This document shows, one piece after another, positions 1 through 64,000 of a DNA stretch of 64,000 bases (position 1 is its first letter; each line of letters starts with the position of its first letter). The translations under genes and the position numbers were made by a program. The stretch is from Sphingobacteriaceae bacterium (GTDB lineage: Bacteria; Bacteroidota; Bacteroidia; B-17B0; Aurantibacillaceae). The DNA is taken from contig CANKBS010000004.1 of the NCBI GenBank assembly GCA_947480015.1, positions 124,001 to 188,000 of the forward strand, written 5' to 3'. Below the pieces are notes generated by a model that worked only from the letters and a program-made list of their open reading frames with translations, searched no databases and had not been told where the DNA came from.

Positions 1-342
1 GATTTGGATCTGGAAGTAAATGGAAAATTAATAGGCCCAATCAATAATCTGACGTATTATAAAATTCCGGTAAAACCCGGCGATGAGTTAACATTAAAAG
101 TAAAGGATCAAAAAACACTGTTTGACGTTTTGATACATGAGAAAAAAGATTATTATGTGGGCTTACGCAAATATGTGGGCCCCTCGTCAATGCCCATAGC
201 TCCAGCTGGAAGGATTGGCTTAAATGTTGGAATTAAAATAGGAGAGGCTTATTTTTATGATATGAATCGCATTGAAGGCAAACTGGAAGTGGAGAATATA
301 ATGCAGTTGAAAATTTTCAATAAGATTCAAAAGAAAAAATAA
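1..342 (+). CDS. C-terminal part of an unrecognised protein (5' end outside window)
   Basis: The reading frame is open from base 1 and ends at TAA 340-342, so this is the last 113 codons of a gene that begins upstream. The TTG at base 4 is probably just an internal leucine. The visible part is beta-rich, with an early NGKLIGPINN-like turn followed by a PGDELTLKV stretch, which recalls the DUF2846-type 'NG..G.l..g.Y....PG.h.l' pattern. A basic tail (KIQKKK) ends the protein. I do not recognise the family with confidence and assign no function. Nothing is visible of signal peptide or upstream partners. Confidence 0.7.
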   Translation, partial: DLDLEVNGKLIGPINNLTYYKIPVKPGDELTLKVKDQKTLFDVLIHEKKDYYVGLRKYVGPSSMPIAPAGRIGLNVGIKIGEAYFYDMNRIEGKLEVENIMQLKIFNKIQKKK

Positions 343-375
343 AAAAATCAATAAGAAAAACCTAAGCTGTAATAT

Positions 376-500
376 TTAATATTTTGTTCCATGATATACT
401 TTGCAGCAGATTCCGAACAACGCGCCAAGACCGCAGCGGCATCTCCTAAAGCAGAAAGGCCATGTTTTGTACATGTGAGCCTTTCGATTAAGGATGGGCC
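376..500 (-). other. GC-rich block, possible gene remnant or 3' part of a structured element
   Basis: This block is clearly richer in G+C than the flanking A/T tracts. It contains a hairpin (455-460 AAAGGC pairs with 479-484 GCCTTT; inner CATGT 461-465 pairs with ACATG 471-475). Read on the minus strand, one frame is open with protein-like composition (GDAAAVLARCSESAAKYIM), but it has a TAG immediately before it and no convincing start. It could be the degraded tail of a gene or simply part of the neighbouring palindromic element. The short Cys-rich ORF in another minus frame is not credible. Confidence 0.3.
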
Positions 501-580
501 CTAAAAAATAACAAATAATTTTAAAATTTAAAATAAAAAGAAAATTGGTAGAACACAAATTAGACCAAGCGCCATGGGAT

Positions 581-715
581 GTAGGGCAGCAAGCCGGTGG
601 CTTGATGAGCCGGCTTCTGTGTTGATGGAAAGCGGAATCCGATTGCTATCGGGTCGGAGCAGCCCGGTCACAAGCAGGCTAACGAATGAAACATTGGCCT
701 GCTTGTGAGGCGCCC
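581..715 (-). repeat. Palindrome-rich GC element, candidate structured RNA or mobile repeat
   Basis: Three inverted repeats lie in 135 bases: 591-597 with 610-616 (AAGCCGG/CCGGCTT), an ATCCGAT..ATCGGGT hairpin near 637-653, and a perfect 11-bp pair 669-679 with 697-707 (CACAAGCAGGC/GCCTGCTTGTG). On the minus strand the order is GGGCGCCTC, hairpin, ACCGGGCTGCTCCG, hairpin, GGATTCCGCTT, ATC. From memory this order resembles a recurrent Bacteroidota intergenic sequence (GGGCTTTCCG ... GGATGCCGCTTC..ATC), but I cannot search for it. The orientation is assigned from that resemblance only. Confidence 0.5.
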
Positions 716-723
716 AAAAAAAT

Positions 724-755
724 AAAAGGTCTGAATAATTTTATCCAGACCTTTT
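724..755 (-). terminator. Rho-independent terminator, probably bidirectional
   Basis: AAAAGGTCTG (724-733) pairs perfectly with CAGACCTTTT (746-755) around a 12-base AT-rich loop. It lies 19 bases beyond the stop of the minus-strand aldehyde dehydrogenase gene and could also end a transcript from the GC-rich element on the plus strand. Confidence 0.75.
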
Positions 756-774
756 AAGAAATAAAAAAATAAGT

Positions 775-2301
775 TTAACCTAAGTCAAATTTAATGCCCT
801 GCGCTAATGGTAAATTATCGCCCCAGTTAAGCGTGTTTGTTTGGCGACGCATATAAGCTTTCCAGGCATCAGAGCCACTTTCGCGACCACCACCGGTTTC
901 TTTCTCTCCACCAAAAGCACCGCCAATTTCGGCACCGCTGGTACCAATGTTTACATTGGCAATGCCACAATCGCTTCCTTTTGCACTTAAAAATAATTCC
1001 GCTTCACGCATATTAACAGTCATGATAGCACTTGATAAACCTTGAGGCACATCGTTTTGCAGAGCAATGGCTTCATCTAGCGTCTTGTATTTAATGAGGT
1101 ATAAAATAGGAGCAAAGGTTTCGTGTTGTACAATTTCCATGTCGTTACGAGCCTCGGCAATAGCAGGCTTTACATAACAACCACCCTCGTAACCTTTACC
1201 TTCCAAAACCCCACCTTCTACAATAATTTTTCCGCCTTCGGCGATAATACGTTCTAAAGCGCTTTGGTAATTTTTAACAGCGTCTTTATCAATTAAAGGA
1301 CCCACGTGATTATTTTCATCCAATGGATTTCCGATTTTTAATTGTCCGTAAGCTTTTACCAGTGCATCTTTTACTTTTTGATACACATTTTCATGAATAA
1401 TCAAACGGCGTGTAGAAGTACAACGCTGTCCGGCTGTACCCACTGCGCCAAATACAGCACCCACGATGGTCATATTTAGATCGGCGTTTTCGGTAATGAT
1501 AATGGCGTTGTTGCCGCCTAGTTCTAAAATACTTTTCCCAAAACGTTCAGCTACTTTTACACCAACCAGTTTGCCCATGCGGGTAGAGCCTGTTGCGGAA
1601 ATAAGCGCTACGTTAGTATCAGCGGTCATGTATTCACCAATGCGGTAATCGCCGTTAATGATACTTGAAATGCCTTCAGGCAAATTATTTTCTTTGGCTA
1701 CCTGATTCCAGATGTTCTGGCAGGCGATTGAACATAGAGGCGTTTTTTCGGAAGCTTTCCAAACACACACATCGCCGCAAATAAGGGCTAATGCGGTATT
1801 CCAGGCCCAAACAGCAACCGGAAAATTAAAGGCGGAGATAATTCCGACAATTCCAAGTGGATGCCATTGTTCCATCATACGGTGTTTAGGACGTTCGCTG
1901 TGAAACTGGATACCATATAACATGCGGGCCTGTCCCACTGCGAAATCGCAGATGTCGATCATTTCCTGCACTTCACCTAAACCTTCTTGTAGGGATTTTC
2001 CCATTTCATATGAAACCTGTTTCCCTAAATGAGTTTTATTGGCACGTAATTTATCGCCAAACTGACGAACGATTTCCCCGCGCTTCGGGGCAGGCACTTC
2101 GCGCCAGTAGCTATAAGCACTTTTAGCCGCTGAAATTATTTTTTGATAATCGGCCTTGTTGGCTGTTTTTACCTTACCTATCAGTTTGCCGTCAACCGGA
2201 CTATACGATTCTAATACTTCACCGTTTGAGAACCAATCGGCACCTGTAGAGCAGCCTTCGTTGGTATCTTTTAATCCAAGAGCTTTTAATGTGTTTTGCA
2301 T
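775..2301 (-). CDS. Aldehyde dehydrogenase, ALDH7/antiquitin-like (likely alpha-aminoadipic semialdehyde dehydrogenase)
   Basis: This 508-residue protein is a complete NAD(P)-dependent aldehyde dehydrogenase. The oxyanion Asn lies in FNFP (N159), the cofactor Lys in WKASEKT (K182), the general base Glu in ELGGNN (E260) and the catalytic Cys in GQRCTST (C294). The [10 protein letters not shown] and [13 protein letters not shown] forms, together with the length, match ALDH7 family members, which oxidise alpha-aminoadipic semialdehyde/piperideine-6-carboxylate in lysine catabolism. The substrate is inferred from family only. The gene stands alone with its own terminator (724-755), so context does not confirm the pathway. 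A cytosolic enzyme is expected: no signal peptide is visible. Confidence 0.9.
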
Positions 2302-2602
2302 AAGTTGTAATTGAGTGGCAAAGATAATTAATAATTTGCCTCGGGGAAAGGGGGGGCTGTAACGAAAGCTAGGTTAGTTTGCGAATTTTACAAGTAATTG
2401 GTTCTTATCTGCTTAAATGCGGTTTATCAAGGTAATTATGAACACATGATAACTTAATAGGTTAAATAGAACGGACACAACTGGATTTTGTCCTAGTCAA
2501 AATAAAAAACAATTCAATCTTTTTCATAATGAAACTATAACTATTCCTTTAATTTGTGATGGAGATCAGGTTGAAATAATCTTTAAACTTGTCCAAAAAA
2601 TT

Positions 2603-2713
2603 ATGACATCCTATATTAATAGAAGAAGCAGAAGGTGGGAGTTCTTTTTATACGGTATATGTCTAGGCATATTAATAACTATGAGCAGCCTGTATTTAAT
2701 GTATGCCGGATAA
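2603..2713 (+). CDS. Candidate 36-residue membrane micro-protein or tail of a broken gene
   Basis: ATG 2603 to TAA 2711-2713 encodes an Arg-rich N-terminus (NRRSRRWEFF) followed by one hydrophobic helix (LYGICLGILITMSSLYLMYA). The same frame is open upstream to about 2453, with protein-like content (GFCPSQNKK, ICDGDQVEIIF) but no ATG, so this may instead be the 3' end of a longer gene that lost its start. No homolog is recognised. Positive-inside charge placement supports a single-pass membrane protein, but the evidence is composition only. Confidence 0.3.
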   Translation: MTSYINRRSRRWEFFLYGICLGILITMSSLYLMYAG

Positions 2714-2902
2714 GGAATAAATTCGGCAGTATACCATTTCAGGAACTAAAGTGCTAATAAGCTTACGAAGCAAGACATATAGTGGGCATTAATTCGAATA
2801 AAAGGAGCTTACAAAAACCATGGAATGATATTATACCTTAAGTAAATAAAGGTCTTTTAAAACGTTTAAAAAACGCTTTAAATTTTGTGTAAACTAAGAG
2901 TA

Positions 2903-3022
2903 TTAAAAATGAAGCGTTGTTAAAAAAACCCATAAATTCATAATGATGGCGACTGAAGCAATGGCCATAAGTAATTGACGGGTATCCGCTCCAACTTCCT
3001 CGGGATTCTTTTCATTTGTCAT
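2903..3022 (-). CDS. Small single-pass membrane protein (39 residues), unrecognised
   Basis: The frame runs from ATG at 3020-3022 to TAA at 2903-2905. The first half is soluble and charged (MTNEKNPEEVGADTRQ) and the second half is one hydrophobic helix (MAIASVAIIMNLWVFLTTL) ending in HF. That architecture is typical of real small membrane proteins and unlikely by chance in such AT-rich DNA. It lies alone between the aldehyde dehydrogenase and the MgtC operon, with about 235 bases on its upstream side. It is too short for most gene callers. The function is unknown. Confidence 0.5.
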   Translation of the reverse strand: MTNEKNPEEVGADTRQLLMAIASVAIIMNLWVFLTTLHF

Positions 3023-3257
3023 AGGATTAAATTTTAAGTTATTACTAGATTCGGTGTCCAAATGTAAGGTAAGGGAAATGAGATGTATAGTTAATTAACA
3101 GTTTGACTAAAAGAAATAACAATTACTTTACTTCATCTCGTGAAATTGTTTGGGTATAGGGTCTAGGAAACGCGAAAGATTAGGTTAAGGCGCGCTTTAA
3201 ATGGACCTTTCTTTATTTAGCAGAGATTTGTACCTTGTATGCTATTAACACGAACAT
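3023..3257. other. Non-coding upstream region of the MgtC operon
   Basis: Apart from the start region of the 39-residue gene, I see no hairpin, consensus -7 element or open frame of note here. The nearest promoter-like string is TTTGTACCTTGT around 3229-3240, which does not match TAnnTTTG. The other unoccupied part of this gap, 2302-2602, likewise shows nothing beyond the open frame described with the 2603 ORF. Confidence 0.4.
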
Positions 3258-3686
3258 ATGACCACTCAAGAATATACTCTAAGGGTGTTAGCCGCTTTAC
3301 TTGGCGGTTTATTGATTGGCTTTGAACGCCAGTGGCATCACAAATCAGCAGGCTTACGAACAACCACCTTGGTTTCACTAGGTTCAGCATTTTATGTTTT
3401 ATTGTCTATCACCATAACACAAAGTACGGGCGATGCCACGCGTATTATTGGCCAGGTTGTTACAGGCATTGGGTTTTTATGTGCCGGCGTTATTTTTAGA
3501 GAAGGTTTGAGTGTGCATGGTTTAACCACGGCAGTCACCATTTGGTGTAGTTCGGCCATTGGCTGCTTGGCTGCAGCGAGGTACTATATGGAGACTTTTA
3601 TTGCAACCGGATTGATACTTTTGGTGAACATAGTTTTAAAACCCTTAGATAAATGGTTAACAAATAGAAATCCCGATGGAAAATAA
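3258..3686 (+). CDS. MgtC/SapB family membrane protein
   Basis: At 142 residues this is the compact, membrane-only form of the MgtC family. The N-terminal LLGGLLIGFERQW and SAGLRTTTLVSLGSA segments and the central GQVVTGIGFLCAGVIF, followed by GLTTAVTIWCSSAIG, are family hallmarks, giving four to five transmembrane helices. It lacks the soluble C-terminal ACT-like domain of Salmonella MgtC. MgtC proteins are linked to magnesium limitation and to ATP/phosphate homeostasis. The next gene starts before this one stops (11-base overlap), so they are translationally coupled, and the third gene is a polyphosphate-associated CHAD protein. Confidence 0.88.
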   Translation: MTTQEYTLRVLAALLGGLLIGFERQWHHKSAGLRTTTLVSLGSAFYVLLSITITQSTGDATRIIGQVVTGIGFLCAGVIFREGLSVHGLTTAVTIWCSSAIGCLAAARYYMETFIATGLILLVNIVLKPLDKWLTNRNPDGK

Positions 3687-4059
3687 AAAAGAAAAAACAA
3701 AACAGATTACTTGGCTAAAACGGCCTGAAGATCATGATTACCTTGCAGCAGTTTCTTATTTAAGTTTGTTATTTTCAGAAGGTGAAGCAAAAAAGTACGC
3801 CGCTCAATTAAAAAAAGCCGGCATGAGTGAATTTAAGTCCAAAGATATTTTTCGCGCTAGCGCCTTATCGCTTTTAGGAGTGAGTAATAAACACATCAAA
3901 AGAGATCTTCAGAAAATAAAAAAAGGAAAAAACCTCTCGCCCATTCTTTTGGTGAGAAATGCTCCTAATGGAAAGCTCATTATTGCTGATGGTTATCATC
4001 GACTCTGCGCGGTGCATGCATTAAACGAAGACGCTTTAATCCCCTGTAAGATTGTTTAA
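3676..4059 (+). CDS. Small ParB/Srx-fold-like protein
   Basis: This 127-residue soluble basic protein has a C-terminal LIIADGYHRLCAVHAL..ALIPCKIV segment matching the 'DG.HR..A' core of ParB/sulfiredoxin-fold domains, preceded by the usual SPILLVRN strand. The N-terminal half (residues 1-70) is Lys-rich and helical. It lies in the middle of an overlapping three-gene operon between MgtC and a CHAD protein, which suggests a shared physiological role, but no specific activity (nuclease, CTPase or binding) can be read from the sequence. No partition genes are nearby, so a chromosome-segregation role is unlikely. Confidence 0.65.
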   Translation: MENKKEKTKQITWLKRPEDHDYLAAVSYLSLLFSEGEAKKYAAQLKKAGMSEFKSKDIFRASALSLLGVSNKHIKRDLQKIKKGKNLSPILLVRNAPNGKLIIADGYHRLCAVHALNEDALIPCKIV

Positions 4060-4792
4060 ACCTGAAACATATCAATTAAAATTACTTAGTTCGGTTGACA
4101 AGCAAATAGGTGCTTATGCCAAGGACAAGAATGCTGAGCGTTTACATCAAATTAGGGTATTAATAAAAAAAATTAAAGCAGTGGACTCTTTACGAAGTTT
4201 TGCAAGCAAGAAAAAACAAGGTGGCGTTAAACTGAAACCACTATACAAGTCGGCAGGAAAGATTAGGGAAATTCAAATTCTTTTAAAACTTGTTCAAGCA
4301 TTACCGGGTTTCCCAAAAAAAATCAAAGAGCAATTAAAAATCAATCTAAAAGCTGAGCAAAAATATTTTTTAGAAAAGCTTCCAAAATTCAGTAAACAAA
4401 TTAAAAAAGTTCATAACGAGCTCTCGGTCAATGGGACGCGACTTGGCCTGAAAATTATTAAAAAGTATTTTACACTGGAAACACAAAAGGCTCAATTAGC
4501 TTTTAAGCTAAAGCAACGAGAAGCCATGCACGCATTTAGAAAAGAATTAAAAAACAGCTTGTATGTTTATGATGCTTTACCTAAAAAGACACAAAAACTA
4601 ATTCCATTAAAAACAAATGAAATAGTAAATCTGCAGGAAAAGTTGGGAGATTGGCACGATGCCTATTCAGCCATTTTCTATTTATCTAAATTGAAACCTC
4701 AAGTTAATATTCAGGGGCATTTGCTAAAATTAAAACGTCAAGAAAAAGCCCAATTTATTTCCTTGCAAAAAATGCAGATGCCGAAATTGTAA
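4052..4792 (+). CDS. CHAD domain protein
   Basis: The protein is an all-helical, very Lys/Gln-rich 246-residue CHAD domain. It shows the duplicated helical pattern with conserved HQIRVLIKKIKA (near residue 28), AMHAFRKELK (near 152) and EKLGDWHDAYSA (near 195), including the His and basic residues that bind polyphosphate in characterised CHAD proteins. The only start that preserves the N-terminal helix is TTG at 4052, overlapping the upstream stop by 8 bases; there is no in-frame ATG nearby. Length fits a stand-alone CHAD protein without an adenylate-cyclase-like CYTH domain. A polyphosphate-granule location is inferred from the family. Confidence 0.82.
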   Translation: MFKPETYQLKLLSSVDKQIGAYAKDKNAERLHQIRVLIKKIKAVDSLRSFASKKKQGGVKLKPLYKSAGKIREIQILLKLVQALPGFPKKIKEQLKINLKAEQKYFLEKLPKFSKQIKKVHNELSVNGTRLGLKIIKKYFTLETQKAQLAFKLKQREAMHAFRKELKNSLYVYDALPKKTQKLIPLKTNEIVNLQEKLGDWHDAYSAIFYLSKLKPQVNIQGHLLKLKRQEKAQFISLQKMQMPKL

Positions 4793-4805
4793 TTTAAGGC
4801 GATTG

Positions 4806-6032
4806 TTAATTGCTTATCACTAACTTATGAAAACTACTTCCGCGATTTGTATTAACTTGTAAAGTATAAAATGCTGAATAAAGCTTTTTTGGCAAATCAA
4901 CGGAACGGTTAAAGGACTCCGGACCTGACATCTGAGAATAAACTAATAATCCTTCTAAATCAAAAAGTTTTATCTCGTTGATGACGCCTTCACTTTTAAT
5001 TTCAATATGATTCGTAGCAGGATTCGGATAAATTAAGATTCCATTCAAATCCCCTGTAATTTCATTAAAACCAACACTAGTCATTGAAGATTTTAAAGTT
5101 GTGTAAAGGCTTGCCGTGGTGTAAGAAGTCTCACACGAAATAAATAACTCATTAGTTGAACGATAAGCTATTCCTTCGGTTTGCCAATCGTTCGTGGCAT
5201 TGCCAATTTCAACACGGCGTTTGTTTCCTGAAAAGAAAAGGTCCCCGGTAAAATTATTTAAATAATAAATAAATGAATTTTTATTTGATGCCATGTAGCC
5301 AATAAGTACCACTTCATTTTTTTGTGGATTATAATCGGCCCCGGTAATTTTGCCGTTTACATTGTAAAAGGTGTAAGGACTTAAAGTGTAAGTGCCCGGT
5401 GATTTGGAGAGCTTGTAAACGCGGGTTTGCAGGTCACCGCGGTCTTTTGTAAAAAGGTACAAAGAGTTGCCCATGGAAATAACAGATTCACAATCATAAT
5501 TAGTACTGCCATTTGAGGAGAAGCTTGTTTGATCGGCATAAGAAAAATTAATGGCTTGAGCTGTAACACCAATAACTGCAGCGGTACTGGATAATTGTGA
5601 CTTGTCAATTTTTAAGACTCTGAGATCTGTTCTGGTGCCATTATTGTTTCCAAAATCCCCTATGTAAATAAAATTGCTGTCAGCTGTTATATCTTCCCAA
5701 TCGTTGTTGGGATAATTGGTTATAGATACTTTTTGTAAAAGGGCTCCTGTGGCTGTGTCCACTTTAAAGATATCAGAGGCATTTCCACTATCGTTGTGTG
5801 TCCACAAAACCCCGTTTGTAGAAACCAGTCCGGAAGATTCACCGGCAAAACTAAATAAGGGTCCTCTTGCACTATATGGCTGCACGCTCACATCATAAGT
5901 GCAAGAGCCGTCATTACTTATAGCAGATGCGTTATAATTGTTGGCAGACGGGTCTGTACAACCTGATTGTGAAAAAGAAAAGTGAATACAGAAAAAAAAC
6001 AGTAATCCGGTAAGTCTAAAAGAAAGATTCAT
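4806..6032 (-). CDS. T9SS-exported beta-propeller-like protein
   Basis: A 408-residue secreted protein. It has an N-terminal signal peptide (hydrophobic to about residue 20, ending FSFSQ), then a Bacteroidota 'CTDP.A.NYN..A..ddGSCtY' module at residues 25-46. A long beta-rich domain follows with repeated NDWEDITAD / TNDWQTEGIAY and VLIGY segments, suggesting a propeller. The C-terminus (about 330-408) is a type A T9SS sorting domain: ILIYPNPATNHIEI, a 'lfdlEGlLVY' core and a final basic HKLVISN. The function is unknown; surface anchoring or release through T9SS is inferred. It may be co-transcribed with the small gene ending at 6043. Confidence 0.8.
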   Translation of the reverse strand: MNLSFRLTGLLFFFCIHFSFSQSGCTDPSANNYNASAISNDGSCTYDVSVQPYSARGPLFSFAGESSGLVSTNGVLWTHNDSGNASDIFKVDTATGALLQKVSITNYPNNDWEDITADSNFIYIGDFGNNNGTRTDLRVLKIDKSQLSSTAAVIGVTAQAINFSYADQTSFSSNGSTNYDCESVISMGNSLYLFTKDRGDLQTRVYKLSKSPGTYTLSPYTFYNVNGKITGADYNPQKNEVVLIGYMASNKNSFIYYLNNFTGDLFFSGNKRRVEIGNATNDWQTEGIAYRSTNELFISCETSYTTASLYTTLKSSMTSVGFNEITGDLNGILIYPNPATNHIEIKSEGVINEIKLFDLEGLLVYSQMSGPESFNRSVDLPKKLYSAFYTLQVNTNRGSSFHKLVISN

Positions 6033-6042
6033 TTTTCAGAAC

Positions 6043-6237
6043 TCAGAATTTCGTTATGCACTGTTTTAGAAAGAAATTGATAAGGGAAGCCGGCATATAT
6101 TCACCCGGTTTTACAAAATTTAAAAGTGCAACTTCCGCCAGATAATTGCGTTCTGCTTTAAGGTTGAATGCATCTAAAGATTCAATATTATCAATAAACA
6201 AAGGGTGTTGTGCGGCTGGCAGGTAGTTGATGATCAT
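6043..6237 (-). CDS. Small hypothetical protein
   Basis: This is a 64-residue frame from ATG 6235-6237, 10 bases upstream of the T9SS gene start. Composition is protein-like (AERNYLAEVALLNFVKPGEY, a helix, then ASLINFFLKQ) with no signal peptide or recognisable motif. There is no competing gene on either strand. It may be a real short cytosolic protein or a 5' leader ORF of the exported protein. No homolog comes to mind. Confidence 0.45.
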   Translation of the reverse strand: MIINYLPAAQHPLFIDNIESLDAFNLKAERNYLAEVALLNFVKPGEYMPASLINFFLKQCITKF

Positions 6238-6347
6238 GGTTGTAGATTTAAACGTTTAGGATTGATTTACAATCTTAATTTATTCCACAAAGTAAAGGCC
6301 ACAATCTTAAGATAAGGTTAGTAGAAGATTAAATAAAGGCTGTGTTT

Positions 6348-8861
6348 TTAATTTCCCTGAACCGGAGGGTTAGTTAAATTCACATCCTCCGTTTCTTTTT
6401 GTTTTTTAAACTCCAGCTTACCGAACTTATAAGTAAAGTTTAAGCCAAACGAACGGTAAGGGAGTTGCAGGGTATTGTAGGAGGTAAAATTGGAGCCTAT
6501 TAATTCAGTTTTTTGTGCCACATATTTATTAAAAGGATTGGTGGCGGTTAAGGCAATGCTTCCGTTTTTGTGGAAAAGCATTTTTCTGATCGCAAAATTA
6601 TAGGTGGTAAAAGTAGGCTGCACACCTTGTACATTGATACGGGGTGAATTAAAATTTCCAAACAATTCGGCACTCAGTGTACTATTTATTAAATAAGTCG
6701 CCGTCATATTAATACGATACATAAAACCCGTTATACTGCCATCGCTGTAAATACTTTGTATAGCACGGTAATAGCTTGAAATATTGGTACGGAAATTGAT
6801 TTTGGAGGTAATGGGCAAAGAGGCAAAAATATTTAAACCAATGTTATGTTCAGTGCCAATGTTTTCGCGGGTACTCACTGCTACGTTATAATAAGTGGAG
6901 TCGCCGATTTTATAAGTTGAATAATACCGACTATAGGGTTGAATGTCGTGAAAATTGCCACGGTAAAAGGCGGCCAGATTAATATTAGCGCCTTTATTAA
7001 ATGTGCGATTATAACCCAATTCAAAATTATGTGAAAGCTCAGGAATTACATTGGGATTACCGGTGCTTATGTTTTTAGGGTCTGTGGCATTTAAAAAAGG
7101 ATTTACATCGCGGTACCCTGGTCTTGAGATCCGCTTAGAATAAGAGAATTTAAGGGTTTGATTCTTTTTAAATACATGCGAAATAACGCCCGATGGTACA
7201 AAAGTGGAATAGGGTGCAATGTTTACTTTACCTACGCCCGAAAAATTAGCCATGGTTTCGGTGTATTCGTAACGACAACCGGTTTTTACATCTAGCCAAT
7301 TAACTAATTTAAAAGTGCCCGAAAGATAATAAGCATAAACATTGCGATCGTAACTTAATTTGCTCGATTGTGCCGTATTAAAATTATAATCATTAGAGGC
7401 GGTATTTAATAAGTACACATCCGATTGACTGCTCAATCTTGAAAAAACCGCTTTTACACCGGTTTCTAAGGTAAAATGTTTGCCAAGTGGCTCTGCGTAA
7501 TTGAGCGACAAATTACTTTGTTCGTCCGAACCCGGATTATTTCCATACGAACCACCGGTAAATACATTGTTGGTGCTTAACTGCTGTGTTTGGCGATAAT
7601 AAATGAGATTATTTCCAAAGGAAGAATTGTAAAGGAAATCTAATTCCCGACCTTCTTTTTTAAATGTTCTTTTATAATTTAAATTCCAATCCAGGTTATG
7701 AGAACTTGTTTGATTTTTTGCAGAAATTACCGAGCCAACATCCGAAAGGGTAGAGCCGCTATAATCTTGCGTTATGGCTTGTCTTGTAGTGCTGCCATTG
7801 GTAAGGTTTTCGAAGTAATTGTAAGTTATGGAAGCGCTCAGGTTATCTTTGGGCGTGATATTCCAATCAACATTAACACCTGTTTGGTAGCCATTCCGAC
7901 TAAAATTACTGCTTCCGTGTTGATATAAACTTGAATTTTGTTTTGAAGCCGTATCCTGCGATTGGCGATCCATATTATTTAATGTGGTTGAAAGTAACTG
8001 AGCATTCCCGCTAAAAAAGGCACTCATTGCAAAACCTCCTTTTCTTGCACTTAAATTAATCGAACCATTCTGCAAACGCGAGCCACCGGTTAAGGAGATG
8101 TTTCCATTATAACCCTGTGCCGTGTTCTTTTTTAAAATGATATTGATGATACCGCCACCTTCTGCATCGTATTTGGCACCGGGACTAGTCACCACTTCAA
8201 TACTCTGAATTTGTGAAGCAGGGATAGATTGTAAAACATCAGCCACATTGTTTCCAAACATGCTTGATGGTTTACCGTTGATTAAAAAACGAATATTGCT
8301 ATTCCCTTGTAGTTCCACATTGCCATTCACGTCTACTGAAATTTGTGGCACTTTCTTTAAAACGTCAGTTGCCACACCGCCCTGCGAACTAATCTCCTTA
8401 TCAGCATTGTAAACCATTTTATCGATCTTATTTTCAATCAGACTTTTTTCGGTGGTAATGGTTACTTCCTTTAAAACGGTTTGGTTGTTAGCGAGCTTAA
8501 TACTGCCAAGATTAATATGATCGTTTGTTTTACTAATACTAATATTCGGAATAGTCAGGCTTTTGTATCCTATAAAATAAACGGAGGCCTTGTATTTTCC
8601 ATCGGGAACATTGCTAAGTTTAAAAAATCCTTTATCGTCACTGGTTATCCCATTCACGGTTTTATTTGTCTCTTCTTGTATTAAACCAATGGTAGCATAT
8701 TCAATGGCCTGACCATTTAGTGAGTCGCAAAGTTTACCGCTAATAGACCCTGAAAATTTCGCTTCATTTTGTTGCGCATAAAAATAATGAGGCATGCAAC
8801 TTAAAAGGAACACAACTAAAAGAATTGATTTGGAATATGGCGTGTATAAACGAATTGTCAT
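6348..8861 (-). CDS. Outer-membrane beta-barrel receptor (TonB-receptor-like, OMP_b-brl_3 type)
   Basis: The 837-residue protein starts with a signal peptide, then a carboxypeptidase-D regulatory-like beta-sandwich (about 36-125, with FSGSISGKLCDSLNGQAIEYA), then a TonB plug-like domain (about 140-245: VLKKVPQISVDVNGNVELQG, INGKPSSMF, IEVVTSPGAKYDAEG..GIINIILKK). The rest is an outer-membrane barrel of the Bacteroidota 'outer membrane beta-barrel family', ending in FGLNFTYKFG and a soluble tail. A TonB box is not obvious. Its start lies 21 bases behind the histidine kinase stop, so it is the third gene of a regulator-kinase-receptor operon, and is probably the target or sensor partner of that system. 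The ligand is unknown. Confidence 0.85.
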   Translation of the reverse strand: MTIRLYTPYSKSILLVVFLLSCMPHYFYAQQNEAKFSGSISGKLCDSLNGQAIEYATIGLIQEETNKTVNGITSDDKGFFKLSNVPDGKYKASVYFIGYKSLTIPNISISKTNDHINLGSIKLANNQTVLKEVTITTEKSLIENKIDKMVYNADKEISSQGGVATDVLKKVPQISVDVNGNVELQGNSNIRFLINGKPSSMFGNNVADVLQSIPASQIQSIEVVTSPGAKYDAEGGGIINIILKKNTAQGYNGNISLTGGSRLQNGSINLSARKGGFAMSAFFSGNAQLLSTTLNNMDRQSQDTASKQNSSLYQHGSSNFSRNGYQTGVNVDWNITPKDNLSASITYNYFENLTNGSTTRQAITQDYSGSTLSDVGSVISAKNQTSSHNLDWNLNYKRTFKKEGRELDFLYNSSFGNNLIYYRQTQQLSTNNVFTGGSYGNNPGSDEQSNLSLNYAEPLGKHFTLETGVKAVFSRLSSQSDVYLLNTASNDYNFNTAQSSKLSYDRNVYAYYLSGTFKLVNWLDVKTGCRYEYTETMANFSGVGKVNIAPYSTFVPSGVISHVFKKNQTLKFSYSKRISRPGYRDVNPFLNATDPKNISTGNPNVIPELSHNFELGYNRTFNKGANINLAAFYRGNFHDIQPYSRYYSTYKIGDSTYYNVAVSTRENIGTEHNIGLNIFASLPITSKINFRTNISSYYRAIQSIYSDGSITGFMYRINMTATYLINSTLSAELFGNFNSPRINVQGVQPTFTTYNFAIRKMLFHKNGSIALTATNPFNKYVAQKTELIGSNFTSYNTLQLPYRSFGLNFTYKFGKLEFKKQKETEDVNLTNPPVQGN

Positions 8862-8882
8862 GAGCTGAATGAGTATCTGAAA

Positions 8883-10217
8883 TTAGGAGGCTATGGAATA
8901 AGTGGAATCCGGATTTATGTGAAGATTTGTTTGGTTCTTTTTATGAAGGTCGGCCATTTTTTTGTATTCCCAACTCAGGATAAAGGTATGAGTGTTTTCG
9001 CTAAAAAAATAATGTATACTTATGCCCGAGGTGTCACAAATTTGTTTAATAATGGATAGTCCTAGCCCGTTTCCCTGCGAGTTTTGCTCACTTTTATAAA
9101 AACGTTGAAAAAGTTTTTTGGGATCCAAGGCCTTTTCAGGACCAGAGTTTTTGATACTCAGCTCTCCCGGTAAGAGTTTAATATCGATGTATCCACCGCT
9201 CACATTGTGTTTGGTGGCATTGCTCAGTAAATTGTTAATCAACGTTTCATTTAAGTCTTTATTCATCACCAAAAACGATTCATCAATGCTGGCTTTGATG
9301 AGTAAGCGATCTTCCCATAATTCCTTAAACTGATCAAGCTTTTCATTGATTTTTTGTTTGAAGGAAATTGTATTCGTTGCTGTAAATTGTTGGTTACCAA
9401 TTTTTGCGGAGAGTAGCAGCGATTGGTTTAAATGCGACATTCTTTTTAATGCGGCATATGCCGAACGGATTTTCACCTCTTGTTTTTCGCTCAGTTTTTC
9501 ATCCTGTATCAAGAGATCGAGTTTGGACCCTATGATGGCTAAAGGTGTTTGTAATTCGTGGGAAGCATTTTCGGTAAATTCTTTTAAAGCGATATAATCT
9601 TCACCGGCCTTTTGTGTGCTGCGTTTTAAAATACGGTTCATGTAATTAAACTCTTCAGTAGTCGTCAGTGGAAAATTAAGTTCCGTTTGATTGTTAAGCT
9701 GAAAATGATCCATTACTTCCAGACTTTTATAAAAAGGTTTCCATAAACGTGCTAAAACGAAACGGTTCACTAAAACCAAAAATAAAATCACCAATAAAAT
9801 AGTTGCTATACTTAAATTAGTAATGTTGGCTACCATGTGACGCATGCCCTCAATGGGTTTTTCTATTTTAACCAGATAGGGCTTTCCATTCACCGTTGTT
9901 GAATAAGAAAGTTCGCGATAGTTTTGAATTTTGTTTTTTTCTTCAATCTTACGTGAAACGGTTGTAAATTGGTCTTTCCGCGTAAAATCAGAAACTTGTT
10001 TATAGCTTATTTGATAATCGTCTAAGGAGGAGTTAAACGGGATTTTTTGTTCTGTTTGCGTGTAATGATCGGCGCGGTCTTTAATTTCAACCAGCACTTC
10101 GTCTAACTCAGAAATAAGGGTGCGTTTTACAAAATAGTTTAGGGTAACACTACTCAATAAAAAAACAACTACAATGAGTAATATGTTGATGCGGTTATAT
10201 TTTGTGATCAGTTTCAA
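8883..10217 (-). CDS. Sensor histidine kinase
   Basis: A 444-residue inner-membrane kinase. TM1 is at about 10-30, a periplasmic sensor of about 100 residues follows, TM2 is at about 133-155, then a HAMP-like linker. The HisKA phosphoacceptor is H220 in ASHELQTPLAI, followed by a HATPase domain with N box (NETLINNLLSNATKHN), G1-like IKNSGP and G2 GNGLGLSIIKQI. The start codon is TTG (10215-10217), 9 bases after the response-regulator stop; no in-frame ATG precedes TM1. It is the evident partner of the upstream OmpR-type regulator. The C-terminal ~25 residues after the ATPase are non-conserved. Confidence 0.92.
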   Translation of the reverse strand: MKLITKYNRINILLIVVVFLLSSVTLNYFVKRTLISELDEVLVEIKDRADHYTQTEQKIPFNSSLDDYQISYKQVSDFTRKDQFTTVSRKIEEKNKIQNYRELSYSTTVNGKPYLVKIEKPIEGMRHMVANITNLSIATILLVILFLVLVNRFVLARLWKPFYKSLEVMDHFQLNNQTELNFPLTTTEEFNYMNRILKRSTQKAGEDYIALKEFTENASHELQTPLAIIGSKLDLLIQDEKLSEKQEVKIRSAYAALKRMSHLNQSLLLSAKIGNQQFTATNTISFKQKINEKLDQFKELWEDRLLIKASIDESFLVMNKDLNETLINNLLSNATKHNVSGGYIDIKLLPGELSIKNSGPEKALDPKKLFQRFYKSEQNSQGNGLGLSIIKQICDTSGISIHYFFSENTHTFILSWEYKKMADLHKKNQTNLHINPDSTYSIAS

Positions 10218-10226
10218 AATGGGATG

Positions 10227-10904
10227 TTAGTTTAATTCAAATTTATAGCCAACGCCATAAATTACTTTAATATAATTTGGACAACCTTCGAGCATTAGTT
10301 TTTTGCGAAGGTTTTTAATGTGTGTGTAAATAAAATCGTAATTATCTACCATGTCAATATTATCGCCCCAAAGATGCTCAACAATGGTTTCTTTGGTTAT
10401 CACTTTGTTTTTATTGCCGATAAAAAACACCAGCATGTCAAATTGTTTGCGTGTAAGATCAATTAAGCCATTTGCTCCTACCAGGGTTTTGCTCTGAATG
10501 TCTAGAGTTAATGGACCAATAGGCACTTCATTATTTCCTTTAAATGATTTTCGTCGAATAACCGCTTGCACGCGAGCTCCCAATTCGGCTAAATTAAATG
10601 GTTTGGTGAGGTAATCATCTGCGCCTAGTTTTAAGCCATTCACTTTATCGTCTAATGAATTTTTTGCCGAGATAATTAAAACCGATTCTTCTTTTCGTTT
10701 ATTTTTAAGTTCTTTTAAAATGTCGAGTCCACTGCCTTTTGGCAACATCACATCCAACACAATGCAATCATATGAATTCAAATTAATTTTTTCCAAAGCC
10801 TGATCATAGTCGCAGGCCGCCTCACAATTAAAGTTCTCACCTTGCAGGTATTCACAAATACTACTGGCCAGTTCTTTTTCATCTTCTACAATTAATACTT
10901 TCAT
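10227..10904 (-). CDS. OmpR-family response regulator
   Basis: This is a 225-residue two-domain regulator. The receiver has the acidic pocket ED at 7-8, phosphoacceptor D51 in CIVLDVMLP and the Lys switch in DDYLTKPF. The C-terminal winged-helix DNA-binding domain shows LTRKQFDMLVFF and KVIYGVGYKFELN. I chose the ATG at 10904, giving the canonical MKVLIVEDEKE start, rather than an in-frame codon seven residues upstream. A -7 element lies 19 bases upstream. It is first in the operon with the kinase and the barrel protein, so it probably controls that receptor and perhaps its own transcription. Confidence 0.93.
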   Translation of the reverse strand: MKVLIVEDEKELASSICEYLQGENFNCEAACDYDQALEKINLNSYDCIVLDVMLPKGSGLDILKELKNKRKEESVLIISAKNSLDDKVNGLKLGADDYLTKPFNLAELGARVQAVIRRKSFKGNNEVPIGPLTLDIQSKTLVGANGLIDLTRKQFDMLVFFIGNKNKVITKETIVEHLWGDNIDMVDNYDFIYTHIKNLRKKLMLEGCPNYIKVIYGVGYKFELN

Positions 10905-10922
10905 GGTTTTTATTTTCCGGTA

Positions 10923-10930
10923 CAAAACTA
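10923..10930 (-). promoter_or_regulatory. -7 promoter element of the two-component operon
   Basis: On the minus strand the octamer reads TAGTTTTG, matching the Bacteroidota TAnnTTTG consensus, 19 bases upstream of the response-regulator ATG. I see no clear -33 TTTG at the ideal distance. Confidence 0.45.
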
Positions 10931-11029
10931 AGTACCAATTCTAAGTTTATTCTGAATTTTATGCTCTGAAAGAGGAATTAGGTTTTTTAGCATTTATGAA
11001 ATATGTTGTATAACTTCTGTTTAAAAAAA

Positions 11030-11072
11030 CTCAGGCAGGAATTCTATTCATGTGAATAAAACCCTGCCTGAG
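11030..11072 (-). terminator. Rho-independent terminator of the lipoprotein gene
   Basis: A perfect 10-bp stem CTCAGGCAGG (11030-11039) / CCTGCCTGAG (11063-11072) is followed on the minus strand by a run of T. It lies 22 bases after the lipoprotein stop and closes the receptor-lipoprotein unit. Confidence 0.85.
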
Positions 11073-11094
11073 TCCTAGATAATAGAACTAAAAA

Positions 11095-12594
11095 TTAGTG
11101 TTGGTTACCGGTACCATTACACTGGTAACAGCCGATATCAGAACCCGGAAGGGTGATTTCAGTTGCACCAAATTTAGCATCAACTTTTACTTTATAAACA
11201 ACCGGCGTACCACCGGCAACAGCGCCATCAGCTAAGGGACTAAAACCAGTAAAGCCTTTTCCAATTGCAGGAGAAGTTGCTTTTAAATGAAAGTCAAATC
11301 CTTTAACATAAGCTACTGCTCCAAAAGCACGGTTTTGTTTAACAGGGAAGTTTACGAACTGAGGATCGTTTTTACCTACTACAGAAGTTCCATCATAGAT
11401 ATCACAGTTAGGATCACTAATACTTGCACAAACTGTGTAGTTGGCAGGAATCCAACCTGTAACTGCTGGAATATCGGTTGGTTGCGGTTTTGTTGAGAAA
11501 GGGTAAGGATAAATTTGATTAGCTAATTTAACAGAGTCAACATAGTTATAGTTATAACCATAAGCAATGTTCGCAGCATCAGCAGCTTTTAAAGCATTTC
11601 CACTGTATGACGCATCGTAACCTACTATTCTTAAACCATAACGACCATTTACTATTAAATTGTTATAAGCTTTACCTCTTGAGCCTTCTTCAAAATTAAT
11701 TGAACCACCTCTACCGGCTGATGAACGACGGTAACCGCATTCAACAATGGTGTTATTGTAAGCGTAAATAGTTGTAACTTGACCTCTGCCACCATTGTTA
11801 GATGGTTTAATACCATTGGTTGCAGCACCAATCATCATATTGTAAGCAATATTTCCTACAGTTCCTGATTTAATATTAAAATATTCACCACCGGTTAAAC
11901 CACCTTTTTCAAAAGTGCTTCTCATAATGTGAACTTGTCCACCTTGAATACGACAAGGATCATCCACACCACCATACATCCATGAATCTTCAAATACAAA
12001 TAAACCATTTGGATTTACCTGATTAATCATATAAGCAGGTTTACCACCACCTGACATCCCATATACCGGTGATTGGGCTAAAGGTCTGCAACCAAATTCA
12101 ACGTGTGTCCATTTAAAAATCATCATGGTTGTAGTGGTATCACCTAAAATGCCACCCCATTTACCAACGTATGCAGGGTCAGCAAGCACACTTGCACCGG
12201 CCACATCTGTTTTTTCTAAATTTTCAACGGTAAACCAAATAGGTTTCTCTTTTGTACCTAAAGATAAAATGGCACCACGAACAATAATACTATAGTTACC
12301 ATCAAAATAAATTTTAGCACCCGGTTGAACTAAAAGCGTATCCCCTTTATTAACAGTAACGTCACAACCAATATGATAAATTTGATCTTCTTTCATGGTT
12401 CCTTTAATAGCGCCACAAACAGGCTTAGAATTATCAACCGGTACACCAATTGAAAAAGCAGGCTGCGAAACAACTACTTGTTCTTCGTCAGCTGTTGAAC
12501 TCTTTTTTTTACAGGAGATCATACCTGCCGCCAGAATAAGAGATAAAGCTCCGATTCCGAGTGAGCGATTAATCATTTTGTTTTTGTTTTTCAT
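11095..12594 (-). CDS. Surface lipoprotein with right-handed beta-helix-like repeats
   Basis: A 499-residue lipoprotein: the signal peptide ends in a lipobox AAGMISC (Cys28) followed by KKK. After a linker there is a parallel-beta-helix-like region: DTLLVQPGAKIYFDG, SIIVRGAILSLG, then stacked segments such as TIYAYNNTIVECGYR and NNLIVNGRYGLRIVG. A Cys pair (GCYQCNG) sits at the C-terminus. Such proteins often bind polymers or partner an outer-membrane receptor. It lies 47 bases downstream of the TonB-dependent receptor gene, so it is probably the receptor's surface-exposed partner lipoprotein. Substrate cannot be read; phosphatase neighbours suggest a phosphorus compound, which is inference. 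Confidence 0.72.
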   Translation of the reverse strand: MKNKNKMINRSLGIGALSLILAAGMISCKKKSSTADEEQVVVSQPAFSIGVPVDNSKPVCGAIKGTMKEDQIYHIGCDVTVNKGDTLLVQPGAKIYFDGNYSIIVRGAILSLGTKEKPIWFTVENLEKTDVAGASVLADPAYVGKWGGILGDTTTTMMIFKWTHVEFGCRPLAQSPVYGMSGGGKPAYMINQVNPNGLFVFEDSWMYGGVDDPCRIQGGQVHIMRSTFEKGGLTGGEYFNIKSGTVGNIAYNMMIGAATNGIKPSNNGGRGQVTTIYAYNNTIVECGYRRSSAGRGGSINFEEGSRGKAYNNLIVNGRYGLRIVGYDASYSGNALKAADAANIAYGYNYNYVDSVKLANQIYPYPFSTKPQPTDIPAVTGWIPANYTVCASISDPNCDIYDGTSVVGKNDPQFVNFPVKQNRAFGAVAYVKGFDFHLKATSPAIGKGFTGFSPLADGAVAGGTPVVYKVKVDAKFGATEITLPGSDIGCYQCNGTGNQH

Positions 12595-12641
12595 TGTTTT
12601 GAATTTAATTGTTATGTTTTTATGATTGATTTATTTTGGTA

Positions 12642-15371
12642 TTATAATTTAAAACGAAGTCCGACTAAATACGATTGACCGAATACGTCATTGCTAACTA
12701 AAACGCGATCTTTGCGGTTCTGCCCGGGGTTGCCAATAAAATAATCAGGTAAGGCCGAACGAATCTCAACAATGGTTGAACTGTTCAGTAAATTGGTGGC
12801 TTTCACATAAACGACCAAACGTTTAGAAAGTTTCTTTTCGCCCGAAAAATCTAATTGTGAGGTAGGTCTTTGCCAGTAGTCTAAACCATAGTAGGCCGAT
12901 ACGATGTTGATGCGTTCGCCTGTATAAACCCATGAGATACGCATGTCGACACCTTGTTTGGGATGTTTAAAAACTAATGAGAGATTAGCAATGTGTTTTG
13001 ATTGTCCTTGTAATGGACGAGTTGCCTCTTGAGTACCCGGCACACCATTTGCTCCTATGGTTCTTTTGGTGGTGGTTATTGAAGATTTGGTATAAGTGTA
13101 GTTACCTACGACGCCAAACTTTTTGTAATATTTAGCAAGTACTAATTCAGCACCATAGTTAACGGCATTACCGAAGTTGGCGGGAGCGTAATAGTAAGAG
13201 TTATTGAAAATTTGAACAAAGCTATATTCAACAGGATTAATAATGTTTTTATAGAAAACACCTACTTGTAATTGTTCTTCACCACTTGGAAAGTACTCGA
13301 ATCTGAAATCGTAATTGGTTGATTTGCTATGTTTCAGATAAGGATTACCCATGGTGGTATAATAATCTCCTACATTTGGAGCAGGCACTAACTCAAATAA
13401 GGATGGGCGACTTATCCCCTTAAAATAAGATAATCTTAAATTAATACGTTTGTTGAGTTCATATTTAAAATGGACACTTGGTAATAAATCACGGTAACTA
13501 ACTGTGCCGCTTTTTCCAACGGTGGTTGGCGCTACGGCCGATGTATAACTCTGACTCGTAAATTCAGCGCGCATTCCACCCAGTATTTGTAATTTTTTGA
13601 AAAAGGTTATTTTAGCTTGTAAATAGCCGGCTTTAATCATCTCCTCTGCCACATAATTTTGAGGATCGGTTGAATCGGCATAAGCATTGCTGGCTGGCTT
13701 AAAAATAAAATCCACGTTGTCTATGCTTGTATAGGCCTGTCCTGCTGAACTCGGACCATAAGCGCTGAGGGTGTTTTCGGTAAAGAAGTTTGTTTTGTTT
13801 TTTGTTTTTATTAAACCGCCGCTTGATATTTCTAATGCTGAAATAGGCGAATAGATAAGGTTAAAATAGGCCCCTTTGTCTTTATCGTTATTATGATACC
13901 AACGATGTGTCATGCCATTAATGAAGTTACCCGGATCAAGTAATTGACCCGTCATGGTATTTCTGTCCACCTTTGTTTTTACACTTAACTCTACCTGATC
14001 AGGAATAATATTGCTGGCAACAGAGGTGTTAAGCACTAAATTTACTTTAAGTGATTTTACGATCTGTTGTTCGATTTTAAAGGCGCTACTGTTAACACGT
14101 TGACGCTGAAACATCGAACGGTCGTTGTTTGAATATTCACCAACATCGGTGGTTCTTACCTGATTGCGTATGCGGTGCTGTGTTTCATCGAGCTGTGCAA
14201 AAATATTATAAAAAGTAAATTTTGTTTTTTTGCTGAGTTCATAATCCACATTCACATGAATTCCTGTTCTCCCCTGAATTGAGGAATAATCGCGTTGTTC
14301 GATGCCATCATTGGATACAACATTACCGGCATTTGGTTGCCCTGCAATAACATAAAATAAACCATTGTGACTTCTGTAATTATGCTGGTAGCTACCTGCA
14401 ACCACCACGCCAAGTTTATTCTTGAAAAAACGATTACCCATAGTAAGTGCATAATTGCTACTCACCGGTAATTTAACGGTATGATACTTAAGCTGTTTTA
14501 TAGAGTAATCACTTGGCTGCGATACATAACTATTACCAAGAACTTCATGTGGCGATTTAAAATTAAGATCTTTCACATCAAATGTGGTGAAAGGATGATT
14601 TGTCATGATGGAACTATAGCCACCTGAAATGGAAGCCATTACTTGCATGTGGGTAGGCGCCGGTTTCATCACCATATTCATGGCGCCACCAATGGCATCT
14701 CCTTCCATGCTCGGCGTAAGGGCTTTCGCAACTTCGAGTCTTTCTAATAATTCTGCCGGAAAAATATCCATCGGGATGTAACGGTTTTTATTATCCGGAC
14801 TAGGAACTTTAATGCCGTTGATGGTGGTATAATTATATCGTTGGTCCATTCCACGAATAATAGCATACTGACCATCACCATTTCCATTACGAACTAAGGA
14901 TACACCCGACACACGTTGCATTAAATTTCCAACGGTAACATCGGGTAACAATTGAATGGCTCGCGCACCAATGACACTGATAACATTATCTGAGGTTTGT
15001 TCAATTTTGCGACTATTGGTTTCTGAACTAGTTTCAACCGTGCTGGTAATAACCACTTCTTGCAGCTGACTAATATTTTCTGTTAACTTAATTTTTACAT
15101 GCGTGTCTTTTAAGTCAGACACTGTTATTTCTTTTTCCTTACTCACATACCCTATAAAACTTACCACTAGAATGTAATTACCTGCCGGAACATTTTTAAG
15201 AACAAAACTTCCATCCAAATCAACAAAACCTGCGTGGGAAGTATTTTTAAGGTGAACAGTTGCGCCAATTATAGGATCGCTATTCGCGGAATCCTTTACG
15301 GTACCCTTAACATTAGCGGCAATGGAAAGACTTGTAACTAAAAGAAATGTAAAAAGTAAAATGTGTTTCAT
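12642..15371 (-). CDS. TonB-dependent receptor
   Basis: About 909 residues from the ATG at 15371, which directly starts the signal peptide (MKHILLFTFLLVTSLSIAA); a TTG six codons earlier is the less likely start. Domains: CarboxypepD_reg-like (about 20-100, ANVKGTVKDSANSDPIIGA), plug (about 125-230: VGNLMQRVSGVSLVRNGNGD, YAIIRGMDQRYN, GGAMNMVMK), then a large barrel ending in QSYLVGLRFKL with a terminal aromatic-rich strand and final hydrophobic residue. It imports a ligand across the outer membrane using TonB energy. Its downstream partner is a lipoprotein and its upstream neighbour a secreted phosphoesterase, arguing for phosphorus or organophosphate uptake. Confidence 0.88.
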   Translation of the reverse strand: MKHILLFTFLLVTSLSIAANVKGTVKDSANSDPIIGATVHLKNTSHAGFVDLDGSFVLKNVPAGNYILVVSFIGYVSKEKEITVSDLKDTHVKIKLTENISQLQEVVITSTVETSSETNSRKIEQTSDNVISVIGARAIQLLPDVTVGNLMQRVSGVSLVRNGNGDGQYAIIRGMDQRYNYTTINGIKVPSPDNKNRYIPMDIFPAELLERLEVAKALTPSMEGDAIGGAMNMVMKPAPTHMQVMASISGGYSSIMTNHPFTTFDVKDLNFKSPHEVLGNSYVSQPSDYSIKQLKYHTVKLPVSSNYALTMGNRFFKNKLGVVVAGSYQHNYRSHNGLFYVIAGQPNAGNVVSNDGIEQRDYSSIQGRTGIHVNVDYELSKKTKFTFYNIFAQLDETQHRIRNQVRTTDVGEYSNNDRSMFQRQRVNSSAFKIEQQIVKSLKVNLVLNTSVASNIIPDQVELSVKTKVDRNTMTGQLLDPGNFINGMTHRWYHNNDKDKGAYFNLIYSPISALEISSGGLIKTKNKTNFFTENTLSAYGPSSAGQAYTSIDNVDFIFKPASNAYADSTDPQNYVAEEMIKAGYLQAKITFFKKLQILGGMRAEFTSQSYTSAVAPTTVGKSGTVSYRDLLPSVHFKYELNKRINLRLSYFKGISRPSLFELVPAPNVGDYYTTMGNPYLKHSKSTNYDFRFEYFPSGEEQLQVGVFYKNIINPVEYSFVQIFNNSYYYAPANFGNAVNYGAELVLAKYYKKFGVVGNYTYTKSSITTTKRTIGANGVPGTQEATRPLQGQSKHIANLSLVFKHPKQGVDMRISWVYTGERINIVSAYYGLDYWQRPTSQLDFSGEKKLSKRLVVYVKATNLLNSSTIVEIRSALPDYFIGNPGQNRKDRVLVSNDVFGQSYLVGLRFKL

Positions 15372-15494
15372 AAATTTTGTGATGAGCAAAAGTCGTTTAC
15401 GTTTGTTAGTTAAATGTGATACGGAAATTGTTTTAATGTTATGCTAACTCGTTTCCTGTGTTAAGGATTAAAGTGTTTTTGTGTTTTTAAATTG

Positions 15495-16451
15495 TCACTG
15501 ATTACCTTCTACAATCAATTCTTCAAATTTGAAAACCTGCAAAGACGTTGGATCCACGCTTATTTTAACAGCATGCATATTAAAATCACCATGTACTTGT
15601 AAGCGTGTAAAATTGAACAATGATTTTTTTGTTTTGTCGTCAGAATAAAAGGGTTTGTCAATTAAAAACACATGCGAGTCCCCATTAATCAATAAAACCG
15701 GTTTTTTAAAGTCAACACTCAATTCTTTTATTTTTTTCTTTATCTGATTAAAACCTGAACCTTCTTTAGCCACTTCCGAAACTTCAAACATGTCGGCATG
15801 TATGGCTAATACCAAGGCTTTTACATTGTTTTCCTTAGCCTTTTTAAAAACCTCGTCAAGCCAGGCCAAATCGGCTGCTTCGCGCTCATAAAACTCTTTA
15901 TTGCCGTTTTTTGAATTGGATAAAAAATTATTGTTGCTTCCTACTATGTGAATGGTGGCAAAACCAATTCCGTTATAGTCCCAACGGTTATTTTCTACAA
16001 ACTTTGTAAAGTCTTTATTTTGTGATTGTGAAGTCAGGGTTAACTTATCCTTACCTAAACTTTTACTGTCTTTAAAGAAAAATTTACGAATCACTTCTAA
16101 TCGCTCTTCAGGATCATAAGCGCCGGCTTCTTTCTTTGTACAATCCGTCCATTCGTTATCTCCGGGAACATAAATCATGGCTTTATTAAGTTGCTGATAA
16201 TAATTCAACATTTTAGTATAAGACTCTTCACTGCAAGGGGTTCCACTGGCTTTAATATCTCCAACGTTTATTGTAAATGCCGAATTTTGATCATTAAGGG
16301 TTTTGATCACATTTTCAAAGTTCTTATAGTCCTGTGGCAAACTATAAGGCATATCACCAAAAGCAATAATGCTAAAGGATTTGTCCTGTGCAGATAAGCC
16401 TAGGCAAAGGATTAATGTAAGTAGGGTGAATTTGATTTTGATAGAGAACAT
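15495..16451 (-). CDS. Secreted metallophosphoesterase (calcineurin-like)
   Basis: A 318-residue protein with a cleavable signal peptide (to about residue 22, GLSAQ). Metal-binding motifs occur in order: FGDMPY, NVGDIKASG, VPGDNEWTDC, LAIHADMFE and NGDSHVF. The third motif is GDNE instead of the usual GNHD/E and the last is GDSH rather than GHxH; this variant form is familiar in a subgroup of the superfamily, so it is likely active. A periplasmic or exported phosphoesterase is expected. It sits between the TonB receptor and the four-gene phosphatase operon with about 120 bases on the receptor side, probably with its own promoter. Confidence 0.82.
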   Translation of the reverse strand: MFSIKIKFTLLTLILCLGLSAQDKSFSIIAFGDMPYSLPQDYKNFENVIKTLNDQNSAFTINVGDIKASGTPCSEESYTKMLNYYQQLNKAMIYVPGDNEWTDCTKKEAGAYDPEERLEVIRKFFFKDSKSLGKDKLTLTSQSQNKDFTKFVENNRWDYNGIGFATIHIVGSNNNFLSNSKNGNKEFYEREAADLAWLDEVFKKAKENNVKALVLAIHADMFEVSEVAKEGSGFNQIKKKIKELSVDFKKPVLLINGDSHVFLIDKPFYSDDKTKKSLFNFTRLQVHGDFNMHAVKISVDPTSLQVFKFEELIVEGNQ

Positions 16452-16595
16452 GAATTAATTGGTTGATGCAAAAATTATTACGGCAACAAAACTAACAAGG
16501 CAATGTTCTTTAAGTCTTAAATAGAGGTTACGCGAATATTGTCAATTTCTGTTCAGATTCTGATTTTTTAGAATTAACCTAATTCCGGTAAATTA

Positions 16596-16631
16596 AAAAC
16601 CTTCGATCTATACGAGTAGACCGAAGGTTTT
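16596..16631 (-). terminator. Rho-independent terminator of the phosphatase/cytochrome b operon
   Basis: AAAACCTTCG (16596-16605) pairs with CGAAGGTTTT (16622-16631), with extra partial pairing inside the loop. On the minus strand it is followed by T-rich sequence. It lies 23 bases after the cytochrome b stop. Confidence 0.8.
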
Positions 16632-16654
16632 AAAGGTTTTTAAATAAGTGATGA

Positions 16655-17281
16655 CTAGACTGCCTGTTTCATTTTTTTTATTTCTCGTAAAAACAAACCT
16701 CCTAAGTGCAAGACAATAAATCCCAGCATGATATACATACCAACATTATGAACATCTTTCACAAAACTGCGAATGGGTTTCATGTCCGGATAATCATCAC
16801 TGAATTCAATAAATAATCCGGTGACTACCATTAACGTAAGGTCTAAATAAAATAAAAAATAAATAAAACGAACAATTAAATAATGCTGCATTTCTTTAGC
16901 ATTTTCTTTTTGTTCTTTAAAATAGCGTCGGGTTGTTTTAAGAATGCTAAAGAACTTATCTTCTGCAAGTTGAAAGTATTCAAGAATAAGGCGACACAAA
17001 AATAAGCCTGATAAAACGTAACCGAAATATACATGCCAGTCCCAAAGCTTATGCGTATAAAGCTTAGCTACCACTTTCGCCTGATCAACGGTAATAATGG
17101 CACCTTTCTTTTGGAGAGCGTTTTGAATTAAGGGATAATTTTCTTTCCCGCTAAAAATGGTTTTTACTAGCAGAACGGTAATTAAGATACAGACAATAAA
17201 CACCAAATTACTCCAATGCCAAATACCTAATGGCAAGGAAAACTTTTTTCCGAAACCTGTTTTTGATTTTTCTTGATTCAT
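16655..17281 (-). CDS. Cytochrome b561/b-type membrane haem protein
   Basis: A 208-residue protein with four predicted transmembrane helices and haem-ligand candidates: WHWSN near residue 22, WDWHVYFGYVLSGL near 81-94, and HNVGMYIMLGFIVLHLGG near the C-terminus. This fits the di-haem cytochrome b561/hydrogenase b-subunit-like family, which passes electrons between quinol and periplasmic partners. It is the last gene of an operon starting with two secreted phosphatases (gap to the YncE-like gene 14 bases), an unusual setting. No dehydrogenase or c-type cytochrome is adjacent, so the electron partner is unknown. Confidence 0.75.
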   Translation of the reverse strand: MNQEKSKTGFGKKFSLPLGIWHWSNLVFIVCILITVLLVKTIFSGKENYPLIQNALQKKGAIITVDQAKVVAKLYTHKLWDWHVYFGYVLSGLFLCRLILEYFQLAEDKFFSILKTTRRYFKEQKENAKEMQHYLIVRFIYFLFYLDLTLMVVTGLFIEFSDDYPDMKPIRSFVKDVHNVGMYIMLGFIVLHLGGLFLREIKKMKQAV

Positions 17282-17295
17282 TAGTTCTTTATGAT

Positions 17296-18297
17296 TTAAT
17301 TCGCCGAATATACAAAAACACCAAAGGTATTTGGTATAATTGTTTTGCCATCTGTTTCAAAATTCGCCCCTGTTACAAAAAAACGAGCCTTCTTTTCTTC
17401 ATACGAAATTGTTTTTAAGCCGACTTGCGTTTCTATAGTTTGAACAACGGAGTAATTATCCGCCCCCTCTTGTTTAATAATAGTGGCCGATCCGGCACCA
17501 TTAGAAGTAATGACTAAATGGTCGCCTTTCATATAAATGAGTCCGTCAGTTTTTTTACCCATGGGAACTACACTCACGAGTTTGCCGCTTTTCATATCCA
17601 AGACCACCATTTTTTCACTCTCTTCACAAGCCACCATTAAACGTTGGTTTGATTTATCAATGGCTAAACCTGTAGGGGCTTTATTATCGCGTAATGAAAA
17701 ACGATTCACAATTTTGTTTTGTTTGGCGTCAATAACAACCACTTCGTTTTTATCTTCAATGTTGTTATATACAAAACCTTTGTCATCGCTGCAGGCAAAC
17801 TCTGGCTTGCCCCCCATATCAATAATAGCAAGTATTTCATCTGTTTTAGCATCTAACACATAAGTATTATTACTCTTTCCACAAAACACAAAGGCTTTTT
17901 GAGAAAACTCATCAAATAAAATACAATCCGGTTTAATGGCCCCTTTTAATTCAATGGTTTTTATTTTAGTCAAACTCTTAGAGTCAAATAGTATCACCGA
18001 GTTATTATTGGTGTTAGCAATGTACACTTTATTTTCTTTTTTACTAAAGGCAATGCCATGCACATTGGCTAAACCCGTCCATTCGGCCACCGGTGTATCG
18101 TTTTTAAGGTCAATTACATGTACACGATCGGCATGTGATACATATAAGCGTTGTTTGTCGTTATCCACACTCATATAGTCCCATTTGCCATCACCCGGCA
18201 AGGCTATTTTTTTAGAAAGTTTAAATTCAGTTTTGTTCTGAGCCTGATAACTGATTGCACCAAGGCAAAGTGCGCTTAGAAAAAGTAGTTTTTTCAT
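17296..18297 (-). CDS. YncE-like secreted beta-propeller
   Basis: A 333-residue protein with signal peptide (about 1-19, ending SYQAQ) and about seven propeller blades with the YncE repeat style: DKQRLYVSHADRVHVIDL, ENKVYIANTNNNSVILFD, QKAFVFCGKSNNTYVLD, NQRLMVACEESEKMVVLD, and a GDGKWDYMSVD opening. YncE-type propellers are periplasmic binding proteins of poorly known ligand. It lies between a purple-acid-type phosphatase (17-base gap) and cytochrome b (14-base gap), so it is co-expressed with them and may scaffold or present substrate or metal. That role is inference. Confidence 0.8.
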   Translation of the reverse strand: MKKLLFLSALCLGAISYQAQNKTEFKLSKKIALPGDGKWDYMSVDNDKQRLYVSHADRVHVIDLKNDTPVAEWTGLANVHGIAFSKKENKVYIANTNNNSVILFDSKSLTKIKTIELKGAIKPDCILFDEFSQKAFVFCGKSNNTYVLDAKTDEILAIIDMGGKPEFACSDDKGFVYNNIEDKNEVVVIDAKQNKIVNRFSLRDNKAPTGLAIDKSNQRLMVACEESEKMVVLDMKSGKLVSVVPMGKKTDGLIYMKGDHLVITSNGAGSATIIKQEGADNYSVVQTIETQVGLKTISYEEKKARFFVTGANFETDGKTIIPNTFGVFVYSAN

Positions 18298-18314
18298 TTT
18301 AGTGATACTTTAAA

Positions 18315-19751
18315 TTATTTCGTTATGGTAAAGGAGTCCACTTCTTTACCTGCAGCAGTCACTTGACGAATGGTTAATTTATTCCCATCCACTTCTGCAA
18401 TGGTTAAGGAATGAATGTTTGACACAAATTTGTCGGTGAATTTTTGCCACGAATCAGGATCGTTGTGTTGTTCAGGATTGTATAAACTTTGGCCACCGGC
18501 TCCGGTTATTACATATACTATGCCTTCAGGAGTGGTATCTGTTTTACCATCAAAAGTTTTGTCTAATTTCCATTTTCCGGTTACCACACGTCCTCTTGGT
18601 GTTTTACCTTCTTTACCACCAACCAAAAGTGTGCCTTTTTTATCGGGTACAAATGTCATAGGAAAGGTGCGTTGATAATTATGCACATGTCCGTTTAATA
18701 CCACATCTACTTTACCGGCTTCAAAGATCGGAGTCAGTAAGCGCATTTGTTGTTGCTCGTAATGTTCACGGGCCGAATTAAAGCCGGGATGATGAAATAC
18801 AATAAAACGCCAAGTTGCATTTTTAGCGGCTGCTAAATCTCTTGCCACCCAATTGTTTAAAGTGGTGTCGGTAAAATCTACATATGGATTTGAATCAATT
18901 ATAGTCCAGTGCGCATTTCCATAATCAAACGAATAATTCGTCATGCGTGGATAGGCATCGCCTGCACCTTCAACAAATGGTTTTCTGTTTTCATCGGATG
19001 CAATTAATTTTGGCACAAAAGGACCACCTTCGGCACAAAGCGGACCGTTAAGGGGCTGTTCCCAAAATAAATAATAGGCCAAAGCATCCGGATATTGATT
19101 TAAATCACGGGTATCGGTATCGTGATTTCCGGGAGCTGAAACAAAGGGTACCGAGCGTAACATAGCGGCACCCGAATCGCTGGTGGTTTCGCTGTTGTAA
19201 ATAGACCAGAAGTTTTTATCGTACTCCGAAATTAAACCTCTTTCGTAAACGATGTCACCCGGAACAATCACTAAATCGGGATTTGATTGTGAAGCCCTGT
19301 TGGCCAATAATTTTTGTTGAAGGGTACCGGCACCGATATCTCCAAAGGCTACAAAACGAAAAGCTTGTTTGTCTGATTTCGGGGCTTTAGCCTCAGCCGT
19401 AAAAATTACCTTTCCGTTTTTTAAAACACGATAATTAAAAACCGTACCCGGTATCAATTCATTTAAAGCGGCATGGTAAACACGACGGGCTTTAATTCCT
19501 TTAGCAACAACTCTTGAATAAGTACTCACGTCCTTTTTTTTCCATTTCCCCTTTTCTTCTACTTTATGCTCCACCGCCCAGCTTGCTGTGGTATCGGTAC
19601 TTTGCCAGAGTAATTGTAAACTTTGCGGACTAGGATGAACACCAATTTGTAAATAAGGCTTTACCACAAAATCGTTCATAGTTTTTTTATCCTGTGCTTT
19701 TAAACCACTCAAGCCTATGACTAGAGCGAGGATGCTGATTTTAATTTTCAT
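18315..19751 (-). CDS. Purple acid phosphatase-like secreted metallophosphatase
   Basis: A 478-residue exported protein (signal peptide to about residue 20). An N-terminal fibronectin-like domain (about 28-120) precedes the catalytic domain. The full five-motif purple acid phosphatase signature is visible in order: FGDIG, PGDIVYERG (GDxxY with the Fe-coordinating Tyr), APGNHDTD, IVFHHPGF (VxxH) and NGHVHNYQRTF (GHxH). It should hydrolyse phosphomonoesters outside the inner membrane using an Fe(III)-M(II) centre. It is second in the operon, 25 bases after the PhoD-like gene. The presence of the ligand Tyr makes an iron enzyme likely, relevant to the cytochrome b in the same operon. Confidence 0.88.
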   Translation of the reverse strand: MKIKISILALVIGLSGLKAQDKKTMNDFVVKPYLQIGVHPSPQSLQLLWQSTDTTASWAVEHKVEEKGKWKKKDVSTYSRVVAKGIKARRVYHAALNELIPGTVFNYRVLKNGKVIFTAEAKAPKSDKQAFRFVAFGDIGAGTLQQKLLANRASQSNPDLVIVPGDIVYERGLISEYDKNFWSIYNSETTSDSGAAMLRSVPFVSAPGNHDTDTRDLNQYPDALAYYLFWEQPLNGPLCAEGGPFVPKLIASDENRKPFVEGAGDAYPRMTNYSFDYGNAHWTIIDSNPYVDFTDTTLNNWVARDLAAAKNATWRFIVFHHPGFNSAREHYEQQQMRLLTPIFEAGKVDVVLNGHVHNYQRTFPMTFVPDKKGTLLVGGKEGKTPRGRVVTGKWKLDKTFDGKTDTTPEGIVYVITGAGGQSLYNPEQHNDPDSWQKFTDKFVSNIHSLTIAEVDGNKLTIRQVTAAGKEVDSFTITK

Positions 19752-19776
19752 AATTTTAATTTTAAATAGTTTACTG

Positions 19777-21654
19777 TTATCTTAATTTGATTTCCTGACA
19801 AACGGTTCCAAATGTTTCGGCATTAATAGCAGACATACTCACCGATTTACCTTTTATATGAATAAATGCAAGAACCGGAGGCTCTGTAAAAAACTGAAAT
19901 TGCTTCGTCCACGGTGTGGGAAGCATGGCATAAGCCGCAGCGCCACCGCCCCCATTATTTATATGGTAAAAGGGACGACTTAGTTTTAATTTCGGAAGAC
20001 TATAATCTTTAGGATACATCGAAAACTCAGGATTAACTTGCAGAAAGGCGAAATTGTGTTCATCACCCGAAATAAAGGCAAGAAACTTTTTGCTCTTATT
20101 CACACAAAGATCAAGAATGTCATCGCGTCTTTCTAAAATGCCTTTGCTAACTTTTTGACCGGCTACTTTAGCACGTTCATTATTATTACCATCATACCAC
20201 ATGGCTCCATTGGCATGGTCACCATTCGGGAAAACCGCACTGTGAACATTTACAAAAATATGATCGATCGTTGCGTCTTTTTCATAGTTCTTAATGGTTT
20301 CATCCAGCCACTTTACTTGTTGATCCATAATATAACCTTCAGGCGAACCACTAATTTTAGGATCCTGCGCTTTCCAATATTCGGTATTTAATACAATCAT
20401 GGCCACATTATCATAAGTGTATGAATACACGTTTTCTTTGTAGCTGGGAAAATCGATGCTTGTAATATTAGGATCATAAGAAGCACCGTCTTCACTATCC
20501 GGACCGTTTTGCGGATGCACAAAGGCTCTGGCAAAACTCGCTTCACCCGATTCGGTAGCGTAAGGAAAACGATCGATCTTGGCAGATTTTCTTAAAACAG
20601 TATCTACTTCAAAACTAAAATAGTTTACTTCATGATCACCAAAACCTAAATACACTGGCACTTTACTCCAAAAAGGCTCTAAGGCTCTTTTGAAATTTCC
20701 GTATTCTAACAAATGCCCATCTTCACTTACATTACCACCATTTGTAATATCGCCCATGTTTTGCATGAATACGGCTTTGTTTTGAAGAGCAGCGGCCATT
20801 AAAGCGCGAGTGCTTTGATAATTGGTCCCGCCAAAATCTTTCTCACCCCCGCCGGTATTTGCACGGTTCGCACTGGCAAAGGCAAAGGTAAAGGCTTGCC
20901 GGCTGCCGGCTTTTGCAGCGGTAGTAAACTGAAAGTTGTCACTGCGCTCACCATAAGAAATGATATAGGTGTAATGTGTGGAGGCTTGTAAACCGCTTAA
21001 TTTTATTTCATGATGTTTAGAAGCTTGTTCATCTTCAAAACTCAAATTGCCCACTGTGATTTTAGTTTTTAGTGCAATTTGTGTTTCATAAGAAATGGTA
21101 CAGCCGTTTTCGTTTAAAATATTTACAAAGGGTCCTTCGTTAATTGCGGGCAATACCTTGTAGGGTCCTTTACCTTTAAACGCACATCGTCCTTCATACA
21201 CAATACGACCGTCGGCATCCATAATGCGATAACCAATAATGCCTTCTGCTTTTTCAGCCAGTTTAAAAAAATCATTGGCTTTCGTGAATACTGATTTTAA
21301 TTCCAAAAGGGCTTTGCCATCCAATAATTTAACGGTTTTGGGTAAAAATGAAACCGTTGGAAATTCAGCGGCTGCATTATACGGACCATAAGCTACTGAG
21401 CCATTAAAACCCGGTTTTTTTAAATCCAGTTCTATACCACTCTCTGTTCCTTTTGCTAAAGCCGAAAATGCCGAAAAGGTATAAGGTTCTTTTTTATCCA
21501 GTTCTTTTAATTGTTGTCCGTTTTTTGTTACCGTTAACTGACAATTAGTAAAAGAAAATTCATTTAAAACGCTTGGTAGTTCAAGGTGACTGTGGTTTTG
21601 AGAGAAACTGGTTAAGCTAAATAACAAAAAGCAGGGAAGTAATTTAAGTTTCAT
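19777..21654 (-). CDS. PhoD-like secreted metallophosphatase
   Basis: A 625-residue exported protein with signal peptide (to about residue 19, TSFSQ). A beta-rich N-terminal region (about 20-250) ends in a fibronectin-like SGLQASTHYTYIISYG segment, as in PhoD/purple-acid-type enzymes. The catalytic domain has TFAFASANRA, NMGDITNGG, YLGFGDHEVN, FVNVHSAVFP and ISGDEHNF. As in PhoD, the last motif is GD.H, and the usual GNH is GDH. Likely a phosphodiesterase or monoesterase with broad substrate use; exact specificity cannot be read. First gene of a four-gene operon (21654 to 16655), with a 323-base upstream divergent region. Confidence 0.8.
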   Translation of the reverse strand: MKLKLLPCFLLFSLTSFSQNHSHLELPSVLNEFSFTNCQLTVTKNGQQLKELDKKEPYTFSAFSALAKGTESGIELDLKKPGFNGSVAYGPYNAAAEFPTVSFLPKTVKLLDGKALLELKSVFTKANDFFKLAEKAEGIIGYRIMDADGRIVYEGRCAFKGKGPYKVLPAINEGPFVNILNENGCTISYETQIALKTKITVGNLSFEDEQASKHHEIKLSGLQASTHYTYIISYGERSDNFQFTTAAKAGSRQAFTFAFASANRANTGGGEKDFGGTNYQSTRALMAAALQNKAVFMQNMGDITNGGNVSEDGHLLEYGNFKRALEPFWSKVPVYLGFGDHEVNYFSFEVDTVLRKSAKIDRFPYATESGEASFARAFVHPQNGPDSEDGASYDPNITSIDFPSYKENVYSYTYDNVAMIVLNTEYWKAQDPKISGSPEGYIMDQQVKWLDETIKNYEKDATIDHIFVNVHSAVFPNGDHANGAMWYDGNNNERAKVAGQKVSKGILERRDDILDLCVNKSKKFLAFISGDEHNFAFLQVNPEFSMYPKDYSLPKLKLSRPFYHINNGGGGAAAYAMLPTPWTKQFQFFTEPPVLAFIHIKGKSVSMSAINAETFGTVCQEIKLR

Positions 21655-21977
21655 AACAGGTGCACAGTTTAATCGCCTGCAAAGGTGAACTATTAAAAAG
21701 GATAATTATTTGATTCAAAGCTTATTTAATTATAACACAATGATGTCGTAATGTTCTATTAATAAATACAGTAAAAAATCAGAATTCCTGTACAAGCCAA
21801 TTTCGATTAGAATTTCGGTTTTATTCAGGCTTTAAAGAATTTTATCGTGTTTACATAGTGATAAATTAAAACTGGCTTAACATCAACTTGTTCTACATAA
21901 TCTAAATTCGTGTCTGTAAAAGGTATTTAAAAAAAGTTTTTCAGCACAGTTTTGTTAATTATTAAAAAATTACGATA
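21655..21977. other. Divergent intergenic region between the phosphatase operon and the CBS gene
   Basis: This AT-rich stretch must hold promoters for both directions. I see no exact TAnnTTTG octamer at a good distance on either strand and no strong hairpin or recognisable Pho-box-like direct repeat. TTGTTCTACATAATCT near 21889-21904 is the kind of string worth mapping for the plus-strand gene. No ORF of note. Confidence 0.4.
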
Positions 21978-22058
21978 ATGAAAGAATTAAAAAAAATAAT
22001 CCAGTCTTATCCACTTACCTGAACCAAAGAAGATAATCTTAATCAGGTAGCTAATCTC
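21978..22058 (+). pseudogene. 5' coding segment of the CBS gene, cut off by an in-frame TGA
   Basis: ATG at 21978 opens a natural-looking start (MKELKKIIQSYPLT) in the same frame as the CBS gene below. TGA at 22020-22022 interrupts it at codon 15; the frame then continues as TKEDNLNQVANLM into the annotated start. The conserved helix before the first CBS strand falls inside this segment, so the ancestral gene very probably began here. Confidence 0.65.
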
Positions 22059-22439
22059 ATGCGTCAGGAAAACAAAAGTTTTTTTCCGGTAGTAGACAAA
22101 AACAAATACTTAATAGGCACCATTACTTATCAGGATATTTGTAAAGTTGTAGCGGAAAAAAACATCGATGCTAAAGATTTATATGTCGCTGAAGCCATGA
22201 ACTACCATGCTCAGGCACTATATCTAAATGATGACGACGCAACAGCTTTTAGATTAATGCGCCGTAACCACGTAAGTTATTTACCGGTGGTTGATTTTGA
22301 TAATCGCTTAAAAGGCATTATCAGTTTCTTTTCAATTGCCAGAAGAATTGTGCGTTTTAAACACGAATTCAGAAATACCGATCGCAACCGTAATTTGGAA
22401 AATGAATTTAATAACGATTCTCAAATGGCTTTTCATTAA
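22059..22439 (+). CDS. CBS-domain pair protein (N-terminus probably lost through a nonsense codon)
   Basis: From ATG 22059 the product is 126 residues: CBS1 remainder (SFFPVVDKNKYLIGTITYQD), CBS2 (VAEAMNYHAQALYLNDDDAT, HVSYLPVVDFDNRLKGIISF) and a basic Arg-rich tail (residues about 95-115). CBS pairs bind adenine nucleotides and regulate partner proteins. The first CBS strand and helix (TKEDNLNQVANLM) lie upstream of this start in the same frame but behind a TGA at 22020-22022. Either the gene is translated from 22059 as a shortened protein or it is a recent pseudogene. The neighbour downstream is an LpxH-like phosphatase 119 bases away. Confidence 0.7.
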   Translation: MRQENKSFFPVVDKNKYLIGTITYQDICKVVAEKNIDAKDLYVAEAMNYHAQALYLNDDDATAFRLMRRNHVSYLPVVDFDNRLKGIISFFSIARRIVRFKHEFRNTDRNRNLENEFNNDSQMAFH

Positions 22440-22558
22440 GCGTTTTAATTCTGGTTTCTTAACCTCTGTATAACACGCGCTCGGTTTACTTAATTAATTC
22501 GTAATTCTTAGTTCATATTCAGGTGACGTGTTAATGCCATATTTGTAAAACTCTTTTA

Positions 22559-23389
22559 ATGAAGACCTTTTACAAAACCATTGTCTTATCCGACATTCAC
22601 TTAGGTATCAAAGCCAGCAAGGCAAAAGAAGTCGTTCACTTCTTAAAGAACCACAAATGTGAAACGCTTATTTTAAACGGTGACATCATCGATGGTTGGC
22701 AACTGCGTAAAAACGGTAAGTGGAAAAAACAACACAGTAACTTTTTTAAACACATCATAGGTCTAACTTCTAAAAAGAAATGTAAGATTATATATATACG
22801 TGGAAATCACGATGATTTTCTAGAAGAAATCATGCCCTTCAAGCTCGGTAATTTTTCCATCCGTAAATTTTACATTCACTATGGCGTGAGCAAAAAGTAT
22901 TTTGTTACGCACGGAGATATCTTCGACAACATTACTACAAAATTAAAATGGATCGCCAAACTGGGAGATGTGGGTTATACGTTTTTACTCTGGCTAAATC
23001 ATCACTATAATGCCTATCGCGAAAAACGCAGACTTCCCTATTACTCCTTGTCACAAGTTATAAAGGCTAAAGTGAAGTCGGCCGTTTCTTTTATTTCTGA
23101 TTACGAAACGGAGTTGGTGAAAGTGGCCAAAGCGCGCAAGTGTCATGGTGTTATTTGTGGACATATTCATCAACCTGCCATTAAAGAAATAAATGGCATC
23201 GAGTATTTAAACTCCGGCGATTGGGTAGAAAGTTTAACCGCACTGGTAGAAGATACCGAGGGTAACTGGAAAATTATTTATTACCAGGATTGGCTCGATA
23301 AGCATATGCTTGAGAAAAAGCAAAAAGAGACCACTCCGCTAGCGTCCATTCATGATTTATTGCCTCAAGGCGTCACCATTAACCAATAA
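22559..23389 (+). CDS. UDP-2,3-diacylglucosamine diphosphatase-like metallophosphoesterase (LpxH-like)
   Basis: A 276-residue cytosolic calcineurin-fold enzyme with complete metal motifs: LSDIHLG (D11/H13 region), LNGDIIDGW, YIRGNHDDF, VTHGDIFD and ICGHIHQP. The arrangement and the YLNSGDWVESLTAL C-terminal segment are typical of Bacteroidota proteins annotated as UDP-2,3-diacylglucosamine pyrophosphatases, the lipid A step producing lipid X. No signal peptide. It starts an operon with a glycosyltransferase (6-base gap) and a lipid kinase, so a role in a glycolipid or phospholipid pathway rather than canonical lipid A is also possible. Confidence 0.78.
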   Translation: MKTFYKTIVLSDIHLGIKASKAKEVVHFLKNHKCETLILNGDIIDGWQLRKNGKWKKQHSNFFKHIIGLTSKKKCKIIYIRGNHDDFLEEIMPFKLGNFSIRKFYIHYGVSKKYFVTHGDIFDNITTKLKWIAKLGDVGYTFLLWLNHHYNAYREKRRLPYYSLSQVIKAKVKSAVSFISDYETELVKVAKARKCHGVICGHIHQPAIKEINGIEYLNSGDWVESLTALVEDTEGNWKIIYYQDWLDKHMLEKKQKETTPLASIHDLLPQGVTINQ

Positions 23390-23395
23390 GTAAAT

Positions 23396-24484
23396 ATGTT
23401 CAAAAAATATATTCTTGCCGTTCAGGGCGAAGGTCGCGGCCATATGACCCAGGCCATCAGTATGTATGAAATGCTCATCGAACAAGGTCATACCGTTTGT
23501 GCAGTTATTTTAGGTTCGAGTGGCAGCCGCGATGTACCTAAATTCTTTTTCGAAAAAATAAAAGCCCCTATTGTTCAGTTACAAAGTCCGAATTTTGTAT
23601 GTGACAAAAACAACAAAAGTATCAATGTCCCAAAATCGGTGATCCATAACTTTAAAAAACTAAAAACCTTTCGCGGAAGTTTAAAAAGCATCGACGCATT
23701 AATGAAGGAACACGAACCCGATGTGGTGATCAATTTTTTTGATCTGCTCATTGGTTTGTATTATCGTTTTTATAAACCAAAAGCCAAATTAATTTGTGTG
23801 GCCCATCAATACATTTATTTTCATCCCGATTTTGAATTTCCGGAGGGACATTGGATAGACCGAGCTGCCATTAAATTCTATACCCGATTAACCGCTACTC
23901 ATTCTTCAAAAAATCTGGGGCTGTCTTTTTATAAGATCCATACAAATAATTCGGAGGTAGTGATTGTTCCGCCACTTTTAAGAAAAGAAGTTTTTTCTTT
24001 GGAAACAAAACGAGATGATTTTTATCTGATTTACCTCGTTAACAGCGGGTATTTTGAAGAAGTGTTGGCTTGGCATCAGTTAAATCCTGAAATTATTTTA
24101 CATTGTTTTACCGATCAACCCGATAAAATCAATGCAGCCTATCAATTCGATCATAGCAAATTGGTTGTACATGCCATTGACGATACCTTGTTTTTGGAAA
24201 TGATGAGTAAATCAAAGGGTTTAGCCAGTTCGGCAGGTTTTGAAAGTGTTTGTGAAGCCATGTATCTGGGCAAACCGGTATTAATGGTGCCCATCCATGG
24301 TCATTACGAGCAGTTTTGCAACTCACGCGATGCTTACAAGGCCGGAGCCGGTATTTTTTCCGATCACTTCGATCTTAGCATACTTACAAAATTTTCTACT
24401 ACTTTTGACGGCTCCAATCCTTGGTTCAAAAATTGGGTAGCAAATGCAAAACACCGAATCTATAACGAGATCATTAGCGTCTGA
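23396..24484 (+). CDS. MurG-like/GT-B glycosyltransferase
   Basis: A 362-residue protein with the N-terminal GEGRGHMTQAISMYEMLIEQGH pattern split as GEGRGHMTQA and a C-terminal donor-binding region SAGFESVCEAMYLGKPVLMVP plus EQFCNSRDAYKAGAG. These are the G-loop and nucleotide-sugar site of GT-B enzymes related to MurG and the UDP-glycosyltransferases acting on lipids. It is not MurG itself: key MurG motifs and the cell-wall cluster are absent. The stop TGA (24482-24484) lies one base before the ATG of the lipid kinase. Likely transfers a sugar to a lipid acceptor at the membrane; sugar and acceptor are unknown. Confidence 0.75.
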   Translation: MFKKYILAVQGEGRGHMTQAISMYEMLIEQGHTVCAVILGSSGSRDVPKFFFEKIKAPIVQLQSPNFVCDKNNKSINVPKSVIHNFKKLKTFRGSLKSIDALMKEHEPDVVINFFDLLIGLYYRFYKPKAKLICVAHQYIYFHPDFEFPEGHWIDRAAIKFYTRLTATHSSKNLGLSFYKIHTNNSEVVIVPPLLRKEVFSLETKRDDFYLIYLVNSGYFEEVLAWHQLNPEIILHCFTDQPDKINAAYQFDHSKLVVHAIDDTLFLEMMSKSKGLASSAGFESVCEAMYLGKPVLMVPIHGHYEQFCNSRDAYKAGAGIFSDHFDLSILTKFSTTFDGSNPWFKNWVANAKHRIYNEIISV

Positions 24485-24485
24485 A

Positions 24486-25373
24486 ATGCCTCGTAAAGTT
24501 TTATTTATTGTAAATCCGAATGCCGGTAAACGGGTCTCTGATCGTATCATTGAAACGATACGTAAAGAATTTCCTGAGAATATCTATTATCAAATTGTTA
24601 TTTGGAAGGATAAACATCATTTTGATGAAATAACCGATTTACTCAAAACTCAGAATTACACCGATGCCATTGCCGTTGGTGGAGATGGCACCGTGAATCA
24701 TGTCGCCAAAACGATTTTAAATACCAATATCACTTTGGGTATTGTGCCAATAGGTTCGGGTAATGGACTGGCACGCTCACTGGGCTTGTCGATGAAAATT
24801 GAAGAAGTTGTTAAACAAATTGCTGAAGGAAGAACGGCATTAATTGACAGTGGAACGGTTAACGACATTCCTTTCTTTTGCACCAGTGGCATAGGTTTCG
24901 ACGCACACATTGGTAATTTATTTGCCACCTCAGTAAAACGCGGCTTACAAAGTTATGTCAAAATCACCTTCCGCGAATTGTTTGCATACCGTGCGAAAAC
25001 CTATACTTTAAATTTTAACGGACAAAGCATACAACGAAAAGCCTTTTTAATTACCGTGGCCAATGCCGGACAGTATGGTAACGATTTTTACATTGCCCCT
25101 CAGGCCACTATGCAGGATGGTTTATTTCATGTGGTTATTTTAAAACCTTTTAATGCATTCAGTGTTTTTGGAATCCTCATTAAAATTCTTTCACGCAAAG
25201 CCAACCTTAGTTCAAGCATCGAGACTTATGTCACCGATAAATTAAGTATTAGTCGCGAACAAAGCGACAGCATTCATTTTGACGGGGAGCCGGCTATGGC
25301 CGATAAAGCTGTAAGTTACGAAAACAAGAAACAGTCCTTGAAAGTAATTGTAGGCAACTCGTTTAAACATTAA
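24486..25373 (+). CDS. Diacylglycerol/lipid kinase family protein (YegS/DgkB-like)
   Basis: The 295-residue protein shows the DAGK catalytic fold: IVNPNAGKR at residues 8-16, VGGDGTVNHV (GGDGT 65-69) and PIGSGNGLARSLG, plus the second-domain motif HFDGEPAM near the C-terminus. The ATG at 24486 gives the canonical MPRKVLFIVNPNAG start and follows the glycosyltransferase stop by one base; the ATG 14 codons upstream would lie inside that gene. It phosphorylates diacylglycerol, sphingoid bases or a related lipid with ATP. With the preceding phosphatase and glycosyltransferase it forms a compact lipid-modification operon. Confidence 0.88.
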   Translation: MPRKVLFIVNPNAGKRVSDRIIETIRKEFPENIYYQIVIWKDKHHFDEITDLLKTQNYTDAIAVGGDGTVNHVAKTILNTNITLGIVPIGSGNGLARSLGLSMKIEEVVKQIAEGRTALIDSGTVNDIPFFCTSGIGFDAHIGNLFATSVKRGLQSYVKITFRELFAYRAKTYTLNFNGQSIQRKAFLITVANAGQYGNDFYIAPQATMQDGLFHVVILKPFNAFSVFGILIKILSRKANLSSSIETYVTDKLSISREQSDSIHFDGEPAMADKAVSYENKKQSLKVIVGNSFKH

Positions 25374-25397
25374 GAAGCTTAATAAATAAAGTGTTAA

Positions 25398-26156
25398 TTA
25401 GAGCAGCGAAATATAGTGTAAGAATAAATTAAGTGCTTCTTTCTTTTTTGTGTCCAGATTATAATCTATTCGCTCAGTTAAATAGTGCAGGGTCTGTTCT
25501 TTGCTGAATAGCTTCGTTTGATAGTCCTCATTAACCGCTTGTGTTATATGACTTACACCGTTTCTTAAAACAGCATTAAATTCCTCAATAAACACCGGGT
25601 CAATTTTTTCAGTACTCACCCAAGCCGCGAAAACAAAGGGTAAGCCGGTAAATTCCTGCCAAACTTCCGCTAAATCATATTCATAAGCAAATTGTCCGTT
25701 CATTTCAAAGGTGCGGTCGCCAATAACCACCGCTGCATTTTCGGCCCTTATCTCGAGCTCAAAGCCGGGTTTGGCATCTAAAAAAGCAGGCGAAAGTTTC
25801 CAAAAAAACTGAAATAAAATCTTACTGAGGGTGATGGAAGATTTTGACTGGTAATCGAGTGTTACACTGCGTATAGCCTCCAGGGGCACCGCACTGTATA
25901 ATTTCACCGAATCCACCTTACCGGTAGCGCCTATGCAAAAATCGCTCACAATAAAATAAGTGTCCAATTCGGGTATCAAAGCCACCGGTACCAAGGCCAA
26001 AGCCACTTGTTTATATTTTAATTTTTGAGCGCAAATGCTTGGAATGTCTTCCTGCAAATCCATGCGATTTAAAAGGGCACTGCGCTTTAGAGCCCATTTA
26101 AAGGGCAGGGTATTGGTGTAATTAACGATTGATATTTTGATCTTTTCTCCCTTCAA
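25398..26156 (-). CDS. mqnA: MqnA/MqnD-family menaquinone biosynthesis protein (chorismate dehydratase-like)
   Basis: A 252-residue cytosolic protein with the periplasmic-binding-like fold of MqnA: opening ISIVNYTNTLPFKWAL, then QVALALVPVALIPEL, CIGATGKVDSVKLYS, VTLDYQSKSS and the late IGDRTFE / YDLAEVWQEFTGLPFVFAAW. This pattern is the futalosine-pathway chorismate dehydratase. The only start that keeps the N-terminal strand is TTG (26154-26156). It is divergent from purM across about 57 bases. No other mqn genes are in the window. MqnA is preferred over MqnD from the sequence style, but the two are homologous. Confidence 0.8.
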   Translation of the reverse strand: MKGEKIKISIVNYTNTLPFKWALKRSALLNRMDLQEDIPSICAQKLKYKQVALALVPVALIPELDTYFIVSDFCIGATGKVDSVKLYSAVPLEAIRSVTLDYQSKSSITLSKILFQFFWKLSPAFLDAKPGFELEIRAENAAVVIGDRTFEMNGQFAYEYDLAEVWQEFTGLPFVFAAWVSTEKIDPVFIEEFNAVLRNGVSHITQAVNEDYQTKLFSKEQTLHYLTERIDYNLDTKKKEALNLFLHYISLL

Positions 26157-26195
26157 AGTGTGTAAAAATAAACATATTTGTCCAAATCAAATCTT

Positions 26196-26203
26196 TATCT
26201 TTG
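26196..26203 (+). promoter_or_regulatory. -7 promoter element of purM
   Basis: TATCTTTG matches TAnnTTTG and ends 10 bases before the purM ATG. A TTTG at 26177-26180 could be the -33 element, though the 15-base spacer is shorter than the usual 19 or so. Confidence 0.45.
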
Positions 26204-26213
26204 GGGCTCAGTT

Positions 26214-27416
26214 ATGAGCGATAATAAATACCAGTTACGGGGCGTTTCCGCAGGTAAGGAAGACGTACATGCGGCCATTGCCAAATTAGATAAGGGATTG
26301 TTTCCAAAAGCTTTTTGCAAAATTGTTCCCGATCTATTAAGCGGAAGCAAAGATCATTGTTTAGTGATGCATGCCGATGGCGCTGGAACCAAATCGGCAT
26401 TAGCGTATATGTACTGGAAAGAAACGGGCGATCTTAGTGTTTGGAAAGGCATTGCACAAGACGCCGTGATCATGAATGTGGACGATCTTATTTGTGTGGG
26501 TGCTACCGAAAACATTGTGCTTTCATCAACAATCGGACGAAATAAAAATTTAATATCGGGAGCGGTTATTTCCGCAATTATTAATGGTACCGAAGAAGTA
26601 CTTCAAAATTTACGCGATAACGGCATCTCTATCCATTCAACGGGTGGCGAAACAGCTGATGTAGGGGATCTGGTAAGAACGCTCATTGTTGACAGTACCG
26701 TGATGTGCCGCATGGCACGTAACAAAGTTATTTCTAACGATGCCATTAAAGCCGGCGATGTGATTGTAGGTTTAAGCAGTTACGGAAAAGCCACTTACGA
26801 AACCGAATACAATGGTGGCATGGGAAGCAACGGCTTAACGAGTGCCCGACACGATGTATTTAATAAAGACCTGGCTAAAAAATTTCCCGAAAGTTATGAT
26901 CCGGCTTTGCCTGAATCGGTTGTATACACGGGTAGTTTAAATCTTCGCGATAAAATTACGGTAACTTACCAGGGTAGTGATGCAAAAACGATTACAGAAG
27001 AGATCGAAGCGGGAAAATTGGTTTTGTCACCAACACGTACTTACGCTCCAATTATAAAAAAACTCATCACGGTTTTATCGGCTAACATTCACGGCATTGT
27101 GCATTGCAGTGGTGGCGCGCAAACCAAGGTGTTGCATTTTTTAAACGAGGGTTTGCATGTTATTAAAGACAATCTTTTTGAAGTGCCGCCTCTGTTTAAA
27201 ACCATCCACCAGCAAAGTCATACCGATTACAAAGAAATGTATAAAGTGTTCAATATGGGTCACCGTATGGAACTTTATTTGAGTGCAGAGTTTGCGCAGG
27301 AGGTAATTGACATTAGCCGCAGTTTTAATGTGGATGCTAAAATTGTGGGCAGAGTAGAGAAGGGCGAAGGAAAGAGTTTGACTATAAAATCAGAATTCGG
27401 ACAATTCAACTACTAA
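26214..27416 (+). CDS. purM: Phosphoribosylformylglycinamidine cyclo-ligase (AIR synthase)
   Basis: A 400-residue PurM: YQLRGVSAGKEDVHAAI opening, MHADGAGTKSALAYMY (substrate-binding loop), AQDAVIMNVDDLICVGA, STGGETADVGDLVRT (ATP-site glycines) and a C-terminal GIVHCSGGAQTKVLHF. It makes 5-aminoimidazole ribonucleotide from FGAM and ATP in purine synthesis. The ATG at 26214 is right for the family; an in-frame codon at 26178 would include the promoter. The length (400) and the MYKVFNMGHRMELY motif fit the Bacteroidota form. It converges with, and overlaps by 4 bases, the next minus-strand gene. Confidence 0.9.
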   Translation: MSDNKYQLRGVSAGKEDVHAAIAKLDKGLFPKAFCKIVPDLLSGSKDHCLVMHADGAGTKSALAYMYWKETGDLSVWKGIAQDAVIMNVDDLICVGATENIVLSSTIGRNKNLISGAVISAIINGTEEVLQNLRDNGISIHSTGGETADVGDLVRTLIVDSTVMCRMARNKVISNDAIKAGDVIVGLSSYGKATYETEYNGGMGSNGLTSARHDVFNKDLAKKFPESYDPALPESVVYTGSLNLRDKITVTYQGSDAKTITEEIEAGKLVLSPTRTYAPIIKKLITVLSANIHGIVHCSGGAQTKVLHFLNEGLHVIKDNLFEVPPLFKTIHQQSHTDYKEMYKVFNMGHRMELYLSAEFAQEVIDISRSFNVDAKIVGRVEKGEGKSLTIKSEFGQFNY

Positions 27417-30028
27417 TTCAATAACACACAAGTCATTTGTTTGCCATTCGGAAACAATAGATAATTCTTGTTATCTTTAAATAAGTTGCTAATCAGTGGC
27501 ATCGAACCTGCACTGAGTTTTCGTGTTTTGTTGTTTATCTGGTCAAAAAGGTACAAGTCTGAATGCGATTCATTTAAGGCGTAATAGAGCGCATGACTTT
27601 CATCGCTGAAATAATCAGCACAACTCAAGTTTTCATCACTGTTTTTTTCGCTTATCAAATTCCCCGAAAAATTAAATGCCATGACCTTGTTCGCATGACT
27701 AATAATCAAGTCCATGTTGCGATTATCATCTACCAGATTAAAAGCCAATCCGGCATGCGCCATTTCGTTGTTAAGCTTTACAATTTCCTTAATGTCACTA
27801 AAGGAGATTTTATTAATGTGGCCATTTATATCATCTACATATACCAGATAAGTATTATTTATTGTGGCCGAAGCGTCCACATAAAATGCTTTACAATGCG
27901 CTACCGTGCGATTTCTCAAGCCAATTCGGCCCACACCCTTGCGACTAAAGGTGTAAATTTTCCCTTCATTATCAAGCGCTACCAGATAATCACTCTTGCC
28001 TACTTTTACATATTGAATTGGCAAATCAACAGTACTTTCAGTTTTTAAACTTGTAAAACCTTCCTGTTTAATGCCATAAATAGAGTAATTATATATGACG
28101 TTATTTTTACAGGCTATAAATAATCTGTAATCGCGGTCATTATCATAATCAAATAGACTTAGGTCAGATGTGGCTTCAGTTGGCAGTTTCACAGGGTAAC
28201 CATCCACATATTTCCCATTGCGATCAATTAAATGCAAATAGTTTTTTGTACTGAATAAGATCTGATATTTGTTATTTTTAAACATGTCGACCATAAAAAA
28301 TTTTGAGCGCATGCTTTCATTTATTATTTTCTTCCACAAAATAGTGCCTTTGGCATTTATTAAATATAAGTTCTTAGCATCATCTTGAATCAACACCTCA
28401 TTCTCCTTACTCACATGATTTACAAATGCACCTGGCTTCAAGCTTGCGGTGGTGTCGAGTTTGAGCGTCCACAACACATTATTTTCTTTATTTAAGTTCT
28501 CGCTTTCATGTAACAAATGAAACCGAAACTTAAAATTAATAACATTGTTGGTGACTGAATACGAAAAGTGTTTAAAATTGGCAAAGGGATCTTCAAGACT
28601 TGTGTTACTAAAATTAAAAAACGAAGAAATGCTTTCTTTCTGTTGTGATGGCGAAATATAAATTAGGTAATTGAAGTCATCAATGAAGTATTGGTTTTTG
28701 TACGTAACAAAACGTTCATTCTTCTCAAGTACTTGGCCATGTTTAAGCTGATAAAGCGCATCACTCAATGCGGCCAGGTTTTCTGCAAAGAAGAGGTGGT
28801 TACTCCAATAACTCGCATACCTTAACGTGGCGTGAAATAAAGGAGAAAATAGCTTTAAGCCACTGCTTTTAGGTGATTTTAAACGAAATAGGGCGCTCGA
28901 ATCGATTAACCAAGTGGAATCACTCATTAATTTTAAATGTTCCAGACTCTTTAAACTATCCATGACAGCCAAACTAATAAGCGATTGCTTATTTCCCAAT
29001 AACTCAAACTGCAACAAATGATTATCGGCATTTGCGTAAAAATCATGTTCTAAATTAAACAAAGCAAGGGTATTTATTTGTTGCCAATAGTCATTAAGTG
29101 CCTGACTTTTTCTCGCGTGAATTTGTTGTTGAAGTTTTACAAAATCGTTAAAGCCATAGGCTTTAAAACTTACGGTATTTAATGGCAATTGGCTAATAAC
29201 ATCGTCGGGCGATTGGGCATTTTGATTTAACAAAGCGCTTAGAACCTCGGCGCTATCAACGCTCATATAACCATTTACCTTTAATTGCGAAGGCTGAAAA
29301 TCAACCGACCCTACCGATGTTCCTTTTTTGCAAACCGCCGTGAGGTTTAAGAATTGGTTGAGTGAGGATAAACCATAAGCTTCTTCATTCACATAGATAG
29401 ACAAGAGATCGCCTTCATTTAAAGTATTTTTAAAAGATTGGTAGGATTTATTTTTTTCAAATTTGGCGGTGGCTTGATTTTGTGCTTTTTCTAGCAGCGA
29501 AGAACTGTTGGAAAGTAAGGCCACCCCGGCGTTTAGAGAGTAGTACCAGCTCTTATTTTTGTCTATTTCAAATTGGTAGTTTAAATCATTTAGTTTTTTC
29601 GACGACAGTACTTTGGCTAAGGCTTCCGTCATCTCGTTCTGTTCGCCCAGTTGTTTTAAATTAAAGCTAATTAACCAATCCTTGTTTCCACCATACAGAG
29701 CAAAGTGAACCAGATTCGATTCAAGTTGTGCTTTTAAAAGTTCATGCGATGCAAACAAAGAGTCAAAGTGAATCAGGGTAGCGCATAGTTTATTGACATC
29801 GCCGAATAATTTCAGCTTATCGGCAATTAAGCTTTGAGCGTTTATTTTTTTATTTAATTCAAAAAACCGAGAGGTGTTCAGATATACCACACAGCTGTCG
29901 GGCAACAGTGAAATGGCTTCTACTTTTGGTTTTTTACTGTTTTTTAATTGGTAGTAAGCCCAAATGCCCGTGGCCATAAAGGCGGCCATAAACAGCCAGA
30001 ATAATATAGTCTTGATTTTTGACAACAA
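27413..30028 (-). CDS. Large membrane-anchored protein of unknown function
   Basis: An 871-residue protein with one N-terminal transmembrane helix (about 7-28, ILFWLFMAAFMATGIWAYY), then LLPDSCVVYLNTSRF, reminiscent of DUF3352-type openings. Most of the middle is helical/beta mixed with no motif I recognise. The last third has propeller-like repeats (LYLINAKGTILWKK, LHLIDRNGKYVDGYPVKLP, DYDNDRDYRLFIACKN, IYTFSRKGVG), suggesting a beta-propeller facing the periplasm. The start is TTG (30026-30028), since no ATG precedes the membrane helix; residue 14 is the first Met. It overlaps purM tail-to-tail. Function unknown. Confidence 0.7.
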   Translation of the reverse strand: MLSKIKTILFWLFMAAFMATGIWAYYQLKNSKKPKVEAISLLPDSCVVYLNTSRFFELNKKINAQSLIADKLKLFGDVNKLCATLIHFDSLFASHELLKAQLESNLVHFALYGGNKDWLISFNLKQLGEQNEMTEALAKVLSSKKLNDLNYQFEIDKNKSWYYSLNAGVALLSNSSSLLEKAQNQATAKFEKNKSYQSFKNTLNEGDLLSIYVNEEAYGLSSLNQFLNLTAVCKKGTSVGSVDFQPSQLKVNGYMSVDSAEVLSALLNQNAQSPDDVISQLPLNTVSFKAYGFNDFVKLQQQIHARKSQALNDYWQQINTLALFNLEHDFYANADNHLLQFELLGNKQSLISLAVMDSLKSLEHLKLMSDSTWLIDSSALFRLKSPKSSGLKLFSPLFHATLRYASYWSNHLFFAENLAALSDALYQLKHGQVLEKNERFVTYKNQYFIDDFNYLIYISPSQQKESISSFFNFSNTSLEDPFANFKHFSYSVTNNVINFKFRFHLLHESENLNKENNVLWTLKLDTTASLKPGAFVNHVSKENEVLIQDDAKNLYLINAKGTILWKKIINESMRSKFFMVDMFKNNKYQILFSTKNYLHLIDRNGKYVDGYPVKLPTEATSDLSLFDYDNDRDYRLFIACKNNVIYNYSIYGIKQEGFTSLKTESTVDLPIQYVKVGKSDYLVALDNEGKIYTFSRKGVGRIGLRNRTVAHCKAFYVDASATINNTYLVYVDDINGHINKISFSDIKEIVKLNNEMAHAGLAFNLVDDNRNMDLIISHANKVMAFNFSGNLISEKNSDENLSCADYFSDESHALYYALNESHSDLYLFDQINNKTRKLSAGSMPLISNLFKDNKNYLLFPNGKQMTCVLLN

Positions 30029-30102
30029 CTAAAAGTAAAGAATATCCCAAAGCCAAAAGCCTTTCACTTTTTATTTTATTAAAAAGCCGTTGTTGAAGGT
30101 TC

Positions 30103-30702
30103 TTAAAGCTCCAATGCGAGTTGGGCAGGTAATAATTGATAACTCAGGCGATGAAGCGGACACACCCCAAATTCGCGAATAGCCTGTCGGTGCAGTTTGG
30201 TGGGATAACCCATGTTGCGTTCCCAGGCATAAACCGGATATGTTTTGGCGGCTTCCAGCATAAAATCATCACGGTAGGTTTTGGCTAAAATACTGGCGGC
30301 AGCAATGCTTAAGTATTTGCCATCACCTTTAATAATACACTCGTGTGGAATGGCCCCATAGGCCTTAAAACGATTACCATCAATAAGTAAACGTTCGGGC
30401 CTTAGTGTTAACTGATCAAGCGCCCGATGCATGGCTAAAAATGAAGCATTTAGAATATTTATGTCGTCTATCTCCTTATGACTCACCACACCAACAGCCC
30501 AAGCCAGCGCTTTGGCTTCAATTTCAGGCCTTAATTCATAACGGTCTTTGTCACTTAATTTTTTACTGTCGTTAAGCCATTTGTTGCGATAATTTTTAGG
30601 CAATATAACGGCTGCGGCATGCACCGGACCGGCCAAGCAACCCCGGCCGGCCTCGTCACAACCCGCTTCCACACCTGTTTTTTTAAAATACGACTTCAGC
30701 AT
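30103..30702 (-). CDS. rnhB: Ribonuclease HII
   Basis: About 199 residues from the ATG at 30702, which gives the typical [21 protein letters not shown] start; an in-frame ATG 14 codons upstream adds a non-conserved leader that runs into the repeat at 30721-30763. Catalytic Asp/Glu are in AGCDEAGRG, the third acidic residue in RLLIDGNRF, and the [14 protein letters not shown] motif follows. The enzyme removes ribonucleotides from DNA and RNA-DNA hybrids, using Mg or Mn. Housekeeping gene with no operon partner. Confidence 0.93.
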
Positions 30703-30720
30703 GACCTTACTTACATTTAT

Positions 30721-30763
30721 ACTTTTAGTCAAAATAATTGACAAATAGTTGTACTATTAGAAC
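30721..30763. repeat. Left flanking repeat of the DUF4143 ATPase gene
   Basis: Contains ACTTTTAGTCA (30721-30731), an exact copy of 31999-32009, and TTGACAAATAGTTGTA (30738-30753), an inverted copy (15 of 16) of 31963-31978. A direct copy of the same motif family lies at 31988-32006. The TAGTTGTACTA core is itself a palindrome. Confidence 0.6.
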
Positions 30764-31944
30764 ATATTTCCACCCCATTTAAAATCGGTAAAACCTCCGG
30801 CCGGCGCCTGACGACCGATTAAAAAATGACGTTTGAAACCTAATTCCAGGGCGCGACGACCTAATGTGGCTTTATCAGTTAAGATCGGGGTTTCTTTGAC
30901 TTCTACCGCTGTTTTTTCATTCAATATAAAATCAATCTCCTGCCCGTTCTTTTTCTGATAATAATTTAAACGATACAGTTTATGTAGCTGCACCGCCACA
31001 GTATTTTCAAACACTTGTCCGCTCGATACCTGCTCACCGCCCAACACGTTTAATAAGCCTGTATCAGCAAAATAAATCTTGGGCTGCTGCGATATTTCCT
31101 TATCGATGTTTTTAGTATAGGGTTTTACCAAATGAATAAAATAGGTGTTCTCAAACAAATAAATATAATCGCTTATTTTCCGTCGGTCTATACCTGCCAC
31201 ACTGCTGAGTTTACTAAAATCCAGTTTCGATCCAACACGCGCTGCCAGCAACTTAACTAGGGCAAACAAATCTTTACTGAGCGAATAATCGGACAGTAAT
31301 TTAACGTCCATATCAATGTATGAATTCACAATGTCCCAAAGTAATTCGGTTTTGTCCTTAACACTTTTTTGAAGCACCACTTCCGGAAAGCCACCAAACT
31401 TAATATACTCGGCATACAGTAGCTTTGTTTTGTTGTACCAGGCTGTCTGATAATCAATCTGACTGTATTTAGCCATCGACGGAATTTCTATTTTTTTAAA
31501 TTGAAGAAATTCATCAAAGGAAAGCGGGAACATTTCGTAAATGAGTTTTCTTCCGGCTAAACTCTCAGTAAATTGATTTTTTAAATAATAGGAACTCGAT
31601 CCGGTAACAATAAATTTTACCTGATAGGTATCGTAAACATACTTAATAAAACTTGGCAGGTTTTTTACCAGTTGAATCTCATCCAAACCAATAACGGCGG
31701 GCTTTTTAAAGTTAATCCCATACAACTCAAGTTCAGCAATAATACTGTCGTAACTGGGGGTATTAAACAAACTTTGTAATTCAATTTTTTCGCAATCAAG
31801 GTAAATTTTATTGCTGTGTTTTACCTTGCTTAATAGGTAACGAAGGGCCGTGCTTTTTCCAACACGGCGCATCCCCAGAATGACAGTCACCTGCTTCTTT
31901 TTCAGATGGGCTTCGAGCTCGGTATAAATTCGTCTAAGAATCAT
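30757..31944 (-). CDS. DUF4143 / AAA_14 family ATPase
   Basis: A 395-residue protein with Walker A GMRRVGKST (24-32), a Walker B-like VIGLDEIQLVKN, and the sensor-like FIVTGSSSYYLK, LAGRKLIYEMFPLSFDEF. A C-terminal DUF4143 domain follows with a nuclease-like fold: YFADTGLLNVLGG, GQEIDFILNEKTAVEVKET, where D, E and K resemble a PD-(D/E)xK-type arrangement. These ATPases are common, patchily distributed accessory genes of unknown role. The gene is bracketed by inverted and direct copies of a TTGACAAwTAGTTGTA-like repeat, and a 10-bp dyad lies upstream of its start, suggesting acquisition or self-regulation. Confidence 0.85.
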   Translation of the reverse strand: MILRRIYTELEAHLKKKQVTVILGMRRVGKSTALRYLLSKVKHSNKIYLDCEKIELQSLFNTPSYDSIIAELELYGINFKKPAVIGLDEIQLVKNLPSFIKYVYDTYQVKFIVTGSSSYYLKNQFTESLAGRKLIYEMFPLSFDEFLQFKKIEIPSMAKYSQIDYQTAWYNKTKLLYAEYIKFGGFPEVVLQKSVKDKTELLWDIVNSYIDMDVKLLSDYSLSKDLFALVKLLAARVGSKLDFSKLSSVAGIDRRKISDYIYLFENTYFIHLVKPYTKNIDKEISQQPKIYFADTGLLNVLGGEQVSSGQVFENTVAVQLHKLYRLNYYQKKNGQEIDFILNEKTAVEVKETPILTDKATLGRRALELGFKRHFLIGRQAPAGGFTDFKWGGNMF

Positions 31945-31962
31945 ACCTTAAAAATAATCAAA

Positions 31963-32009
31963 TACAACTAATTGTCAAAATTTATGCCAATTAGTTGAAC
32001 TTTTAGTCA
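31963..32009. repeat. Right flanking repeat and dyad upstream of the DUF4143 ATPase gene
   Basis: TACAACTAATTGTCAA (31963-31978) is the inverted partner of the left repeat. CAACTAATTG (31965-31974) also forms a perfect dyad with CAATTAGTTG (31988-31997) 19 bases or more ahead of the ATPase ATG, which could be an operator. ACTTTTAGTCA (31999-32009) repeats the left end exactly. Confidence 0.6.
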
Positions 32010-32016
32010 GGTTAAA

Positions 32017-32487
32017 CTACTTTAATTCGGCTAAACAGGCTTGAATGGCTGCAAAGTTTGGTAATTCAGAAGCAACTTCCAGTACTTCGGCATACTGCAA
32101 TACCCCGGCTTTGTCGATCACAAAAGCCGAACGTTTGCTCACCCCAATCATGCCAAATCCAAAGGTTTCGTACAAACTGCCATAAGCCGTAGAAACTACT
32201 TTATTAAAATCACTCAGCAAATCGAAATTTAAATTCTGTTCGGCTTTAAATTTTCCCAAACTAAATAACGAATCCACCGAAATACCATATACCACCGCAT
32301 TTAACTGATTGTAAACCGCGTAATTGTCTCTGATGTTGCATAACTCGGCCGTGCAAGTGCCGGTAAAGGCCAGAGGGAAAAACAATAAAACCACATTCTT
32401 TCCAGCGTTATCGGAAAGACTCACTTCTTTTTTTTCGGTAGTAAATAACTTAAAATCGGGTGCTTTTTGCTTTAGTACAAGACTCAT
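32017..32487 (-). CDS. AhpE/Bcp-like peroxiredoxin (redoxin)
   Basis: A 156-residue thioredoxin-fold protein. The peroxidatic Cys is C45 in FTGTCTAELC, with a second Cys (C50) five residues on. The fold markers LFFPLAFTG, VYGISVDS and SAFVIDKAGVLQYAEV are present, and the length fits the AhpE/one-Cys or atypical two-Cys group. It reduces hydrogen peroxide or alkyl peroxides in the cytosol. It is divergent from a typical two-Cys peroxiredoxin across about 100 bases, so the two may be co-induced. The reductant is unknown. Confidence 0.85.
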   Translation of the reverse strand: MSLVLKQKAPDFKLFTTEKKEVSLSDNAGKNVVLLFFPLAFTGTCTAELCNIRDNYAVYNQLNAVVYGISVDSLFSLGKFKAEQNLNFDLLSDFNKVVSTAYGSLYETFGFGMIGVSKRSAFVIDKAGVLQYAEVLEVASELPNFAAIQACLAELK

Positions 32488-32551
32488 AATAATATTTGTT
32501 AAGGTTTAAATTTTAAACAAAAATACCCTGAATTGGTTTAAAACTAATAGT

Positions 32552-32559
32552 TATTTTTG
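32552..32559 (+). promoter_or_regulatory. -7 promoter element of the two-Cys peroxiredoxin gene
   Basis: TATTTTTG matches TAnnTTTG. TTG at 32533-32535 is a possible -33 element with a 16-base spacer. The ATG is 32 bases downstream, leaving a plausible A-rich leader. Confidence 0.45.
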
Positions 32560-32591
32560 CACACTTAATAAAAACTTAAAAACAAAAAGAT

Positions 32592-33224
32592 ATGTCAAGC
32601 TTAGTAGGAAAACAAGCGCCATCATTCAAAGCAGGAGCAGTGAGTAATGGTGGAGAAATGATCGAAAATTTCTCATTAGATCAGTATTTAGGAAAAAAAC
32701 ATGTGGTGTTTTTCTTTTACCCGAAAGATTTCACTTTTGTATGTCCAACCGAATTACACGCCTTTCAGGAAAAATTAAAAGACTTCGAAAGCCGCAATTG
32801 CGCCGTAGTGGCCTGTAGCACCGATACTGAAGAATCACACTGGGGCTGGTTACAAATGGATAAAAAAGCCGGCGGCATCAAAGGCATTACTTATCCCATC
32901 GTAGCCGATACCACAAAAACAATTGCCCTTAACTACGGCACCTTGTTTGGTGATTACGATGTGAACGAAGAAGGCGACCTGATCGCAACCGGACCCATGA
33001 TCGCATTCAGAGGTTTATTTTTAATTGATAAAAAAGGAATTGTTCGTCACCAATTAATTAACGATTTACCTTTAGGTCGTAATGTTGAGGAAACCTTACG
33101 TATGGTGGATGCTTTACAGTTTTTTGAAGAAAACGGTGAGGTTTGTCCAGCTAACTGGACCAAAGGCAGCGAAGGTTTAAAAGATACCCATGCCGGTGTG
33201 GCTGATTATTTAAGCAAACATTAA
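32592..33224 (+). CDS. Typical two-Cys peroxiredoxin (AhpC/TSA family)
   Basis: A 210-residue peroxiredoxin. The peroxidatic Cys is C51 in DFTFVCPTELHAF and the resolving Cys is C185 in GEVCPANWTKG. The SHWGWLQMDKK and GLFLIDKKGIVRHQLINDLPLGRN segments are classical for the Prx1/AhpC group. It forms intersubunit disulfides and detoxifies peroxides in the cytosol. A promoter element sits 32 bases upstream and a bidirectional terminator 20 bases downstream, so it is a single-gene unit divergent from the other peroxiredoxin. Confidence 0.93.
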   Translation: MSSLVGKQAPSFKAGAVSNGGEMIENFSLDQYLGKKHVVFFFYPKDFTFVCPTELHAFQEKLKDFESRNCAVVACSTDTEESHWGWLQMDKKAGGIKGITYPIVADTTKTIALNYGTLFGDYDVNEEGDLIATGPMIAFRGLFLIDKKGIVRHQLINDLPLGRNVEETLRMVDALQFFEENGEVCPANWTKGSEGLKDTHAGVADYLSKH

Positions 33225-33244
33225 AATCATTGGATCGTAAAATT

Positions 33245-33269
33245 AAAAGCCGGCTAACCCCCGGCTTTT
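33245..33269 (+). terminator. Terminator of the peroxiredoxin gene, overlapping the yciH stop
   Basis: AAAAGCCGG (33245-33253) pairs with CCGGCTTTT (33261-33269) and continues in T on the plus strand. The right arm lies inside the last codons of the convergent SUI1/YciH gene, whose stop is at 33254-33256. Confidence 0.8.
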
Positions 33270-33595
33270 TTTGCTTTATATCCTTCCTTTAAAAGGAGTA
33301 CCAGAATTTTTTCACGCTGATCGCCTTGGATCAAAATCTCTCTGTCTTTCACGCTACCACCAACTCCGCACTTCTGTTTTAGCAATTTCCCCAGTATTTC
33401 TATGTCGCCTGTTTTGCCACTAAAGCCAGTAACCCGACTCAACAATTTTCCACCCCCTAAACGATCGAGATATACTTTTAATTGCTCCTGATTTGGTTTT
33501 AAAGGTTCATGCTGCGTTTCGTTCTCTTCCTCAAACTTAAAATTTGGATTGGTCGAATACACCACATTGACGCGGTTCTTTTCTTTTTTGCTCAT
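33254..33595 (-). CDS. SUI1/YciH-family translation initiation factor
   Basis: A 113-residue protein: variable charged N-terminus (1-50) and a SUI1 domain with LDRLGGGKLLSRVTGFSG, ILGKLLKQKCGVGGSVKD and EILIQGDQREKILVLLLKEGY. This is the bacterial YciH form of eIF1, thought to act on initiation fidelity at the 30S subunit. The last residues (AGG) are encoded in the arm of a terminator hairpin. The gene starts inside the stop region of the upstream TPR gene (4-base overlap), so the two are coupled. Confidence 0.9.
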   Translation of the reverse strand: MSKKEKNRVNVVYSTNPNFKFEEENETQHEPLKPNQEQLKVYLDRLGGGKLLSRVTGFSGKTGDIEILGKLLKQKCGVGGSVKDREILIQGDQREKILVLLLKEGYKAKKAGG

Positions 33596-34677
33596 CGTTT
33601 ATAGTGAATAAGAGTGAAGGGAATGCCAATGAATAAAATAAAAATGCAAATCAATAAACCCTTGTTATGCAAAGCGCCTGTTTCCGAAACAACTGCATTT
33701 TCCGCATTAAGTTGTTCTGCTTCTGCAAAGTTAACTTCTGCCTGCATTGCTCTTAAACTGTCCTTGCAGCTTTCAGATTTTTGCAACCACAAATAAGCCT
33801 TTTCGAAATTTTTAGTGCCGACATAATACTTGGCGTATAATTCGTAGGCACTTAGTTGCGCCTCAAAATATTCAAACTGCCTTGCAATAAAATAGGCCGT
33901 ATCCAATTCTGTAATGGCTTTCGAAAAATCTTTCATATCCATGTATACAGAAGCCAGATTCAGATAACTGTCGGCCTCTTCCAGCCTATTATCCATAATC
34001 CTTCTCAACTTTAAAGCGTCTTCGTTACAGGCAATGGCCTTTTCAAATTGTCCGGCTTCTTGATAAATCACCGCCAGATTATTTAAACAAAGCGTCTTGC
34101 GCTCGTAATCATTTTTTGCATCCGCCACTTGGTAAGCCATTAAATAATTTTCTGCAGCTTCATCGTTTTGTTCTAAATTTTGTTTTAATACGCCTAAATT
34201 AATGAGGCAATCGGCTTCACGGATCTCATCGTGTAATTGCTTATATAAAGTGAGAGCCTTCAAATACGAATTTTCTGCTTTTTGATAAAGTGATAAATCT
34301 GAATACACATTTCCTAAATTTGTTTCACTTAAAGCAATGCCTAAAAAATCGTGATGGGCTAGTCTAATGGCAAGTGCCTTTTGATGGTAGTTTAAGGCTT
34401 TAGTGAGTTGGCCTTTTTTATAAGTTAAAAGTCCTAATAAGTTAAAGGCCTTTGCTTCGTGCAGTTCTGAACCCGATCGTTTTGCGGCTTGTTCACAAAG
34501 TTGTGCGTATTCAAAGGCTTTTAATGGATCGTTGTTGCGTAAAACAAAACCACGCTGATAAAGCAGATTCACTTGTTGGGTATCATTGTCAAGTGCAAGT
34601 ATTGATTGCAGCAAACTGTCAGAACCCTGACCTTTTGCCATAATGGAAACAAATAATAAAAAACTCAGCAAACGCAT
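33592..34677 (-). CDS. TPR-repeat protein with signal peptide and C-terminal membrane helix
   Basis: A 361-residue protein with a short signal sequence (to about residue 17), about six tetratricopeptide repeats (for example GLLTYKKGQLTKALNYHQKA, NLGNVYSDLSLYQKAENSY, NLAVIYQEAGQFEKAIACNE, LNLASVYMDMKDFSKAITEL) and one C-terminal transmembrane helix (GLLICIFILFIGIPFTLIHY). It resembles the sensor half of Bacteroidota TPR-histidine kinases but ends right after the membrane helix with no kinase domain. A periplasmic protein-protein interaction platform is inferred. Coupled to yciH by overlap. Confidence 0.82.
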   Translation of the reverse strand: MRLLSFLLFVSIMAKGQGSDSLLQSILALDNDTQQVNLLYQRGFVLRNNDPLKAFEYAQLCEQAAKRSGSELHEAKAFNLLGLLTYKKGQLTKALNYHQKALAIRLAHHDFLGIALSETNLGNVYSDLSLYQKAENSYLKALTLYKQLHDEIREADCLINLGVLKQNLEQNDEAAENYLMAYQVADAKNDYERKTLCLNNLAVIYQEAGQFEKAIACNEDALKLRRIMDNRLEEADSYLNLASVYMDMKDFSKAITELDTAYFIARQFEYFEAQLSAYELYAKYYVGTKNFEKAYLWLQKSESCKDSLRAMQAEVNFAEAEQLNAENAVVSETGALHNKGLLICIFILFIGIPFTLIHYKR

Positions 34678-34690
34678 CTTCTATTTTCAT

Positions 34691-34698
34691 CAAATGTA
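34691..34698 (-). promoter_or_regulatory. -7 promoter element of the TPR-yciH operon
   Basis: Read on the minus strand the octamer is TACATTTG (TAnnTTTG), 14 bases upstream of the TPR-protein ATG, in the short divergent region shared with the M61 peptidase gene. No clear -33 element. Confidence 0.45.
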
Positions 34699-34724
34699 TA
34701 ATTTTAAGCCATAATTTTAAAAGA

Positions 34725-36452
34725 ATGATTAAATATTCCTTCTATCAAAAAAATCCGGCCTCGCATTATATTTATATCGACATGCTGGTTGATGCAATTT
34801 CATCTCCAAGTATTCAACTACAACTTCCTGCCTGGCGTCCCGGCCGTTACGAATTGGGTAATTTTGCCAAAAATGTAAAACGGGTGGATGTTTTTAATGA
34901 AAAAAACGAGCCCTTAACGTATACAAAACTTTCGAAAGATCTTTGGGAAGTGGACACAAAAAACGCTACTTCTATAAAAATAACATATAGTTACTATGCC
35001 GCTGAACTGAATGCAGGCGCCTGTTTTGCCGATACGACGCAGCTTTATGTTAATCCGGTGCATTGCTGCATGTATGTTGTGGGAAGAACCAATGAAACAC
35101 ATCAGGTTGAATTAAAAATTCCCGATACCTATAAAATTGCCTGTTCACTTTCAAAACAAGGAAACACCTTAACGGCCATAAATTTTGATGAACTCGTTGA
35201 TTCACCTTTTATAGCTTCAGCCGACATTAAATCCGATTATTATGAAGTTAATGGCATAAAATTCCACCTGCATTTTAATGGGGAATGCCAACCGGATTTC
35301 GAAAAAATTAAAAAAGATTTTACAGCCTTCACTAAAAAACAAATTGAATTCTGGAATGATTTTCCCTATGATGAGTACCACTTTTTGTTCCAGGTACTCA
35401 CTTTCAAATTTTACCATGGTGTTGAACATAAAAAAAATACGGTGATAGCCATTGGTCCGGGTTATGCCCTGAATAGTGGTGCTACTTATGAAGATGTGCT
35501 CGGGGTAAGTTGCCACGAATTATTCCATAGCTGGAATATCAAAACCATTCGCCCCGTTGAAATGTTACCTTACGATTATACCAAAGAAAACTACTCCCGC
35601 TCAGGTTATGTTTACGAAGGGTTTACCACCTACTATGGCGATAAATTATTATTGAGTAGCGGTGTGTTTAGCATGCAACAATATTTCAACACCTTACAGG
35701 AACGTTTAACCAAACACTTTCACAATTTCGGACGATATAATTTAAGTGTAGCCCATAGCAGTTGGGAAACTTGGCTGGATGGTTATGTGCCGGGCGCGCC
35801 TTATCGCAAGACTAACATATACGACGAAGGGAATTTAATTGCGTTGATGCTTGATGTAAAAATTTTAAAAGCCACACAAAACAAAAAGTGTTTACGCGAT
35901 TTATGTGTGCTCTTATACGAACGCTTCGGTAAAACAGGTAAGGGTTATGCCGAACAAGACATCATTGGTTTGGCCAATGAAGTGTCGGGAATAGATTTAA
36001 GTGATTTTTTCACGCAATATGTTTATACCCCAAGTGATTTTGAAATTCCTTTACAAGAGGCATTTGATTATCTGGGCTTTGATTTTATTAAGCAGGATAG
36101 TGCCCAACATACCGATCATCATTATGGATTTAAGGTTATAGAAAACGGTCCTTTTAGTAAAGTCAGTCTGGTTGCACCCTATTCACCTGCGTGGAAGGCA
36201 GGACTTTTTGCAGGTGATGAAATTATGGCGGTAAATGCCATCATGTTAAAAGCTAATTTAAATTACTGGCTTCACTATTTTAATACTGCAGAGGAAATAG
36301 TTTTAACCGTTAATTCGGGTGAACTCGTAAAGAGTATTTCATTGACAAAAGATAAAAAGGGTAATACTTATTTTTTTACGCCGGTGTTAAAATTGAAACC
36401 CCAGCCAGAGGCCACGCAAAATAAGGCATTGGAGGCTTGGAAGCTTTATTAA
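34725..36452 (+). CDS. M61-family glycyl aminopeptidase-like metalloprotease with PDZ domain
   Basis: A 575-residue protein. An N-terminal beta domain (1-170) contains the family's PAWRPGRYELGNFAKNV motif. The zinc site is CHELFHSWN (H264-E265...H268) with the downstream Glu in YVYEGFTTYYGDKLLL. A C-terminal PDZ domain (about 455-545) has APYSPAWKAGLFAGDEIMAVN. M61 enzymes are gluzincins that release N-terminal Gly/Ala or act as endopeptidases. No signal peptide is visible in the translated start, so location is uncertain. Divergent from the TPR gene. Confidence 0.92.
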   Translation: MIKYSFYQKNPASHYIYIDMLVDAISSPSIQLQLPAWRPGRYELGNFAKNVKRVDVFNEKNEPLTYTKLSKDLWEVDTKNATSIKITYSYYAAELNAGACFADTTQLYVNPVHCCMYVVGRTNETHQVELKIPDTYKIACSLSKQGNTLTAINFDELVDSPFIASADIKSDYYEVNGIKFHLHFNGECQPDFEKIKKDFTAFTKKQIEFWNDFPYDEYHFLFQVLTFKFYHGVEHKKNTVIAIGPGYALNSGATYEDVLGVSCHELFHSWNIKTIRPVEMLPYDYTKENYSRSGYVYEGFTTYYGDKLLLSSGVFSMQQYFNTLQERLTKHFHNFGRYNLSVAHSSWETWLDGYVPGAPYRKTNIYDEGNLIALMLDVKILKATQNKKCLRDLCVLLYERFGKTGKGYAEQDIIGLANEVSGIDLSDFFTQYVYTPSDFEIPLQEAFDYLGFDFIKQDSAQHTDHHYGFKVIENGPFSKVSLVAPYSPAWKAGLFAGDEIMAVNAIMLKANLNYWLHYFNTAEEIVLTVNSGELVKSISLTKDKKGNTYFFTPVLKLKPQPEATQNKALEAWKLY

Positions 36453-36547
36453 AAGTGTTAAAAGCGAAAATTGTTAAAAACTTTGTGTTGACTTTTGGGG
36501 CAATTGAACTTACTTTCAATAGATATTAACCCCCTAAAATTTAAACA

Positions 36548-37159
36548 ATGGAAGAAAACAACGCGAAGCAAGACTTTGTTTTTGATATCCTTCATCAGGA
36601 GAAGTATTCAAGAGGAGAGTTGTTGTTAAGGTCTTTTTTTGGTCAGTTATACATTGGCATCCCACATTTTTTCCTGATTTTTTTTATTAGCATTGCTGCA
36701 GCCTTTTTGGGTTTTATTGCCTGGTGGGCCGTATTATTTACCGCGCAGTATCCCCGTTCTTTTTTTGATTTCCAGGTCAATCTTCTGCGATGGAGCACAA
36801 GGGTACAGGCCCGATTGTTGCATTTATCCGATGGCTATCCGCCTTTCGGCATGAATGCTACCGACGATCACATTGTTTTGCATGTGGCCTATCCTGAGTC
36901 CTTAAGTCGTGGATTAGTTCTTTTACGTTTATTTTTTCAGTTCATTTATGTTTTAATACCACATGGTTTTTGTTTATTTTTCAGAGCCATAGGCATGTTG
37001 TTTGTGATATTTATTGCTTGGTGGGCGGTGTTGTTTACCGGCGAATATCCTAAAGGCATGCATGCTTATGTTGTAGGAACCTTACGTTGGAGCATGCGCG
37101 TTGGAAATTACCTCTCTTTATTAACCGATAAATACCCACCATTTTCGGGTAAGGCCTAA
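36548..37159 (+). CDS. DUF4389 membrane protein with an internal duplication
   Basis: A 203-residue membrane protein made of two similar halves. Each has a pair of hydrophobic helices ending in FIAWWAVLFTA/GEYP, then LLRWSTRV..LHLSDGYPPF in the first and LRWSMRV..SLLTDKYPPF in the second. This is the DUF4389 arrangement. Function is unknown. It opens a same-strand run of small membrane-protein genes ending in a peptide transporter; the gap to the next gene is 35 bases. Confidence 0.85.
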   Translation: MEENNAKQDFVFDILHQEKYSRGELLLRSFFGQLYIGIPHFFLIFFISIAAAFLGFIAWWAVLFTAQYPRSFFDFQVNLLRWSTRVQARLLHLSDGYPPFGMNATDDHIVLHVAYPESLSRGLVLLRLFFQFIYVLIPHGFCLFFRAIGMLFVIFIAWWAVLFTGEYPKGMHAYVVGTLRWSMRVGNYLSLLTDKYPPFSGKA

Positions 37160-37194
37160 TGCTAAAAATAAATTATAAATCTTAAAAAATCATC

Positions 37195-37596
37195 ATGGAA
37201 GAAAACACAAACACAACTAACAATTCAGCAAATTCGTCGGCAGGTAAAGGCTTAGGTATTGCTGGCCTGGTATTAGGCATTGTAGCCGCCATCATTGCAT
37301 TTATTCCCTGCTTGGGAACCTTTGCACTTATTCCGGGCATTATCGGTATTGTTTTAAGTGCCATAAGTATGATGCAAGCAAATAAAGCAGGGGTAAGCAA
37401 AGGCATGGCAACAGCCGGGCTTATCTGTTCTATTGTAGGCTGCTGTTTGGCAGGGTACCAATTTTATGTATTAAAAACTGCCGGTGAAAAAATGAAAGAG
37501 GGTCTGGAAGAAATAAATAAATCCGGAGCATTGGATTCATTGAACAAGGCCATGGAGCAATTAAATAACATTATCGACACATCTAAATCACAGTAA
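37195..37596 (+). CDS. DUF4190 membrane protein (CCC-motif-like)
   Basis: A 133-residue protein: Asn/Ser-rich N-terminus, then two Gly/Ala-rich helices (LGIAGLVLGIVAAIIAFIP and FALIPGIIGIVLSAISM), a loop with NKAGVSKGMATAGLI, and a third helix CSIVGCCLAGYQFY, then an acidic helical tail (about 100-133). This matches DUF4190 proteins. Function is unknown. Its stop shares a base with the ATG of the next gene (TAATG), so they are coupled. Confidence 0.85.
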   Translation: MEENTNTTNNSANSSAGKGLGIAGLVLGIVAAIIAFIPCLGTFALIPGIIGIVLSAISMMQANKAGVSKGMATAGLICSIVGCCLAGYQFYVLKTAGEKMKEGLEEINKSGALDSLNKAMEQLNNIIDTSKSQ

Positions 37597-37991
37597 TGAA
37601 GAGGCGTAAAACACCTGCTTATGTTACAATTAGTTTGGTGTTTTTTAGTTTAATAGGAATAGGCCTAGCTTATTCCTATTTTTTTTATCCTAATTCTCAC
37701 CCCATTGATTGTATAGTAAAAACCTATACGGGTAAAAACTGCGCCACCTGTGGCTTTTCACGATCTTTCTCTTACTACACGCATTTTCAATTTGAACAAG
37801 GGAAACAATTTAATCCTTTGTCGTGGCCTGTTTTTTTATTTTTTAGTTTGCAGTTCTTAGTGAGAGCTCTTGTAAGCATTTATTTTTTTACCACTCGTCG
37901 GGCCATTTCAACCGGTCTTATTAAAATCGATATCATAATTAGCATTTCCCTTTTTTTATTAGCATTTTTACCTATCCTATTTAAATTTTAA
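37596..37991 (+). CDS. DUF2752 membrane protein
   Basis: A 131-residue membrane protein with about three helices. The signature HPIDCIVKTYTGKNCATCG followed by FSRSF, containing the Cys-x2-Cys-like pair, is the core of DUF2752. These proteins often neighbour TM2/DUF4190 proteins and their role is unknown. The start overlaps the previous stop by one base and the next gene follows after 5 bases. Confidence 0.85.
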   Translation: MKRRKTPAYVTISLVFFSLIGIGLAYSYFFYPNSHPIDCIVKTYTGKNCATCGFSRSFSYYTHFQFEQGKQFNPLSWPVFLFFSLQFLVRALVSIYFFTTRRAISTGLIKIDIIISISLFLLAFLPILFKF

Positions 37992-37996
37992 AACTA

Positions 37997-38518
37997 ATGG
38001 AAACAATACTCGATAATCAATATAACGATGGAATGGGCGATCAACCGGCTCGCCCCGAATTTTTAAAAATACTCTGTATTTTGTCTTTCGTTGCCAGTGG
38101 TTTAATGATTCTCATTTATGGCATAGGCTCCATGTGTCTTGGAATTTCAGAACAAATGATTGGTAATGCGTGGGAAAAGGTTACAGAAAGCAACCCCCAA
38201 TTCGCCAACATGGACGCCATGGAATTTTTTCATGCCGTGGGGATGTTATGTGTGTATGGCTTAATTGCTAATGTTTTTTCATTGGTAGGAGTTATCATGA
38301 TGTGGCGTCTAGAGAAAATCGGGTTTTTTATTTATGTGATAGCCGAACTCAGCACCAACTTTTTAAGCCTGGACATTAAAGGATCCGAAGGCACCAGTTC
38401 TATGGGTGGCATGATCTTCTCAACAGTGATTGACTTGGTATTTATTGTGATGTATTTTCTGAATCTCAAACACATGAATAAAAAGAATAACAACACCTTT
38501 ATTCAATCGGGAAGCTAA
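37997..38518 (+). CDS. Four-helix membrane protein, unrecognised
   Basis: A 173-residue integral membrane protein with four hydrophobic segments (about 26-48, 73-96, 104-122 and 138-158) and a soluble loop (about 52-72: NAWEKVTESNPQFANMD) between helix 1 and 2. The N-terminus (residues 1-20) is acidic and cytosolic-looking. The layout recalls small Bacteroidota membrane proteins seen beside DUF4190/DUF2752, but I cannot name a family. It lies 22 bases ahead of the peptide transporter and is probably in the same operon. Confidence 0.65.
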   Translation: METILDNQYNDGMGDQPARPEFLKILCILSFVASGLMILIYGIGSMCLGISEQMIGNAWEKVTESNPQFANMDAMEFFHAVGMLCVYGLIANVFSLVGVIMMWRLEKIGFFIYVIAELSTNFLSLDIKGSEGTSSMGGMIFSTVIDLVFIVMYFLNLKHMNKKNNNTFIQSGS

Positions 38519-38540
38519 CCGGTTTATCTAAACTATCTTT

Positions 38541-40211
38541 ATGGCAGAATCGAAATACCCCAAGGGTTTGTTTTTTTTAGTGTTCACTGAATTTTGGGAG
38601 CGCTTTGGTTATTATCTCATGATCGGGATTTTTTTCCTTTACATGACAGCCGATGGAAAAGACGGAGGCATGGGCTGGGAACGGTCAACTTCCTCCGACA
38701 TCTACGGAACCTTTATCGCTCTTGCTTACCTAACGCCATTCATGGGCGGTTTGCTGGCTGATTTAAAATTAGGGTATCGCTTTTCGATCACCCTGGGTGG
38801 AATTTTAATGGGCATTGGTTATTGTATGTTGGCCATTCCCGAAAAATGGGCTTTTTTTACAGCCTTAGGGGTGATGGTTGTTGGCAATGGATTTTTTAAA
38901 CCAAACATCGCTACTTTATTAGGAAACCTATATAATGACCCGCGATACAGAGCCAACAAAGATACCGGTTACAATATTTTTTACATGGGTATTAATGTCG
39001 GCGCTTTCATTTGCAACTTCATTGCCGCTATCATGCGAAATAAAATTGGCTGGCATGGTGCATTTATAACAGCAGGTTTAGGGATGTTTTTTGGCGTGTT
39101 TACTTTTTGGATGGGCATGAAGCACTACAAACATGTCGACGTGCGCAAAGAACCTAGGCCTGAAGATAAACCCCTACTCATACAATTTGTGAAGGTGCTT
39201 ATTGCAGGCATTATTTTTGCGGTGGCAGGCTGGACGCTCCCCGAGCTCATTTGGGGTAAGGGCGACGGACTCTACACCATAATGGGAAGTAAAAGTACCG
39301 ATGCCTTTTTTATGTTTTGTGTGCCGGTTATTTATTTTTATTCTTCTATTTACAAAAAAGCAAACGCCGAAGAACGTAAACCTTTGGGGACCATGTTCAC
39401 CATTTTTATTATTGTCATATTGTTCTGGGCCATCTTTAAACAGAATGGTACCGCCCTCACAACCTATGCCGAATATTATACCGATCGCAGTAGTCCGCAA
39501 AGCATTACCGCCATTACCAGCGAATTAGGCTTTTCGGAAGAATTGGCAGCAAAAAATAAGGAGGTCAATCAAGTTGATGAACAATTTCGCACCATAAAAG
39601 ATGAGAACGGCAAACCAAAAAAAGTGATGGATTACCCGGCCTATTTTAAAAACTTAGAGGCTGAAAAAATCCCCCCTGCCGACAAATCGCTTAATTTGGT
39701 TAATACCGAAATTTTTCAATCGGTAAATCCGTTTTTTGTGGTCGTCATAACCCCTTTGCTCATTTTCCTTTTTGGCTTTTTGCGTAAAAAAGGAAAAGAA
39801 CCAACCACCGCAACAAAAATAGCTTATGGATTATTAATTAGCGGACTCTCCACCTTGGTAATGGTATTGGCAGTATACGCAACACATAATGGCATGGAGA
39901 AAGCCAGTGCCTGGTGGTTAATTTCCAGTTACGGCGTTATAACGGTTGGCGAATTGTTGCTTAGTCCCATGGGTTTATCCATGGTGTCGAAGCTAGCACC
40001 CCTTCGTTTAACAGCTTTAATGATGGGTGGTTGGCAACTGGCTACCTCAATGGGAAACAAATTAAGTGGGGTATTGGCAAAAAACTGGGATAAGTTTGAT
40101 AACAAAGCTAATTACTTTTGGTTGAATTTTATTTTACTCATAATAGCCTTTGTGATTATGATGCTTTTATTAAAACGCTTAAATAAAGTGTTTAACGAAA
40201 GCGCGCATTAA
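38541..40211 (+). CDS. POT/PTR2-family proton-coupled peptide transporter
   Basis: A 556-residue major-facilitator protein with the POT N-terminal signature FTEFWERFGYYLMIGIF (ExxERFG), the GGLLADLKLGYR loop, and the later FKPNIATLLGNLY and NIFYMGINVGAFICNF motifs. It carries 12-14 helices; a soluble insertion (about 320-385) between helices is typical of Bacteroidota members. It imports di- and tripeptides with protons at the inner membrane. It ends the run of membrane genes started at 36548 and converges with a lipoprotein-like gene. Confidence 0.92.
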   Translation: MAESKYPKGLFFLVFTEFWERFGYYLMIGIFFLYMTADGKDGGMGWERSTSSDIYGTFIALAYLTPFMGGLLADLKLGYRFSITLGGILMGIGYCMLAIPEKWAFFTALGVMVVGNGFFKPNIATLLGNLYNDPRYRANKDTGYNIFYMGINVGAFICNFIAAIMRNKIGWHGAFITAGLGMFFGVFTFWMGMKHYKHVDVRKEPRPEDKPLLIQFVKVLIAGIIFAVAGWTLPELIWGKGDGLYTIMGSKSTDAFFMFCVPVIYFYSSIYKKANAEERKPLGTMFTIFIIVILFWAIFKQNGTALTTYAEYYTDRSSPQSITAITSELGFSEELAAKNKEVNQVDEQFRTIKDENGKPKKVMDYPAYFKNLEAEKIPPADKSLNLVNTEIFQSVNPFFVVVITPLLIFLFGFLRKKGKEPTTATKIAYGLLISGLSTLVMVLAVYATHNGMEKASAWWLISSYGVITVGELLLSPMGLSMVSKLAPLRLTALMMGGWQLATSMGNKLSGVLAKNWDKFDNKANYFWLNFILLIIAFVIMMLLLKRLNKVFNESAH

Positions 40212-40233
40212 GGAGTAAATAAGCTGCCTTGTT

Positions 40234-40851
40234 CTAATACAATTGACCAACCACTACTATGTTAATCACAAGGAGCAATACACTCAATATGGTTGAAATA
40301 ACAGCATAGGGCGACAAGGTGGCCAGCACAACAGCTATTAAGTAATACAATAAAATCAAAACCAACGTGCTACCAAATCCTATGAGTATTGCCTCAATAG
40401 GACCTTTTTTAGAATGCATATTGTTTTTGATTAAGCTCACACTTTTAACAAGTTTGTTTTCCTTAAAAATTTGATTGGATTTAAAAGCGGTGTGCGTTTG
40501 AACATTAGAAACCGACTTTGTTTTTACAAAATTAGAATTGAGATTGTCTGAAACGGCATCCTCATGACGACCGATTGGCGCCTCAACCACGACCGTTTCT
40601 AGAGTATGTGATTCTGGCCTAAGCGCTATGTTATTATTCGATTTCTGAACAACAACAACAAACTGATCTTTTGTTTTCGTTTTTGTTAGACCCGAAAAAT
40701 AATAACCCTTCGTGTATCTTCTTTTTTGCAAATTATAATTACTGGCACATGCACTCAATACAAGGATACCTGCAAGCAGGAGAATCACATACACGCCACT
40801 TGAATGAATGTTTGTTTTTAAAACACAGCAAAACCGATCTTTGTTAATCAT
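40234..40851 (-). CDS. Putative lipoprotein with C-terminal membrane helices
   Basis: A 205-residue protein. After about 18 residues comes a hydrophobic stretch ending in a lipobox-like LVLSACAS (Cys36), then YNLQKRRYTKGYYF, a short motif I associate with Bacteroidota surface or inner-membrane lipoproteins. A polar region (60-140) precedes two C-terminal helices (about 150-178 and 183-203). Either the first Met is late or the signal is unusually long. Function unknown. It stands alone on the minus strand. Confidence 0.6.
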   Translation of the reverse strand: MINKDRFCCVLKTNIHSSGVYVILLLAGILVLSACASNYNLQKRRYTKGYYFSGLTKTKTKDQFVVVVQKSNNNIALRPESHTLETVVVEAPIGRHEDAVSDNLNSNFVKTKSVSNVQTHTAFKSNQIFKENKLVKSVSLIKNNMHSKKGPIEAILIGFGSTLVLILLYYLIAVVLATLSPYAVISTILSVLLLVINIVVVGQLY

Positions 40852-40950
40852 AGGCTACCTACTAAAATTATAATTACGACCAATCCGTGAGTATAGGTGG
40901 ATGGTAAATCTTAATTAAAGATAGGAAATTAGTTTAAATAAAAAAATTGA

Positions 40951-42876
40951 TTAGGCCCATTCCCAGGCGGTACGGTACATGCCGTTTTTTTCACAGTATT
41001 CTAAAAACAACTGATAAAAATGGCTCGAACCTATGGTGGCGCTATCGCCCAGCACCACCAGCTTTTTACGGGCCCGGGTAATGGCTACATTCATCCTTCG
41101 CAAATCATTTAAAAAACCTATTTCGTGTTTATCATTACTCCTTACTAAACTGATATAAATGACATCACGCTCTTCGCCCTGAAAGCCATCAATGGTTTTT
41201 ACACTGAGCGATTCAAGTTTGTTTTTATTTAATTCAAGGTGACTCAAGTTTTCTTTTAACCATTCGCGTTGTTCTTTATAAGGAGAAATGATACCAATGC
41301 TCAAGGGCGGCAATTCATCATGCGGGGCATAATCTTCCAGCAATTGTTGTAAATGCTTAAACAGTAATTTCCCTTCTTCCGGATTAAAATGACTGAGTGT
41401 TTCGGGATTCTGGATCTCATCAAAACTACATCCCGCGGTATCAATAAACTCGATGCTTTTACTTAAATACGAATCGTCATTCACCAATACCTGTGTGCTT
41501 ACCGTTTCATCGGCAATGAGTTCATGGTTATAAAAAAAGGCATTGCTAAAGCCCATAATAGCTGAATGCATTCGGTATTGGCGATTAAGAAGAACAACCG
41601 CTTCTTTTAACGCGATGCATTTATCTAAAATGGTACGGTCGAGTCCGGCTTTTTTAGCTTCTAAACTTTTTACTACCGGAGGTAATTGAAAATGATCGCC
41701 GCATAAAATTAAGCGCTTGCATTTGAGTAATGGAATCCACACCATGGGTTCTAAGGCCTGTGAGGCTTCATCAAAAAACAAAGTATTAAAACGTTTGCGT
41801 TGTAAGCCACGGTGTGTGCTGGTTACGGGGGTGCAACAAATAACTTGAGAGGTCTTAAATAATTCATCAACTATAAAATCTTCGAGTAATCGCGCTTCCT
41901 TAATGCAATTTTTTGCTTCGGTATAATAAGCGGTACGTTGCTGTGCTTCCTCTTTTCCAAACACCCGTTTGTATTTCCCGGCCATACGAAAATATTCTTC
42001 GGCATTACGACGCAGGTTTTTAATGTCTTTGTAATAGGGCGAACTGCTGATCTTCCCGTCCATACTGCTGCTCAGTAATTCCTCAGCCATACGGGCAGGG
42101 TGACCCATGCGCAACACATCGATACCGAGTTCAACTAATTTTTCGGTGAGCAGATCTACGGCCGAATTTGTAGGAGCGCAAACCAACACTTGATTTTCTT
42201 CCTGCAAGGTTAATCGGATGGCTTGCACCAAACTCGTTGTTTTACCAGTGCCGGGAGGTCCATGCACCACGCCAATATCACGCACGCTTAACACGTGTCG
42301 CACAGCACGGTTTTGTGACAAATTTAATTGAGGAATGATTACATCTTCTTTTATTTTTTCAAATGAAATAGGAAGGCCCCCTTCAATCATCTCGCGTAAT
42401 TCAGCCACCCGGTTATTTTTAGCACCAATCACTTCATCCAGTGCTTTTTGCATTTCGGTATAACTGTTATCGTCGAACTGTATATTCAAACCCAGCTTAC
42501 CATCGTAACACCAGTCGGGCAGCTCATCGGCATGAATAATCAATTTGAGAGCGTTTTTTGAAACTGATTTGATGGTGCCGGTAATCTCAAAATTTTCATT
42601 GTTCTGATTACTAAACAAACTCACATTTTTGCCTGAACTGAACTGATGTGGCTTATCAATCTGCGAGGTACGTTCAATTTCAAGATGTAACAAATCACCC
42701 GAGCCAAGTTCCTCACTGTTTATTTTAACCGGATACCACGTAACACCGTTTTTTTTACGCTGCTCCAAATTAACCCGCAAAAATAATTCTTGATACAAAC
42801 GATAATCTTCGTCGCGCTCAATTTTAAGCAGTTGTTTAACGTGTTTTAGTCGTTCTACGGCATTTTGTTTTGGCAT
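40951..42876 (-). CDS. SF1B helicase, IGHMBP2/Upf1-like
   Basis: A 641-residue AAA/SF1 protein. An N-terminal OB-like domain (about 40-150) precedes motif I GPPGTGKT (206-213), Ia VCAPTNSAVDLL, II FFDEASQALEP (DEAS form), III LCGDHFQLPPV, then RMHSAIM, SVKTIDGFQGEE and NVAITRARKKL. This combination is the Upf1-like family (IGHMBP2-type), which translocates 5'-3' on RNA or DNA. The start ATG overlaps the upstream sterol-desaturase-type gene by one base, so the two are coupled, an odd pairing. Its role in the cell is unknown. Confidence 0.9.
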   Translation of the reverse strand: MPKQNAVERLKHVKQLLKIERDEDYRLYQELFLRVNLEQRKKNGVTWYPVKINSEELGSGDLLHLEIERTSQIDKPHQFSSGKNVSLFSNQNNENFEITGTIKSVSKNALKLIIHADELPDWCYDGKLGLNIQFDDNSYTEMQKALDEVIGAKNNRVAELREMIEGGLPISFEKIKEDVIIPQLNLSQNRAVRHVLSVRDIGVVHGPPGTGKTTSLVQAIRLTLQEENQVLVCAPTNSAVDLLTEKLVELGIDVLRMGHPARMAEELLSSSMDGKISSSPYYKDIKNLRRNAEEYFRMAGKYKRVFGKEEAQQRTAYYTEAKNCIKEARLLEDFIVDELFKTSQVICCTPVTSTHRGLQRKRFNTLFFDEASQALEPMVWIPLLKCKRLILCGDHFQLPPVVKSLEAKKAGLDRTILDKCIALKEAVVLLNRQYRMHSAIMGFSNAFFYNHELIADETVSTQVLVNDDSYLSKSIEFIDTAGCSFDEIQNPETLSHFNPEEGKLLFKHLQQLLEDYAPHDELPPLSIGIISPYKEQREWLKENLSHLELNKNKLESLSVKTIDGFQGEERDVIYISLVRSNDKHEIGFLNDLRRMNVAITRARKKLVVLGDSATIGSSHFYQLFLEYCEKNGMYRTAWEWA

Positions 42877-43772
42877 TATGCGCTTGATTTTGATTGGCGT
42901 TCGTTGCGCAATTCGCGGCTGGTTTTGCTTCTGCCATCATGGCTCCAGCCCGGAGGTCCAAATACATATAAGAGTTTAGCTTTTATAGGGGCTTTCTTTT
43001 TAAACAAATCATTATAAATATTTTTCCATTCGTGAAATACCATATTAATGGGATCATATGATTTTAAATTATTGGTGAGTCCATATATGGCTTCCTCTTC
43101 TTCTTTTTGAAAAGTGCCAAACATACGATCCCAGATGATTAAAGCCATGCCCATATTTTTATCCAGGTACTTGATGTTGCTGGCATGATGCACCCTGTGA
43201 TGTGAAGGCGTTGAAAGAAACCATTCCAAAAAGCCCAGTTTGCCAATGTATTGAGTATGAATCAGGATACCATAAATTTGAGTGACGGCATACATAAACA
43301 TGATATCAAGCGGATCAAACCCAACCAATACCAATGGAATAAAATAAAAGAACCGATACAGGGGTTGAAATACCGATGAACGGAATCCAACCGTAAGGTT
43401 AAATTCTTGTGATGAATGATGCGTAATGTGAACAGCCCAGAACAAACGACAAAAGTGATCAACGCGATGCAACCAATAAAACATAAAGTCTTGTGATAAC
43501 AATAAAACCACCCAATAAGCAATGGGATGACCTACCTTATCAATGCCAACAAATTTAAATTGATAAAAATACCATAGCACAGCCAAACAAACCCCTCTCA
43601 CCAAAACATCGAGTATAAAATTTAAAGCTGATAAATACACATTAGATAACAAACCCTTGGCGGAATAATATTTTTTATGATGTAAATAAGAAAATAAAAT
43701 TTCCAGTCCAATCACAAGGCTGTATACGGGAATGGTTAACTTAATAAGAAAGGCTTCTCTGAATTCGTTCAT
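42876..43772 (-). CDS. Sterol desaturase / fatty acid hydroxylase family membrane protein
   Basis: A 298-residue membrane di-iron protein. Four or more helices surround the His-box motifs HRVDH, HITHHSS and the late HHRVHHASN, the pattern of the FA_hydroxylase family. Such enzymes hydroxylate or desaturate lipids (fatty acid, carotenoid, or similar) using Fe and O2. The C-terminal soluble part contains FGPPGWSHDGRSKTSRELR. It is first in a two-gene operon with the helicase (1-base overlap). The substrate is unknown. Confidence 0.9.
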   Translation of the reverse strand: MNEFREAFLIKLTIPVYSLVIGLEILFSYLHHKKYYSAKGLLSNVYLSALNFILDVLVRGVCLAVLWYFYQFKFVGIDKVGHPIAYWVVLLLSQDFMFYWLHRVDHFCRLFWAVHITHHSSQEFNLTVGFRSSVFQPLYRFFYFIPLVLVGFDPLDIMFMYAVTQIYGILIHTQYIGKLGFLEWFLSTPSHHRVHHASNIKYLDKNMGMALIIWDRMFGTFQKEEEEAIYGLTNNLKSYDPINMVFHEWKNIYNDLFKKKAPIKAKLLYVFGPPGWSHDGRSKTSRELRNERQSKSSA

Positions 43773-43778
43773 GATTTA

Positions 43779-43786
43779 CAAAGTTA
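43779..43786 (-). promoter_or_regulatory. -7 promoter element of the hydroxylase-helicase operon
   Basis: The minus-strand octamer TAACTTTG matches TAnnTTTG and lies 7 bases upstream of the ATG, giving a nearly leaderless transcript. No -33 element is obvious. Confidence 0.4.
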
Positions 43787-43867
43787 AAACTTCCTTTGAA
43801 ATGTTGGGGTTTTGTATTGATTTTTGTTGGCCTGAAATTTAGAATCATTCAAAAAAGCTTTGGTCAT

Positions 43868-44398
43868 TTACTTCCAACCCATGCGTTTTTTTAGTTCAGT
43901 AATATGAGCCAGATGATGCTTGCAATGCCAGGCATAAGAGCCGAGGGCTTCGGCCAGACTAACCACTTTTCCTTTTTCAGGATGAAAATACCCGCATTGC
44001 CATTCCTCTTCTTTAATGGCAATTAAAAGCACCACCCAGCGCTCGTGCACGCCTCTTAAAGTAAGGGTGGCAGCATGTATGGGCATGTGTTTACCGTCGG
44101 CCAAATTAGCCCATAGTGCTTCTTTATAGGGCGTAATAACCGGTGTGCTTTCAGTAAGTGCTAATTTAAAACGGATTAAAGCATTCATGTGACTGTCGGC
44201 ACAATGATTTACTACTTGTCTGATGGTCCAGCCATCGGGACGATAAGGCGTGTCGAGTTGTTCTTCACTGAGATGCTCAACCTCCAGCATTAAATTTCTT
44301 GGAAAATGTTCAATGGTAGAAATGGCCTCTACTCTGATTTCCCGGCTAAAGTTAGCAGGGGTAGTATACCTGCCAATAGGATATTTTAAATGTTCCAT
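43868..44398 (-). CDS. YfiT-like DinB-superfamily protein (bacillithiol transferase-like)
   Basis: A 176-residue four-helix protein with the YfiT/BstA pattern: YPIGRY at the start, PYRPDGWTIRQVVNHCADSH, then FKLALTE, and a C-terminal YAWHCKHHLAHI. The His residues in VNHCADSH and KHHLAH form the DinB metal triad. Members with this opening are bacillithiol S-transferases or metal-dependent hydrolases in Bacteroidota and Firmicutes. Cytosolic detoxification is inferred. It is 28 bases downstream of the KdsC-like gene but function appears unrelated. Confidence 0.85.
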   Translation of the reverse strand: MEHLKYPIGRYTTPANFSREIRVEAISTIEHFPRNLMLEVEHLSEEQLDTPYRPDGWTIRQVVNHCADSHMNALIRFKLALTESTPVITPYKEALWANLADGKHMPIHAATLTLRGVHERWVVLLIAIKEEEWQCGYFHPEKGKVVSLAEALGSYAWHCKHHLAHITELKKRMGWK

Positions 44399-44426
44399 GA
44401 TTTAATTAAAGCGCTTTAATTAGTAT

Positions 44427-45134
44427 TTATGGGCGATCGACTTGTTCGATTCCGTTTTCTTTTAAAGTAAAAAATTGCGGTTTTATTAAGCGTCGTTTCG
44501 CAATATAATCTTTATAAGAGGTTACATTGTTTTTTCTGCCGCTAATCACCGCATCAAAATTTTCGTGTAAGCCACATAATAATTCACTTCCTTCACGCAC
44601 GGCAAAAGCCCCGCCCGGAGAGGCCGTGAGATAATCCACCAATTTATGTTTGACACAATACTGAGTAAACAACGGGTTGGCTTTTTGATCCACCAAAATT
44701 CGTAAGCCACATACTTCAGCAATAGGGAGATCCAATACATCATCAAACACATAGGCCACCTCTTCGGGTTTAATGCCTTCTTTTTGACACAAAAAATTTA
44801 AGGCTTCCAACTTATGTGCGACTTTAAAAAACGAATAATTAAAACCTTCGCGTTCGCAAAAGAAAAATGCCGTGGCGTTTTTTTCTCCGCTTAGGATAGC
44901 AGTAATGGGATGCTTTCCGTTTTTTAAATAGTACGAGTAACGTAACAAATTTGTCCCCATACTGTCCACTTCCGAAAAGTTGGAACTGCCATTGGCATCT
45001 TTTTGTCCGTTGTTAAATACCCCATCCCAGTCAAACACAAAGGCCTTGATGTTTTTTAATTTGGCCTGCATCTCAACTGAATGCGTGATAAACCTGCCAC
45101 CCAATACCGAATATAAATTCTCTATTTCTGTCAT
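44427..45134 (-). CDS. KdsC-like HAD phosphatase
   Basis: A 235-residue HAD-fold protein. The catalytic Asp pair is D35/D37 in AFVFDWDGVFNNG; AILSGEKNATAFFF provides motif II (Ser) and VAYVFDDVLDLPIAEV the motif IV acids; a C-terminal extension (about 150-235) has SPGGAFAVREGSELL, as in KdsC/NeuAc-9-phosphatase-type enzymes. It probably dephosphorylates a sugar acid phosphate. It sits directly after a transaldolase-CBS gene. The ATG at 45134 falls in the T tract of that gene's terminator; Met22 (45071) is a possible alternative start but would drop a plausible LGGRF segment. Confidence 0.75.
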   Translation of the reverse strand: MTEIENLYSVLGGRFITHSVEMQAKLKNIKAFVFDWDGVFNNGQKDANGSSNFSEVDSMGTNLLRYSYYLKNGKHPITAILSGEKNATAFFFCEREGFNYSFFKVAHKLEALNFLCQKEGIKPEEVAYVFDDVLDLPIAEVCGLRILVDQKANPLFTQYCVKHKLVDYLTASPGGAFAVREGSELLCGLHENFDAVISGRKNNVTSYKDYIAKRRLIKPQFFTLKENGIEQVDRP

Positions 45135-45156
45135 AAAAAAAGCCCTTAAAAGGGCT
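45135..45156 (-). terminator. Short hairpin between the transaldolase-CBS and KdsC-like genes
   Basis: AGCCCTT (45141-45147) pairs with AAGGGCT (45150-45156) around a two-base loop and is followed on the minus strand by seven T that run into the KdsC-like ATG. It may be a full terminator or an attenuator that lowers phosphatase expression. Confidence 0.65.
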
Positions 45157-45169
45157 TAAATATTTTAGT

Positions 45170-46180
45170 TTATGATTTTAAATCCTGAATATCGAGCATG
45201 CCAATTGGTTTGCCGTTATCAGTCACCACAATGGTATCTACTGCTGTTTTTTTGAATAATACATTGGCCTCATTCAACAACACGCCTGCGTCAATGGTAA
45301 TAGGTTCGCGGTACTCAAGATCACTTAATTTTTTGTTTAACACATCGCGACCTTTATCCATGAGTAATTTACGCAACGAACCATCGGTGAATACACCTTT
45401 AATGCTACCATCTTTTTTCACTACGGTAATAGCGCCAAAATTAAATTCAGTCATTTTAATAATGGCATCGGTAAGATTAGTGTCTTCAGAAACTACCGGA
45501 TTAACACCGTTAATAGCTTCTTTCACACGCACCATCATTAAACGGGTATCGGCAATAAACTGGTCGGTACCCAAAGTGGTGAAATTATTTTCGGTTAATT
45601 GTTTTAATACTTTTAATGGAACAGTAATGGTATGAACACCAATGTTGATGGCATTGCGGACGTGTTCGGCATGACGCACCGACGAGAACATGATTTTTGT
45701 GTCGTATCCGTAAATTTCTACAGCATCAACACATTGTTCAACAAGTGCTAAAGCATCATGACCCTGATCTTGTAAACGACCAACCAGTGGACAAACATAA
45801 GTAGCTCCTGCTTGCATGGCCATATACGCTTGTTGTAAGGTATAAACCAAATGAACGTTAACTAAGTAACCTTTGTCTCTTAGCATTTTACAGGCTCTAA
45901 CACCTTCTAATGAAACCGGAATTTTGAATACCGTTTTGGTAGGATCTAAACCTAAAGCCAATTGGCGTTCTGCTTCGGCAAGAACTTCTTCGGCACTGTT
46001 ACCTAATGCTTCAATTTGAAGTACCGGAACCATTTTACTCAGTTTAACAATGGTGCCATCAATATCGTCAATCCCTTCCTTTTGCATAAAAGTGGGGGTA
46101 GTTGTTAAACCGTTTAAAAAACCAAGTTTAAAACCTTCTTCAATTTCCTTTAAGTTGGCTGAATCTAAATATAATTCCAT
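45170..46180 (-). CDS. Transaldolase-family aldolase fused to a CBS-domain pair
   Basis: A 336-residue fusion. Residues 1-215 are a small transaldolase/fructose-6-phosphate aldolase (MELYLDSANL opening, GLTTTPTF, Schiff-base Lys K86 in TVFKIPVSLEG, VYTLQQAYMAMQAGATYVCP, GVHTITVPLKVL). Residues about 225-336 are a CBS pair (TDAIIKMTEFNFGAITVVKKDG, split here as TEFNFGAITVV; KGVFTDGSLRKLL; VDTIVVTDNGKPIGMLDIQ) of the type found at the end of KdsD arabinose-5-phosphate isomerase. The substrate is unknown. With the KdsC-like phosphatase next to it, a sugar-acid or deoxy-sugar biosynthetic step is inferred. I see no SIS domain in this protein. Confidence 0.82.
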   Translation of the reverse strand: MELYLDSANLKEIEEGFKLGFLNGLTTTPTFMQKEGIDDIDGTIVKLSKMVPVLQIEALGNSAEEVLAEAERQLALGLDPTKTVFKIPVSLEGVRACKMLRDKGYLVNVHLVYTLQQAYMAMQAGATYVCPLVGRLQDQGHDALALVEQCVDAVEIYGYDTKIMFSSVRHAEHVRNAINIGVHTITVPLKVLKQLTENNFTTLGTDQFIADTRLMMVRVKEAINGVNPVVSEDTNLTDAIIKMTEFNFGAITVVKKDGSIKGVFTDGSLRKLLMDKGRDVLNKKLSDLEYREPITIDAGVLLNEANVLFKKTAVDTIVVTDNGKPIGMLDIQDLKS

Positions 46181-46244
46181 AATTGCTTTTAAATTAAAGT
46201 GTAAAGAAACTAAAAAAATCTGAATTTGACCTAGTTATTCTAAA

Positions 46245-46283
46245 GAAGAAACCCCCGTTTCCTGACAAAGAAACGAGGGCTTC
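46245..46283 (-). terminator. Terminator of the first CPPC/T9SS gene
   Basis: CGTTTC (46256-46261) pairs with GAAACG (46270-46275), extended by CCC/GGG across one mismatch and flanking GAAG/CTTC. It lies about 40 bases after the stop of the 735-residue T9SS gene on the minus strand. Confidence 0.6.
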
Positions 46284-46321
46284 AACAAAGGTACCTTTTA
46301 TACAAAGGCGCTTACATACAA

Positions 46322-48529
46322 CTATTTAGACACCGTTAATTTTTGATTTACGGTTCCGTGTTGAGAACTTACTTTAATAAAATATACTCCCGAAGCCCAA
46401 TTCTCAGTGTTTAGCACAAGGCTGTTAACACCAGCCTCCATGCTTTTAGCTGGAGAATCAAATACAAGTTCGCCAACATTATTCATCACCGAAACCGATA
46501 CGTTTTCGTTTTGAATAAGGTTAATGGTTAGGTTAGTTAAACCTGAACTCGGATTCGGGAATACCGATACAGAACCCATTTCCATGCCAACACCCGAAAT
46601 ACCTGAACAGGCATTAACCGACACCGTTAAAGCAGAAGAATTATGGCAGGAATTAATTTCGGTACTCACCGCTGTATAACTTGTTGTGGCATTTGGCGTC
46701 ACTACAATACTCGAACCTGTTTGATTATTGCTCCAGCTATATGTTGCAGCCCCGCTTGCAGTTATGGTAAGGGCGTCGCCTTTGCAAATAACAGTTTTTG
46801 GAGCATTAATGCTAATGCTTTGTGTGGTACACAGTGGTTGACTCAAATTCACATTATCGATATACATGTTATTACCAAAGGCACTGGTAGCTGTAAACTT
46901 AACAATCACATTCGAATTTTGGTAGCCGGTTAAGGTCACCACTTCTTTTCTCCATTGAGAGGCGCTGGTTGGCACAAAAGCAGCTGTAACGGCCGCAGCA
47001 GTTGACAAAGCACTGCCTGCTTTAGAATACACATTGGTCCAGCTGGCGCCACAATCGGTACTTACCGACACATCCAATTGGTCATTTTCGGTTTGGTATT
47101 GTGCATACGCTACATCAAACGATAAAGTTGGGGCTGAGGTAGCGGTAAAGCCAATCGGAGGTAAAATCAGGTCGTCGGCATCGCCAATAACACTGTTACT
47201 GTAAAAATCGTATTTAGCAGCACCGGTACCCGAGGTTAAACTAATACCGTTAGCGGTTGCATTTCTGCTCCATGAAGCACCTGCATTTGCATTGTTGATA
47301 CCCCAGGCAGTTGGAGGGAAGGTTGCTGTAGCAAAAGGTTGCACAACTGGACTGCCAACAGGATAGCTCGAGGCTAAATAAAAGCTAGTGTTGGCTGAAT
47401 TATTTAAACCATTCACATCACCGCCACTTACCGAAACAATGTTGTAAGAAAACAAATGCCCACCCGGAAGGGTTGGAGTTATTGGATTTAAGTTAACTGT
47501 TGAACTGGCACCAACAGCAAGGCTTCCCGACCAAGTGTAATTTGGCGCGGCAATTCCATCGACATAAGGTGTTAGGGTTAAGGCTGTAATAGCGTTATTC
47601 CCATTATTACTAAATGAAACTTCCGGAGTAAAAGAAGTTCCGCAACTAAATGCGGTGACTTTAGCATATATGGCTTTCGCATCATTTGGTAAACTTTGCG
47701 GATTAGACCTTACAGCTTGAGCAACTTTTCTATTTCCATCATCTTGAATAAAACCTACAAAAGCAATTTGAGCTTTGTCTCTGGCATAGGCAGGAATAGG
47801 GCAGTTTAAAGTAAATGTTTGAACTTGACCAATGGTCCAGGTGCCGGCCATAGCTACACCGGTTTGAATGCTTGGGAAAGAGGCAATTGCAGCATCTTCA
47901 AAATCTTTTTCACCATTGGTGCCGGGTTGGGTTGCAAAGTGTATGGCTTTTTCAACCATCACGGTGCGGAACACTAAGGGTCCGTTTGCACTGAAAGAGG
48001 CGGTAGCCAAAATACTCACTGTTAAGTTAACCGAGCTGAACGTAGCATCCCAGGCGCGTGCCATGGTAACTGAAAAAGCAGAGGTATACGATTGAGCGGC
48101 TGCAATTACTGCATTAGTTACATAAGCAGGATGATCGGAAGCTGCGCCAAACAACCATTGGTGTTGTCCATCGAACAAACCGGTTGGGGCTGCGTTAATA
48201 CCGCTGGTAACAGCGGTGGTGGAGGTCCACTGACTAGGATAGCCGTAACCGGTGCCAGTAGCTTTATAACGCCAGTCAATTTCTATTTTGTTTGTCTGGT
48301 ATAACGACCAGGTGTTTGAAGGCGCACTTGGAATAGGCACCTGCCATTTAATGGCCACCACCAAAGCGGTGTTAGTGGGATTGGCTAAAATTAAATTTAA
48401 ACCTGGATTGGTGGACGCGCAAGGCGGACAGGTTTCTCCGGTAAATTCTTCAAATAAGGATAAACGCGGGGTTTGCGCAAAAACGCTCATTCCGGCTAAC
48501 ATCAATCCTGCAAGTAACTGTTTTTTCAT
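46322..48529 (-). CDS. T9SS-exported protein with N-terminal CPPC thioredoxin-like motif (paralog A)
   Basis: A 735-residue secreted protein. A signal peptide (ending VFAQ, residue 19) is followed by LFEEFTGETCPPCAST with a thioredoxin-like CPPC at C34-C37, then an Omp28-like domain (to about 290). Next come two beta-sandwich regions, a MAM/choice-of-anchor-J-like module (SFDVAYAQYQTENDQLDV, NNMYIDNVNL) and, unlike its paralogs, an extra PKD-like module (about 580-650, TASGAATYSWSNNQTGSS). The C-terminus is a T9SS type A tail (VFPNPSSG ... KLTVSK). Function is unknown; surface redox chemistry is possible but unproven. It has its own promoter and terminator. Confidence 0.82.
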   Translation of the reverse strand: MKKQLLAGLMLAGMSVFAQTPRLSLFEEFTGETCPPCASTNPGLNLILANPTNTALVVAIKWQVPIPSAPSNTWSLYQTNKIEIDWRYKATGTGYGYPSQWTSTTAVTSGINAAPTGLFDGQHQWLFGAASDHPAYVTNAVIAAAQSYTSAFSVTMARAWDATFSSVNLTVSILATASFSANGPLVFRTVMVEKAIHFATQPGTNGEKDFEDAAIASFPSIQTGVAMAGTWTIGQVQTFTLNCPIPAYARDKAQIAFVGFIQDDGNRKVAQAVRSNPQSLPNDAKAIYAKVTAFSCGTSFTPEVSFSNNGNNAITALTLTPYVDGIAAPNYTWSGSLAVGASSTVNLNPITPTLPGGHLFSYNIVSVSGGDVNGLNNSANTSFYLASSYPVGSPVVQPFATATFPPTAWGINNANAGASWSRNATANGISLTSGTGAAKYDFYSNSVIGDADDLILPPIGFTATSAPTLSFDVAYAQYQTENDQLDVSVSTDCGASWTNVYSKAGSALSTAAAVTAAFVPTSASQWRKEVVTLTGYQNSNVIVKFTATSAFGNNMYIDNVNLSQPLCTTQSISINAPKTVICKGDALTITASGAATYSWSNNQTGSSIVVTPNATTSYTAVSTEINSCHNSSALTVSVNACSGISGVGMEMGSVSVFPNPSSGLTNLTINLIQNENVSVSVMNNVGELVFDSPAKSMEAGVNSLVLNTENWASGVYFIKVSSQHGTVNQKLTVSK

Positions 48530-48557
48530 AAGTGTTTTTTTATGTGAATCTTTAAAT

Positions 48558-48588
48558 CAAATGTACTCTTCTCAATTTAATCGGCAAA
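48558..48588 (-). promoter_or_regulatory. Promoter (-33/-7) of paralog A
   Basis: On the minus strand TTTG (48585-48588) and TACATTTG (48558-48565) are separated by 19 bases, the best consensus match seen in this window. The -7 box lies 28 bases upstream of the ATG. Confidence 0.65.
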
Positions 48589-48656
48589 TAGTTTTTTGTT
48601 AATTCGAAACTGATCTTTGTCTGATTTTAATCTTCTAAACTAATTTAGACAAAAAA

Positions 48657-48683
48657 AGGCCCATAATCCTGAGTTATGGGCCT
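48657..48683 (-). terminator. Terminator of the 256-residue T9SS gene
   Basis: AGGCCCATAA (48657-48666) pairs perfectly with TTATGGGCCT (48674-48683) and is followed on the minus strand by a T tract (plus-strand A run 48651-48657). It lies 22 bases after the stop. Confidence 0.85.
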
Positions 48684-48705
48684 AACAATGGATAGTTAAT
48701 AATAA

Positions 48706-49476
48706 TTATTGCACAATTATTTTCTTAATAATGTTTCCGTTTTCTGATTTTAGAGAAGCGAAATAAATACCTGAATTTAGGTTTTCAAAATTTAATTCAA
48801 TTTTATTTTTGCCTTCATTTAGAGAAATTTCTTTTTCATAAACCACTGCACCAAGTGCATTATACACCAGCAAGGTTGTTTCAAAAGCATGAATAGAACT
48901 TACTTTTAATACCGCGTTATCCTTTACGGGATTTGGAAAAATCTCAAACGAACTTAATGAAAGGTTTGATTCAGGTATGGCGGTAATAGTCTTGGAGCCA
49001 TTGTATACGATGGTAAATTGAACGGTATCACTGCTTAAAATTGTGTTAAACAAGGTGTATTTTACAATGCTCAAACCAACAAAACCACCTTCGTCTAAAT
49101 CGGCATCTAACATCATGTTCGGGCCCGCTAATTGGGAGGCACTTTTACCCGGAATCAAGGTGTCAGCATCCGGTGAAATGCTCGGACTCGACATAAAACA
49201 TTGTCCACCAAAACAAAAATGCGCGATAGCTGAATCTGCAGTGCCAGTTTTGTTAAGTAGAATGTCGTAACGACGCACCTTATAGGCATTTTTAGTTGCG
49301 CCATTATTTTTAAAATCAACAGTTAAATCGGTGATGCTAAAGGTTCTGGTGGTCATAAAAACCGTTGCATTAGGCGCAATGCTTAATGAAGTATTTTTGT
49401 TTGTCAGCGAAAGACTCGATTGGGCGTTGGCCTTTAAAGAGAATGCAGCGATGAGGACGAAGAGGTATTTTTTCAT
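48706..49476 (-). CDS. Small T9SS-exported protein, unrecognised
   Basis: A 256-residue secreted protein: signal peptide (to about residue 18, LKANA), an Ig-like beta domain (about 20-165, with a Cys pair in CFGGQCF), and a T9SS type A tail (FEIFPNPVKDNAVL ... GNIIKKIIVQ). Unlike its neighbours it has no CPPC. It lies between two CPPC paralogs, 55 bases downstream of paralog B and its hairpin, with no promoter element in that gap, so it may depend on readthrough. Function unknown. Confidence 0.75.
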   Translation of the reverse strand: MKKYLFVLIAAFSLKANAQSSLSLTNKNTSLSIAPNATVFMTTRTFSITDLTVDFKNNGATKNAYKVRRYDILLNKTGTADSAIAHFCFGGQCFMSSPSISPDADTLIPGKSASQLAGPNMMLDADLDEGGFVGLSIVKYTLFNTILSSDTVQFTIVYNGSKTITAIPESNLSLSSFEIFPNPVKDNAVLKVSSIHAFETTLLVYNALGAVVYEKEISLNEGKNKIELNFENLNSGIYFASLKSENGNIIKKIIVQ

Positions 49477-49488
49477 TTTTTTTTGATT

Positions 49489-49519
49489 AAAGCTCTGCCG
49501 CTTTTGGCAGCAGAGCTTT
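49489..49519 (-). terminator. Hairpin after paralog B
   Basis: AAAGCTCTG (49489-49497) pairs with CAGAGCTTT (49511-49519), with a bulged inner GCC/GGC extension. The T tract after it on the minus strand is weak, so termination may be partial and feed the next gene. Confidence 0.55.
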
Positions 49520-49531
49520 TGTTAAGTTTTA

Positions 49532-51496
49532 TTATTTTGTTAGGTTTAATTTTTTAACGGTAACACCATTGTTGCTTTCAACAAGCACACTGTAAACACC
49601 GGTCGAAAATGAACTCATGTCGATGATCGAGTTATTTGTTCCTGCAACCAGATTTAATTGTTTTTCCATAACCACTTGTCCTAATGTATTGATCACTGAA
49701 ACCTTAGCAGTGCCTGCTTGTGTGGTAGTAATGTTTAGGTTGGTCATACCGTTGCTTGGATTAGGGAACAGGTTGACCGTAGAAGCCGCTGTGGCCACTT
49801 TTGCAATACCAACCGGAGCCGATTGTGATAAGTTCACGTTATCAATGTACATGTTGTTACCATTACCATTGGTAGCAACAAATTTACATAACACGTTAGC
49901 GGTATTAAATCCTGTTAAATTTAACAGTTCGGTTCTCCATTGTGAAGGATCATTTGGATCAGGCACATAAGCATAAGTTACTGGAAGTGCAGAAGCAGCA
50001 AGTGCAGCACCTGAATTACTGTAGATGGTTGACCAAGTCGTACCACAATCGTTAGAAACCATTACTTCCAATTTATCATTACTGGCACCATCTTTTTGTG
50101 CGTAAGCCACATCAAATACCATCATCGGAACCGCCGAACCGGCTAAATTCATTGGCGGTAAAAATAATTCATCTTTGTCACCAACATTGGTATTAGTAAA
50201 GAAATCGTATTTAGTAGATTGTGAAGAAAGGTTGTAACCACCGGCAACACCGTTTCTCGACCAGGTCGGGCCATTATCCGCATTTACAACGGTCCACCCC
50301 ACAGGTGGGTATTGGGCTAAAATAAATCCTTCGGCAACCGGCGCGCCAAGATAAGATGTAGCTACCACAAAATTAATTTTAGTGGTGTTTTTAGTTACGT
50401 TGTAAACCGGAGAGTTCATTACAACACCACAAGAGAATGAGTGAGCGCCAATTGCTGTTGGTGTAGGCATTGCATTTAAAGTAATGTTAGCCGAACCACC
50501 AACCGGAATACTACCGGTCCATAAAGTTGGAGCACCAACTACACCATCAACATAAGGTGTTAAGGTTAAAGAAGTAATAGGATTTAAAGTGCCATCATTT
50601 TGAATGGTTACTTGTGGGGCTACAGTAGCTGTACAAGCTACAGGAACTTTAGAAGAAATACCGGCAATAGCATCAGGCGGAAGGGCTTGTTTATCGGCTC
50701 TAACAGCTTGCGCAACTTTTTGGTTACCATCATCCTGAATAAAACCAACAAAGGCTACTTCGTCTTTATTTCTGGTATAAGAAGGAATTGGGCAGTTAAG
50801 TGTAAAGGTTTGTGTTTGACCGATGGTCCATGTGCCAGCCATAGAAGTGCCATTTTGTAAGGTAGGGAAAGATTTAATAGCCACATCTTCAAAATCTTTT
50901 TCACCATTTGTGCCTGGTGCTACTAAAAAGTGAATAGCTCTTTCAACCATCACACAACGGAATTTTAAAGCACCAACGGCAGTAAAATTAGCTGTAGCTT
51001 GAATGGCAACTGTTAAAGTAATGGCGCTACAGGTTTGATCCCAAGCACGGTTCATAGTAATTGAAAAAGCAGAGGTATACGATTGCGCAGTAGCAATAAT
51101 CCCTGAGGATAAACCTGCAGGGTGACCCGAAGCTGCACCAAAAACAGTGGCTTCTTGTCCATCAATTTTGCTGGATGGGGCTGAGTTAATGGCCGGCGTG
51201 TATCCGTAACCACCTGATGCAGTCGTTCTCCATCTCCAGTCAATTTCTACTTTATTGGTTTGGTATAAGGACCAAGTATTACTAGGCGCACTAGGAATTG
51301 GCACCTGCCATTTTATAGGAACAATTTTGGTGGTGTTGGTTGGTAAGGCTAACAAGGTATTTAAACCGGGATTAGTGGATGCACAAGGCGGGCAAGTTTC
51401 ACCCGTAAATTCCTCATACAAGGATAAACGAGGCGTTTGGGCAAAGGCAGTGATTCCGAGCATCACTAAACTAAATGATAGTAAGTTTTTTTTCAT
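49532..51496 (-). CDS. T9SS-exported protein with N-terminal CPPC thioredoxin-like motif (paralog B)
   Basis: A 654-residue secreted protein. The signal peptide ends TAFAQ (residue 20); YEEFTGETCPPCAST carries CPPC at C35-C38. The Omp28-like region contains the same W..P.PSAPSNTWSLYQT and FVGFIQDDGN.KVAQAVR segments as paralogs A and C. A beta-sandwich and a choice-of-anchor-J-like module (FDVAYAQKDGASNDKLEVM, NNMYIDNVNL) precede the T9SS tail (LFPNPSNGMTNLNI ... KKLNLTK). The PKD-like insertion of paralog A is absent. A -7 element 44 bases upstream gives it an independent promoter. Function unknown. Confidence 0.82.
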   Translation of the reverse strand: MKKNLLSFSLVMLGITAFAQTPRLSLYEEFTGETCPPCASTNPGLNTLLALPTNTTKIVPIKWQVPIPSAPSNTWSLYQTNKVEIDWRWRTTASGGYGYTPAINSAPSSKIDGQEATVFGAASGHPAGLSSGIIATAQSYTSAFSITMNRAWDQTCSAITLTVAIQATANFTAVGALKFRCVMVERAIHFLVAPGTNGEKDFEDVAIKSFPTLQNGTSMAGTWTIGQTQTFTLNCPIPSYTRNKDEVAFVGFIQDDGNQKVAQAVRADKQALPPDAIAGISSKVPVACTATVAPQVTIQNDGTLNPITSLTLTPYVDGVVGAPTLWTGSIPVGGSANITLNAMPTPTAIGAHSFSCGVVMNSPVYNVTKNTTKINFVVATSYLGAPVAEGFILAQYPPVGWTVVNADNGPTWSRNGVAGGYNLSSQSTKYDFFTNTNVGDKDELFLPPMNLAGSAVPMMVFDVAYAQKDGASNDKLEVMVSNDCGTTWSTIYSNSGAALAASALPVTYAYVPDPNDPSQWRTELLNLTGFNTANVLCKFVATNGNGNNMYIDNVNLSQSAPVGIAKVATAASTVNLFPNPSNGMTNLNITTTQAGTAKVSVINTLGQVVMEKQLNLVAGTNNSIIDMSSFSTGVYSVLVESNNGVTVKKLNLTK

Positions 51497-51539
51497 GGTA
51501 GTTTATTTAATTTTTTTACACAGTCAATCAACTGCTTAA

Positions 51540-51547
51540 CAAATATA
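51540..51547 (-). promoter_or_regulatory. -7 promoter element of paralog B
   Basis: The minus-strand octamer is TATATTTG, the same octamer as in front of paralog C, with an upstream CTATTTGC string in both cases. It lies 44 bases upstream of the ATG. Confidence 0.5.
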
Positions 51548-51756
51548 GTGAACCAAAAGCAAATAGTAAAACTATACTAATGTTAAAAGGTTTTAGATAG
51601 AAGCGCTTGGAGGCAGCAAAAGGTCAAAACACAATGACATAAGGCCATTCAGGGGCGTTGGAGACTAATAGGCATGCCAGTTGTTTTATAAGTGGCCATA
51701 TTTACTTGTTGAACGGTTAAGCTTTTTGAGCAGATTCAGGCTTAAAGGAAATAAAA

Positions 51757-51782
51757 AAACCCCGCCTGTTGAGGCGGGGTTT
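51757..51782 (-). terminator. Strong terminator of paralog C
   Basis: AAACCCCGCC (51757-51766) pairs perfectly with GGCGGGGTTT (51773-51782), with a T tract on the minus strand. Confidence 0.88.
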
Positions 51783-51798
51783 AAAAAGAAAACGTATG

Positions 51799-53757
51799 TT
51801 ATTTGCTTAAGGTAATTTTTTTAACCTGCGAACCATTGTTTGAATCAATCATAATGGAATAAACACCGTTAGCATTTCCGCTGAGGTCTAACATAATGTT
51901 GTTAGAACCTTCAGTTAAATTTACCACTTTGCTGTTAACCACTTGACCAAGTGTATTTAATACAGTAAGCTTAGCGCTTCCCGACTTAACTGCGTTAATA
52001 GCAACTGTTGAAATACCATTACTTGGATTAGGAAACACATTAACCGACCATTGTGATGATTTAATGGTGTTGATGCCGGTTGGAGCGGTTTGAGCTAAGT
52101 TTACATTATCAAGATATAAACAGTTGCCATTACCATTCGTAGCCACAAATTTAACCAAGACATTAGATGTATTAAATCCGGTTAAACCAATTTGTTCGGT
52201 TTTCCATTGTGATGGATCGTTTGGATCTGGCACATATTCATAGGGGACAGGAGGTGCCGTTGCAGGTAAAACCGCTCCGGATGAACTGTAAACAGTTGTC
52301 CACGTTGAACCACAATTATTCGAAACCATGACTTCTAATTTATCATTGCTTGTAAGATCACGTTGTGCGTAAGCCAAATCAAAATATAATTGTGGAATGG
52401 CAGAACCTGACAAATCAATTGGTGGGATAAATAATTCATCCACATCACCAACTACCGGGTTATTGAAGAAATCGTATTTAGTACATTGTTGTGTTAAATT
52501 GTAACCACCTGTAACCGTGTTACGTGTCCAAGATGGACCCGCATCAGGATTAATTACTGCCCATCCTACCGGTGGGTAACTAGCTGCAGTAAATCCTTCT
52601 ACAACCGGAGCACCTTGATAATTAGCCGCTACAACGTAATTAACTTTTGCAGCATTATTGGTTAAGTCAAAATCAAGACCGTTCATAGCAGTGATGTTGT
52701 ATGAAAAGGTATGTGATCCTGAAACAGTAGGTGTAGACATGGTTCCTAAAGCAATAGTAGTTGAAGCACCAACGGCTAAATTACCGGTCCAGTTTACCGG
52801 TGTACCGGCAGCAGCATCTGTGTATGGAGTAATGGTTAAGGCTGTAATAGCACTTGCACCGTTATTTTTTACAGTTACATTTGGTGAAATTGCTGAGTTA
52901 CACGTTACGTTTACTAAAGCAGCAATAGCCATCGCATCATTGGTTAAAGGAGCTTTTGAAGCTCTAACTGCTTGTGCAACCTTTTGGTTACCGTCATCTT
53001 GAATAAATCCAACCAAAGCAACTTCTGCTTTTGATCTAACATAAGAAGGAAGCGGGCAATTGATGGTGAAGGTTTGTGTTTGACCAATAGTCCATGTACT
53101 TGCCATAGATGTACCTGTTTGGATATTTGGGAAAGATTTAATTACCGGGTGGTAAAAATGTTTTTCACCATTAGTTCCTGGTTGAGTAGCAAAGTTCACT
53201 TCTTCTTCAATCATGACTAAACGAAAAACTAAGGGACCAACAGCTGTAAAATTAGCCGTTGCTTGGATGTTAACCGTAGCCGTAATAGCAGTACCATTAG
53301 CGTTCCAGGCGCGATTCAGAGTAACTGAAAATGCTGAGGTATAAGATTGAGCTGTGGCAATAACGCCATTGTTTAAATAATTTGGATGTCCTCCTGCAGC
53401 ACCAAAAACTGTAGCTTCTTGTCCATCAATTTTACTGGATGGGGCAGAACTGATAGCAGGACTGTACCCATAATTACCCGAGCCTGATTTCCATCTCCAA
53501 TCAATTTCGGTTTTGTTGGTTTGGTATAATGACCAAGTGAGGGTTGGTGCACTAGGAATAGGCACTTGCCATTTAATAGCCACCATTAAGGGCGTATTGG
53601 TAGAGGCTGATAATTTGGCGTCAAGGCCAGGATTCGTTGAAGCACAAGGAGGACAGGTTTCCCCGGTAAATTCTTCATACAATGATAAACGAGGTGTTTG
53701 GGCAATAGCCGAAACCCCAAGTACCATTAAACATAATGATAGTAAATTTTTTTTCAT
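51799..53757 (-). CDS. T9SS-exported protein with N-terminal CPPC thioredoxin-like motif (paralog C)
   Basis: About 652 residues from the ATG at 53757, chosen because it starts the same MKKNLLS signal peptide as paralog B; an in-frame codon 22 residues upstream would lie over the promoter. CPPC is at C35-C38. The order of domains equals paralog B: Omp28-like N-terminus, beta-sandwich, choice-of-anchor-J-like module (FDLAYAQRDLTSNDKLEVM, NCLYLDNVNL) and T9SS type A tail (VFPNPSNGISTVAI ... KKITLSK). Closest to B by eye. Function unknown; a surface or extracellular role is expected. Confidence 0.82.
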   Translation of the reverse strand: MKKNLLSLCLMVLGVSAIAQTPRLSLYEEFTGETCPPCASTNPGLDAKLSASTNTPLMVAIKWQVPIPSAPTLTWSLYQTNKTEIDWRWKSGSGNYGYSPAISSAPSSKIDGQEATVFGAAGGHPNYLNNGVIATAQSYTSAFSVTLNRAWNANGTAITATVNIQATANFTAVGPLVFRLVMIEEEVNFATQPGTNGEKHFYHPVIKSFPNIQTGTSMASTWTIGQTQTFTINCPLPSYVRSKAEVALVGFIQDDGNQKVAQAVRASKAPLTNDAMAIAALVNVTCNSAISPNVTVKNNGASAITALTITPYTDAAAGTPVNWTGNLAVGASTTIALGTMSTPTVSGSHTFSYNITAMNGLDFDLTNNAAKVNYVVAANYQGAPVVEGFTAASYPPVGWAVINPDAGPSWTRNTVTGGYNLTQQCTKYDFFNNPVVGDVDELFIPPIDLSGSAIPQLYFDLAYAQRDLTSNDKLEVMVSNNCGSTWTTVYSSSGAVLPATAPPVPYEYVPDPNDPSQWKTEQIGLTGFNTSNVLVKFVATNGNGNCLYLDNVNLAQTAPTGINTIKSSQWSVNVFPNPSNGISTVAINAVKSGSAKLTVLNTLGQVVNSKVVNLTEGSNNIMLDLSGNANGVYSIMIDSNNGSQVKKITLSK

Positions 53758-53793
53758 GGTTGTGTTTTTGTTATAGGTAGTTATTATATATAA

Positions 53794-53801
53794 CAAATAT
53801 A
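53794..53801 (-). promoter_or_regulatory. -7 promoter element of paralog C
   Basis: Minus-strand TATATTTG matches TAnnTTTG, 36 bases upstream of the ATG at 53757. This also supports the choice of that start over the upstream frame extension. Confidence 0.5.
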
Positions 53802-53899
53802 GGAATGCAAATAGAATAAGCATTCGGTATAATGTTAAAATTTAAGGCCTTTCTTATGAATGGTAAAATATTTAATGGGAGTGGTTAGGCTTTTATCCG

Positions 53900-53907
53900 T
53901 AATTTTG
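53900..53907 (+). promoter_or_regulatory. -7 promoter element of mfd
   Basis: TAATTTTG matches TAnnTTTG and ends 7 bases before the mfd ATG, implying a very short leader. No convincing -33 element. Confidence 0.4.
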
Positions 53908-53914
53908 CCGGCTC

Positions 53915-56900
53915 ATGTTACTAAAAAAGTCCGTTGAAGGGATTTTCGATTCAAAATTACAGTTACTAAATCTTGCACAAAACCACTGGTTTCAAGGTTT
54001 AAACGGATCCTCCTTGTCTTTTCTCATCCAATCGGTGTTTTTACAAAACAAAAAAAACATCCTAATAGTTGCATCTGACAAGGAAAAGGCGGCGTATTTG
54101 TTAAATGATTTGGATGCTTTACTCGAAGGTCATAAAGTGTTGTTTTTCCCTGAAAGCTATAAACAACCTTACCAGATTGAAAAAACCACCAATGCCAATA
54201 TTCAAGAGCGTGCTGAGGTTTTAAACCTGCTTTCAAAGGAAAGTTTTAAAGGTCTGGTAGTAACTTACCCGCAGGCACTTAGCGAAAAGGTAACGCTTAA
54301 AAAACAACTCCATCAAAACACCCTACTAATAAAAAAGGGTGAAAAACTTTCCATCGATTTTATTTCGGAGTTTCTGATCTCCTTTAATTTCGAACACGTT
54401 GATTTTGTGTTTGAACCCGGGCAATTCAGTATCCGCGGCGGGATCATCGATATCTATTCTTTTGCCAATGAATTTCCTTACCGTATCGAATTGTTTGGCG
54501 ATGATGTGGAAGCCATTAAAACCTTTGATCCGGCCAGCCAGCTCTCAACGGCTAATTTTGATTTTGTTACCGTTATCCCCAATATCAATTCTTCTTTGTT
54601 TACCGAAGATCGGGCCATGCTGCTCAATTATTTTGAAGGTTCGGATACCATATTGTTTTTTGAAGACCTGCAATTTGCTTTCGATATTTTCGATAAAAAA
54701 TTACAAAGCGCCCAAAAGGCTTTTGATAATTATCCCGGAGAAATAAAACAACTACATCCCGAAAAATTATTTTCCGATGCCGAAGAATTAAAAACGGCTA
54801 TTAAATTTTACTGCTGCATCGAATACGGCAATAGCGCCATATTGACTTCCAATAAAATTAGTTTTAATCAAAAGCCCCAACCGAGTTTTCACAAAAACTT
54901 CGATTTACTTATTACGAACCTCAAAGAAAATAAAAGCAAAGGGTATCACAATTATTTTTTAACCGATAATACCAAACAGGCAGCCCGACTCATCAGTATT
55001 TTCAACGATTTGCTGGTAAAAGAACACCGCACTTTTGAATCACTCATCGATTATTTGCCTATCAACATTCACGAGGGTTTTATTGATGAGGATCTTAAAA
55101 TTGCTGTATACACCGATCACCAAATCTTTGAACGTTACCACCGTTTTAAACTCAAAGAATTAAAATACAAAAGCGCCGAAGCCTTTACCATTAAGGAATT
55201 GCTCACGCTTAATCCCGGTGATTATGTCACACACATCGATCATGGGATTGGTCGTTTTGCCGGTTTACATAAATTAAACATTAATGGTAAAGAACAAGAA
55301 TCGGTAAAATTATTGTTTAAAGACAACGATGCTTTGTATGTGAGTATTCACAGTTTACACCGCATCAGCAAATTCAGCGGTAAAGAAGGTCAGGTGCCAC
55401 GCATCGATAAACTGGGCAGTACCACCTGGCAAACGCTTAAAAATAAAACCAAACGCAATGTAAAAGAATTGGCTTACGATTTAATTAAATTGTATGCTGA
55501 GCGTAAATCAAAACCCGGACATTCCTTTCCAAAAGATAATTATCTGCAACACGAACTGGAAGCTTCTTTTATTTATGAAGACACCCCCGATCAGGTGAAG
55601 GTAACCAAGGACGTGAAGCGGGATATGGAGAAGGCCAATCCCATGGACCGCCTGGTTTGTGGCGATGTGGGTTTCGGAAAAACAGAAATTGCTATTCGCG
55701 CGGCTTTTAAAGCCGTTTGTGACAGCAAGCAGGTAGCGGTATTGGTACCAACTACCATTTTAGCGTATCAACATTATAAAACATTTAAAGACAGGTTGGC
55801 CGATCTGCCTTGTAACGTTGATTATGTGAACCGTTTCCGTTCGGCCAAAGATCAAAAAGAGATTCTGGCTAAATTAGAAGAAGGCAAAATTGACATCATC
55901 ATCGGCACACACAAACTGGTTTCAAAAAGCGTGAAGTTTAAAGACATTGGTTTGCTCATTATTGATGAGGAACAAAAATTTGGGGTTGGCATTAAAGACA
56001 AATTAAAAACGTTTAAAAGCACGGTTGATACGCTCACCCTCACAGCCACGCCAATTCCGCGAACTTTACAATTTAGTTTAATGGGCGCGCGTGATTTATC
56101 GGTTATTTCAACGCCGCCTCCAAACAGGTATCCGGTGCAAACCGAGCTACATACCTTTAGTGAAGAATTAATTCGCGATGCGGTGAGTTATGAATTGAAT
56201 CGTGGTGGACAGGTATTTTTTGTACACAATAAAGTTCAAAACATTGCCGAAATCGCCGGCATCATTCAACGTTTGGTGCCCGATGCTCGCATTGCTATTG
56301 GTCACGGACAAATGCCCGGCGAAAAACTGGAAGATGTGATGTTGGGTTTTATGGAAGGGGATTACGATGTACTGGTTGCCACCACCATTATTGAGAGCGG
56401 ACTAGATATCAGCAATGCCAATACCATTCTTATTAACGATGCGCAAAATTTCGGACTAAGTGATTTGCATCAAATGCGTGGACGTGTGGGTAGAAGTAAT
56501 AAAAAAGCCTTTTGTTATTTATTGGCCCCATCACAAATTATGCTTACCAGCGAGGCGCGTAAACGTTTAAAGGCCATTGTTGATTTTTCTGATCTGGGTT
56601 CGGGTTTTCAAATTGCCATGCGCGATTTGGATATTCGCGGCGCCGGAAATTTATTAGGCGGCGAACAAAGCGGCTTTATAAATGATATGGGTTTTGATAC
56701 CTATATGAAAATTTTAAACGAAGCCATTGAAGAATTAAAAGAAGAAGACTGGTACAAAGATATTGTGGATGAAAGTGAAGTTACCGATAAGTCTATTTTC
56801 TCGCGCCAGTTTGTAAAAGATACCGTTGTAGATACCGATCTGCAATTGTTGATACCTGATACCTATGTGAGTTCTTTAACCGAGCGTTTGTTATTGTACC

Positions 56901-57301
56901 GTGAACTGGATAACATTACCAAAGAAGAAGATTTGAAACGCTTTGAAGGTAGCTTACGTGATCGATTCGGGCCATTGCCTTCGGAAGCCATTGAGTTAAT
57001 TAACGTGGTGCGCTTGCGCTGGAAGGCCATGAAATTAGGTTTTGAAAAACTCACCCTGAAGAATAAAAAAATGCTGGCTTACTTTTTAAACAAACAACAA
57101 AGTGAGTATTTTTCGAGTCCGATGTTTCAGGCCAGTTTAATGTATGCTCAAAAGTACCCGAATCTTTGTACCTTGAAAGAACAAAACAATAAGTTATATT
57201 TAACCATTGAAGATGTGGATTCGGTAAAACGTTCATCAGATGTGTTGAGCCAGATTGAAGACCTGATACAATTTCCGGAAGTAGCTCCCAATGAAAACTA
57301 G
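53915..57301 (+). CDS. mfd: Transcription-repair coupling factor
   Basis: A complete 1128-residue Mfd. The N-terminal UvrB-like domains (FVFEPGQFSIRGGIIDIYS, split here as EPGQFSIRGGIIDIYS) precede the RNA-polymerase-interacting domain (LNPGDYVTHIDHGIGRFAG). The SF2 translocase follows with Walker A CGDVGFGKTE (about 583), DEEQ box IIDEEQKFGV (about 683), TATPIPRTLQFSLMG, and LINDAQNFGLSDLHQMRGRVGRS; a C-terminal TRCF domain ends the protein. It displaces stalled RNA polymerase and recruits UvrA. The following histidine kinase starts 11 bases before its stop, so mfd is coupled to a signalling and importer operon. Confidence 0.96.
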   Translation: MLLKKSVEGIFDSKLQLLNLAQNHWFQGLNGSSLSFLIQSVFLQNKKNILIVASDKEKAAYLLNDLDALLEGHKVLFFPESYKQPYQIEKTTNANIQERAEVLNLLSKESFKGLVVTYPQALSEKVTLKKQLHQNTLLIKKGEKLSIDFISEFLISFNFEHVDFVFEPGQFSIRGGIIDIYSFANEFPYRIELFGDDVEAIKTFDPASQLSTANFDFVTVIPNINSSLFTEDRAMLLNYFEGSDTILFFEDLQFAFDIFDKKLQSAQKAFDNYPGEIKQLHPEKLFSDAEELKTAIKFYCCIEYGNSAILTSNKISFNQKPQPSFHKNFDLLITNLKENKSKGYHNYFLTDNTKQAARLISIFNDLLVKEHRTFESLIDYLPINIHEGFIDEDLKIAVYTDHQIFERYHRFKLKELKYKSAEAFTIKELLTLNPGDYVTHIDHGIGRFAGLHKLNINGKEQESVKLLFKDNDALYVSIHSLHRISKFSGKEGQVPRIDKLGSTTWQTLKNKTKRNVKELAYDLIKLYAERKSKPGHSFPKDNYLQHELEASFIYEDTPDQVKVTKDVKRDMEKANPMDRLVCGDVGFGKTEIAIRAAFKAVCDSKQVAVLVPTTILAYQHYKTFKDRLADLPCNVDYVNRFRSAKDQKEILAKLEEGKIDIIIGTHKLVSKSVKFKDIGLLIIDEEQKFGVGIKDKLKTFKSTVDTLTLTATPIPRTLQFSLMGARDLSVISTPPPNRYPVQTELHTFSEELIRDAVSYELNRGGQVFFVHNKVQNIAEIAGIIQRLVPDARIAIGHGQMPGEKLEDVMLGFMEGDYDVLVATTIIESGLDISNANTILINDAQNFGLSDLHQMRGRVGRSNKKAFCYLLAPSQIMLTSEARKRLKAIVDFSDLGSGFQIAMRDLDIRGAGNLLGGEQSGFINDMGFDTYMKILNEAIEELKEEDWYKDIVDESEVTDKSIFSRQFVKDTVVDTDLQLLIPDTYVSSLTERLLLYRELDNITKEEDLKRFEGSLRDRFGPLPSEAIELINVVRLRWKAMKLGFEKLTLKNKKMLAYFLNKQQSEYFSSPMFQASLMYAQKYPNLCTLKEQNNKLYLTIEDVDSVKRSSDVLSQIEDLIQFPEVAPNEN

Positions 57302-58265
57302 ATCAAGATCCATAGTGATACTCACCATTTTGTTCGGATACATTCTGCTTCAATTTTTATGGTGGGAAGTGTTGCTGGTAAAACAAAACGGCAGCATTAT
57401 TAACGAAAAACAAAAACTCACTGAACTCAGTTCCACCAACGCCGCGCAGTTACAGCTCGATATTGAATCTTTGCATCATAAAAAAACCATGCAAACCATT
57501 ATGATTGTGAGTGAAGGCACGGTTTTTTTATTGTTGTTACTGTTTGGTATTTATAAAGTGAAACAATCCATCGATAAGGAAAATGAATTAAATAATCAGC
57601 AAAAGAATTTTTTCCTAAGCATCACCCACGAATTAAAAACCCCCATTGCCGCTACCAAGCTGCAATTACAGACCCTTCAGAAACAAAAACTCAATGAGGC
57701 GAAACAACAGGAATTAATTTCGAATGCCTTACTCGAAACCGAACGTTTAAATACACTCATCGACAATGTGCTTTTTGTTAGCCGTTTAGAGACCGATGAA
57801 TTTATTTTTAAGAAAGAAAAAATGAACCTGAGTGAAACAACTCGTGCTTTGGTTAATCGGTATTATAAAATCAACATTGAAAAAGGTGAACTGCGTTTAT
57901 CTCTGGAAGACCTTCTGTATGCGGAAATAGATCATCATGCTTTTCCTTCTATTGTCACAAATTTGATCGACAATGCCATAAAATATTCCGGACAAAAAAA
58001 AGACATAGAGCTTTGCCTCTTTAAAGAAAAGGAACAAGTGGTGTTACGGGTAAAAGATCAGGGTTGTGGTATTTCGGAGGCAGACAAGGAAAAAGTATTT
58101 AATAAATTTTTCAGAGCCGGTAATGAAGAAACCCGTCGCTCTAAGGGCACAGGTTTGGGTTTGTACATCGTTAATTACATTGTAAAAAAACACCAAGCTA
58201 AACTCTCCTTAAAAAACAATCAGCCACAGGGCAGTATTTTTGAAATTCGTTTTGATGCGGCTTAA
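57291..58265 (+). CDS. Sensor histidine kinase, orphan
   Basis: A 324-residue kinase with TM1 (about 8-30), a short periplasmic segment of about 40 residues, TM2 (about 68-90), HisKA with H113 in SITHELKTPIAATKL, and a HATPase domain (N box FPSIVTNLIDNAIKYSG, G1 VKDQGCGIS, F box NKFFRAG, G2 GTGLGLYIVNYI). No response regulator is adjacent; the nearest is at 10227, far off. It overlaps mfd by 11 bases and the binding-protein gene by 11, so it may sense importer status or metal. That role is inference. Confidence 0.9.
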   Translation: MKTRSRSIVILTILFGYILLQFLWWEVLLVKQNGSIINEKQKLTELSSTNAAQLQLDIESLHHKKTMQTIMIVSEGTVFLLLLLFGIYKVKQSIDKENELNNQQKNFFLSITHELKTPIAATKLQLQTLQKQKLNEAKQQELISNALLETERLNTLIDNVLFVSRLETDEFIFKKEKMNLSETTRALVNRYYKINIEKGELRLSLEDLLYAEIDHHAFPSIVTNLIDNAIKYSGQKKDIELCLFKEKEQVVLRVKDQGCGISEADKEKVFNKFFRAGNEETRRSKGTGLGLYIVNYIVKKHQAKLSLKNNQPQGSIFEIRFDAA

Positions 58266-59406
58266 TACTATCATAGGGGTATGCTTTTTTATTTGGACTG
58301 TATCCTGCACGCAGTCGACTAAGAAGAAGGAAGTGATTTTTGCTGAATCAAACAGTCCAAGTAACATTCAATACGCCAAACGTTTTTCTATTGCTAAACA
58401 AGGACCATTTACTTTGGTTTATTTATTTGGTAATCGTGCCAATACCGATACTACGGCAGCTTTTGTGTTGTATCACGATTCAAGCGGACTGGTTCAGTTT
58501 CCACGAAAAATCCAACGCATAAAAATTCCCTGTAAAAAAGTAGCAGCATTAAGTAGTATTTATGCGAACATGCTTTCTGAATTGGGAGCTCTTAATGCTT
58601 TGGCGGCGATTGATAATTTTGATTATGTGAACAATGCGGCCATTGCTGCTAAATACCATCAGGGCAAATTAAAAGAACTCGCAAAAATGCCGCAAATAGA
58701 TTTAGAGCAGAGTATTGTTTTAAATCCTGACATCATTTTTACTTTTGGTATGGGCGAAGGCGAAAAAGATTTGGATAAAAAACTTGTTCAGACGAACATA
58801 TCGGTGGCCATTATAGTGGATCACTTGGAACAAAGTCCACTGGCCCGTGCCGAGTGGATCAAATTTTTTGCAGCCTTTGTGGATAAGGAAAGCCGGGCCG
58901 ACTCGCTATTTTCGGACTTGAAAAAAAATTATCTCGAATTAAAAGAGTTGGCTTCAAAAACTAAAAATGCCCCCACGGTTTTTAGTGAAATCAAGTACAG
59001 CGATTCCTGGTATGTGCCGGGAGGTAAAAGTTATATGGCGCAATTATTAAAAGATGCCGGCGCCGATTATTTATGGAAAGACGATCTTCAGTTTGGTAGT
59101 TTACCCTTAAGTTTTGAGCAGGTTTACAGCAAAGCCAAAAATGCCGATTTCTGGATCAACCCTTCGAGTATTAAAACCAAAAAAGAGTTGTTAAGCTTTG
59201 AAAGTCGTTATGCGCAGTTTAAGGCTTTTAAAACAGGGAACATTTACAACAATAACAAAGTATGCAATAACAAGGGTTACAGCACCTACTGGGAAAGCGG
59301 GATTTTGCATCCAAATAGAATTTTAAGCGACCTAATTCATATCTTTCATCCCGAATTAAAAACAACTAGTAAAAGCGACCTGAATTATTACCAGCAAATA
59401 AATTAA
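58255..59406 (+). CDS. ABC-importer substrate-binding lipoprotein (siderophore/cobalamin type)
   Basis: A 383-residue lipoprotein from ATG 58255 (the TTG five codons earlier is less likely); the lipobox WTVSC places the lipid Cys at 18. The fold is the class III TroA/BtuF-FecB type: IPCKKVAALSSIYANML, LGALNALAAIDNF, LNPDIIFTFGMGEGEKD, and the late DFWINPSSIKTKKELL and GILHPNRILSDLIHIFHP. It captures iron-siderophore, haem or corrinoid in the periplasm. Its start overlaps the histidine kinase stop by 11 bases; permease and ATPase follow directly. Confidence 0.88.
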   Translation: MRLNTIIGVCFFIWTVSCTQSTKKKEVIFAESNSPSNIQYAKRFSIAKQGPFTLVYLFGNRANTDTTAAFVLYHDSSGLVQFPRKIQRIKIPCKKVAALSSIYANMLSELGALNALAAIDNFDYVNNAAIAAKYHQGKLKELAKMPQIDLEQSIVLNPDIIFTFGMGEGEKDLDKKLVQTNISVAIIVDHLEQSPLARAEWIKFFAAFVDKESRADSLFSDLKKNYLELKELASKTKNAPTVFSEIKYSDSWYVPGGKSYMAQLLKDAGADYLWKDDLQFGSLPLSFEQVYSKAKNADFWINPSSIKTKKELLSFESRYAQFKAFKTGNIYNNNKVCNNKGYSTYWESGILHPNRILSDLIHIFHPELKTTSKSDLNYYQQIN

Positions 59407-60393
59407 TTGAATTCAAAAACCGCCATAAAATTTTCAGTCCTGTTACTGCTCTTTGTGCTTTCATGCGCCCTAAGTTTATTATTTGGTGGAAGCGAAACCA
59501 TGCATTTAAGTGACATAACAAGTCAGGATTTTATTTTCTGGCAAATTCGTTTTCCTAAAACCATTACCGCCATTATAGCCGGTTCGGCTTTGGCAGCGGC
59601 CGGATTAATTTTACAGATCATTTTCCGGAATCCTTTAGCCGGTCCTTATGTATTAGGCATCAGTTCGGGCGCATCACTTATGGTGGCTCTCAGCATCCTA
59701 GCAGGCAATAGTTTTCATGTGTTCTCCGATTTTTTTATCGGCAAAAGTTTTATTGTGGTCTCGGCAATAAGCGGTAGTTTTTTGGTCACTCTGCTCATTT
59801 TACTCATTTCTAAAAAAGTAAATAGCAACGTGATATTACTGCTTATCGGATTAATGTTCTCGCAGATTTGTGGAGCCATACAAACCGCCTTGGAATATTT
59901 TTCTGACCCTAATAGCTTAAAAAGTTTTGTGATTTGGGGCATGGGTTCCTTGGCGAATACCACCAACAAAGACCTGTTATTGTTTGTTCCGCTCGCAGTG
60001 CTTTGTCTGGCTTCTTTACTTTTTTTTATCAAACCCATCAACGCTTTATTGCTGGGACAAAACTATGCGCAAAATATTGGGATTAATTTTAAACAAAGTC
60101 GGTTTTATCTCATTTTGATTTCTTCGGTGCTCACCGGTTTAACCACTGCCTTTTGCGGACCAATAGCCTTTGTTGGCATTGCTGTTCCTATTTTATCGCG
60201 TATGATTTTTAAAACTTCCAAACAACAAATTCATTTGCTTTCTACAGTTTTATTGGGAAGTACGATTTTATTGTTTGCCGATGCTTTGTGTAATTCTTTG
60301 TTATTACAAGTGTCTTTGCCCATTAATATGATCACGACCTTTATTGGAGCGCCATTAGTAATTTATTTAATGTTTAAAAATAAACACTGGTAA
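59407..60393 (+). CDS. FecCD/BtuC-family ABC transporter permease
   Basis: A 328-residue permease with about nine to ten helices and the family motifs FWQIRFPKTITAIIAGSAL, AGLILQIIFRNPLAGPYVLG and FCGPIAFVGIAVPILSRM. The start is TTG (59407-59409), immediately after the upstream stop; no ATG allows the first membrane helix. It forms the homodimeric channel of a metal-chelate or cobalamin importer. The next gene follows with no gap (TAAATG). Substrate is undetermined. Confidence 0.92.
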   Translation: MNSKTAIKFSVLLLLFVLSCALSLLFGGSETMHLSDITSQDFIFWQIRFPKTITAIIAGSALAAAGLILQIIFRNPLAGPYVLGISSGASLMVALSILAGNSFHVFSDFFIGKSFIVVSAISGSFLVTLLILLISKKVNSNVILLLIGLMFSQICGAIQTALEYFSDPNSLKSFVIWGMGSLANTTNKDLLLFVPLAVLCLASLLFFIKPINALLLGQNYAQNIGINFKQSRFYLILISSVLTGLTTAFCGPIAFVGIAVPILSRMIFKTSKQQIHLLSTVLLGSTILLFADALCNSLLLQVSLPINMITTFIGAPLVIYLMFKNKHW

Positions 60394-61137
60394 ATGAAGG
60401 GGGAAGCCATGATATCAATTAAAAATGCCAGACTGGGTTATAAAAAATCAGGTGCAGAGATAAGCGTTTTAAAAAACATTGGACTTGATTTTTATGCCGG
60501 GGATGTGATAGGGATTGTTGGTTTAAATGGGGTTGGAAAATCGACATTACTTAAAACCCTTTGTGGTTTATTGCCCCCATTGGACGGTGAGGTGCGCATT
60601 GAAGGAGAATTGATGACGCAAATCGCTTTAAGTGAACTGGCAAAAAAAGTCGCCATAGTGCTCACCGAAAAAATAGGCGGCTTTAATTTAACCACATTCG
60701 ACGTGGTGGCTGCCGGACAAATGCCCTATACCAATTCATTTAATCGTTTAGAAAAAAAACATAAAGAGATCATTAAGGCAGCTATTGAAGTATGTGGCTT
60801 AAAAGAACACCAGTTTAAGTTAATAAATGAACTCAGCGACGGGCTTTTTCAAAAGACCATCATTGCTAAAGCATTGGCCCAACAAACCCCTATCTTATTG
60901 CTCGACGAGCCTTCGGCATTTTTAGATTATGCTTCTAAACACGACCTTTTTTTATTATTGAAAAAGCTTGCTATAAAAGAGAACAAGTGTGTGTTAGTAA
61001 GCTCGCACGATCTGGATTTGCTTTTAAAATACTGCAGCAAACTGCTGGTAATAGAAGAAAAATTGGCGCATTTGATTTCTGTTGATGAGGCTAAAACCGA
61101 TGCGGCATTTTTACGAATAGGCGGCGGATTTATCTGA
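60394..61137 (+). CDS. ABC transporter ATP-binding protein (FecE/BtuD-like)
   Basis: A 247-residue ATPase: Walker A GLNGVGKST (43-51), Q-loop region VLTEKIGG, Walker B ILLLDEPSAFLD, switch His in VSSHDLDLL. The signature motif reads NELSDGLFQK rather than the usual LSGGQxQ; the second Gly is present but position two is Asp. It energises the importer. It ends in TGA (61135-61137), which shows that TGA is an ordinary stop here. The operon ends with this gene. Confidence 0.9.
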   Translation: MKGEAMISIKNARLGYKKSGAEISVLKNIGLDFYAGDVIGIVGLNGVGKSTLLKTLCGLLPPLDGEVRIEGELMTQIALSELAKKVAIVLTEKIGGFNLTTFDVVAAGQMPYTNSFNRLEKKHKEIIKAAIEVCGLKEHQFKLINELSDGLFQKTIIAKALAQQTPILLLDEPSAFLDYASKHDLFLLLKKLAIKENKCVLVSSHDLDLLLKYCSKLLVIEEKLAHLISVDEAKTDAAFLRIGGGFI

Positions 61138-61223
61138 GATAAAAATCTTAAAATTCTCTAAATCCCACTATTCCAAACTTACCAACAATCATAAAAATTT
61201 TAATTTTGTAAGCAATTAAAATA

Positions 61224-61231
61224 TATTTTTG
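61224..61231 (+). promoter_or_regulatory. -7 promoter element of the SET-domain gene
   Basis: TATTTTTG matches TAnnTTTG, 8 bases before the ATG. TTTG at 61205-61208 is a possible -33 element with a 15-base spacer. Confidence 0.45.
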
Positions 61232-61239
61232 TCGCCGTT

Positions 61240-61665
61240 ATGACATTAGTAGTAAAAAACTCGCAGTTACCAAAAGCCGGGAAAGGCTTATTCACAAAAA
61301 AACCAATTAAAAAATCAGATAAAATTATTGAGTATCTGGGTGAAATTATCGATTGGAAAGAATATGAAAAACGTGTTCTGGAAGATAAGGATGGCTATTT
61401 ATTTTTTATCAATAAAAAAATCTGTATCGACGCCTTTTCAACACCCGAACACATGGCCCGTTATGCCAATGATGCGGCAGGTTTGAGTCGTGTAAAGGGA
61501 TTAAAAAATAACGCATCTTATAAAGTATTTAATAAAAGCCGTTGTTACATTATTGCCGAACGCGATATAGAAAAGGGCGAAGAAATATTTGTGAATTACA
61601 CTAAAGAATATTGGGATTGTATTCGTTATAACATCAAAAACAATTTATACAAAACAAAGAAGTAA
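61240..61665 (+). CDS. SET-domain protein, putative lysine methyltransferase
   Basis: A 141-residue minimal SET domain: AGKGLFTKKPIKKSDKIIEYLGE, split as AGKGLFTKKP and IIEYLGEIIDW at the start, the substrate/cofactor RYANDAAGLSR (RFxNH-like: here RYAND) and GEEIFVNYTKEYW (GEExxxxY). These motifs bind SAM and form the catalytic Tyr. Bacterial SET proteins methylate protein lysines; the target here is unknown. The core position RYAND replaces the canonical NHS with ND, which could reduce activity. A stand-alone gene with its own promoter, 68 bases before pth. Confidence 0.85.
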   Translation: MTLVVKNSQLPKAGKGLFTKKPIKKSDKIIEYLGEIIDWKEYEKRVLEDKDGYLFFINKKICIDAFSTPEHMARYANDAAGLSRVKGLKNNASYKVFNKSRCYIIAERDIEKGEEIFVNYTKEYWDCIRYNIKNNLYKTKK

Positions 61666-61733
61666 TTCTTTTTAGTAGTAAGATTTTTTTGATCTTTATG
61701 GGAGTGTTTTTGAAGCCTTCGGGATTTTAGATC

Positions 61734-62300
61734 ATGGGTAAATTTTTGATAGTTGGTTTGGGTAACATTGGCGCCGAATACGCCGACACCCGTCATAACA
61801 TTGGCTTTAAAATAGCCGACCAATTAGTGCGTGACCTCAATGGCAGTTTTACCTCGGGGCGTTATGCCGATGTGGCCGAATGTAAATTCAAAGGCAAACA
61901 ATTGGTGGTGATAAAACCAAACACTTTCATGAATTTAAGTGGAAAGGCTGTAAACTATTGGTTGCAGGCCGAGAAGATTGATCGAGAAAACATGCTAGTG
62001 CTTGTAGATGAATTGGCCTTACCTTTTGGAAAAATCCGCATTGGTCCGAAAGGGAGCGATGGAGGACATAACGGCTTAAAAAGCATTCAAGAAACGTTAA
62101 TCACAAACAGTTACCCACGTTTACGATTTGGGATCAGCAATGAATTTAATAAGGGCTCACAGGTAAACTACGTGTTGGGCGAATGGAACGAAGAGGAATT
62201 AAAAACACTCCCCGAACGCATTAAAATAGCCGCTGATGGCGTGAAATCCTTTGCTTTTATAGGACTACAGCGCTGCATGAACGAGTTTAACAACCGTTAG
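61734..62300 (+). CDS. pth: Peptidyl-tRNA hydrolase
   Basis: A 188-residue Pth: MGKFLIVGLGNIG start, YADTRHNIGFKIAD with catalytic His21, IKPNTFMNLSGKAV with the binding Asn, VLVDELALPFGKIRIG (usual Asp) and KGSDGGHNGLKSI. It frees peptides from stalled peptidyl-tRNA. Length is the family norm. The gene has a 64-base gap to holB downstream and no visible terminator between them. Confidence 0.96.
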   Translation: MGKFLIVGLGNIGAEYADTRHNIGFKIADQLVRDLNGSFTSGRYADVAECKFKGKQLVVIKPNTFMNLSGKAVNYWLQAEKIDRENMLVLVDELALPFGKIRIGPKGSDGGHNGLKSIQETLITNSYPRLRFGISNEFNKGSQVNYVLGEWNEEELKTLPERIKIAADGVKSFAFIGLQRCMNEFNNR

Positions 62301-62364
62301 CGCCGGAAAATTAGTACAGGAATCGGTTCTTTTTTTAACCTCGCTTTTAGATTACCTTAGCAAG

Positions 62365-63486
62365 ATGCAATACAAAGCCATAATCGGACAAACGGAAGCA
62401 AAGGCTCGTCTCATAAAGATGGTGAATGAGAATCGCGTGCCTCATGCTTTGATGTTCAGTGGACGCGAAGGTTGTGGTAATTTACCTGCTGCTTTGGCAT
62501 TTGCCCAGCATTTGTATTGCACCGCCAAAACTGTTGATGGGCCTTGCGGAGAATGTAATTCCTGTAGAAAAGTTTCTAAATTAATTCATCCCGATTTGCA
62601 TTTGGTATTTCCCATTGCAAAAAGCAAGGAAGTTAAAAGCAGTAACGATTTATTAATTGAATTCAGAGAGGCCTTTTTACAAAAGCCATATTTAACTTTA
62701 AATGATTGGTTTAAAGAGATTACGGCCGACAACAAACAACCCATCATTCCGGTTGAAGAAGCCAATGATATTTTACGTAAATTAAGTTACACCAGTTTTG
62801 AAGGTTCTTACAAAATCATGATTATTTGGCAGCCCGAGAAAATGAATGCGGAGTCGGCCAATAAATTATTAAAGATTCTTGAAGAGCCGCCGGAACAAAC
62901 TATTTTTATTTTAGTTTGTGATCATCCCGATCAGTTATTAGCTACTATTTTATCGCGGGTTCAACAAATACCTTTTTACGATTGCAGTGCTCCGGAAATA
63001 GAAGAAGCTTTGATTGATTTGTTTCAAGTGAATAAAGACATTGCGCAACAAACTGCTATTATGGCCAATGGCAATTTTGCGGAGGCTCTGTTATTACTAA
63101 CGCATAACGAGGATTCGGTTTCTTTTCTCAATAATTTTCAAACCTTCATGCGTTTGGCCTTAAAATTTGATTGCAATAAGGCCTTGGCCTGGATAGATGA
63201 AAATGCAACCAGTGGCAGGGAAAAACAAAAACAATTTCTTCAGTATGCCCTTGAGGTTTTTCGTGACTGTTTAATGTTTAATTATGGTGATAAAAGTTTG
63301 ATTCGTTTGAGTGGCAGTGAACGCGCTTTTTTAGAAAAGTTTGCACCCTTTGTAAATCAAAAAAACTACGAGCGTTTGGTTGAGGAATTCAACAATAATT
63401 ATTATTACATTGAGCGTAACGCTAACCCTAAAATACTGTTCATGGATTTGATTCTAAAGACCAACGAGTTGATCAACATGAAGTAA
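62365..63486 (+). CDS. holB: DNA polymerase III delta' subunit
   Basis: A 373-residue clamp-loader subunit. The N-terminal AAA+ domain has a degenerate P-loop GREGCGNLPAAL, a zinc-binding CGECNSCRKVSK, and the delta'-typical HPDLHLVFP. Later KIMIIWQPEKMNAESANKLL, split as QPEKMNAESANKLLKILEEP, and ILSRVQQIPF (SRC-like motif written SRV) follow, then a C-terminal helical collar. The loss of a perfect P-loop is normal for delta', which does not hydrolyse ATP. It overlaps nothing; the next gene is convergent. Confidence 0.92.
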   Translation: MQYKAIIGQTEAKARLIKMVNENRVPHALMFSGREGCGNLPAALAFAQHLYCTAKTVDGPCGECNSCRKVSKLIHPDLHLVFPIAKSKEVKSSNDLLIEFREAFLQKPYLTLNDWFKEITADNKQPIIPVEEANDILRKLSYTSFEGSYKIMIIWQPEKMNAESANKLLKILEEPPEQTIFILVCDHPDQLLATILSRVQQIPFYDCSAPEIEEALIDLFQVNKDIAQQTAIMANGNFAEALLLLTHNEDSVSFLNNFQTFMRLALKFDCNKALAWIDENATSGREKQKQFLQYALEVFRDCLMFNYGDKSLIRLSGSERAFLEKFAPFVNQKNYERLVEEFNNNYYYIERNANPKILFMDLILKTNELINMK

Positions 63487-63508
63487 ATTAAACCTAAGTC
63501 ATAAAAAA

Positions 63509-63534
63509 AGAGCTGCAGTTTGGGCTGCAACTCT
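63509..63534 (-). terminator. Terminator of the T9SS gene (and probably of holB)
   Basis: AGAGCTGCAG (63509-63518) pairs, with one bulge, with CTGCAACTCT (63525-63534 region). An A run 63503-63509 gives a T tract on the minus strand. It lies 27 bases beyond the minus-strand stop. Confidence 0.65.
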
Positions 63535-63561
63535 ATTTGTATAAGTATCAGAAAACCCCGA

Positions 63562-64000
63562 TTACTTATTGATCATTATTTTTCGGGTAAACGTTCTATC
63601 GCCAATACTTATGTTTACGAAATAAACACCATTTGGAAGCTCCGTTAACTGAAGGTCTTTCACAAATAATCCATTAGCGCTTTCACCTTTTGTTTCATAA
63701 ACTGCTTTACCAAGTAAGTCGCAAACGCTTAACTTAATTGCACCGGCATTTAAACCGGTCATGTTAATTTTAAATTCACCCTTATTAGGATTAGGAAATA
63801 CCGAGAAGTTGGCATTATTCGCACTTGTATTTTTAATACCGGTGAGTAATTCATCTTCGCTGATCACATTTACTTGCACCATTGTACCACTTCCTTCTGT
63901 TCCACGGTAGATAGAATAAGACGAACATGAGGTTGCCACAGCGCCGCAGTTAACGGTTACCGTTAAACAAATGGTATAAGTTCCGGCAGAGCTATAACTG
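63562..64000 (-). CDS. T9SS type A sorting-domain protein, C-terminal part (5' end outside window)
   Basis: The minus-strand frame is open from the window edge to TAA at 63562-63564, so the gene continues beyond 64000. The GTG at 63939 is internal. Visible upstream part (SSAGTYTICLTVTVNCGAVA) is a PKD-like beta strand pattern with Cys residues; then linker CSSYSIYRGTEGSG and a type A sorting domain: FSVFPNPNKGEFKI, KLSVCDLLGKAVYE and a final RTFTRKIMINK. Secretion through T9SS is expected; the catalytic or binding part is not visible. Confidence 0.8.
   Translation of the reverse strand, partial: SYSSAGTYTICLTVTVNCGAVATSCSSYSIYRGTEGSGTMVQVNVISEDELLTGIKNTSANNANFSVFPNPNKGEFKINMTGLNAGAIKLSVCDLLGKAVYETKGESANGLFVKDLQLTELPNGVYFVNISIGDRTFTRKIMINK

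Follow-up and report, generated by a model that had tools for sequence, protein, structure and literature searches.

A transaldolase-CBS fusion protein as a probable replacement for KdsD in the Kdo synthesis of Bacteroidota

Gram-negative outer membranes almost universally contain Kdo as a core sugar, and the first committed step of Kdo synthesis is taught as the conversion of Ru5P to arabinose 5-phosphate (A5P) by KdsD, the normal source of the A5P that KdsA needs. The window analyzed here, a stretch of 64,000 nucleotides, encodes a protein in which a transaldolase domain is joined to a pair of CBS domains of the KdsD type (TAL-CBS), next to a gene for a KdsC-like phosphatase of the HAD type. 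What does such a fusion make, and for which pathway? The sequence-only reading of this locus proposed that aldolase and phosphatase together could make an unusual sugar or sugar acid, gated by nucleotides through the CBS domains, and knew of no described pathway with this fusion. None was found in the literature either: among the matches listed in a search of open-access text, nothing tied a transaldolase or a transaldolase-CBS protein to bacterial A5P or Kdo synthesis. In the genomes compared here, relatives of the fusion often lie in a Kdo operon, are distributed in a manner complementary to KdsD, and share a changed active site. TAL-CBS is best read as a domain-swapped KdsD replacement in Kdo synthesis, not as part of a route to an unusual sugar, and it quite probably supplies A5P in place of KdsD.

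Architecture of the fusion and of the adjacent phosphatase

Table 1. Features of the TAL-CBS locus, with positions counted along the window.
Feature	Position	Strand	Remarks
KdsC-like HAD phosphatase	44427-45134	minus	235 aa; proposed Kdo-8-phosphate phosphatase
Terminator-like hairpin	45140-45157	minus	T tract reaches into the ATG of the HAD gene
TAL-CBS fusion ORF	45170-46180	minus	336 aa; proposed A5P-forming enzyme replacing KdsD
CBS pair, KdsD type	45173-45544	minus	residues 213-336; proposed CMP-Kdo sensor
Transaldolase/FSA domain	45545-46180	minus	residues 1-212; PF00923 match over residues 3-201
Codons of Cys130-Pro131-Leu132	45785-45793	minus	TalB Ser176-Pro-Phe178, FsaA Ala129-Pro-Tyr131
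Codon of His110	45851-45853	minus	TalB Thr156, FsaA Thr109; H in 65/65
Codon of Lys86, Schiff-base lysine	45923-45925	minus	aligns with TalB K132 and FsaA K85
Codon of Thr28	46097-46099	minus	TalB Asn35, FsaA Asn28; T in 65/65

In profile searches, the fusion matches PF00923 (TAL_FSA; 4.5e-35, 121.8 bits versus a cut-off of 27) and PF00571 (CBS; 8.1e-14), and the profile score together with the Schiff-base lysine places it in the PF00923 superfamily. Among NCBIfam families, TIGR00875 gives the best match to residues 1-211, and KpsF/KdsD the best match to the CBS part (TIGR00393, 2.6e-16, 60 bits; PRK10892, 7.1e-15). No cut-off is passed among the 25 NCBIfam families shown, including that of the TalC/FSA equivalog TIGR00875 (162.5 versus 245.95 bits). 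TIGR00393 is matched only at positions 151-267 of 268, i.e., the SIS domain is missing. The fusion thus resembles KdsD, KpsF, and GutQ in its type of CBS pair and, by genome context and complementary distribution, in its place in Kdo synthesis, but a class I aldolase barrel replaces their SIS isomerase domain. With FsaA and TalC it has in common the fold, the Schiff-base lysine, Asp6, and Arg135; it differs from them by its score below the equivalog cut-off, four changed residues, the CBS pair, and its occurrence in Kdo operons. An AF2 model of the whole fusion (pLDDT 90.7, pTM 0.74) finds its fold matches in 3s0c (over 213 residues) and 3r8r, both at Z 28.1; the lower-ranked matches include 3upb (Z 21.0), by its title a transaldolase with arabinose 5-phosphate covalently bound.

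The CBS pair had been called KdsD-like at the outset, and both the NCBIfam matches and the nearest solved sequences agree: the latter are three A5P isomerases, 4o9k, 3fna, and 3k2v, at 54.5, 43.9, and 41.3 bits, with the next CBS protein at 25.8 bits. A TDG.LR motif is common to the pair and E. coli KdsD. The KdsD type is assigned by sequence, as the fold match ties with other CBS pairs: modelled alone (pLDDT 90.7), the pair scores Z 16.2, 15.6, and 15.5 against CBS pairs from three A5P isomerases, with identities of 28, 28, and 29% that are the highest among the rows listed, other CBS pairs being equal on Z. The ligand of 4o9k is CMP-Kdo, and the CBS pair of the fusion may likewise sense CMP-Kdo as a feedback signal. 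The gating proposed in the sequence-only reading is plausible, with CMP-Kdo a likelier effector than a generic nucleotide.

The neighboring ORF is indeed a KdsC-like HAD. It is nearest to KdsC (PRK09484, 1.2e-14, 54.4 bits versus a cut-off of 208; TIGR01670, 36.7 bits versus 106.95), and the catalytic motifs of HAD phosphatases, DxDG, Lys, and DD, appear as DWDG, HKLEAL, and VFDDVLD in an alignment with E. coli KdsC; however, it scores well below the curated KdsC cut-offs and is longer than KdsC (235 versus 188 residues). The gene is found in 80 of the 87 genomes of the window’s family, and a hairpin comparable to that in Table 1 in 18 of the 22 loci with the HAD directly downstream, among 30 loci examined. 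Fifteen of 18 fusion genomes, the window’s own included, encode an ordinary KdsC (TIGR01670 over cut-off) elsewhere, a count that becomes 15 of 19 with the fusion-free genome G335, discussed below. The HAD is therefore rejected as the sole KdsC in general, and how much of the Kdo-8-P dephosphorylation falls to it is uncertain. No KdsC over cut-off was found in the fusion genomes G042, G177, and G378, so the HAD may carry out the Kdo-8-P step there. Kdo-8-P, the presumed substrate, may be acted on by the HAD, by a separate KdsC, or by both. The G471 locus has no HAD, and its genome encodes two KdsC over cut-off.

No further Kdo genes were recognized beside the fusion-HAD pair in the 64,000-nt window, and kdsA sits on another contig of the same genome. 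The next gene downstream of the pair encodes a YfiT-type bacillithiol transferase.

Distribution, gene neighborhood, and complementarity with KdsD

The sequence-only reading suggested a search for the fusion and its neighbors and counted a rare, isolated fusion against its own proposal. That search found a widespread fusion, with Kdo genes beside it in relatives. A fusion-type match is present in 84 of the 87 genomes of the window’s family (Aurantibacillaceae), so a rare or accidental fusion is rejected; 81 of these matches cover 300 residues or more, with identities of 74-93% when the own copy is set aside, and three are fragments. Two other genomes of the family (G062 and G076) match through unfused TalC only and are not counted among the 84, and G056 has no match to the fusion. 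Unfused TalC, 34-40% identical to the fusion, is also encoded in most genomes of the family. Beyond the family, TAL-CBS occurs in six of 395 genomes drawn across the phylum, and 489 relatives were reported when 84,980 species genomes were scanned across GTDB. The best 80 of these include Raineya, Thermonema, Thermoflexibacter, and Flammeovirga and were used for the neighborhood counts.

The flanking ORFs of these best 80 loci were clustered without a prior gene list, and a chance neighborhood is rejected on this basis. HAD (53 loci), KdsA (50), KdsB (23), KdnA-like (15), and KdnB-like (15) proteins make up the leading clusters, with every other cluster in at most five of the 80 loci. Where there was room on the contig, kdsA lies directly upstream of the fusion in 44 of 73 loci and the HAD gene directly downstream in 49 of 75. 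At least one partner gene is found in 63 of 80 loci; among the 57 that are flanked by 3 kb or more in each direction, 44 have a partner and 13 have none. The gene order is kdsA-fusion-HAD-kdsB in G177, kdsA-fusion-HAD in G232 and G378, and kdsB-kdsA-fusion in G471. A sugar-epimerase-like gene lies farther out in the G177 and G378 loci. For KdnA, a search with a single copy of the aminotransferase gave 5k8b, an 8-amino-3,8-dideoxy-manno-octulosonate transaminase, as the best solved relative (423 bits, the next at 169); the dehydrogenase of 15 loci we take, from its context, to be KdnB. The KdnA/KdnB pathway to Kdo8N is known from Shewanella, and the KdnA aminotransferase in 15 of 80 loci recalls it; however, these genes accompany only part of the fusion loci, and they function downstream of Kdo, not in A5P formation. 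The relatives’ neighbors are ordinary kdsA and kdsB, with kdnA and kdnB in some, and the fusion takes the role of KdsD. Its product is therefore most likely A5P, as a precursor of Kdo, and the unusual sugar or sugar acid of the sequence-only reading is not supported.

The complementarity with KdsD was examined in 18 TAL-CBS genomes, 13 of the window’s family and five from outside. All 18 encode KdsA (TIGR01362 over cut-off) and 17 encode WaaA, which is absent from G002 (93% complete). Seventeen lack a SIS-containing KdsD, the KdsD profile matching CBS parts only; the exception, G050 (93% complete, 220 contigs), holds both TAL-CBS and a full KdsD. In the phylum-wide draw, KdsD is found in 283 of 395 genomes (277 over cut-off) and KdsA in 288. 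These 288 divide into 277 with KdsD, six with the fusion, five with neither, and none with both (Fisher p 6e-10, a value that treats genomes as independent and overstates the case because they are related). Within the class, the 97 KdsA-encoding genomes are 92 with KdsD only and five with TAL-CBS only, none having both or neither. The five genomes of the draw with KdsA and neither gene are G109, G286, G358, G389, and G444 (the last 66% complete), and a repeated search for KdsD at E <= 1e-5 found none in the first four; other A5P sources, or gaps, therefore exist. Four families (f3, f9, f11, and f18) hold both TAL-CBS genomes and KdsD genomes, and several switches between KdsD and the fusion have thus probably taken place.

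Active site and partner KdsA

We aligned 65 fusion proteins with E. coli TalB, FsaA, and the separate, ordinary, unfused TalC encoded in the window’s own genome. Lys86, singled out by the sequence-only reading as the Schiff-base lysine, is invariant (65/65). The residues kept in the 65 proteins are D6, T26, T27, E57, K86, N108, R135, S167, and R169, i.e., D17, T33, T34, E96, K132, N154, R181, S226, and R228 in TalB numbering. The TalB active-site set comprises ten residues: Asp17, Asn35, Glu96, Lys132, Asn154, Thr156, Ser176, Phe178, Arg181, and Arg228. Six are kept in the fusion, and four are replaced in 64 or 65 of the 65 proteins, namely N35T, T156H, S176C, and F178L, with Cys130 in 64 and Leu132 in all 65. 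TalB, FsaA, and the genome’s own TalC have Asn at the position of Thr28 and Thr at that of His110, and the TalC has the full active-site set, with all positions as in TalB. Ser176 (FsaA A129) and Phe178 (FsaA Y131) are known donor and acid-base positions; the structure listing includes TalB mutants at S176 and F178 and FSA mutants at A129 and Y131. As judged from sequence, this pattern says that the fusion is still a lysine Schiff-base enzyme, predicted to use a phosphorylated substrate and not to perform ordinary dihydroxyacetone transfer.

KdsA has changed together with the fusion. The KdsA paired with it forms a distinct clade (support 100/100, stem 1.09) of 66 fusion-paired rows plus that of G335, in a tree of 101 of 103 rows, two rows shorter than 200 aa having been left out. 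The fusion-paired rows come from 50 loci and from 17 of the 18 fusion genomes, the search pattern having missed G177, and some genomes are represented by two rows (e.g., L058 and L074). Compared with 18 hand-picked KdsD-paired KdsA, seven changes are fixed: A65D (before NRSS), F121Y, R124M, K143H (in KKGQF), Q207R, P209Y, and S252C, each in 66 or 67 rows and numbered on a reference row that starts before its ATG. R124 corresponds to R106 of A. aeolicus KdsA, where a structure chain with G at that place, presumably the R106G mutant, also aligns; the position is Met in 67 of 67 fusion-paired KdsA and Arg in 18 of 18 KdsD-paired ones. We take R106 of the A. aeolicus enzyme to bind the A5P phosphate from the neighboring subunit; the passages of KdsA literature obtained by open-access text search contained no statement on R106.

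G335 departs from this pairing. It belongs to the same family as the TAL-CBS genome G276, and the two are sisters in the KdsA tree (100/100). Its locus reads kdnA-kdnB-kdsA-HAD-kdsB (kdnA and kdnB by resemblance), HAD following kdsA without an intervening fusion gene, and no fusion is found elsewhere in the genome at E <= 1e-50. The fusion-type KdsA is its sole KdsA (E <= 1e-30), and a full-length KdsD (320 bits) is encoded elsewhere. One type of KdsA thus seems able to follow TAL-CBS as well as KdsD, an argument that A5P is the product of both. Eighteen further KdsA (13 from KdsD genomes and five from genomes with neither gene) were chosen, in most cases because they scored low or because both genes were absent; 17 are ordinary on the motifs caught, the patterns missing or misreading one motif each in G201 and G389, and G335 alone is of the fusion type. 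In total, KdsA was viewed in 31 of the 277 genomes with both KdsA and KdsD.

Proposed route to A5P and rival explanations

We infer the formation of A5P, its exact chemistry, and the roles of the arginines as follows. A transaldolase-fold domain would have been substituted for the SIS isomerase domain, with the KdsD-type CBS pair as a regulator. In the most likely mechanism, Lys86 would form an aldimine/enamine with a two-carbon glycolaldehyde unit, which would add to glyceraldehyde 3-phosphate (GA3P) to yield A5P; homology with transaldolase suggests that Arg135 and Arg169 bind the phosphate of GA3P. Free glycolaldehyde could provide the two-carbon unit, or, as would be easier physiologically, ribose 5-phosphate (R5P) could do so, in which case the net reaction would be a C2 epimerization. 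KdsA would then form Kdo-8-P, the HAD and/or a separate KdsC would dephosphorylate it, and KdsB would make CMP-Kdo, to be used by WaaA; CMP-Kdo would also bind the CBS pair and brake the enzyme. A passage in PMC9947464, citing earlier work, states that A5P is the only product of E. coli FsaA when glycolaldehyde and GA3P are its substrates, and that TalB F178Y makes both A5P and R5P; the aldol stereochemistry of the family is thus one that A5P needs. More likely than not, this is a new natural Kdo route in which A5P would arise by C-C bond chemistry or by Schiff-base C2 epimerization of R5P on a transaldolase scaffold, controlled by CMP-Kdo via a KdsD-type domain and served by a re-wired KdsA, and which would have replaced KdsD and, in at least one lineage, been replaced by it.

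Within A5P formation, the aldol and epimerase variants are about equally likely. As a reading in its own right, an R5P 2-epimerase is possible, and we put it forward tentatively: R5P would form an aldimine on Lys86, and His110 would shift the C2 proton, or the C2-C3 bond would be cleaved and re-formed on the other face. The two C2 epimers formed by TalB F178Y, as given in the same passage of PMC9947464, are in line with such an activity. So are the invariance of His110 at the position of TalB Thr156 and the fact that R5P is a standing metabolite that needs no free glycolaldehyde, for whose production no conserved candidate gene stands out among the flanking ORFs of the 80 loci. However, the FsaA precedent is a simple aldol reaction, and we know of no transaldolase-family enzyme with R5P 2-epimerase activity. 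An ordinary transaldolase or F6P aldolase, supplying the Kdo pathway with pentose phosphates in a manner controlled by CMP-Kdo while another enzyme makes A5P, would agree with the conserved fold, Lys86, Asp6, Glu57, Asn108, Arg135, and Arg169. We consider this unlikely, since the four replacements are nearly invariant, a separate TalC with a complete active site is available in the genome for the pentose phosphate role, and both the KdsD complementarity and the G335 swap would be left unexplained.

The re-wired KdsA raises the question of whether the pathway leads to Kdo at all. Its seven fixed changes, with Met for the Arg presumed to hold the A5P phosphate, and its long stem branch would suit an enzyme that converts some other aldose, or its phosphate, supplied by the fusion, to a different ulosonate. 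Several observations make this improbable: in G335, the altered KdsA occurs together with a classical KdsD, and no other A5P source is known there; both of the KdsB that were tested score above the TIGR00466 cut-off; WaaA is retained in all but one of the fusion genomes tested; and KdnA and KdnB, the former identified by its 5k8b match, act on Kdo. The new Arg of this KdsA could, moreover, take over phosphate binding. The clustering with kdsA and the co-variation with its altered form could also reflect a non-catalytic TAL-CBS that senses CMP-Kdo and regulates KdsA by complex formation, but this is very improbable, as all 65 fusion proteins retain Lys86 and the majority of the catalytic residues, and G335 keeps the altered KdsA without TAL-CBS.

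If TAL-CBS supplies A5P in place of KdsD, it would be a ready-made and possibly regulated “A5P aldolase” of the kind wanted, according to a passage in PMC9947464, by synthetic glycolaldehyde-assimilation pathways. It would also be a natural case of a changed catalytic domain beside a regulatory domain of the old type. The KdsD gap in fusion genomes would be explained, and many Bacteroidota, to judge from the best 80 of the 489 loci, would make A5P by an unrelated enzyme of the aldolase fold.

KdsA and KdsD in relation to the fusion

The KdsA proteins encoded at loci of the transaldolase-CBS fusion form a clade with seven fixed changes, among which are the loss of the equivalent of A. aeolicus R106 and a new Arg within the THSVQ segment. 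In G050, a genome carrying both the fusion and a full KdsD, and in G335, which has a fusion-type KdsA and a classical KdsD and lacks the fusion, the full KdsD gene (L212, on G050:C87, and L198, respectively) adjoins a recQ-like helicase gene, as read by eye; this neighbourhood is perhaps the usual KdsD site in Bacteroidota. G109, a genome of the same phylum listed as 100% complete, encodes KdsA, and searches for KdsD and the fusion found neither, leaving a third source of arabinose 5-phosphate, or a gap, as possible explanations.

The hairpin and neighbouring genes

A terminator-like hairpin separates the fusion from the gene of the KdsC-like HAD phosphatase, its T tract reaching directly into the HAD start codon (GGGCTTTTTTTATG). 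Among 30 loci examined (family loci L003-L031), a script placed the HAD directly downstream in 22, and 18 of these carry such a hairpin; across the family loci the stems differ in sequence with pairing preserved. The hairpin may set the HAD:fusion ratio.

Separately, two secreted-looking proteins in the window have almost identical N-terminal regions (TPRLSLFEEFTGETCPPCAS and TPRLSLYEEFTGETCPPCAS); a domain search of the first found a Por secretion-system C-terminal sorting domain.

Coordinates of the features discussed
Feature	Location	Strand	Remark
Terminator-like hairpin	window 45140-45157	(-)	between fusion and HAD gene
First secreted-looking protein	window 46322-48529		
Second secreted-looking protein	window 49532-51496		
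Example fusion-locus KdsA	L067:8428-9258		
Example fusion-locus KdsA	L213:9394-10221		

Putative Kdo8N genes beside the Kdo operon

Among the best 80 of 489 fusion relatives, KdnA-like and KdnB-like genes (for Kdo8N) adjoin the Kdo operon in 15 loci, within L074-L153, from Bacteroidota and Ignavibacteria records. This adjacency suggests 8-amino-Kdo lipopolysaccharide in those Bacteroidota and Ignavibacteria.
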